DNA of 35,457 nucleotides from Clostridia bacterium (GTDB lineage: Bacteria; Bacillota; Clostridia; DSM-8532), in contig JAIFNI010000252.1 of the NCBI GenBank assembly GCA_020047785.1, positions 1 to 35,457 of the forward strand, read 5' to 3'. The translations under genes were made by a program, and so were the position numbers. Below are positions 1 to 35,457 of the stretch, in pieces. Numbering within the stretch: position 1 is the stretch's first letter; each line of letters starts with the position of its first letter. Under the pieces are notes generated by a model that saw only the letters and a list, made by a program, of their open reading frames with translations, was not told the DNA's origin and did no database searches.

Positions 1-168
1 GGGGAAAAAGGTCGCGAAGGCGCCCGTTCTCAACTCGTCGATATCCGACCCGCAGATGGAGCAGGCTTTCGTTTTCACAAGAACAAATTCATCCCCGATG
101 TCCGGCACGTCGATTTCTCTCACAACGAGTTCATTCAGGGCTTCCATGACAGCCGCCTTCATTTTCAT
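1..168 (-). CDS. Zinc-type MDR alcohol/polyol dehydrogenase, N-terminal part (cut by window edge)
   Basis: Reverse complement reads MKMKAAVMEALNELVVREIDVPDIGDEFVLVKTKACSICGSDIDELRTGAFATFFP; the 'KTKACSICGSDID' segment is typical of MDR dehydrogenases. RBS GAAAGGAGC sits upstream of the ATG at 168. Confidence 0.82.
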   Translation of the reverse strand, partial: MKMKAAVMEALNELVVREIDVPDIGDEFVLVKTKACSICGSDIDELRTGAFATFFP

Positions 169-276
169 GTCCGTTGCTCCTTTCATGATTCGGCCTGTAG
201 AGACATGGCTGCTTCACACGGTCTTCACACTGGCTTCAGACCGTGTTCACCGATTCAACCGGCAGCCCGACTCCGT

Positions 277-942
277 TCAGAGTGCGCCGTACTTGTCGAA
301 CACATCCCGCAGATAGGCACCCTGCTTCAATTCGTCCCGGCTCTTGTTTTCCCGGTCCACCTTGTCCAGCGCCTTCGGGATGACATCCATCACGACGGCT
401 TTCGGGATGACGACCACGCCATCGCAATCCGCGAAGATCACGTCTCCGGGATGCACCAGGATGTCGCCGCAGGCAACCGGACAGTCATAATTGATGACGA
501 GGCCGCGCCCCCGGCTGTCCAACGGCTTGAAGCCCGCCGTGAACACCTTGAATCCCAATTCCAGAATCTTCTTCGTGTCACGGGAAATCCCGTCGATGAT
601 GGCGCCCCTGGCCCCGCGCATCATGCTGGCAGTGGAAAGCAATTCCCCCCAGAAACCATTGTTGATGGACCGGTTGGTGCAGGCCACGACCACTTCGCCT
701 TCCTTCAGGCTGTCGATGGAGGCAATCTCCATCTTGTACGGGTCTTCGGGAATCTCGTACACGTCGACGGACAGAATCGTCTTGGCGCGCCCTGCGATGA
801 CAAAGTCTCGTTCAATCGGCCGTATGTCCTGGCGCATGGCCTGATTGCGGTACCCCAGTTCATCCAGGATGTCCGCCACCACACCGGTGTACAGTTTCTC
901 CTCCATCAGATCGAACATTTCCTTTTCGCTTACGAACTGCAT
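277..942 (-). CDS. RraA family protein (HMG aldolase / dimethylmenaquinone methyltransferase-like)
   Basis: 221-aa protein from the ATG at 942 (MQFVSEKEMFDLMEEKLYTGVVADILDELGY...GARGAIIDGISRD...GDVIFADCDGVVVIP); GDxIxADxDGVVVIP is the RraA-family signature. Confidence 0.9.
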   Translation of the reverse strand: MQFVSEKEMFDLMEEKLYTGVVADILDELGYRNQAMRQDIRPIERDFVIAGRAKTILSVDVYEIPEDPYKMEIASIDSLKEGEVVVACTNRSINNGFWGELLSTASMMRGARGAIIDGISRDTKKILELGFKVFTAGFKPLDSRGRGLVINYDCPVACGDILVHPGDVIFADCDGVVVIPKAVVMDVIPKALDKVDRENKSRDELKQGAYLRDVFDKYGAL

Positions 943-962
943 GACGTGATCCTCCCTATGAT

Positions 963-1817
963 TCAGCCCAGCCGGATGCCCAATGCTTCCAGCGGATTCC
1001 GGTGAATGATGTCCTCGAAGACGGAAGCGGGAATTTCCGGCAATCCTGTCCCCTCCCCGAACCTGCGTACCGCCATGCATCCGGCGATGGTCTGCTGCGG
1101 GGTGGTGACGGGAAAGTCGGTGCCGAAGAACAGCTTATGGGTCACCTTGTATTCCATCGCCAGGACCATGCTGTTGTAGAACTGCCAGGGTCGGTAATAG
1201 AGAGCCGAAATATCGGCCCAGACATTGGGCTGTTTTCGGATCAGCACGATGGTTTCGGCTTCCCATGGGTGGCCGAGGTGTGCGATGACCTGTTTCAGGT
1301 TTGGAAAGTCCAACGCGACTCTGTCAATGTGGATGGGGCGTGTATATTCGAGCGGTCCCTTCTCGACAAACGAGGTGCCCATGTGCCAAAGGATGGGTAT
1401 TCCCAGCTGCTGCGCCATTTCATAAACAGGGTAGGCCTTCTTCTCGTCAAGTGGATGAAAATGCTGGTAGATCGGACCCAGCTTCAACCCCTTCAGACCT
1501 AGTTCCGTGATCGCGTGCTTCAGGCCATCCGCGGCATCTGCACGATTGGGGTCCACCGAGGCGAACCCGACGATTCGGTCCGGATAATCCCGCTGATAAG
1601 CGGCGCAGTATTCGTTCGGCACCACGAGACCGCTGGCCGGCGCGTCCAGCGCCATGATGCAGGCCACATCCACCTGTGCCATCTCCTCGGTGAAATGCCG
1701 TTCCCGGTCGGCGATCATGCCTTCGTATCGGCCACCTCCCCGGATGCAGTCTTCCATGAACTTCGTTCCGATGAGATGTTCCGGTGCGTTCACATGGGTG
1801 TGCAGATCGATGAGCAT
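963..1817 (-). CDS. Amidohydrolase family protein (TIM-barrel metal-dependent hydrolase)
   Basis: MLIDLHTHVNAPEHL... N-terminal HxH, ...VIAHLGHPW..., ...KLFFGTDFPVTTPQQ... near the C-terminus: amidohydrolase_2-type motifs. Confidence 0.88.
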   Translation of the reverse strand: MLIDLHTHVNAPEHLIGTKFMEDCIRGGGRYEGMIADRERHFTEEMAQVDVACIMALDAPASGLVVPNEYCAAYQRDYPDRIVGFASVDPNRADAADGLKHAITELGLKGLKLGPIYQHFHPLDEKKAYPVYEMAQQLGIPILWHMGTSFVEKGPLEYTRPIHIDRVALDFPNLKQVIAHLGHPWEAETIVLIRKQPNVWADISALYYRPWQFYNSMVLAMEYKVTHKLFFGTDFPVTTPQQTIAGCMAVRRFGEGTGLPEIPASVFEDIIHRNPLEALGIRLG

Positions 1818-1927
1818 GAAGCCACCTCCATTTTCCGCTCTCTTCCGGGAAAATCCGGTCCTGCAGGACATGCCACGCAATTCCACCGTCATCGTTTGTT
1901 GCGGCATTTCCGGCACCGTATGGCCGG

Positions 1928-2629
1928 TCACGGCAGAACCCGCTTTGTCGTCCCCCGATACCAGGCGTCGACCCGGCGAAAGGCCTCCGCATACCGGACA
2001 CCTGCATGATAGCCGCGGAATTTCGCGCAGGTTTCAATCACGTCCGTGAAATCATATCCCGTGATTTCCATCATCCAGCTGTCCTGGCTGCGGTGGCAGC
2101 GGAACATTTCCAGTTTCGTAGTCATCGTATCCGTGACATCGACGAACTCCGTTGGCTCGAATCCGATGCCGGCAAGATTGTCCATATGGTAGATCAGCGC
2201 CTGTTTGTTCATCTGTGGCAATTCCCTCACAATGTTGTGTACACAGGCCAGAGGAGCAGCCTCGAAGACAAGCTGGCCGCAGTTGCGGTGATCGACGTGG
2301 TAGTCGGTTGGTCCATGCGTGAAGATGACGTCGGGATCGGCCCGACGCAGTACGTCCACCATCTGGAGACGCGCCTGCAGATTGATCTCGGAGAATTCGT
2401 CATCCACATCCATCCAGAGAACTTCCGCGCCGATGCGTGCCGCGGAAGCTTCCATTTCCGACTTGCGCACACGGGCCATGTCATCCGGCCTGTATCGGGG
2501 ATGTCCCATGTTGCCGTTCGTGAGGGAAGCCATGAAGACCTTGTCCCCTCTGGCCGCATACTTGGCCAGCGTGCCGCCCATGAGGATTTCCAAATCATCG
2601 GGATGTGCGCCTACCGCCAGAATGTTCAT
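1928..2629 (-). CDS. PIG-L family deacetylase
   Basis: MNILAVGAHPDDLEILMGGTLAKYAARGD...FTHGPTDYHVDHRN: AHPDD and HxxH motifs of LmbE/PIG-L deacetylases; RBS AAAAGGAG. Confidence 0.93.
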   Translation of the reverse strand: MNILAVGAHPDDLEILMGGTLAKYAARGDKVFMASLTNGNMGHPRYRPDDMARVRKSEMEASAARIGAEVLWMDVDDEFSEINLQARLQMVDVLRRADPDVIFTHGPTDYHVDHRNCGQLVFEAAPLACVHNIVRELPQMNKQALIYHMDNLAGIGFEPTEFVDVTDTMTTKLEMFRCHRSQDSWMMEITGYDFTDVIETCAKFRGYHAGVRYAEAFRRVDAWYRGTTKRVLP

Positions 2630-2656
2630 TAAAACTCCTTTTCAATCTCGGCAAGA

Positions 2657-2672
2657 CCGGTAACGTTACCGG
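2657..2672. promoter_or_regulatory. Putative LacI-family operator, perfect 16-bp palindrome CCGGTAACGTTACCGG
   Basis: Exact palindrome upstream of the PIG-L start codon (minus-strand operon), next to a LacI gene. Confidence 0.65.
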
Positions 2673-2755
2673 AAACCAGAACAATTCCCCGTTTTCTCCG
2701 TGACATGCTGCGAGCCTGCCAGAATCCAGAAAGGGACTTCGCCCAAAGGCGGGTT

Positions 2756-2896
2756 TCAGGTCGTTTCAGTCCGGATCCAGGTTGGATTCAGTTTGGAATC
2801 AGGTCGGAATCAGTTCGGTTTCAGGTCGTTTCGGTCCGGATTCAGGATGGATTCAGGTCGGAATCAGTCCGGATTCAGATCGGTCTTAGGTCTGAT
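2756..2896. repeat. Imperfect 11-bp tandem repeat array, about 13 units, consensus TCAGGTCGGAT
   Basis: Units read by hand: TCAGGTCGTT, TCAGTCCGGAT, CCAGGTTGGAT, TCAGTTTGGAA, TCAGGTCGGAA, TCAGTTCGGTT, TCAGGTCGTT, TCGGTCCGGAT, TCAGGATGGAT, TCAGGTCGGAA, TCAGTCCGGAT, TCAGATCGGTC, TTAGGTCTGAT. The array abuts the LacI stop codon at 2897-2899. Confidence 0.93.
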
Positions 2897-3979
2897 TCAT
2901 GCTTGACCAACAGGTTTCACCGCGCCAAGATAGTTGTCCTTCCCATAGGTGTTGTACCTTGTGTACAGATGGAAATCGATGAACATTTTCTCATGGGGTG
3001 GCTTTTTTCTATCGAGCAGATAGTCGGCCATGCATTTCAGCGCGTGATAGCCCTGCAGATACGGATTCTGGCAGATCGCCGCACTGATGGTCCCCTCCTG
3101 CAGAAGACGGTTCACATCCTCGGACATTTCGTGGCCTACAAGCACAAGTCCCCTGCGGCCGCTGTCCTTTACGGCCATCGCGGTTTCCTGAAGAAAACCA
3201 TCGACACTGTACACGCTTTGCATGCCGCCATCGACCGCCAGCTTCCCCAATGTGACATTGTAGGCATCTTCACTGTACATCTCATACGTCGCAACATCGA
3301 GCTCGATGTCGGGATATGCCTGGCACAGGACTTCCTGAAACCCCGTCAGCCTCAGTCGGCATTCGGGAGACAATGCGCCGGATTTTGCATGCATGGCTGT
3401 GATTGCCATGCATTTTCCGCGCCCTGCCGAAAACTTTCCGACAAGTTCCCCCGCAAGTCGCCCAATCAGCAAATTGTCCGGACCGACATAGAACTGTCGC
3501 CCGAAAGCTTCCTCATCATCATTGAGCATGCCCAGTGGAATGCCATCACCGATGATACCCCTTATTTTACCAGCGACAGGACCGAGTCCCTCGGGGACGA
3601 GGAGGAAGCCGTCCGTCTTCCGTCCGACAGCCTCCTTCACATGCGACAGCACCAGATTTCCGTCCATCCTGTTCAGGCAGACGCAATTGACGGAAACCCC
3701 GCAGAAGGAGAGTTCGCGTCCGGCACATTCGATTCCGGCCCGCATCTGATGCCAGAAAGGCGCGTTGTAAGGCATGAGGACGGTAATGTTCTTCCGGCTC
3801 TTCAGCGAAAGGGAGCGGGCGTGCCTGTTGGGCAGGTATTTCATTTCCTCGATTTTTTCAAGGACCCGCTGCCGGGTGTCCGCATTGATGTCGCTCTTGC
3901 CATGCATCGCACGCTCCACCGTACCGATGGATACGCCCAACGCCTTTGCGACATCCTTCAAGGTAATCCTTTCCTGCAT
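2897..3979 (-). CDS. LacI family transcriptional regulator
   Basis: MQERITLKDVAKALGVSIGTVERAMHGKSDINADTRQRVLEKIEEMKYLPNRHARSLS: LacI HTH plus hinge; periplasmic-binding-like C-terminal domain. Confidence 0.95.
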   Translation of the reverse strand: MQERITLKDVAKALGVSIGTVERAMHGKSDINADTRQRVLEKIEEMKYLPNRHARSLSLKSRKNITVLMPYNAPFWHQMRAGIECAGRELSFCGVSVNCVCLNRMDGNLVLSHVKEAVGRKTDGFLLVPEGLGPVAGKIRGIIGDGIPLGMLNDDEEAFGRQFYVGPDNLLIGRLAGELVGKFSAGRGKCMAITAMHAKSGALSPECRLRLTGFQEVLCQAYPDIELDVATYEMYSEDAYNVTLGKLAVDGGMQSVYSVDGFLQETAMAVKDSGRRGLVLVGHEMSEDVNRLLQEGTISAAICQNPYLQGYHALKCMADYLLDRKKPPHEKMFIDFHLYTRYNTYGKDNYLGAVKPVGQA

Positions 3980-4096
3980 GCTGAACCCGCCTCTCTCAGG
4001 CATCGGATAGATATTGCCTGCTCTTTTTCAGAAAAAAAGGCACATCAAGCCATTCGTTTCTGAAATTCATAGAGCAGGTTGTTTTTCCAAGCCCGT

Positions 4097-4114
4097 ACCG
4101 TAAACGTTTACGGT
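4097..4114. promoter_or_regulatory. Putative LacI-family operator, perfect 18-bp palindrome ACCGTAAACGTTTACGGT
   Basis: Exact palindrome with central AACGTT in the divergent region between the LacI gene and the acyltransferase gene. Confidence 0.72.
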
Positions 4115-4276
4115 TCTTGGGACATTGTATCGGAACATCGTGATGCTGTCCATAGGATCATTCCTGTTCCACGTGTGGTGGAATGGATGGCCAGTGAATA
4201 CGGGCAGTGGAATAACCGAGCTGTGTATCGTACAATGGGGATGGACGCAAACAGCCTGAAACCAAGAGGTGTGAAC

Positions 4277-5482
4277 ATGATGAATCCGGCGATGGACGAA
4301 ATCGAAATGCTCAAACCCGAACGACTGGCCTATTGGTGCAAACGCATCGGAATCCCTGATGAAATGGTCGCTGTACTGGAACCCATCCGGAAGACGATCC
4401 TTTCGGATGACGCCTTGTCTGCCGCCATGCAGGAGGCTCATCACCGTCTGGTTCACAAACGGGAATGGGGAAAGGATTGGACCGCACCCGAGTCCGATCC
4501 GGTTGCCATTGAAAAACTGGGCGAGAACGCATGGGCAATGGATTTCCTCGCCTATCTTTCCGCATTGCCTTTTGCGGAAGCCTGGTACAGGGACAAAGGA
4601 ATCCCGCAGGAGTTGTTCGACGCAACCATGGCGGACATCGGTCTCTGGGTACACAACGACCATGAGAAGCATGGCACATGGCGGTTTTCGCAGTTCGGGT
4701 GGATAAAGCTTCATCTGTCCTGCCAGCTGTTCCGATTGGGGCGGCTCCAGTTCAGGTTGTTGGACTATGCATCAGACATGACGTTTTTCAGGAAAAAAGG
4801 TCATGACTGTTATGTCGGGCTTGCCTTGCCGGAGAATCAACTTCGCACGGACGGGTATGCAGACGGTGCGGATGGCCGTACGGACCCGGCATGCTGGCAT
4901 CCGGAATATGAAGAGCATGCAGGAGGCTGGTCGGGAAATCCCGTTTCACCCTATGGCCGGGCATCCCAAGAAAAAGTCCTGCTTCCCCGCGAAGAGTGGG
5001 ACATCGTTCTGAAAAAGGGCGACACGCTGATCGACATTCACATTCCCCAGGGTGGCAAACTCGACATGGACGAGTGCCGGAAGTCCTTTTCCCTGGCGGA
5101 AGCCTTCTTCTCCCGCTTTTTCCCGGAATCGCCGACCCGGGCGTTTTTCTGTGACACCTGGCTTTTTGCGCCGCAGCTGCAGACCCTCCTTGGCGGAAAA
5201 GGAAATATCGTGAAGTTCCAGCGGGAGTTTTACCTGACCCCTGAAGCCGGTGACCGTACCCAGGCATGGGAAAGGATTTTCGGCAATCATGTCACCTCTC
5301 TGGATGATGCGCCCAGACAATCCGCCATCCAACAGGCGTTTCACGCATGGCTGACCCAGGGCAACGAGTTTTTCGGTTTGCCGGGGGTACGCTTTCATCC
5401 AGCGGCAGACTGGGGTTCACAGCCTTATATGGGTGCGTGGGACCGTGATGGGACCTCTGATATGTCTGCAGGAGATCCGTGA
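4277..5482 (+). CDS. Acyltransferase domain protein (NAT_N / GNAT_C-like)
   Basis: ORF 4079-5482 with preferred ATG at 4277 (RBS AAGAGGTG). The protein MMNPAMDEIEMLKPERLAYWCKRIGIPDEMV...LIDIHIPQGGKLDMDECRKSFSLAEAFFSRFFPESPTRAFFCDTWLFAPQL resembles firmicute NAT_N/GNAT_C proteins; recalled, not searched. Confidence 0.68.
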   Translation: MMNPAMDEIEMLKPERLAYWCKRIGIPDEMVAVLEPIRKTILSDDALSAAMQEAHHRLVHKREWGKDWTAPESDPVAIEKLGENAWAMDFLAYLSALPFAEAWYRDKGIPQELFDATMADIGLWVHNDHEKHGTWRFSQFGWIKLHLSCQLFRLGRLQFRLLDYASDMTFFRKKGHDCYVGLALPENQLRTDGYADGADGRTDPACWHPEYEEHAGGWSGNPVSPYGRASQEKVLLPREEWDIVLKKGDTLIDIHIPQGGKLDMDECRKSFSLAEAFFSRFFPESPTRAFFCDTWLFAPQLQTLLGGKGNIVKFQREFYLTPEAGDRTQAWERIFGNHVTSLDDAPRQSAIQQAFHAWLTQGNEFFGLPGVRFHPAADWGSQPYMGAWDRDGTSDMSAGDP

Positions 5483-5494
5483 GCGGGAGCGCGC

Positions 5495-7480
5495 TCATTG
5501 GGATAGCAATTGCTCCGCGCGGGCCAGAACGTTCTCCACCGTGAATCCATAGGCGGCAAAGAGTTGTTCGGCTGGTGCGGAAGCGCCGAAGGTGTCCCTT
5601 GAGATGATATCCCCATCAAGTCCCACATAGCGGTGCCAACCAAAGGAGGCACCCGCCTCCACGGCAAGACGCGTGCGCACAGCCGGTGCGATCACACTGT
5701 CGCGGTATGTTTTGGGCTGTTCTTCAAACAACTCCCATGAGGGCATGCTGATGACACGGACACCCACACCCTTTTCCTGAAGACGTTTACCGACCTCGAG
5801 CACAAGCTGTGTCTCTGACCCGGATGCCATCAGCTGAATGTCGATTTTTTCAGAATCCAGCAGAATGTAAGCGCCTTTCCCAGCGTCTTTGCCCGTTCCC
5901 GCCAGTTGGGGCAGGTTCTGACGGGTCAATACAAGCGCGGTGGGAGAGGTCTTGCGACCCAATGCCGCGACCCATCCCGCGACCGTTTCCCTTGCGTCCG
6001 CCGGACGGAACACCGTCATGTTGGGAATGCTGCGCAGAGAGGCCAGCTGTTCGATAGGCTGGTGGGTGGGGCCGTCCTCTCCGACACCGATGCTGTCATG
6101 GGTAAGCACATATATCACACGAAGATTCATCAGGGCGGACAACCGCATGCAGGGCTTCATATAGTCACTGAACACGAAGAAGGTGGACACATAGGGGATG
6201 AGCCCGCCATGCAGGGCCAGGCCATTGCCGATGGCCGTCATGGCCAGTTCCCGTACACCAAAGTGCAGGTTGCTGCCGGACCTGTCTTCCCTGGAAAAAG
6301 ACGTTCTGTTTTTCATCAGGGTTTTGGTGGAAGGTGCCAGATCGGCGGAACCGCCGATCAGGTTGGGCACCAGTTCCGAAACGGCATTGAGGACGTCGCT
6401 GGAACTGGAACGGGTGGCGTTGGGCTTGCCGTTGTTTGCCCAGAATGAGTCTCTGTCCATCATATCCAAGGGTACTTCTCCGCTTTGCCAGGCTTCCCAG
6501 GAAACCAGCAGTTCCGGGAATGCCTTTCCATAAGCGGCTTTTGCCCGCAGCCAGTCCTGTTCCCGCTTATTTCCCGCCTCAGTGAAAGCTGCAAAGGCAT
6601 TCCGCACTTCCTCCGCCACCGTGAAGGGTTCGGTTGTGGGAAGTTCCAGCCATGCCTTGGCTGCGGCGAGGTTTTCAGTACCAAGCGGTTCCCCATGCGC
6701 GGAAGCTTTTCCTTGTTTTGCCGGGCAGCCATATCCGATCTGTGTGGAGATGATGATCAGGGAGGGCTTGCCGGTTTCCGCCTTCGCGGCCTCAATGGCC
6801 TGGCTGATGCCGTCGATGTCATTGCCATCGGCCACAGCCTGTACATGCCAATCGTAGGCGGCAAAGCGTGCAGCCACATCCTCGCGGAAGGCGATGTCCG
6901 TATCCCCTTCGATGCTGATGCGGTTGGAGTCATAAAAGACGATCAGTTTTCCAAGGCCCAGCGTTCCTGCCAGAGAAGCGGCCTCCGATGTAATGCCCTC
7001 CATCATGCAGCCGTCCCCGGACAGAACGTACGTGTGGTGATCCACCAATGTTTGTTCCGGTCGGTTGAAGGTTGCCGCCAGATGGGCTTCCGCCATGGCC
7101 ATGCCCACGCCATTGGCGAAGCCCTGCCCAAGGGGACCGGTCGTGGCTTCCACACCCACGGTGTGACCGAATTCCGGATGTCCGGGCGTAAGGCTGTTCC
7201 ATTGGCGGAACCGGCGCAGTTCCTCCATCGGCAGTCCATATCCAAACAGATGCAGCAGGGTGTACAGCAGGGCGGAACCATGTCCGGCGGAAAGAACGAA
7301 CCGGTCACGCTCCTCCCATTTCGGGTTTGCCGGATTGTGCTTGAGGTGTTTGGCCCAGAGTGTGTATGCGATGGGCGCAGCACCCATCGGCAGGCCCGGG
7401 TGGCCGGAATTCGCAGCTTGCACGGCTTCCGCAGAAAGGATTCTGATGGTGTCCACATTCATTTTATCGATTCTTGTCAT
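5495..7480 (-). CDS. tkt: Transketolase
   Basis: 661 aa; [42 protein letters not shown]..., [19 protein letters not shown]..., [24 protein letters not shown]: diagnostic transketolase motifs; RBS GGAGGAAG. Confidence 0.98.
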
Positions 7481-7889
7481 GTGCTTCCTCCGTTGTTGCA
7501 TTCGTCAACAAGGTATCCGGCCATATTCCGGACAGCAGCGGAAACCCTTCCGCATCCATGGGCACACAGCCATGCATGGAGCCGTGCATACCCATGCTCC
7601 AAGTATACCAAGAACAGTCAAGGGAGTAAGTCTCCTTGTTCGGAACGGCCTCATGATGGAATTTCTTTGTTCCAAGGGTTTCAGCTTATGACGGATGAGG
7701 AAGATTTGCCACAACTGTCAGCGCAATGGGATTTGACGCAGACAGCCATCGGACATAAAATACACCTGTGCCATTCAACAGCAAGGCTCCATCATATCGT
7801 GCAGCAGCCCGGGGCATGAAATCATGAAGAGGGCGTGCACATCCTGCTTGTTGTCGCAGCCATCATGGGGAAAGGTTGGTGTGTGATTC

Positions 7890-8891
7890 ATGTGGCTGGT
7901 GGACAATTTTCTGTGGCTGGTCCTCTACAGCGTGGCCGGCTGGACCTACGAATCCATTCTGTGTTCCATACAGGAACGGAAACTGGTCAATCGCGGATTC
8001 CTCAATGGGCCGCTCTGTCCGGTCTACGGCACTGGCTCCGTGGTTGTGTTGCTGGTCATCGGCAACCTCCAGGGCAACATTCCCGCCTTGTTTCTGGCTG
8101 GTCTGGTCCTGACGTGCACAGTTGAATATGTGACGGCATGGTTGCTGGAAACTCTGTTTGATACGAAATGGTGGGATTATTCCCACATGAAGTATAATAT
8201 ACACGGCCGAATCTGCCTGCTTGGTGCCATCGTGTTCGGTCTGTTCTCGGTTGTGCTGGTCCAGTGGATCCATCCTTTGGTGAGAGGGTTCACGGACGGT
8301 GTTCCTTCTCTTTTCCGCATTCAATCTTCGATCGTTCTGTTCCTGCTCATTGCGGCAGACACGACCCTCACCGTGCTTCATATCCTGAAAATGAACGGAA
8401 GGCTGCGCGAAATTCAGGAAGCATTCGACCGATTCACTGATTCGACATCGGACAAGGCAAGTTCCCTCCGGCTTTCCATTGCCAATGGGGTTCGGGAAAC
8501 AGCAGAGAACCTGAAAGAAACGGCGGATGAATGGCTGGATAACGTCGGCGGTCTGAAAGAAAGCATTCTGGATACCGCGGATGAATGGAAGGAAAGCATG
8601 AAGGAAAAGACCGGGGACCTGAAGGAAACGGTGGAGGCCCTGAGCGAAAAGACGGGCTCCCTCAAGAGCGGTCTGCTGGAAAAGGCCGCTCAAGTCCGGA
8701 GCGCGCTGCTGGCACGATTCGAAGAAAGCGAGTTTTTCAGCGAACGCATCCGATCCCTGCTTGACATGAACCGTCTCCAGAGCCGGCGCCTTTCACAGGC
8801 ATTCCCGAGAATGAAGCACCGTCGCTACGATTTGGCCTGGACCGAACTGAAAAAAAATCTGATGATCAGAAAACAAAAAGAGCACAAATAA
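7890..8891 (+). CDS. CmpB-like putative ABC-transporter type IV membrane protein with repetitive amphipathic C-terminal tail
   Basis: N-terminal FLWLVLYSVAGWTYESILCSIQERKLVNRGFLNGPLCPVYGTGSVVVL...VEYVTAWLLETLFDTKWWDYS...NIHGRICL matches the CmpB-family pattern; the tail is rich in LKE/ETADEW repeats. Confidence 0.85.
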   Translation: MWLVDNFLWLVLYSVAGWTYESILCSIQERKLVNRGFLNGPLCPVYGTGSVVVLLVIGNLQGNIPALFLAGLVLTCTVEYVTAWLLETLFDTKWWDYSHMKYNIHGRICLLGAIVFGLFSVVLVQWIHPLVRGFTDGVPSLFRIQSSIVLFLLIAADTTLTVLHILKMNGRLREIQEAFDRFTDSTSDKASSLRLSIANGVRETAENLKETADEWLDNVGGLKESILDTADEWKESMKEKTGDLKETVEALSEKTGSLKSGLLEKAAQVRSALLARFEESEFFSERIRSLLDMNRLQSRRLSQAFPRMKHRRYDLAWTELKKNLMIRKQKEHK

Positions 8892-8933
8892 TTCATTCAG
8901 TCACTTCAGTTCGCAAGGCGGGAGAACAGACAT

Positions 8934-9728
8934 TTGAACAGGAATCATCCTTGTAACGAATTGGATCAGGAAGTGGAACAATGCCTCGCGGGAAATCCAG
9001 GCACTTTTTCCGTGCTGGTACATCGTCTATCCGGCTCCGATTTTCATTATGAGCGCCTGGCGGACCGGGTGGTTCCTTCGGCAAGTCTCATCAAGATTCT
9101 CATCATGGTCGAGGTCTTCCGGCAATCCACAGAAGGCTTGCTCTCCTTGTCCGAACGGCTTGAAGCACCGCCCTCGAAGATGGTTCCATTCGGTCTGCTG
9201 CCTCTGCTTCGGGAGCCTGCCTATTCCATCTGGGACCTGCTTGTCTATATGATGACCCTCAGCGACAATACAGCCGCCAACCTCCTGATCGACCGTCTGG
9301 GCATGACCTGCGTCAATGCGCTGGCCGATCGGCACGGTTTGCCTCAAACGAGACTGCGCCGAAAGATGATGGATTTTCAGGCCCGCCTCGAAAACCGGGA
9401 AAACGAAACCAGCCTGGCCGACATGGCCCGCCTGATGACCCTCCTCCACAGGGATGCGGTGGATTCTCCCGAATCCTGTGCTTCCATGCGCGGCATCATG
9501 ATGACGGAATGCAGTGCGGCCGGGCTGCGCCGATGTGCGCCGTCCAGCTGGCCCATGCTTCGAAAGACCGGCGAACTGGAAGGCATCCGCCACGACCTCT
9601 GTGTCCTGTACGCGCCCGAAGGAACTCTGCTGATGGGCGTATTCTCCACGGAACTCCATCATGAGCATGAAGCGGAAGAATTGACCGTCGCACTCGGGCG
9701 TCTGATGATAAAATATGGACTGGGATGA
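8934..9728 (+). CDS. Serine hydrolase, class A beta-lactamase-like fold
   Basis: SASLIKI (SxxK), MTLSDNTAANLLID (SDN) and LRKTGELEG (KTG) motifs in correct order; probable TTG start. Confidence 0.87.
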   Translation: MNRNHPCNELDQEVEQCLAGNPGTFSVLVHRLSGSDFHYERLADRVVPSASLIKILIMVEVFRQSTEGLLSLSERLEAPPSKMVPFGLLPLLREPAYSIWDLLVYMMTLSDNTAANLLIDRLGMTCVNALADRHGLPQTRLRRKMMDFQARLENRENETSLADMARLMTLLHRDAVDSPESCASMRGIMMTECSAAGLRRCAPSSWPMLRKTGELEGIRHDLCVLYAPEGTLLMGVFSTELHHEHEAEELTVALGRLMIKYGLG

Positions 9729-9775
9729 CCGGTTGGACGACATCAATCCCCGATGATGAAGGAAGTGCACCCAGC

Positions 9776-10840
9776 ATGAGAATTGAACGAATGGACATCG
9801 AAACGACCCATGTCCCCCTCAAACGCTCTTTCATCACGGCCCTGCGGGTGGTGAACGAGGCACATTTCATTATCCTGCGGCTGCACGGCGACGATGGTTC
9901 GATCGGATACGGCAGTGCTCCACCCACCGCCGCCATCACGGGAGAGACTCTTTCATCCATCGAAGGTGCGCTTCGGCAGCATATCGGACCGGCCATTCTC
10001 GGAATGGACATCGGTGAACTGGATGCCATCCTTGACCGAATCGACGGGGCGATGCCACGAAACACCAGCGCCAAGGCAGCCGCCGACATGGCGGTTCACG
10101 ACCTTTTCGGCAAATTCTTCGGGTTCCCGCTGGCTCGGTACTTTGGTGGGGCAACCGACTCGGTGGAAACGGACATCACGGTCAGTCTGCGCTCCCCCAA
10201 CGAGATGGGCGAGGAAGCGCTGGAATACCAAAAGCGCGGCTACACGGCCATCAAGGTGAAGGTGGGCAGGGACAGTCTGCTTGATATCGAGCGGATCCGT
10301 AGGGTTCGGGCGCAGATCGGACCCGCGGTCCGGCTCCGGATTGACGCGAACCAGGGCTGGAAACCCAAGGAAGCGGTCCGTACCATCCGTGCGCTGGAAG
10401 ACGCCGGATTCAACCCGGAATGGGTCGAGCAACCCGTGCAGGCGCAGGACGTCGAAGGGCTCCGTTTTGTCACGGAGCATGTGGGCACCCCGATCATGGC
10501 CGACGAGGCCCTGTTCTCCCCGGAAGACGCTTTCCGGTTGCTGGAAGCCCGCGCGGCGGATCTGTTCAACATCAAGCTGATGAAGTGCGGCGGGCTCCGC
10601 AACGCGCGGACCATCCATGCCATGGCCAAAGCCCGGGGCATAGACTGCATGGTGGGCTGCATGATTGAGAGCCGAATCGGCATTACGGCCGCCGCCCATT
10701 TCGCCTGCGGGCAGACCGGCATCCTCGCGGCAGACCTTGATGCAATCGATCTGATACAACCGGAGATCTTCGAAGGGGGCGTCAGCCTCACAGGAAACCG
10801 GGTTGTGCTTCCTGATGGAAACGGGCTGGGTATCGGATAA
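9776..10840 (+). CDS. L-Ala-D/L-Glu (dipeptide) epimerase, enolase superfamily
   Basis: RIERMDIETTHVPLKRSFITALRVV..., GYTAIKVKVGRD, LRIDANQGW, WVEQPV, MADEALF, NIKLMKCGG, GCMIESRIG: muconate-lactonizing/dipeptide epimerase motifs. Confidence 0.92.
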   Translation: MRIERMDIETTHVPLKRSFITALRVVNEAHFIILRLHGDDGSIGYGSAPPTAAITGETLSSIEGALRQHIGPAILGMDIGELDAILDRIDGAMPRNTSAKAAADMAVHDLFGKFFGFPLARYFGGATDSVETDITVSLRSPNEMGEEALEYQKRGYTAIKVKVGRDSLLDIERIRRVRAQIGPAVRLRIDANQGWKPKEAVRTIRALEDAGFNPEWVEQPVQAQDVEGLRFVTEHVGTPIMADEALFSPEDAFRLLEARAADLFNIKLMKCGGLRNARTIHAMAKARGIDCMVGCMIESRIGITAAAHFACGQTGILAADLDAIDLIQPEIFEGGVSLTGNRVVLPDGNGLGIG

Positions 10841-10849
10841 GGAGGGGTT

Positions 10850-11662
10850 ATGCAGACGGGAACCGCATGTCAAACCATCGTTCCTCTTTTTCGGGATCCT
10901 GACGCAACGAGCGAGCGGGTTGACGAGATGCTGTACGGCATGGCCGCTGAGGTCGGCCTCCGTTCGGCTGATGGGGAATGGGTACAAATCCGTACCCGTT
11001 ACGGGTATTCCGGGTGGGTGAAAGCTGATTGCCTGCTGGTCCCGGATATGCTGGACGACACATGGGAAACAAAGGCCAGGGTTCTCATTTCCCATGCATT
11101 TGCCGATTTGCTGTCCGATCCCCGGGAGGATGCGCCCCTCCTGCAAACGCTGACCAGAGGCTGTTTGCTTCGGGATCCGGAGGACCGGATCGGAAGGTGG
11201 AGTCTTGTCCGTCTTGTCGGCGGGGAAGCAGCCTGGGTCCCGACAAGTGCGCTGCTGACTCCTGAAAACAGGCCGGTTCCGGGAAGCGAGGCCTGGCGCG
11301 AACGGGTGGTGAATTCCGCCCTGGGCTATCTGGGAACGCAATACCGCTGGGGCGGGAAGAGCCCCAGCGGCATCGATTGTTCGGGACTGTCCTTCATGGC
11401 CTACTTCCTCAATGGCGTGACCCTTCCGCGTGACGCCGACGTTCAGCAGGATTTTCTCGCGCCCATAGCACGGGACAAGGCCAAGAAAGGCGACCTCCTC
11501 TTCTCACCCGGTCATGTGATGATTTGTCTGGGTGAGGGCAAGTATGTTCACGCAACCGGCCGCGAAGGCTATGTGATTGTGAACAGCCTTGACCCGATGG
11601 ATTCGGCTTATCGGGAGGACATTGACCGGAACTGTCGGGAAGCAGGCACACTCCGGATTTGA
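10850..11662 (+). CDS. NlpC/P60 family peptidase with SH3-like N-terminal domains (YkfC-like)
   Basis: YLGTQYRWGGKSPSGIDCSGLSFMAYFLNGVTLPRDADVQQ...GDLLFSPGHVMICLGEGKYVHATGREGYV: catalytic Cys/His NlpC/P60 motifs; RBS AGGAGGGG. Confidence 0.94.
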   Translation: MQTGTACQTIVPLFRDPDATSERVDEMLYGMAAEVGLRSADGEWVQIRTRYGYSGWVKADCLLVPDMLDDTWETKARVLISHAFADLLSDPREDAPLLQTLTRGCLLRDPEDRIGRWSLVRLVGGEAAWVPTSALLTPENRPVPGSEAWRERVVNSALGYLGTQYRWGGKSPSGIDCSGLSFMAYFLNGVTLPRDADVQQDFLAPIARDKAKKGDLLFSPGHVMICLGEGKYVHATGREGYVIVNSLDPMDSAYREDIDRNCREAGTLRI

Positions 11663-11713
11663 TGGAGCGTTCATGCCATTCAGGCCGATTTGTATGGAAG
11701 GAGTGGACCACGC

Positions 11714-13177
11714 ATGTTCAGAAAACCATTGAAACCGGAAAAACAGAGCCGACTCACTGTCATTCTGATATTCACAGCGGGCTTGATATGTGTGTTTGCT
11801 GCCGGATGCACCTCGAACGGCAGTCTGATGCCGACAGCAAATCCAACCTCTGCTGCTTCATCGACTTCAGCCACACAAGTCGGGGGAATATCGGCCACAG
11901 GCAACACCTCTGCAGACACCTCGCCGGCAGATGTGGAACCAACTCCCTCAAAATCAGACGAAACCGAATCTTCAGCCTCCCTCAATCCCATCGTCACGAC
12001 GGATGATCTGAACAAGCGCCTGCTGGCCAATCTGGATAAAACAACGGATGAAACCGTCCGCTATGTCTTTGAGCTCTCGCCCGACAACCTGAAGGTCGAT
12101 ACAACCTGGAAAGGCAGTTTCACTGGCGTTGGCAAAAAGGAGCTTCTTTCCATCATCCGGTTGAAAGGTGTTCCCCATGCAGGGGGTCTGGATTGTTCCG
12201 TCGCCGCTGTTTATGATGCGGAAAGCCTTTCATTGGCGAGTCAAACTGTTTTTCCTTACGATGAATGCAGCTTTTCCGTCTGTACGGATGACGGAGATCG
12301 CAGTTATCTGCTGTTCTCGGGTGCCACCACCTACCAAGGCAACAGCAATTATGTCCTTCATTTGTTGAATCCCGCTGCGAAGTGGAACAAAATGTCCATT
12401 CCGGCCTATGCCCCCTATGAGACACAAACCAATGGCCGACACAAATTCAAGCTGCTGTTGAAGGGCATTGTTGCCGTTTCAGATGCCATCTTCCCGACGG
12501 ATGGTTCCGCCAAGGACCCGAAATGGAAAACGAGCAGTTTCCTGAAATGGAATCCGACTGAAAAAACCTTGGAAGAATACACGCCGGAAAAATGGAACTT
12601 CCTCTGGATGAATGGCTTCCGGGAAGGGATTGAAGTTTCCAGAAACGGAAATTATGCCATCGTCACACGGGAATGGATCAGTGGCCGGGAATCGGGCGTG
12701 CTTCTTTATGATGTCGTGAATGACAGGCTCCTGAAGAATTACGATCTGCCCGCCATCGCGTATTCCGTCAGATGGGCGCCGGACAGTCTGAAAGCCGCAA
12801 TCGGCCAAACGACGAGTCAGTCGGAAAATCTCATAATCCTTGACGTGAAGTCTGCGGGAGAGAAAACGCTTCCGAATGGGGAAGCATTGCTTGCGCTTTT
12901 TAGCACCCAATCGGTCATACTTCCGTACAAGGTCGCGCCCGATCGCCCCGACCCGCAGATATCCTATTGTTCCTGGTCCCCAGACAGCAGCCGCGTACTT
13001 GCCTTCTACCAATGGACGGATGATACGGGCAGTCGGCAGAGCGGGACTTTTGTCTATATGATTTCCGATGGTTCAATCGACCATATCACGCAAAACCAGC
13101 CCGACTTGGCTGGGGGCCATCTGAAACCGACTGCTCCGGAGGGATTCGACTGGGATGCCCTGGGAAGTCCGCGATAA
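11714..13177 (+). CDS. Lipoprotein with TolB/PD40-like propeller segments
   Basis: Signal peptide with lipobox VFAAGC; repeats 'YSVRWAPDSLKAAIG' and 'ISYCSWSPDSSRVLAFYQ' resemble PD40 blades. Confidence 0.75.
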   Translation: MFRKPLKPEKQSRLTVILIFTAGLICVFAAGCTSNGSLMPTANPTSAASSTSATQVGGISATGNTSADTSPADVEPTPSKSDETESSASLNPIVTTDDLNKRLLANLDKTTDETVRYVFELSPDNLKVDTTWKGSFTGVGKKELLSIIRLKGVPHAGGLDCSVAAVYDAESLSLASQTVFPYDECSFSVCTDDGDRSYLLFSGATTYQGNSNYVLHLLNPAAKWNKMSIPAYAPYETQTNGRHKFKLLLKGIVAVSDAIFPTDGSAKDPKWKTSSFLKWNPTEKTLEEYTPEKWNFLWMNGFREGIEVSRNGNYAIVTREWISGRESGVLLYDVVNDRLLKNYDLPAIAYSVRWAPDSLKAAIGQTTSQSENLIILDVKSAGEKTLPNGEALLALFSTQSVILPYKVAPDRPDPQISYCSWSPDSSRVLAFYQWTDDTGSRQSGTFVYMISDGSIDHITQNQPDLAGGHLKPTAPEGFDWDALGSPR

Positions 13178-13218
13178 TGACTTTTTTACCAATGCCGTTG
13201 CAGACGGAAGCTGAAAAA

Positions 13219-13682
13219 ATGAAACTGCCCATAGGAGAGAATATCCGTGCTTTGCGTGTAGAACAAACTCAAAGAAGGGACTTCCTTTTTACAAGGGGCA
13301 GCGCCAGCTCATTGGCCTGATGTCACGGCGTAACAGAATCAAAGAAAGCATAGATATTCATACCTGTCTGCTGGAAAAGGAACCGGACGATATCCAAAAC
13401 TATGTCTCACTAGCATTAGCCTATCATTGTGCCGGAAAGAACGAGAAGGCCTGGAGTATTATCAGGAATGCGCTGATGCTGGCTCCCGGTCACGCATTGG
13501 TTCTCAATCTTGCCGGTGAAGTTCGAAGAAATCAGGGATTCAGAGAGGAAGCCATCGACTTCTTGCAAGAATCATTTGTCCGGGATCCGGAAATGGCGAA
13601 CAAAGGGTTTTCATCCTTCTTAATGATGAAAACCCTGGTGGTCCTAACAAGGTTGTGCCAAAAGGTGATAACATGGCGCTGA
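13219..13682 (+). pseudogene. Probable remnant of an HTH-TPR regulator
   Basis: A short ORF starts MKLPIGENIRALRVEQTQ (typical beginning of an Xre HTH), stops at 13320, then an overlapping ORF (13320-13682) carries TPR-like NYVSLALAYHCAGKNEKAWSIIRNALMLAPGHALVLNLAGEVRRNQGFREEAIDFLQ. The HTH core is missing. Confidence 0.55.
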
Positions 13683-13903
13683 TTGATTAGTTTGTTGGCG
13701 CTATTTCTCCGTAATAAATCACTTTGCCACCTTCTCATTGGAATCCTGTAGTAAATTAATATTCTGCTTTCCAGCCAGCCAGTCAGTCGATATCAATATA
13801 CCAGATCATTATTAAACGTCTCAAACCGAGCCATGTTTGACAAATTCATAGATACACAATATGATGTATATATCATAATGAGTTTGGGGAGAATTGTTGA
13901 TCC

Positions 13904-14256
13904 GTGTTTGAAGTCGAATATTATCGAACTGAAAACGGTCAAAGACCCATTGAAGAATTCATTGATAGCTGGATCAAAAGATGCAGGGGAAAGTATTCAG
14001 ACAGATAAGCCTTCTAAAAGAACATGGACATCTGCTGGGAGAACCATTCTCGAGCCTGCTTGACAAAGGTATATATGAATTGAGGGTCCAACAATCAAAC
14101 AATATTGTCCGGATATTGTACTTCTTTATCCGAGACCGAAAGATTGTTTTGAAACATGGATTTACAAAGAAGACACAGAAAACGCCACCAGGAGAAATCG
14201 AACGTGCAAAAAAGTACAAGACTGATTATGAAAGAAGGGATATCAATCATGGATGA
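13904..14256 (+). pseudogene. HigB/Gp49-like (RelE superfamily) toxin, frameshifted
   Basis: Frame 1 (from GTG 13904): VFEVEYYRTENGQRPIEEFIDSWIKRCRGKYSDR*. The +1-shifted frame continues QGKVFRQISLLKEHGHLLGEPFSSLLDKGIYELRVQQSNNIVRILYFFIRDRKIVLKHGFTKKTQKTPPGEIERAKKY. Adding one base near 13969 restores IDSLDQKMQGKVFRQISLLKEHG. Confidence 0.83.
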
Positions 14257-14521
14257 CTTTGAACTGCACTTGAACAAGAAAATGCAGGATCCGGATTTCA
14301 AGGCTTCCTGGGATGCTTTGGAGGCAGAATACAGTCTTATCAATGCGCTGGTCAAGGCTAGAAATTCAGCAGGACTTACTCAACAGCAACTTTCGGAAAA
14401 AATCGGTATCAATCAGGCTGTCTTGAGTCGAATCGAAACAGGCAAGGCAAATCCTAGTATTGGAACGCTGCAAAAATTGGCTAAAGGGCTGGGTAAGAAA
14501 CTGATAATTGATTTTCAGTAA
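14249..14521 (+). CDS. HigA-like Xre-family antitoxin
   Basis: MDDFELHLNKKMQDPDFKASWDALEAEYSLINALVKARNSAGLTQQQLSEKIGINQAVLSRIETGKANPSIGTLQKLAKGLGKKLIIDFQ: complete HTH_3 domain, overlaps the toxin end. Confidence 0.92.
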   Translation: MDDFELHLNKKMQDPDFKASWDALEAEYSLINALVKARNSAGLTQQQLSEKIGINQAVLSRIETGKANPSIGTLQKLAKGLGKKLIIDFQ

Positions 14522-15012
14522 AGTGTCCAAAATAGATACTGACCGTCACCTGAAACATTGAACGAAATGGCTTTGGGCTTGATTTGTGACGGAAGCAACC
14601 AACCGACCTTTATGTTTGCGGATTCAACCGACCTTTTCTGATGGTAGGGTAACTAGGACGACCGAAAACCGATTCCAGTACCACGAGGCAAGGAATGATT
14701 GTCCTTACACCTAACCAAATGGAAGAGAGCCAGTTACTTTGAACGAATCCACTCAATGAAACCGCATTCTGGCGTTCGACATTGCCGAATATCAACGCAT
14801 TCATGATACAATCATCTGAGCTCCAAAGCCCCTCTCAAAAAATCACTTGTCTGGATGGACAACCATATGAAATCATTCGGGATGAAACTAGTCGCACTGA
14901 TACTGAGACTCACACTGATGGAACAGACCACCCCGGCATCCGGCGCGACACAGGTTGCCGCAAAGAACCTGGCAGAGAGGTAGCGCACCCAAAAACTTAC
15001 AGGAGATAAAAA

Positions 15013-16491
15013 ATGGAACAAATATATCGGGAATATGCCGCCGGCAGCGGCTCTATGGCATATGGTCTCTTCGATGCCACGGATGTACTGAGAAGAAAGT
15101 ACCGTTCTGTCATAGACCGTGGCACAATACCCATCCCGCCGCAACCCATCAAGTTTCAGCTAGACGCTACTGGACTCGCAGACATGCTTTCTGCCTGTAC
15201 GAGTGAAAAATTGACGGCACTAGGAGAATTATTTCATCTGAGGCCCTGCAAAAAGCCCGCACAAGTTGTCCAACTGATTCCTCCGCTTTCCGATTTATTC
15301 GAAAAGATTCTGGACCAGGCCGATTCGACTCTTTTTGCGTTTCTCAATCAGTTAGCCGCTTCACCGGTTCTGCAGCTTCCTCCGTCATCAGCACAAAAGC
15401 CGCAGATACGTTACTTGCTGCACCACGGCTTTTTATTTCACGGTGTACCGAAGGGTGAAAAGGGGGCATTGTGGGTCCTGCCGGCAGAATTCCGGGCACA
15501 GGTTCTTCAGAACGGTATTCCCGCCAGAATGGAAAGACGGCGCCTGAACGATGCGATATGTGCTATGGGTACAGGAATCCTGTGCCATTATGGCGTTGTT
15601 GGAGAATGTGCCTTTGACGAAATGCTGGAGAAACTTGTTTCGCTGTTCAGGAAAAACGAAAAGACCGTTCAGGTTCCTGTCGCGCATGTCGCAATGACAA
15701 CACTGGAGTTTGAACGGGGTTGCGTGTGGTTGTCTGATATACAGAAGGAAAAATCGGTTTCAGATGACAGGAAAACGAGTGTCGAATCTAAATTGAACGA
15801 ACCTGAGTGGCGTGAAACTGGATCAGCCAATCATATACGGAATGTCATACGACTATATGCGGAAACAAGTGGTCGCATCCGTTATCTCAGCTTCCTGTCT
15901 CCCCCATATGGACTTTTCTTCTGTCATGGGCAAGTCCATGATCCCTATTCCATTCATGACGAACAGTTTTGGGCGCGGGAACCTGGTTTTCGCCCGCTGT
16001 CATGCAATGATGCATTGAATGGCATGCAGTTGGATGCCATTGTAAAAATAAGCATGGCCCAATACTTTGAGCGAACGCTGCGGATGAACCAGTTGAAGGC
16101 AAAGCTCCTGGTTGATGAGTGGACTTTCCTTATCAGAAACGGAGAGCAACCATTACCATCTACCCAACGTATCATCGGACAATTGGACATGATGGATCAA
16201 ATGCAGCTGGTTGAGCTGATGAAGCATGCTTCCATGCATTTTATGAACGATCTGCATCAATGGGCTCTCCGGGGAAACACAGCAATGGAAGTGTTCAAAA
16301 AAAATGAATCCATTGCTGGCAAGGATACACCGGAAGTAACTCGCGCAATGGAATCAGCAAGGATGTCCTCCACGACCGAATCCTCAGCCCCCTCCGGAAC
16401 GCTACGATTGGGATCCAAACCGGGACGCAACGACCTCTGCCCGTGCGGAAGCGGGAAAAAATACAAAAAATGCTGCGGTATGTCAATTTAG
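15013..16491 (+). CDS. SEC-C metal-binding domain protein of otherwise unknown function
   Basis: C-terminus PGRNDLCPCGSGKKYKKCCGMSI is a canonical SEC-C motif; the ~460-aa remainder is unassigned. RBS ACAGGAGATAAAAA. Confidence 0.88.
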   Translation: MEQIYREYAAGSGSMAYGLFDATDVLRRKYRSVIDRGTIPIPPQPIKFQLDATGLADMLSACTSEKLTALGELFHLRPCKKPAQVVQLIPPLSDLFEKILDQADSTLFAFLNQLAASPVLQLPPSSAQKPQIRYLLHHGFLFHGVPKGEKGALWVLPAEFRAQVLQNGIPARMERRRLNDAICAMGTGILCHYGVVGECAFDEMLEKLVSLFRKNEKTVQVPVAHVAMTTLEFERGCVWLSDIQKEKSVSDDRKTSVESKLNEPEWRETGSANHIRNVIRLYAETSGRIRYLSFLSPPYGLFFCHGQVHDPYSIHDEQFWAREPGFRPLSCNDALNGMQLDAIVKISMAQYFERTLRMNQLKAKLLVDEWTFLIRNGEQPLPSTQRIIGQLDMMDQMQLVELMKHASMHFMNDLHQWALRGNTAMEVFKKNESIAGKDTPEVTRAMESARMSSTTESSAPSGTLRLGSKPGRNDLCPCGSGKKYKKCCGMSI

Positions 16492-16505
16492 GCAGGAGGT
16501 ATTTG

Positions 16506-18827
16506 ATGATGCAAGGAGTTTCTGAAACTGAGGTTCATTTTCATGTAATGCTTCCTGATGAATTCGAACCGACGCTTATGGGAGCCGAAGCAACATCAGA
16601 TATCGAAGCATGCCATGAAAATGCGAACACCAGGGTTCCTGTTTCCCGGGAGAATGCAGACATCAACTGGAAATCCATGCTCATTGGGATGCTTCCCCCC
16701 GAAGCGGTTCTGAATTTCCATCTCGATCATGACAGAGGGTTCATAGTCCTTTACCCGACCGTTGTCATGAAGAACCGTATCTGGCGATTGGACAACCTCA
16801 ATGGAAGAACAGAGAAAGATATGTTCTTTCTGAATATGGTACAGGACTACTTGAAATTTACATTGACTTCCTATGGGTTTCGACCGTCAGAATATTATCC
16901 AGGCCTTCTGACCATGCATCTTGACCACAATTCCCTACTTCTGGACTTCCTGCTGGAAAAAATCCCGGATATGATGCGGTTGGGAACCGTATTCTATACC
17001 GACAGCTTCAAGAAAAAGATGGTGCGGAAGCGCCTGAATTTGTCTGTCCGATGGAATGACGGGAACTTGGAAAGTCTTTTGGAATGCACGTTCTCCTATG
17101 ACGGGGACCTGGACGCAGAGGACTTGTCCGAACTGCTTGATACGGTCGGCGATATCGAAGCGATCCGGTACCACGTCCTGAGAAATGGTGGCTTTGTTGA
17201 TCTGCGTGCCCGTAATGTCATGGAAACGCTCTTGTTTCTCAAACGACTCGGCATCACGGAGAAGGAGCTGGAGGAGCGTCGGATTCAACTTCCGAGATGT
17301 GATGTGCCTTGGTTTGCAGATCAGCTTCAGCATGCAAACGCCATCGGTGTGGCTGATCTCGGCGGATTGGACGCGGAGGCGTTGAAAAGGAAGATCCTGG
17401 ACTTATCCCATGTGAATGACGGACTTCCCAAATCACTTCAGGCATCCCTGCGACCCTATCAGGAAGATGGATTTCGATGGATGAAGGCTCTGCATGCCGC
17501 AAAACTCGGAGGCATCCTGGCAGACGACATGGGACTTGGAAAAACACTGCAGGCCATTTCACTTCTGCTGTCCATACAGGAAGAGAAGGGAACGGTTTCT
17601 GCGCTCGTGGTGGTCCCGACGTCGCTGCTCGACAACTGGAAACGGGAACTGGCGCGCTTTGCGCCTACCCTTGAAGCGTTGTTGGTGACAGGTTCCATCG
17701 TTCAGCGAAATGAATTGAGGGCAGGATCGGATTCCACCGACACCCGCAACAGTTCGCAGTCGGGACCAGGTTGCATTTTCATCTCGACATACGGGCTTGT
17801 TTTGAATGACCTCGCCCACTATGAAAAGATGATGTTCGATGTCATCATTCTTGATGAAGCGCAGAAAATCAAAAACTTGAAAGGGAAAACAGCCACCTCA
17901 TTCTCCCGGCTCCAGAGCGAAAGTCGGTTTGCCCTGACCGGAACGCCGATGGAGAACAACTTGTCCGAATTGTGGTCCATCTTTCACTGGGCACTCCCTC
18001 CCTTGCTGAAGCATCATGCCGCTTTCAGGAAAAAATATACGAATGATTCCGGAGCGCGGCTGGAACTTCGATCCCGCATCCGCCCTTATCTCCTGCGCAG
18101 AATGAGAGTGGATGTGTTGACCGAACTTCCTGAAAAGACCGAAACCATTCTGCGCATTGAACTTTCGGATAAAGAGAAGGAGCTGTATCTGGCTTATCGG
18201 AACAAGGCACTTGAACTGCTGGAGGAAAAGACAGTATTCCAGGTTCTTCCGGTTCTGATGCGTCTGCGGCAGATATGCTGTCATCCGGGCATGTTCATGG
18301 AAACCTGGCAGAATTCATCGGAAAAGCTGGAGGAAGTGGTCGATCTGGTCGAATCCCTTTGGCAGGAGGGGAGAAAGACGCTGGTCTTCTCGCAATTCAC
18401 ACGCATGCTCGATCTCATCGCCGGTGCGATTGCAGCAAAAGGAATTCCCTTTGAGGCATTGGACGGTCGGACACCTTCCTCCGCCAGAAGCATGATCGTG
18501 GATCGCTTCGAGCATGGTTCTGCAGCAGTTTTTCTGATTTCGCTGAAGGCAGGCGGAACCGGTCTGAACCTTACTGCAGCGGATACAGTCATCCATTGCG
18601 ACCCCTGGTGGAACCCGAGTGTGGAGGAGCAGGCTACCGCCCGGGTCTATCGGATGGGTCAGAAACAGAACGTGCAGATTTTCCATCTTGTGGCGAAAGG
18701 CACGATTGAAGAACGTATTCAGGATGTGAAGCGGGATAAAGCGGAATTGATCAGCAGCATACTGGATGAGGACGAAGGAACCCGCAACCTGCTCACGGTA
18801 GAAAATCTTCGCTTTTTACTTGAATAA
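16506..18827 (+). CDS. SNF2-family DEAD/DEAH helicase
   Basis: LRPYQEDGFRWMKALHAAKLGGILADDMGLGKTLQAI, VVVPTSLLDNWKREL, VIILDEAQKIKN, ALTGTPMENNLSELWSIFHW, LVFSQFTRMLD, ISLKAGGTGLNLTAADTVIHCDPWWNPSVEEQATARVYRMGQ; start ATG 16506 with RBS GGAGGT. Confidence 0.96.
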   Translation: MMQGVSETEVHFHVMLPDEFEPTLMGAEATSDIEACHENANTRVPVSRENADINWKSMLIGMLPPEAVLNFHLDHDRGFIVLYPTVVMKNRIWRLDNLNGRTEKDMFFLNMVQDYLKFTLTSYGFRPSEYYPGLLTMHLDHNSLLLDFLLEKIPDMMRLGTVFYTDSFKKKMVRKRLNLSVRWNDGNLESLLECTFSYDGDLDAEDLSELLDTVGDIEAIRYHVLRNGGFVDLRARNVMETLLFLKRLGITEKELEERRIQLPRCDVPWFADQLQHANAIGVADLGGLDAEALKRKILDLSHVNDGLPKSLQASLRPYQEDGFRWMKALHAAKLGGILADDMGLGKTLQAISLLLSIQEEKGTVSALVVVPTSLLDNWKRELARFAPTLEALLVTGSIVQRNELRAGSDSTDTRNSSQSGPGCIFISTYGLVLNDLAHYEKMMFDVIILDEAQKIKNLKGKTATSFSRLQSESRFALTGTPMENNLSELWSIFHWALPPLLKHHAAFRKKYTNDSGARLELRSRIRPYLLRRMRVDVLTELPEKTETILRIELSDKEKELYLAYRNKALELLEEKTVFQVLPVLMRLRQICCHPGMFMETWQNSSEKLEEVVDLVESLWQEGRKTLVFSQFTRMLDLIAGAIAAKGIPFEALDGRTPSSARSMIVDRFEHGSAAVFLISLKAGGTGLNLTAADTVIHCDPWWNPSVEEQATARVYRMGQKQNVQIFHLVAKGTIEERIQDVKRDKAELISSILDEDEGTRNLLTVENLRFLLE

Positions 18828-18887
18828 GGATGATGATTTTCGCACCACAAGCCAGCCGATTCCCTGTTGGAAAGTCAAAACCCGCAC

Positions 18888-18916
18888 TTGTATTTCATAA
18901 AATTTAATTTTATAAT
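18888..18916 (+). promoter_or_regulatory. Sigma70-type promoter TTGTAT-N17-TATAAT upstream of the MFS gene
   Basis: -35 at 18888-18893, 17-bp spacer, perfect TATAAT at 18911-18916; the spacer/-10 carries the inverted repeat ATAAAATT-t-AATTTTAT. Confidence 0.72.
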
Positions 18917-18965
18917 ATATTTATTGAAGTGACGAATCCTGTTCCACTAATCAGGGAGGTCAGCG

Positions 18966-20237
18966 ATGAAAAAATCAAGTCCGCTCCTGGCGCTTTTCTC
19001 AGTTGTATTTGTCGACATGCTCGGCTTTGGTCTTATCCTTCCCCTGCTGCCCTATCTTGCCGCAACATATGGCGCAAGCCCCCTCATTATCGGGTTGATC
19101 GGTGCCGCTTACCCATTGGGTCAATTCATCGGCGCGCCGCTTGTCGGCAGGCTGTCGGATCGGTTCGGCAGGAAGCCGCTTCTGCTTTTCAGTATTGCAG
19201 GCACTTTTTTATCCCTGCTGATGCTGGGTTTTGCCAGAAGCATTGCGGTCATTCTGCTCAGCCGGTTTTTTGACGGTTTGACAGGCGGCAACATTACTGT
19301 CGCGCAAGCATACATAGCGGATACGACGGATGAGAAAAACCGTGCAAAGGGAATGGGCCTGATCGGTGCCGCATTCGGTTTGGGGTTCATTCTTGGTCCT
19401 GCTTCCGGCGGTTTCCTCAGCCAATGGGGCTACAGCGTGCCTGCCTTTTTTTCTGCAGGCTTGTCAGCCATCAATATGATTCTGATTACCGTGCTGCTGA
19501 AGGAATCGCTTGCAAAAGAGAAACGTGTCAAAAAGGGAGAGCGTGCCCAAAAAAGAAATCCATTGTCGAACCTGAAAAACGCATTGTCCAAGCCCATTGC
19601 GGGTCCACTTCTTCGCAGCATCATTGTTTTCAGTCTGGCAATGTCTCTGTTTGAATCTGTTTTTTCTCTCTATGCGAAACAACGGCTGGCGCTCAACGCG
19701 CAGACAACAGGATACATTCTCGCATACGTTGGCATCCTGGTGTCCATAGTCCAAGGGGGTGCGATGGGCGCGCTCACCAGGCGGTTCAAGGAACACACGC
19801 TGCTGCGTTTTGGTGTCGTCACACTCATGTTTTCCTTTTTGGGCTGGGCGATAGCGCCAAATGTTCCCGTTCTCATGGTCATTCTCATTCCGCTTTCACT
19901 GTCCAGCGGCATTCTCAGCACCATTCTTCGATCAAGCCTGTCAAAGTCCGTATTGCCGAGAGAAACAGGCGAAATCATGGGAACCTCGGCAGCCATGGAA
20001 AGCCTGACACGCATAGCTGCTCCGGCGTTGGGTGGTTTTCTCATAGGCGTAGCCGCATGGGCTCCCGGTCTGCTGTCATCTCTTTTGTTGGGTGGACTTG
20101 TCATTTACACAGCCCGCTTATTGCGTCTGCATGTCCCAATCCCAACAGAAAATGAAGAGCCTTCCGGCGTAGATGTCTTCGGACGCAGCTGTGTCATCGG
20201 AGACCCTGGCTGCAGCCTTGTGGAGAAAGTTTCATAG
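18966..20237 (+). CDS. MFS transporter, TetA-like drug efflux
   Basis: VFVDMLGFGLILPLLPYLAATYGASPLIIGLIGAAYPLGQFIGAPLVGRLSDRFGRKPLLL: DHA1 motif A (GxLSDRFGRKP) and a TetA-like N-terminus. Confidence 0.92.
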   Translation: MKKSSPLLALFSVVFVDMLGFGLILPLLPYLAATYGASPLIIGLIGAAYPLGQFIGAPLVGRLSDRFGRKPLLLFSIAGTFLSLLMLGFARSIAVILLSRFFDGLTGGNITVAQAYIADTTDEKNRAKGMGLIGAAFGLGFILGPASGGFLSQWGYSVPAFFSAGLSAINMILITVLLKESLAKEKRVKKGERAQKRNPLSNLKNALSKPIAGPLLRSIIVFSLAMSLFESVFSLYAKQRLALNAQTTGYILAYVGILVSIVQGGAMGALTRRFKEHTLLRFGVVTLMFSFLGWAIAPNVPVLMVILIPLSLSSGILSTILRSSLSKSVLPRETGEIMGTSAAMESLTRIAAPALGGFLIGVAAWAPGLLSSLLLGGLVIYTARLLRLHVPIPTENEEPSGVDVFGRSCVIGDPGCSLVEKVS

Positions 20238-20255
20238 ACAAAGTTGTTGCATGAC

Positions 20256-20333
20256 TGGGGATCAGGTACCGTGAACACCTTGGTGATTGGGGTCAGGCAC
20301 TGTGAACAAACATTCATAGGGCCTGACCTGATA
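20256..20333. repeat. Duplicated TGGGG(A)TCAGGYACYGTGAACA motif plus inverted copy
   Basis: TGGGGATCAGGTACCGTGAACA (20256-20277) and TGGGGTCAGGCACTGTGAACA (20288-20308); GGTCAGGC (20291-20298) pairs with GCCTGACC (20320-20327). Confidence 0.7.
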
Positions 20334-20436
20334 CTCGTGTGATGAATCGATTCTGCAACTCCTTGCGCATCTTCTGCAAAGACAAGCGTACTCCGACGAC
20401 ATACAATGAGTTCGGAAACCAATGCGACCGGCGCTA

Positions 20437-20466
20437 TGTCCGGTTCTCCTCACTTGAAACCGGACA
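20437..20466. promoter_or_regulatory. Inverted repeat TGTCCGGTT-N12-AACCGGACA upstream of the URO-D-like gene
   Basis: Exact 9-bp arms at 20437-20445 and 20458-20466, just upstream of RBS AGGAGGATA and ATG 20491. Confidence 0.6.
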
Positions 20467-20490
20467 AAACCGCACAGGAGGATAATCCCC

Positions 20491-21729
20491 ATGAATCTGC
20501 AGGAAAAGCACCGTCTCCAGGAACTGGCCCGTCGTTACTCGGAACTTGCGTCAAATGACGCGAACCAAGAAAGAAAACAGCGCGCCCTGCAGATCAACGA
20601 TCGCCAGGCGGTTCGTCCCATCGTCTGGATCGACGAAATTCCCTGGCACGAGATGAATACCGACGATGAACTCACGCTGCAGTGCGAAGATGATTTCGCG
20701 CGCGGCATGGAGCGGTTTTTTCTGACATCCCTCTACCGTTGGCGGCACATTCAGGCAGACATGGTTCTGGAGCCTTTCTACCGAATAGGGAAGTCCTGCA
20801 CCAACTCGGGCATCGGGGTGGAGGTTCATGAACAGGTGCTGTCGAATGACAGCAGGAATCATATCGTTTCACACCATTATCAGGATCAGCTTGCAACCGA
20901 TGCCGATCTTGATCGGCTCCGCCTGCCCGTCATTCGCGCGGACAGGGAACAGGATGCACGAAACATGGAGATGGCGCAGGATGCGCTGCAGGAGATTCTG
21001 CCGGTGAAACTGCACGGCTGGAATTTCGGTTTCGCTCCATGGGACACAATCTCCATGCTGCGCGGTGTGGAACCTGCTCTCATCGATCTGGTCGAACGGC
21101 CGGAATTCATACACCGAACCATGGAGAAATTTGCAGCCATCGGCCTTGCCTCCATGGAGCAGCTTGAACAGGAAGGTCTGCTCGATCAGGACATCTCCAG
21201 TCTCCATTGCACGCCCCCGTACGTATCCGACCTTCCGGCTTCCGATTGGAAAGGTGCAAACATTCAACTGAAGGACACCTGGTTCCGTGGAACGGCGCAG
21301 ATGTTCTCCACCGTGTCCCCAGCCATGCACGAAGAATTCGAACTTCAGTACATGCGACCGCTGATGGCAAAATGTGGACTTGTGTATTACGGATGCTGCG
21401 AGCCACTCGACAACAAAATCGACGTGCTTCGTTCCATCCCGAATCTGCGCAAGATCGGCGTCAGTCCCTGGGCAAATCCATATCGCTGCGCGGAACAGAT
21501 CGGGCGCGATTATGTCTTTTCCTGCAAGCCAAATCCCGCGCTTGTGGCGGATGTCGCCGATCCGACCGTCATCAGGAAAGAAATCACGAACATCCTCACC
21601 GCTTGCCGGGAACACGGCTGTGCCGTCGAATTCGTACTCAAGGACATCAGCACGGTCTCCTACCGCCCTCAGAACCTCATCACATGGAGCCTGGTCGTGC
21701 AGGAATGCATCGATGCATGCCACCGATAG
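20491..21729 (+). CDS. Uroporphyrinogen decarboxylase-like protein
   Basis: 412 aa; GLVYYGCCEPLDNKIDVLRSIPNLRKIGVSPWANPYRCAEQIGRDYVFSCKPNP resembles URO-D-like proteins found in accessory sugar clusters; recalled, not searched. Confidence 0.7.
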   Translation: MNLQEKHRLQELARRYSELASNDANQERKQRALQINDRQAVRPIVWIDEIPWHEMNTDDELTLQCEDDFARGMERFFLTSLYRWRHIQADMVLEPFYRIGKSCTNSGIGVEVHEQVLSNDSRNHIVSHHYQDQLATDADLDRLRLPVIRADREQDARNMEMAQDALQEILPVKLHGWNFGFAPWDTISMLRGVEPALIDLVERPEFIHRTMEKFAAIGLASMEQLEQEGLLDQDISSLHCTPPYVSDLPASDWKGANIQLKDTWFRGTAQMFSTVSPAMHEEFELQYMRPLMAKCGLVYYGCCEPLDNKIDVLRSIPNLRKIGVSPWANPYRCAEQIGRDYVFSCKPNPALVADVADPTVIRKEITNILTACREHGCAVEFVLKDISTVSYRPQNLITWSLVVQECIDACHR

Positions 21730-21760
21730 ACCATTTGATGTCTGGTTTCGTTGAAACAAT

Positions 21761-21848
21761 CAGGCCGGACCATTCTACAAACCAGGCCGGATCAACCGAC
21801 AAACAAAGGCGGACCTACCAACAAACCAAGCCGGATCAACCGACAAAC
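21761..21848. repeat. Four imperfect ~22-bp direct repeats leading into a terminator stem
   Basis: CAGGCCGGACCATTCTACAAAC / CAGGCCGGATCAACCGACAAA / CAAAGGCGGACCTACCAACAAAC / CAAGCCGGATCAACCGACAAAC. Confidence 0.88.
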
Positions 21849-21871
21849 CAAGTCGGTTGATCCGGCTTTTC
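21828..21871 (+). terminator. Rho-independent terminator, 17-bp perfect stem
   Basis: AAGCCGGATCAACCGAC (21828-21844), loop aaaccaa, GTCGGTTGATCCGGCTT (21852-21868) followed by TT; the arms are exact complements. Confidence 0.88.
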
Positions 21872-22133
21872 CAGATTTGTCTTCAGCGGATTCAACAAAA
21901 CTTCGGACTTTTTCTCGGGTTGCCTGCATTTTTGCATAACAATCCCTGAGTTTTGCATTTTACACACAGGAATTTGCCTAATCGCCCAAACACAATTGCA
22001 TGAGACGGGTGTCACCGATATAATCAGGCCATACCAAGCGCTTGTCGATCAGCCGTTCCAGAAATTGCCCGCCAACAAGCAAATCCTGAAACAGCTCTGT
22101 CAGACCAGGAATCAGAAAAGGGAGGTTGCCCTC

Positions 22134-22931
22134 ATGATCAGTCTGGGTGTCAACACGGTACTCTTCAAGGCGTTCCCATTTTTAGAGGCGGCCAGGGCCA
22201 TCAAGCTGGCCGGATATGACGGACTCGAAATCTCGGCCATCCAAGGCATGTGCGAGCATCTGGACCCGGTGAACTACAAGGCGCAGAAGCAGGGTATCCT
22301 GGATGCGCTGGAAGAAACCGGCCTGAAGATGCTGGCCGCCGAAGTGGCGTCCCTGGATGCGGAGCGGCTCAAATGGGCATGCGAAGCGGCTGCCGAAATC
22401 GGTATTCCCATCCTGAATGTGGGCCCCGGTGGAAAGGCCGGCGATGAGGCAACCTTGCTGCAAAGCATCGAAACGCTCATGGCGCTGTCCGACATGGCCG
22501 CATCTCATGGCGTCACCCTCTGCTGCAAGGCGCATGTGGGTGCCGCCATTCACAATACCGAAACCACCCTTCGGGCCATGGCGGCGATTCCCTCGGCCGG
22601 ATTCGGCATCGACATGGACCCCAGCCACATCTTCCGCGCCGGCGAAAACCCGGCTGTAGCACTTCCAGCTGTTCTCTCCCGCACCCGGCACATTCATATC
22701 AGGGACTGTCGGGGACCCGGCCCTTCCCCTGGTGAACCGGCGTTTCAGGCTTGCGGACGCGGAGACATCGATCTGTTCGGCTACTGCAAAGCCATGACGG
22801 AAGGGTCCTATGACGGCCCGGTCTGCCTGGAAGTCATCGGGCCGGAACAAAACATGATGCAGGCCATCACCATAGCCGCTGAGAGCTACGGCTACATGAA
22901 TGCGTGTCTGAAGAAGCTGGGCGCAAGATGA
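22134..22931 (+). CDS. Sugar phosphate isomerase/epimerase, TIM barrel (AP endonuclease family 2)
   Basis: MISLGVNTVLFKAFPFLEAARAIKLAGYDGLEISAIQG...GFGIDMDPSHIFRAGENP...HIHIRDCRG...GRGDIDLFGY...YDGPVCLEVIGPE; RBS GGGAGG. Confidence 0.9.
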   Translation: MISLGVNTVLFKAFPFLEAARAIKLAGYDGLEISAIQGMCEHLDPVNYKAQKQGILDALEETGLKMLAAEVASLDAERLKWACEAAAEIGIPILNVGPGGKAGDEATLLQSIETLMALSDMAASHGVTLCCKAHVGAAIHNTETTLRAMAAIPSAGFGIDMDPSHIFRAGENPAVALPAVLSRTRHIHIRDCRGPGPSPGEPAFQACGRGDIDLFGYCKAMTEGSYDGPVCLEVIGPEQNMMQAITIAAESYGYMNACLKKLGAR

Positions 22932-23011
22932 CAAGAACCACATGACAAGCACCACATGAAAATCACCGCATGACAAGCACCGCAGGACAAGCACCACATG
23001 AAAATCAGTGA
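22928..23011. repeat. 14-bp tandem repeat, about 6 units, consensus ATGACAAGCACCAC
   Basis: ATGACAAGAACCAC, ATGACAAGCACCAC, ATGAAAATCACCGC, ATGACAAGCACCGC, AGGACAAGCACCAC, ATGAAAATCAGTGA; starts on the isomerase stop codon. Confidence 0.93.
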
Positions 23012-23042
23012 AAATCAATCTGCAAGGGGAAAGAGGAGTACC

Positions 23043-24548
23043 ATGAAAAAGCCGAACCTTCTGTTCTTCGGTCTGGAAAGCCTGCGCAGCGACCATATGA
23101 GCCTGTACGGGTACAACCGCCTGACAACCCCCCACATGGACAAGTACCTGGCGGATGGCGGCATCGTGTTCGACCATTTCTTCAGCCCGAGCATTCCCAC
23201 CACACCCGGCTATTCCTCCATGCTCACAGGAATGGATTGCTTCAGCACCAACGTGGTTGCGCTGCGCCATGAAGGCGGAATCGCCCCAGGGGTGAAGACG
23301 CTGGCGGAACTGCTGCGGGAACAGGGATACGACACCACGTGTGTCGGATTCACAGGAAATGCAGCCTCTCAGGGATTCGACAAGTATCTCGAATTCGAAG
23401 GATGGGGCAGCTGGGAAAAAGGCCGCTCCCCCAAGGCGGAAAACCTCAACGCCGTCACCATTCCGGAGTTGGAACGACTGGCCGCCGGAGAAAAACCGTT
23501 CTTCCTGTTCCTCCGCCACATGGATCCTCATTCTCCTTACCTTGCGCCAGAACCTTTCGCCAGCATGTTCCATCAGGGCGACGCGTTCGATTCGGAAAAC
23601 AAATCCCTGGACCCGGTCTACAGCTTCAAGCCCTTCTGCGACTACTTCTATGCCTGGTTCCCGCCGGGATGCACGGACAAGGAATACATCGTCGCCCAGT
23701 ACGATGCGGAGATCGCGTACATGGACGCATGCGTGCAGATTCTGCTGCAGAAGCTGGATGATCTGGGCATCACGGAAGAGACGGTCGTGGTCTTCACCAG
23801 CGACCATGGCGAAACCCTCCACGACCACGAATGCTGGTATGACCATCACGGTCTTTATGAATGCACGCTCACCGTACCGTTCGCCATCCGGTTCAAGGGG
23901 AAGACGGAAGGAAAGCGCATTGCGGAAATCTGCCAGCACAAGGATCTTGTACCGACCCTGCTGGATGTGATGGGCCTGGAGACGGATGTCTCCTTTGATG
24001 GCCGCAACCTGATGAAACTGGTTCGCGGCGAAGAAATCCCCACTGAAAACGAGTTCTACATCACAGAATGCACCTGGCAGCGCAAGCATGGCTGGCGCAC
24101 ACCGGAATGGAAACTCTTTGTCGCGCTGGAACCGGATTTCCACTACAAGCCGGAAACCGAGCTCTACAATCTGCTGGAGGATCCGGAGGAACTGCACAAT
24201 CTGGCGGAGGAACGCCCGGATGTGGTGGCAACGTTGAAGACCAGAATGCTCGAACACGTCGCAAAGCGTGAAGCCGCCTGCGGACGTGACAACCCGATGT
24301 ATACCAACCTGAACTGGCATGGGTTGGGATGCGGTCCCTTCACGTCCTCCGATCAAGCGTACAATTCAATGCACATCGGGGACCCGGAAACGGCCCGCCG
24401 TCTGCAGGCCGAGGGTTTGAAGCGCAATGTGAAGGAAGAACAGCCGGATGGAGCGGCCTCCGAACAGCTGAATGAATTGGCATCCGTTCAGCCGGATGAA
24501 TCAGCCTCCGAACAGCCGGAAAAAGAATCCCCCGAACAGGAGGCGTGA
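23043..24548 (+). CDS. Sulfatase-fold (alkaline phosphatase superfamily) hydrolase without FGly motif
   Basis: MKKPNLLFFGLESLRSDHMSLYGYNRLTTPHMDKYLADGGIVFDHFFSPSIPTTPGYSSMLTG ... VVFTSDHGETLHDH...YDHHGLYE. At the C-X-P-[SA]-R position it reads T-T-P-G-Y. Confidence 0.9.
   Translation: MKKPNLLFFGLESLRSDHMSLYGYNRLTTPHMDKYLADGGIVFDHFFSPSIPTTPGYSSMLTGMDCFSTNVVALRHEGGIAPGVKTLAELLREQGYDTTCVGFTGNAASQGFDKYLEFEGWGSWEKGRSPKAENLNAVTIPELERLAAGEKPFFLFLRHMDPHSPYLAPEPFASMFHQGDAFDSENKSLDPVYSFKPFCDYFYAWFPPGCTDKEYIVAQYDAEIAYMDACVQILLQKLDDLGITEETVVVFTSDHGETLHDHECWYDHHGLYECTLTVPFAIRFKGKTEGKRIAEICQHKDLVPTLLDVMGLETDVSFDGRNLMKLVRGEEIPTENEFYITECTWQRKHGWRTPEWKLFVALEPDFHYKPETELYNLLEDPEELHNLAEERPDVVATLKTRMLEHVAKREAACGRDNPMYTNLNWHGLGCGPFTSSDQAYNSMHIGDPETARRLQAEGLKRNVKEEQPDGAASEQLNELASVQPDESASEQPEKESPEQEA
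24438..24548 (+). repeat. In-frame 24-bp repeat encoding an 8-aa tail repeat (EQPDESAS-like)
   Basis: EQPDGAAS / EQLNELAS / VQPDESAS / EQPEKESP / EQEA* at the C-terminus of the sulfatase-like protein. Confidence 0.92.
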
Positions 24549-24553
24549 GCCGG

Positions 24554-25564
24554 ATGCTGAGAGTATGCGTCATTGGCATGGGTCCCATCGGGAACACCCA
24601 CGCGGCGGTCTATCAGGCACTTCCCGGCGTTGAACTGGTTGCCGTGTGCGATCGGCGGACAGAACGCGCCCAGGCGGGCGGAGCCAAGTACGGCGTTCCG
24701 TGTTTTGAAAATGCGCAGCAAATGCTGGATGAAATGAAGCCCGATCTCGTCAGTGTCGCCACAGGCGGATTCGAATATTCGAGCGATCATTACGAACCCA
24801 CCCTTCAGGCACTCCATGCGGGATGCCATGTCCTGTGCGAAAAACCGATCTGCAACGATCTGGAGAAGGCGCAGGAAATGGTGGACACAGCCAGACGGCT
24901 CAATCGCTGTCTGGCTGTGGACCTGAACCACCGCTTCACCCCCGCCGCCCGTGCCGCCAAGGCATGGCAGGATCAGGGGCTCATCGGGGAGCTGCTCTTT
25001 CTGAACATGAACCTGTGGATTGGCCGGTTCGAGCAGTTCGAAACGGAGTTCTACCATCTGAAGGCCCTGAATCCACACAGTGTGGATATTCTCCGGTATT
25101 ATGGCGGTGAAATCGAAGAAGTGCAGTGTTTCGCGATGAAGGCCAGCGGACGGTCCATCTATTCCACCCAGTCCACGAATCTCCGGTTTGCCTGTGGAGC
25201 GGTCGGACACCTGACGAGTTCCTACGACATCAAGCGGGGACACCCCATGGAGCGCATCGACGTGGCCGGCGTCAACGGACGGATGGTCGTAGAGGACATG
25301 TGGCGGGAAGCCACGCTGTATCCGGCTGATTCATGGATCAAGCAGCAGTACACCAATCCAGTATTTGGTGGATTCGGACAGTTTTATGACACCTTCGCCG
25401 ATCGGATCGCCTCATTTGCCCGCGAGGTTGCGGCCGGGGTTCGGCCGGAGGACATTGATGGAAGCGGACAGGCCGGGCTGGAGGCCAGCCGGGTGATCCA
25501 TGCCGCCATCGAATCCATCCGGCGAGGCGGTCAGCCGGTGAAGGTAGCGGAAATCACAAAATGA
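24554..25564 (+). CDS. Gfo/Idh/MocA family oxidoreductase
   Basis: MLRVCVIGMGPIGNTHAAVYQALPGVELVAVCDRRTERAQ...HVLCEKPICNDLEKAQEMV: Rossmann GxGxxG and EKP motif; RBS AGGAGG overlaps the previous stop. Confidence 0.95.
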   Translation: MLRVCVIGMGPIGNTHAAVYQALPGVELVAVCDRRTERAQAGGAKYGVPCFENAQQMLDEMKPDLVSVATGGFEYSSDHYEPTLQALHAGCHVLCEKPICNDLEKAQEMVDTARRLNRCLAVDLNHRFTPAARAAKAWQDQGLIGELLFLNMNLWIGRFEQFETEFYHLKALNPHSVDILRYYGGEIEEVQCFAMKASGRSIYSTQSTNLRFACGAVGHLTSSYDIKRGHPMERIDVAGVNGRMVVEDMWREATLYPADSWIKQQYTNPVFGGFGQFYDTFADRIASFAREVAAGVRPEDIDGSGQAGLEASRVIHAAIESIRRGGQPVKVAEITK

Positions 25565-25622
25565 GCTGCCCGTGAACAATCACCTCACCTTTCCCATAAG
25601 GAGCCACCCGTGAACTATAACC
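25563..25622 (+). repeat. Duplicated initiation region, 22 bp, spacing 38 bp
   Basis: GAGCTGCCCGTGAACAATCACC (25563-25584) and GAGCCACCCGTGAACTATAACC (25601-25622); the second contains the GTG start of the AraC regulator. Confidence 0.85.
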
Positions 25623-26461
25623 GCATTCTCACCAACGAATACTTCGAGCCCGGCATGCCGCCCGTGTTCGTCACAAGTGACAAACATCATGGCAATGTCA
25701 GTCTGCACAATCATGAATTCTTCGAGCTGGTGTTCATCGAGCGAGGCGTCGCACTGCACAGCCATGAGGGTAATACACAGATCCTGACGACCGGAGACGT
25801 ATTCATCATCCTGCCCGGTGAAGTACACTCCTATATCAGCACCAACAACACGTCGCTCTACAATTGCCTGTTCATTATTGATTCCTTGAAGGGACACGAA
25901 CAGGATATCAGGGAAATGCAGGGTTTGTCCTGGCTGCTGAAGGGGAGGACGGATTTCCAGCAAGTCCACGCCGGGCTTGCCGAAACACAGGAGCTGCTGC
26001 TGTATCTGGAAAAAATGATCTGGGAGCGGCTAAATCGGGGTGTCGGCTGGGAGCTGAAGATCAAGTCTCTTCTGTACGGGCTTCTGGTGGCCTATGCCCG
26101 TCTGTACGGAAACGCCAGGTTGTCTGCAGAAGGGGCAAAATCCAATTTCAAGCATGTCTTCGAGGCCGTTGCCTACATTGAATCGAACTATCAGCATGAG
26201 GTACTGTTGGAGGATGTGGCCCGAGCAACTGGATTGTCAGCGGGATATCTGTCAAAGCAGTTCAAGAGCCTGTTGGGATCCACCCCGGCGGAATATGCGA
26301 GGAGTTTCCGAATGGCCAAAGCAGCGGAACTGCTGAGAAATGAAGGCACTTCCGTGGCCGCGGTCTCCGAAGCGATGGGCTTTTCCGACCTGTCTCTTTT
26401 CTCGCGTCAGTTCAGACAAGTGACTGGCGTATCGCCGACAGGATTCAGAAAAACAATTTGA
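25610..26461 (+). CDS. AraC family transcriptional regulator with N-terminal cupin
   Basis: HHGNVSLHNHEFFELVFIERGVALHSHEG...VFIILPGEVHSY; C-terminal HTH ...VAYIESNYQHEVLLEDVARATGLSAGYLSKQFKSLLGSTPAEYARSFRMAKAAELLRNEGTSVAAVSEAMGFSDLSLFSRQFRQVTGVSPTGFRK. Confidence 0.96.
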   Translation: MNYNRILTNEYFEPGMPPVFVTSDKHHGNVSLHNHEFFELVFIERGVALHSHEGNTQILTTGDVFIILPGEVHSYISTNNTSLYNCLFIIDSLKGHEQDIREMQGLSWLLKGRTDFQQVHAGLAETQELLLYLEKMIWERLNRGVGWELKIKSLLYGLLVAYARLYGNARLSAEGAKSNFKHVFEAVAYIESNYQHEVLLEDVARATGLSAGYLSKQFKSLLGSTPAEYARSFRMAKAAELLRNEGTSVAAVSEAMGFSDLSLFSRQFRQVTGVSPTGFRKTI

Positions 26462-26505
26462 ACCGCACCATGAAAATCGAGAGAATCATAAAGGGGGACA
26501 CTGTA

Positions 26506-27609
26506 ATGTCATTGAAAATCGGATTGGTCGGAATGGGCGGAATCGGAAATACCCATGCGGATGTCTATAAACAGGACGAACTGGCCAATTTGGCTGCGGT
26601 CTGTGATGTCAAGCGGGACCGGGCGGATGCGGCGGCTGAAAAATACGGCGTGCCGGCCTTCTATTCCCTGAAGGAAATGCTGGAAGCAATGCCCGACCTG
26701 GATATCGTGGACATCACAACTTCCGGCTATGAAAACGGCAGCTGGCACTATGTACCGGCCATGGAAGCCATCGCGGCCGGGAAAAACGTGCTGGTGGAAA
26801 AACCCATCTCGAACGATGTGCGGGAAGCGCGCGAAATGGTCCGGTTTGCTGCAGAAAAAGGCGTGTATCTGGGCTGCAACCTCAATCATTTTTTCACAAA
26901 ACCGGCTGAACGCGCCGATCAGCTGATAGACGAGGGAAAAATCGGAGAACCGGTTTATATTGTCCACAAGATGGGCTTCAATGGCGGAGAGTCCGGCTAC
27001 GGCGGCCGCGGATCCGCCCGCTGGCAGCGTCCTTATTCACATCTGAAGGCGTTCCTCGCGCATCCGTTTTCCGTGATGCGTCACTTCGGCGGCGACATCA
27101 CCCATATACAGGCTTACCTCAGCAAACCCGGCGTGCGCAAGACAGCCGACGATCTGATGTACTCCATCAACAGCGTCCACGTGCGTTTTGAAAACGGAAG
27201 CACCGGATATCTGCTCTCCCAGCGCGGGGATGCGATGTTCGGCCTCGGTGGCTGGTGGAGCTTCGAAATGGCCGGCACGAAAGGCACCTTCGTCATCGAG
27301 AACTGCGTGGAGAAGCTTCAGTTCTGGGATGCCTCCCAGCCGAAGAGCGCCATGGCTTCGCCGGAACCCAACGAAATCCTCGACACGGGCATCACCGATT
27401 TCGGAGCCACCTTCCCGGCCAGGCTCCATGCCTATCTGGAAGATGTGACGAACAAGGTGCCCCTTGAATCGCTTCGCGCCTCCGGCCGTGATGCGCTTGC
27501 CACACTGGAATACACCTTTGCCGCCATCAAATCCTTTGAGGAGGGTGGCACAGTAGTCCGTCCGGAACCGCTGCCCAACCTGCACGGCGACATCTTCAAA
27601 CCTATCTGA
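26506..27609 (+). CDS. Gfo/Idh/MocA family oxidoreductase
   Basis: MSLKIGLVGMGGIGNTHADVYKQDELANLAAVCDVKRDRAD...NVLVEKPISNDVREAREMV. Confidence 0.95.
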   Translation: MSLKIGLVGMGGIGNTHADVYKQDELANLAAVCDVKRDRADAAAEKYGVPAFYSLKEMLEAMPDLDIVDITTSGYENGSWHYVPAMEAIAAGKNVLVEKPISNDVREAREMVRFAAEKGVYLGCNLNHFFTKPAERADQLIDEGKIGEPVYIVHKMGFNGGESGYGGRGSARWQRPYSHLKAFLAHPFSVMRHFGGDITHIQAYLSKPGVRKTADDLMYSINSVHVRFENGSTGYLLSQRGDAMFGLGGWWSFEMAGTKGTFVIENCVEKLQFWDASQPKSAMASPEPNEILDTGITDFGATFPARLHAYLEDVTNKVPLESLRASGRDALATLEYTFAAIKSFEEGGTVVRPEPLPNLHGDIFKPI

Positions 27610-27665
27610 TTCATCCGTTTCAAACCTGCAACAGATCCCTTCGACACGCACCTCGGGAGGCCTGC

Positions 27666-29042
27666 ATGAAGCCGAACATCCTGCTCATCGTCGCCGATCA
27701 GCACCGCCATGACGCACTGGGTTGTGCCGGCAGGTTCCCGATCCTTACCCCGCATATCGACAGACTGGCGCGTGAAGGCGTGTTTTTCGAAAACGCCTTC
27801 ACGCCCTGCCCGGTGTGCGCACCTGCCCGCCAGGCGCTTTTGGGTGGACGGGCACCGGAAAGTTTCGGCGCGCTATGGAATCCCGATTTCATCCCAATGC
27901 CTACCCTGTCGCCCGACCCGGGTTTCCACACAGCCGCGCTGGCACGGTCGGGTTATTCCTGTGCACTGGTTGGAAAATGGAATTCATCCATCAGCTTCTC
28001 TCCGTACGACTTTGGCTTCTCCACGCATATCGGCTATGAGGTGTACAACGCCGGCATTGCCGTGAAGTATCCGACGCTGTCATACAGGAACGGGTGGTTC
28101 GGGGAACCGACCCCCATCGCCCTCGAGGACAGCAAGACCCACTGGGCCGCCTCGCAGGCGTGCAGCCTGATGGTGGAATATGCGAAACAGGAAACACCTT
28201 GGTATATCCGTGTGGATTTCACCGATCCCCATCTGCCCTGTCGCCCTTCCGAACCTTTTGCCAGCCTGTATGACCCGGACACTGTCGAACCATGGGACAG
28301 CATGGGCGATCCGTTGGAAGGAAAACCGTACATCCAGCGCCAGCAGATACGCAGCTGGGGTTTGGAAGGCCGGACCTGGGGTGAGTGGAAGCATACGCTG
28401 GCCATGTACCAGGGCATGGTCAGCCAGATCGATGACGCGGTCGGGGTCCTCCTTGCGCAGCTGGACAGCCTGAATCTGACGGAAGACACCATAGTGGTGT
28501 ACACGGCGGACCATGGCGACCTTTGCGGCGGGCACGGCATGCTGGACAAGCATTACGTCCTGTACGACGATGTGACCCGGGTTCCCTTGCTCATTCGGTA
28601 CCCGCGTCTGGCACATGCGGGACATCGGGCGAAGGAGTTCGCCAGCAACTGTCTGGACCTCGGCGCAACCCTCGGCGAACTATGCGGGGTGAAGGTATCG
28701 GCCGGGCATGGAATCCCTCTGACACCCATGTTGACCGGAGAAAGCAAGCCCGGACGGGACTTTGCCGTATCTGCCGCAAGCGGCCAGCAGTTCGGGCTGT
28801 ACTCCCAGCGAAGCATCCGGACGAAAGACTGGCTGTATGTCTGGAACATGACGGATATGGATGAACTGTACGATTCTGCAGCCGATCCCGGGCAGATAAG
28901 GAACCTGATTCATCAGCCGGATTTGATGGAGGTTGTGGAAGAATTGCGGAAAAAGCTGCATGCCGAGCTGCGACGGCGGGAAGACCCGTTTGTTTGTTCG
29001 GGCTGGCTGGACGGACAATTGCTTGAAGGAAAGAAGGACTGA
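27666..29042 (+). CDS. Sulfatase with canonical Cys-type FGly motif (CAPAR)
   Basis: MKPNILLIVADQHRHDALGCAG...FENAFTPCPVCAPARQALLGGRAPES...VVYTADHGDLCGGHGMLDKH: C-X-P-A-R plus ADQ and DHGD metal-site motifs. Confidence 0.95.
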   Translation: MKPNILLIVADQHRHDALGCAGRFPILTPHIDRLAREGVFFENAFTPCPVCAPARQALLGGRAPESFGALWNPDFIPMPTLSPDPGFHTAALARSGYSCALVGKWNSSISFSPYDFGFSTHIGYEVYNAGIAVKYPTLSYRNGWFGEPTPIALEDSKTHWAASQACSLMVEYAKQETPWYIRVDFTDPHLPCRPSEPFASLYDPDTVEPWDSMGDPLEGKPYIQRQQIRSWGLEGRTWGEWKHTLAMYQGMVSQIDDAVGVLLAQLDSLNLTEDTIVVYTADHGDLCGGHGMLDKHYVLYDDVTRVPLLIRYPRLAHAGHRAKEFASNCLDLGATLGELCGVKVSAGHGIPLTPMLTGESKPGRDFAVSAASGQQFGLYSQRSIRTKDWLYVWNMTDMDELYDSAADPGQIRNLIHQPDLMEVVEELRKKLHAELRRREDPFVCSGWLDGQLLEGKKD

Positions 29043-29170
29043 CCATGAGAAAAGTGGCTGGATATAAGAAAACAACAACAGACAGAACGCGGAAAGAAAG
29101 TTGAAGAATCAGAAAAAAAACTGAAAATACCGTAAAAATCATCAGAGAAAACAGAGAAAGAGGAGACAAC

Positions 29171-30412
29171 ATGAAAAGAATTCTGACCATTTTTCTTATC
29201 CTGATCCTTGCCTTTCTTCCGGTTGGATGCGCCCAGAAATCTCCGGCACAGGACATTACGCTGAAGTTCGTGCGCATCGGCAATGACGCTGCGGAGGCCG
29301 AATACTGGAAAGGTTTGATTACCCGTTTCGAGGCGAAGACACCCGGCATCAGGATCCAGTATGATGACGCCGCGATCGGCGAACCGATGGAAACCAAACT
29401 GAATTCGATGTTCAGCGCCGGAATGGGACCTGACCTCATCGGCCATGGCATCATGTCCGTGGCAGCACGCGCGGTGGCTAAGAATTATCAGCCGATCACG
29501 AAATACTTCAGTACCTGGGAAGGCAAGGATGACATCATGCCCAGTGTACTGGCAAACGGCACCTACAACAAGGAAGTGTATGGATTGGCCTACTCCACCA
29601 CGCCTTTTGTATTCGCTTACAGGAAGGATTTGTTTGCCGCCGCTGGTCTGGACCCGGAGAGCCCGCCGAAAACATGGGCGGAACTGAAAGAATATGCGGA
29701 AAAGCTGACCGTCAAGGAAGGTGACCGCATCGTCACCTCCGGATTCTCCTTCCCGAAATCCGCCGGCAATTTCGTGGAATTCGACTGCTTTGTTTTCGGC
29801 AATGGCGGCCGCTACTATGACGCGGACGGCAAACCGACGATTGACACACCGGAAAAGGCGGAAGCTTTCCGATTCCTGTCCTCTTTTCTCAACGAGGTCA
29901 GCATCCCTTTCAGCAACACGGAGGTGAATCCCTTCGTCAACGGCAGCGCGGCCATGACCCTCATCAACAACGTGGCGCTGACCGGCATGCTGAAGAATGA
30001 GGAATACAAGGACAAAATCGGCATCGCGCTGCCGCCGTCCAACGAGGGCAAGGCACAGGAAACCTTCGCCGGCTGCAACATGCTCTTTGTCGGCGGTGAC
30101 TGCAAGAATCCCGATGCAGCCTTCCAGTTCATCGCGTTCGCCCTGACCAATGAGGAAGTCATGAAACGGGCCACCGATCTCAACATCCCCGTGACCCGCC
30201 AGTCCCAGGTCGAAGCCTTCACGGCCCTGAATCCCATGAATGCGGTCCGTGCCGCCTGTGTGGCCAACGGCACCGGCATGCCCCGCACCACGTGGGCTGC
30301 CTCCTTCCAGAAAATCCGCAACACGATGGTGCAGGAAGTCCTGTATGGGAAAACTACGCCGGAGGATGCGTTGAAGAATGCGCAGCAGGCGCTGCTTGAT
30401 GAAATTGAGTAG
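29171..30412 (+). CDS. ABC transporter extracellular solute-binding lipoprotein (carbohydrate family 1)
   Basis: Signal/lipobox LILAFLPVGCAQK; WKGLITRFEAKTPGIRIQYDDA..., AMTLINN...; followed by two permeases. Confidence 0.94.
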   Translation: MKRILTIFLILILAFLPVGCAQKSPAQDITLKFVRIGNDAAEAEYWKGLITRFEAKTPGIRIQYDDAAIGEPMETKLNSMFSAGMGPDLIGHGIMSVAARAVAKNYQPITKYFSTWEGKDDIMPSVLANGTYNKEVYGLAYSTTPFVFAYRKDLFAAAGLDPESPPKTWAELKEYAEKLTVKEGDRIVTSGFSFPKSAGNFVEFDCFVFGNGGRYYDADGKPTIDTPEKAEAFRFLSSFLNEVSIPFSNTEVNPFVNGSAAMTLINNVALTGMLKNEEYKDKIGIALPPSNEGKAQETFAGCNMLFVGGDCKNPDAAFQFIAFALTNEEVMKRATDLNIPVTRQSQVEAFTALNPMNAVRAACVANGTGMPRTTWAASFQKIRNTMVQEVLYGKTTPEDALKNAQQALLDEIE

Positions 30413-30486
30413 TTGGCCGTCATGACGGCTCAACCGACCGGCTTGCAGGCTCCGTCTTGCGCGCATACATTGGGGAAGCAGGTTTC

Positions 30487-31419
30487 ATGGGCACCTTTCG
30501 ACACGGAATACAGACAAACATCGATGTAAAGAAACGGATTCCGTTTCTGACCGGAGACGCGGTATCGGCCTACCTGCTGATACTGCCTTTCTTTGTGTTT
30601 TTCTTCCTGTTTGTTCTCTCTCCGCTTCTGCGCAACTTCCTGAACAGCTTCACGAATGACAGCCTTGGCGTGAAGGAATTCATCGGCTTCCGCAATTATG
30701 AAAAACTTCTGCGGGACCGCAGCTTTCTGCGTTCCGTCCTGAACACATTCACCTTTGCCCTGTTTTCGATTGTCCCGCTGATGGTGCTTGGCTTTGCGGC
30801 CGCTCTGAGCGTCAATCGGCCGAAGAAGGCCATGTATGCCGCGCGTGCCGTTCTCATGTACCCGTACGTAGCTTCCATGGTCTCCGTGTCGATGATTTGG
30901 CTGTACCTGTTCGACCCGGGCTCCGGTCTTTTCAACAAGGTCCTTTGGATGGCCGGGTTTTCAGGCAGCGACTGGCTTTTCGATGAAAAGCTTGCCCTTC
31001 CCTGCCTGATTGTCGTGAACGTCTGGAAAATGATCGGCTATGTCATGATTCTGTATCTGGCCGCCCTGCAGGGGGTTCCCCAAAGTCAGTACGATGCGGC
31101 GGTCGTCGACGGCGCCGGATTCCTTGGCGCCACCTGGCATGTCACACTGCCGGCCATCCGTCCGGTCAGTTTCTTTCTGCTGGCCACGCTGTCCATCGAG
31201 TGCTTCAAGACATTCGAGCAGGTCCGGATCATGACGAACGGCGGCCCGCTGGACGCGACGACCACCATCACGCACCAGATCTACATGCGCGCCTTTTCCG
31301 AGTTCAAGATGGGCTATGCCTCCGCAATGTCCGTCGTTCTGTTTCTCATGGTCTTCGTGGTCACCCTGCTGAATCTGAAATTCGGCGGGCAGCTGGAAGA
31401 GGACAGGGGGAACGGATGA
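30487..31419 (+). CDS. Sugar ABC transporter permease (MalF-like)
   Basis: FLTGDAVSAYLLILPFFVFFFLFVLSPLLRNFLNSFTND...; EAA-like loop QYDAAVVDGAGFLGATWHVTLPAIRP. Confidence 0.94.
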   Translation: MGTFRHGIQTNIDVKKRIPFLTGDAVSAYLLILPFFVFFFLFVLSPLLRNFLNSFTNDSLGVKEFIGFRNYEKLLRDRSFLRSVLNTFTFALFSIVPLMVLGFAAALSVNRPKKAMYAARAVLMYPYVASMVSVSMIWLYLFDPGSGLFNKVLWMAGFSGSDWLFDEKLALPCLIVVNVWKMIGYVMILYLAALQGVPQSQYDAAVVDGAGFLGATWHVTLPAIRPVSFFLLATLSIECFKTFEQVRIMTNGGPLDATTTITHQIYMRAFSEFKMGYASAMSVVLFLMVFVVTLLNLKFGGQLEEDRGNG

Positions 31420-32384
31420 TTAGCCGAATGAAGAACTGCATGCCAGGTTGGCTGGCGAGAGTAAGGTCGGACCGGCCCATCCGGCAAATGAATGGACGGA
31501 CGACGGAACACAGGAGAGGACGAATGACAGGCCGTGTCGCGGGCTTCTTCCTCCTGATGTTTTTTCTTCTGGCCGCCGGAATCCCCTTCCTCATCATGCT
31601 GTCCGTGTCTCTCCAGAGCATGGAACAGATTTATTCCCCATCCCTGGCACTGCTTCCGAACCCCGTCCGGTTTTCCAACTACCCGGATGCCATGTCGAAC
31701 GGAAACTGGACCCGATACCTGTTCAACAGCGCCTATGTCGCGGGGATGTCCACGGTACTCAGTCTGTTCATCAATGCCATGACCGGGTATGCTTTCGCGC
31801 GGATCGCGTTCCCGTTGAAGCGCCCGCTGTTCGTGCTGATTCTGGCGGGCATGATGATTCCGCCGCAGGTGACGCTGGTACCGCTTTTCATCCAGATGAA
31901 GCAATTCCCACTCGCAGGCGGCAACAACCTTTTCGGTGCGGGCGGCACGGGACTGGTCGACACATACGCCGGTCTGATTCTTCCCTACATCGCAGGCTCC
32001 TTTGGGGTTTTCATGTGCAGGCAATTCTACCTCATGTTCCCGAAGGAACTCGATGAAGCGGCGAAGATGGACGGGTGCGGCAGATTCCGAACTTTCCTGT
32101 CCATCTACCTGCCCCTGTCCGCCCCGATTCTTGGCGCGCTGGCTGTGCTGAAGTTCACGGCTGCCTGGAACGAGTACACCTGGCCGCTTGTGATGACCAA
32201 TGCAGGCGCGGACACCCTGACCACCGTGCAGCTTGCCCTGACTCGTTTCCGCAATGAAGGGGAGATCTTCTGGAACCAGCTGATGGCGGCGACAATGGTA
32301 TCCAGCCTGGCGATTCTTGTGGTGTTCCTGTCCATGCAGAAGTATTTCGTGGCGGGTATCTTGTCAGGAAGTGTGAAGGAATAG
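31416..32384 (+). CDS. Sugar ABC transporter permease (MalG-like)
   Basis: ATGA overlap with the previous gene; EAA motif ELDEAAKMDGCGRFRTFLSIYLPLSAPILG; LVMTNAGADTLTTVQLALTRF. Confidence 0.95.
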   Translation: MISRMKNCMPGWLARVRSDRPIRQMNGRTTEHRRGRMTGRVAGFFLLMFFLLAAGIPFLIMLSVSLQSMEQIYSPSLALLPNPVRFSNYPDAMSNGNWTRYLFNSAYVAGMSTVLSLFINAMTGYAFARIAFPLKRPLFVLILAGMMIPPQVTLVPLFIQMKQFPLAGGNNLFGAGGTGLVDTYAGLILPYIAGSFGVFMCRQFYLMFPKELDEAAKMDGCGRFRTFLSIYLPLSAPILGALAVLKFTAAWNEYTWPLVMTNAGADTLTTVQLALTRFRNEGEIFWNQLMAATMVSSLAILVVFLSMQKYFVAGILSGSVKE

Positions 32385-32396
32385 CGGATGCAGACT

Positions 32397-32418
32397 CGGT
32401 GGCAGGGTGATGCCACCG
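32397..32418. other. Hairpin CGGTGGCA-gggtga-TGCCACCG after the transporter operon
   Basis: 8-bp exact stem shortly after the permease stop codon; no clear U tract, so termination is uncertain. Confidence 0.55.
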
Positions 32419-32606
32419 TTCATGGGTTTCTCCTCCTATGCTATATGCTTCCAGAAACTCGTCCATGGTGAGTGGGAAAATGTCCGGCAGATTGACCATG
32501 CCTACAGAATAAGACTTCGGCCTTTAATATTCATTTCAAATTTCGTACGTTTTTTCGAATAAGCACATCATTTTTCACACATTTATCCGAGTTTATGCTT
32601 TCATTT

Positions 32607-32682
32607 TCACACAATATTTCGTGTTCTCGCATTCGCAAGCACACTCACACACTATTTCGTGTTCCCGCATTCGCAAGTACAC
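32607..32682. repeat. 38-bp tandem duplication
   Basis: TCACACAATATTTCGTGTTCTCGCATTCGCAAGCACAC followed directly by TCACACACTATTTCGTGTTCCCGCATTCGCAAGTACAC. Confidence 0.95.
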
Positions 32683-32831
32683 GTTTTCCCAATAGCAATC
32701 GTTCATAAATACTCGCTTCTCTTGAATGCAGCTGGGCGCGACAGCATTTTTCGGACGCCTGTCCGCTATGATATGATAAGGCCGGGAATCGCACCATACA
32801 GTCTATCCATCATCAAAGGAGACGGAACAAC

Positions 32832-33632
32832 ATGCCCATCGTGAAACATGCGTACCCGATTCTTGAACATGATACCGCTCCGGACGGCATTATCCGTCCG
32901 AATCGTCATGGCCGCCCGCCACTGCCCCCGGTGGCTGTCCTCACATTCTTCGGAGAAGTGCTTGAAGCCTATGTCGAACGTCATCAGTGCCCTGTTTTGA
33001 ACAGCTATGATTCGGAAATGAGGCGCTTTCCTGTCTATGGTACAACCTATGGAGGACGGGATATCGCACTCATTCAGGCGGTGGTCGGCTCCGGCTCCAT
33101 TGCCATGATGACGGATTTTCTACTCGGGCACGGTGTCCGAACTATCCTTGCCTGTGGCGGATGTGGCGTATTGGACGCCATTCCGGCTGGAGACGTCATT
33201 CTTCCGACATCCGCCCTGCGTGATGAAGGCGCCTCCTACCACTATCTGCCTCCGGCCCGTCACATTGATCTGGATGAGGATATCCTCGCCATTCTGAAGG
33301 AAACCCTAGACGCACATCACGTTCCATACGTGAGTTGTCGGACATGGACGACCGATGCCTTTTATCGGGAAACGCCGGATATGGTGACCTATCGCAAGGA
33401 GGAAGGATGCCGGGTCGTTGAGATGGAATGTGCCACAATGGCTGCCGTGGCTCGCTTTCGAGGAGCAAAATTCGGTCAGCTTCTGTATAGCGGTGATATC
33501 CTGACTGATTTTGATCATTATGATGACCGGGAATGGTCCAAAAACGGTTCTGCCCGGGAGACACTGTTTCGGTTGATTCTTGAGAGTGCGAAACATGAAT
33601 CTCTTATACATGAATATTGTCATAGCAGATGA
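32832..33632 (+). CDS. Nucleoside phosphorylase (PNP/UDP family)
   Basis: VVGSGSIAMMTDFLLGHGVRTILACGGCGVLDAIPAGDVILPTSALRDEGASYHYLPP...CRVVEMECATMAAVARFRG: PNP_UDP_1 motifs. Confidence 0.94.
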   Translation: MPIVKHAYPILEHDTAPDGIIRPNRHGRPPLPPVAVLTFFGEVLEAYVERHQCPVLNSYDSEMRRFPVYGTTYGGRDIALIQAVVGSGSIAMMTDFLLGHGVRTILACGGCGVLDAIPAGDVILPTSALRDEGASYHYLPPARHIDLDEDILAILKETLDAHHVPYVSCRTWTTDAFYRETPDMVTYRKEEGCRVVEMECATMAAVARFRGAKFGQLLYSGDILTDFDHYDDREWSKNGSARETLFRLILESAKHESLIHEYCHSR

Positions 33633-33745
33633 AAATCATCTGATGGTGCACCTTCCTGATTCGGTATAGAATCAGTGGTGCAATTCCAAGCGAACACATA
33701 TCAATCCATGCAACCGCAAAAAAGGAGAATTGGAGAATAAGGACG

Positions 33746-34531
33746 ATGTATCAGCACCATCGGGAAGCTATAGAAAAAATCACAGAAAAGCTCAGGAACA
33801 GAAAAGAGGTACAAGGCGTCATCGTTGGCGGTTCCGTCGCACACGGCTTCGCCACAGAGTCATCGGACATCGATCTGATGATCGTTCTGTCTGACGCGGA
33901 TTATGAACGCGCAATCCAATCCGGTGAAATCGGTTACTACGAAACCGAGGCTACTCCATGGCCGGATGGGTATGTTGATGGAAAGTACACCTCAGCCGCG
34001 TATATCCGCAAGGTTGGGGAATCCGGCAGTGAACCCGCGAAATTTGCGTTCCTGGACTCCTTTGTCACGCATTCCGCCGTCGATGGCCTGCAAGAGCTGG
34101 TTTCTGCCGCATCGCGGTATCCGATCGAACGAAAGGATGACAATATCCTCAAGTTTCATGCCCAGTGCGAGGCATGGAAATGGTACCATCACGAAGGACT
34201 CAAGCGGAACAACCGCTACCTGATGGATTGCAGCCTATCCAATTACGTTCTGTTTGCCGGGCGCATGATTTTGGCGGAGAACGAAATGCTGTATCCGTAT
34301 CACAAGTGGTTCCTCCGCGTGCTGGAAGGCGCTGAAAAAAAGCCTGCAGGGCTGATGTCCGTCATCCATCGTGTTCTGGACGAACGTACGATGGCATCAC
34401 TGGATTCGTTGCATGACTGCGTCATGGGATTCAGAAAATGGGCTCCCGAGAATGGAAACTGGTCCAAACGCTTCATGCTCGACAGCGAACTGAACTGGCT
34501 TCAGGGAAATGTTCCGATTGCCGACCTGTGA
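33746..34531 (+). CDS. Nucleotidyltransferase domain protein (minimal NTase fold)
   Basis: VQGVIVGGSVAHGFATESSDIDLMIVLSD: GGS..(x)n..DxD NTase motif. Confidence 0.88.
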   Translation: MYQHHREAIEKITEKLRNRKEVQGVIVGGSVAHGFATESSDIDLMIVLSDADYERAIQSGEIGYYETEATPWPDGYVDGKYTSAAYIRKVGESGSEPAKFAFLDSFVTHSAVDGLQELVSAASRYPIERKDDNILKFHAQCEAWKWYHHEGLKRNNRYLMDCSLSNYVLFAGRMILAENEMLYPYHKWFLRVLEGAEKKPAGLMSVIHRVLDERTMASLDSLHDCVMGFRKWAPENGNWSKRFMLDSELNWLQGNVPIADL

Positions 34532-34568
34532 TACGCAGCGTGCGTCTTCATTCCTTTCTCCCTGGCTA

Positions 34569-34626
34569 CCCTGTAAATGCGTCGTATAAATGACATAAAC
34601 CATCAGACTCAGACGCATTTAAAGGG
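34569..34626. other. Long inverted repeat between convergent genes
   Basis: TAAATGCGTC (34574-34583) / GACGCATTTA (34612-34621), extended by CCCT/AGGG outside one mismatch. Confidence 0.68.
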
Positions 34627-34711
34627 AATTGCTGGTGATTCGCCGCGAAGCATCAGGGGTCTACCCACATTGAGCAAAGGAGAAGCTGGCAGATACCAGA
34701 CGGATTGCCCT

Positions 34712-35457
34712 TCAGCGGTCTTCCACCATCCTGTTCCGAAGCACACCGAGTCCCTCCACCTCCACCGTCACCACATCACCATGGGTCAGGTACACGCGGT
34801 CCGCCTCCGGCATGCCGAACACGACCCCTTCGGGCGTACCCGTCAGAATGACATCTCCCGGTTCCAGGGTCATGTGCCGTGAAAGGTAGGAGATGATTTC
34901 ATCACAGGCAAATATCATGTCGCGTGTGCTGGAATTCTGACGTACTTCCCCGTTGACTCTGCTGCCGATGGCAAGCGCATTCGGATCCGGCACTTCGTCG
35001 GCCGTCACAAGGTATGGGCCCAGCGGCGCGAACCCCTCACAGGTCTTGCCCAGCAGCCACTGGCTGGTTCTTTTCTGCAGGTCCCTTGCCGAAAGATCAT
35101 TGGCGCAGCAGTAACCGAAAACCCCGGACAATGCCTCTTCCCGTGAAACATTCCGGGTGCGCTGTCCCATGACGATGGCCAGTTCCGCTTCATAATCCAC
35201 CATCCGGCTGGCAGCCGGGAGCACAATGTCCTGATCATGGGCGGCCAGCGCATTGTTGAACTTCCCGAAGACCACGGGTGTCTCCGGAATCTCGGCTCCT
35301 GTTTCCTGGGCATGTTTCCGGTAGTTCAGCCCGATGCACAGAATCTTTCCGGGGTTTGGAACGCAAGGTTCAAACACGAGATCTCTTTCCCGGAGCAGAC
35401 ATGCGGGCGGCAGGCCATTGATTCCGACACGCTCCGCCTGCGTCTGCAGTATGGACA
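34712..35457 (-). CDS. Fumarylacetoacetate hydrolase (FAH) family protein, start beyond window edge
   Basis: GKILCIGLNYRKHAQETGAEIPETPVVFGKF...VDYEAELAIVMG...YCCANDLSARDLQ...VILTGTPEGVVFGM: FAH motifs. The frame stays open to 35457. Confidence 0.95.
   Translation of the reverse strand, partial: SILQTQAERVGINGLPPACLLRERDLVFEPCVPNPGKILCIGLNYRKHAQETGAEIPETPVVFGKFNNALAAHDQDIVLPAASRMVDYEAELAIVMGQRTRNVSREEALSGVFGYCCANDLSARDLQKRTSQWLLGKTCEGFAPLGPYLVTADEVPDPNALAIGSRVNGEVRQNSSTRDMIFACDEIISYLSRHMTLEPGDVILTGTPEGVVFGMPEADRVYLTHGDVVTVEVEGLGVLRNRMVEDR

Follow-up and report, generated by a model that had tools for sequence, protein, structure and literature searches.

An 11-bp tandem array at the stop codon of a clostridial LacI-family gene is most likely a slippage-born minisatellite, one of many in its genus

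The closest described counterparts of the array studied here are the intergenic minisatellites and VNTR loci of bacteria, for example the variable segments of E. coli (PMC2884548), which consist of imperfect copies lying head to tail between genes, with a motif specific to the locus and no protein of their own. The TAACTGA heptamers of Beggiatoaceae and Cyanobacteria are one motif repeated at about 170 loci, with stops in all frames; some overlap stop codons and most end just before gene starts (PMC4679880). Borg elements of archaea carry genome-specific tandem repeats whose intragenic periods are divisible by three, some of them starting inside the end of an open reading frame (PMC9879509). 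A Rho-utilisation (rut) site is a stretch of about 80 nt of untranslated RNA that is C-rich and G-poor and has spaced pyrimidine-C (YC) dimers. Our array, which has about 13 imperfect units of 11 bp and spans roughly 2748-2899 between a LacI-family gene (lacI) and a PIG-L gene, shares these structural features of the bacterial VNTR loci and is set apart from them in that arrays here reach four to five times the density seen in family relatives and are concentrated after stop codons. Like the heptamers it is a short intergenic direct repeat with stop triplets in the unit, a period (7 in their case) that covers all frames and a position over the upstream stop, but in this genome motifs differ from array to array and DNA close to starts is avoided. 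The LacI array, diverged and set in a bacterial genome of 55% G+C, differs from the perfect, A-rich repeats of Borgs. It resembles rut sites in giving, downstream of a stop codon, an RNA with more C than G and evenly spaced YC dimers, but this composition is not common to the other arrays of the genome. We regard the LacI array as a bacterial minisatellite, diverged and specific to its locus, in an array-rich genus; it is most likely a harmless by-product of copying, not a switch for the adjoining operon.

The window (the whole stretch of DNA analysed, 35,457 nt) corresponds to contig C269 in an assembly of 3.92 Mb that is 75% complete. The closest named match of a transketolase encoded in it is from an uncultured Clostridia bacterium (68% identity), and a search of Rfam gave zero matches across the window. 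The features needed below are these (position, strand, description and basis):

277-1080, minus: RraA-like protein, candidate operon gene, start possibly further in (Pfam PF03737)
963-1931, minus: amidohydrolase, candidate operon gene (Pfam PF04909)
1928-2629, minus: PIG-L deacetylase, gene 1 of the candidate target operon (Pfam PF02585)
2657-2672, no strand assigned: palindrome CCGGTAACGTTACCGG, candidate operator for LacI ahead of the PIG-L operon (CCGNWAACGTTWNCGG match)
2748-2899, minus: 11-bp minisatellite, sense unit TGAATCCGACC, 14 units including the LacI-stop unit (TRF, lag-11 match, unit list)
2756-2820, no strand assigned: 65-bp second-order repeat, copy 1, one 10-bp and five 11-bp units (TRF, lag-65 match)
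2821-2885, no strand assigned: 65-bp second-order repeat, copy 2 (TRF, lag-65 match)
2897-2899, minus: TGA stop codon of LacI, in register with the unit starts (unit list)
2897-4003, minus: LacI-family regulator with HTH and Peripla_BP_4 domains, 368 aa (Pfam PF00356, PF13407)
4098-4113, no strand assigned: palindrome CCGTAAACGTTTACGG, candidate operator for LacI ahead of its own gene (CCGNWAACGTTWNCGG match)

The pattern CCGNWAACGTTWNCGG has only two matches in the 3.92 Mb assembly, namely the palindromes that precede lacI and the PIG-L operon, and this supports a local LacI regulator that would control its own gene and the PIG-L operon as a self-contained regulon. Neither candidate operator overlaps the array. 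A first-pass annotation had described the array as starting exactly at the LacI stop and ending about 85 bp from the operator of the PIG-L operon; the position holds, with about 80 bp measured to CCGGTAACGTTACCGG and with the correction that both genes lie on the minus strand, and the stop (TCA at 2897-2899 of the plus strand) is indeed in register as the 14th unit.

The 11-bp periodicity is real and far beyond chance. TRF gives 10.9 copies of period 11 (score 91, 2765-2883), and the lag-11 self-match of the array is 0.63, compared with 0.25 (sd 0.04) in the remaining window and with 0.39 as the highest value that 5000 shuffles gave, so that the locus has the head-to-tail copies of 7-100 bp, in excess of chance, by which bacterial minisatellites are recognized. 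Units start at plus-strand positions 2756, 2766, 2777 and so on to 2886, and read in the direction of lacI each is TGA followed by about eight bases (consensus TGAATCCGACC). A stop triplet heads 12 of the 14 units (11 TGA and one TAA), and from the unit spacing these stops fall four to a frame in all three reading frames. Within the unit, conservation is higher at TGA and at two C positions than elsewhere, which could reflect selection. A period of 65 bp is stronger still (2.2 copies, 85% match, score 205, 2752-2892; lag-65 self-match 0.83). As each 65-bp period holds one 10-bp unit, the two 10-bp units are not separate length changes but a single deletion that was later duplicated with the block, and growth of the array took two steps or more. 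Much of its length comes from that one later duplication, so the present length is no evidence of length conservation and the proposal of an old array held at constant length fails.

A 21-base double-unit pattern, searched through the 3.92 Mb assembly with up to two mismatches, gave six matches inside the LacI array and four single ones on other contigs (two mismatches each); TRF run on those four whole contigs found no array at any of the single sites. The motif is therefore locus-specific, the similar arrays that had been envisaged elsewhere in the genome were not found in this assembly, and the single-motif, many-locus pattern of dispersed repeat families (REP, TAACTGA type) is not seen. 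A search of a collection of genome contigs for LacI gave no ortholog, and none was found in 60 relatives, the nearest genome included, where the best match had 32% identity and belonged to another family. The PIG-L homolog of the one genus-mate sampled (48% identity) lies in a different operon, and a comparison with this genome through the neighbouring genes gave paralog-level matches or none.

The wider population of arrays was surveyed with TRF (score at least 50) and a simple codon-usage gene caller in 738 kb of contigs from the same genome (about 19% of it), 172 kb from the genus-mate, eight pooled genomes of the family and 80 loci from wider Clostridia. The own-genome sample holds 62 intergenic arrays (8.4 per 100 kb), which cover 6% of intergenic bases, and the genus-mate 13 (7.6 per 100 kb); the figures for the family pool and wider Clostridia are 1.6 and 2.1 per 100 kb, so that the density in the genus (about 8 per 100 kb) is four to five times that in the family and wider samples. 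Extrapolation from the sample would give about 330 intergenic arrays in the whole genome. Periods in this genome range between 7 and 100 bp without a peak at 11, and are divisible by three in 40 of 48 intragenic arrays vs 17 of 62 intergenic ones, as expected if the effect on protein acts as a filter. The LacI array thus appears to be one of hundreds of dissimilar short arrays that follow genes of this genus. Loss of mismatch repair was considered as the cause of the repeats and rejected for this assembly, in which full-length MutS and MutL are present; the genus-mate, whose genome is 83% complete, has MutL and no match to MutS1 over the cut-off.

Arrays are not placed evenly with respect to genes. 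Divergent gaps make up 24% of gap bases but hold only three of the 57 placed arrays, and arrays take up 1.3% of the bases 0-25 bp before starts vs 7-11% of the 100 bp that follow stops. Of the 41 arrays in co-directional gaps, 29 begin no more than 30 bp from the stop upstream, where 18 would be expected at random (0 of 2000 simulations reached 29), and 17 of the 41 overlap that stop; it should be noted that an open reading frame entering a stop-bearing array ends there by definition, which somewhat inflates the association with stops. Stop-spanning arrays copy the stop in register (116 TGA vs 37 TCA on the sense strand, with 22 arrays favouring TGA and three TCA), and near-stop arrays overall contain 171 TGA vs 74 TCA against a background of 679 vs 644. 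These patterns might suggest a mutational process of the genus, going beyond relaxed selection, that seeds arrays at stops (for example through a link to termination of translation or transcription) and copies stops downstream at hundreds of genes, with the LacI array as one product and some arrays recruited as insulators. We consider this unlikely: per possible start, stop-spanning arrays begin only 1.5 times as often as arrays do in the next 45 bp, a difference that is not significant (p 0.15), so simple tolerance suffices and a hot spot at the stop codon is not supported, though some preference for seeding at stops may exist. Placement is explained by tolerance, in that duplications after a stop spare the protein and DNA on the promoter side is constrained.

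We therefore favour, with a probability of about 0.75, the reading that the LacI array is a minisatellite born of slippage, seeded at the lacI stop or beside it and enlarged by the 65-bp duplication, with no regulatory function beyond that of a spacer. The first-pass annotation had offered three options (a phased protein-binding or bending array, a copy-number-variable spacer tuning read-through from lacI, and a neutral slippage product), and the last is the best supported. An 11-bp unit starting with TGA would have multiplied downstream of the lacI stop, its origin at or beside the stop being suggested by the observed register, and the six-unit block of 65 bp would, as its internal structure indicates, have been duplicated later. 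The result would be one member of the genus-wide set of unrelated intergenic minisatellites found in our samples, which build up from stops onward and are depleted before starts. Since the copies follow the stop, leaving the protein unchanged, and lie here outside both operators, they would be tolerated.

A helically phased array that binds protein or bends DNA, acting on the operator about 80 bp off, fits a period close to one turn beside a regulated promoter, but is extremely unlikely. The units do not all face the same side of the helix, as had been claimed, because at 10.5 bp per turn the phase drifts by about 154 degrees from first to last (mean resultant length of unit phases 0.65); no run of four or more A or T occurs inside the array, which thus has neither the constant rotational phase nor the A-tracts of phased or bent DNA, its motif forms no further array in the 3.92 Mb, a preference for 11 bp is not seen among the arrays sampled from the genome, and both candidate LacI operators are situated elsewhere. 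A cluster of back-up stops, in which the 12 stop-headed units, four per frame, would halt read-through or frameshifted ribosomes on the lacI mRNA, fits the spread of stops that an 11-bp period produces and the good preservation of TGA (unit positions 1-3 each 13 of 14). This too we consider highly unlikely, as one back-up stop would be enough, seeding at the stop would produce the bias too, and in 26 stop-spanning arrays the stop triplet is kept no better, at the level of significance, than other triplets (0.64 vs 0.56, p 0.17).

For a spacer that tunes read-through the one positive support is composition, and its strongest form would possibly be termination by Rho, the best functional rival given a C-rich, G-poor array and a minus strand on which a search between lacI and PIG-L gave no intrinsic terminator. 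The RNA that begins exactly where ribosomes come off lacI would act as a rut site, being untranslated, C-rich and G-poor with a YC dimer about every 11 nt, and Rho would block read-through so that the PIG-L operon stays under its own operator. The sense strand of the array has 46 C vs 27 G (C minus G at the 96th percentile among array-free 3' regions) and CC dimers about every 11 nt, as the composition of a rut site demands, and 30 of 32 family genomes, that of the genus-mate among them, have Rho. The even spacing of CC, however, is an automatic outcome of the repeat, post-stop arrays as a class have no excess of C over G (mean -0.026 vs -0.007, p 0.18), and this assembly, 75% complete, gave no match to the RNA-binding domain of Rho, although that absence is likely to reflect its incompleteness. 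The LacI array itself has an RNA fold z-score of -2.3; as a class the arrays fold no better than other 3' regions, and 3' regions with and without arrays do not differ in C minus G, fold z-score or terminator-like hairpins. We consider it unlikely that the array serves Rho, and retain slippage followed by tolerance as the explanation of this locus.

Taken singly the locus is ordinary, and it is the population that is useful: a genus with a several-fold higher load of intergenic minisatellites than its relatives, placed after stops and scarce ahead of starts, in which MutL was found in both members and MutS in the present assembly, offers a natural sample for the origin and tolerance of tandem duplications.

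Other arrays were noticed in passing. At 212-250 of the window, just past the stop of the RraA-like gene, is a short 11-bp array (3.5 copies of CTTCACACCGT), the unit of which is unlike that of the LacI array except for the word TTCA. At 22928-23007 a 14-bp array (ATGACAAGCACCAC) begins at the TGA of a gene and copies it, and by our own gene calls the next gene starts about 35 bp beyond. On another contig (C313; 6592-7361 of locus L029) there is a long 24-bp repeat of about 32 copies, which is probably coding, its period being divisible by three. Finally, the 22-bp array that follows a gene at 21764-21856 of the window has as its unit the left arm and loop of the next intrinsic-terminator-like hairpin (GCCGGATCAACCGAC...GTCGGTTGATCCGGCTTTT).
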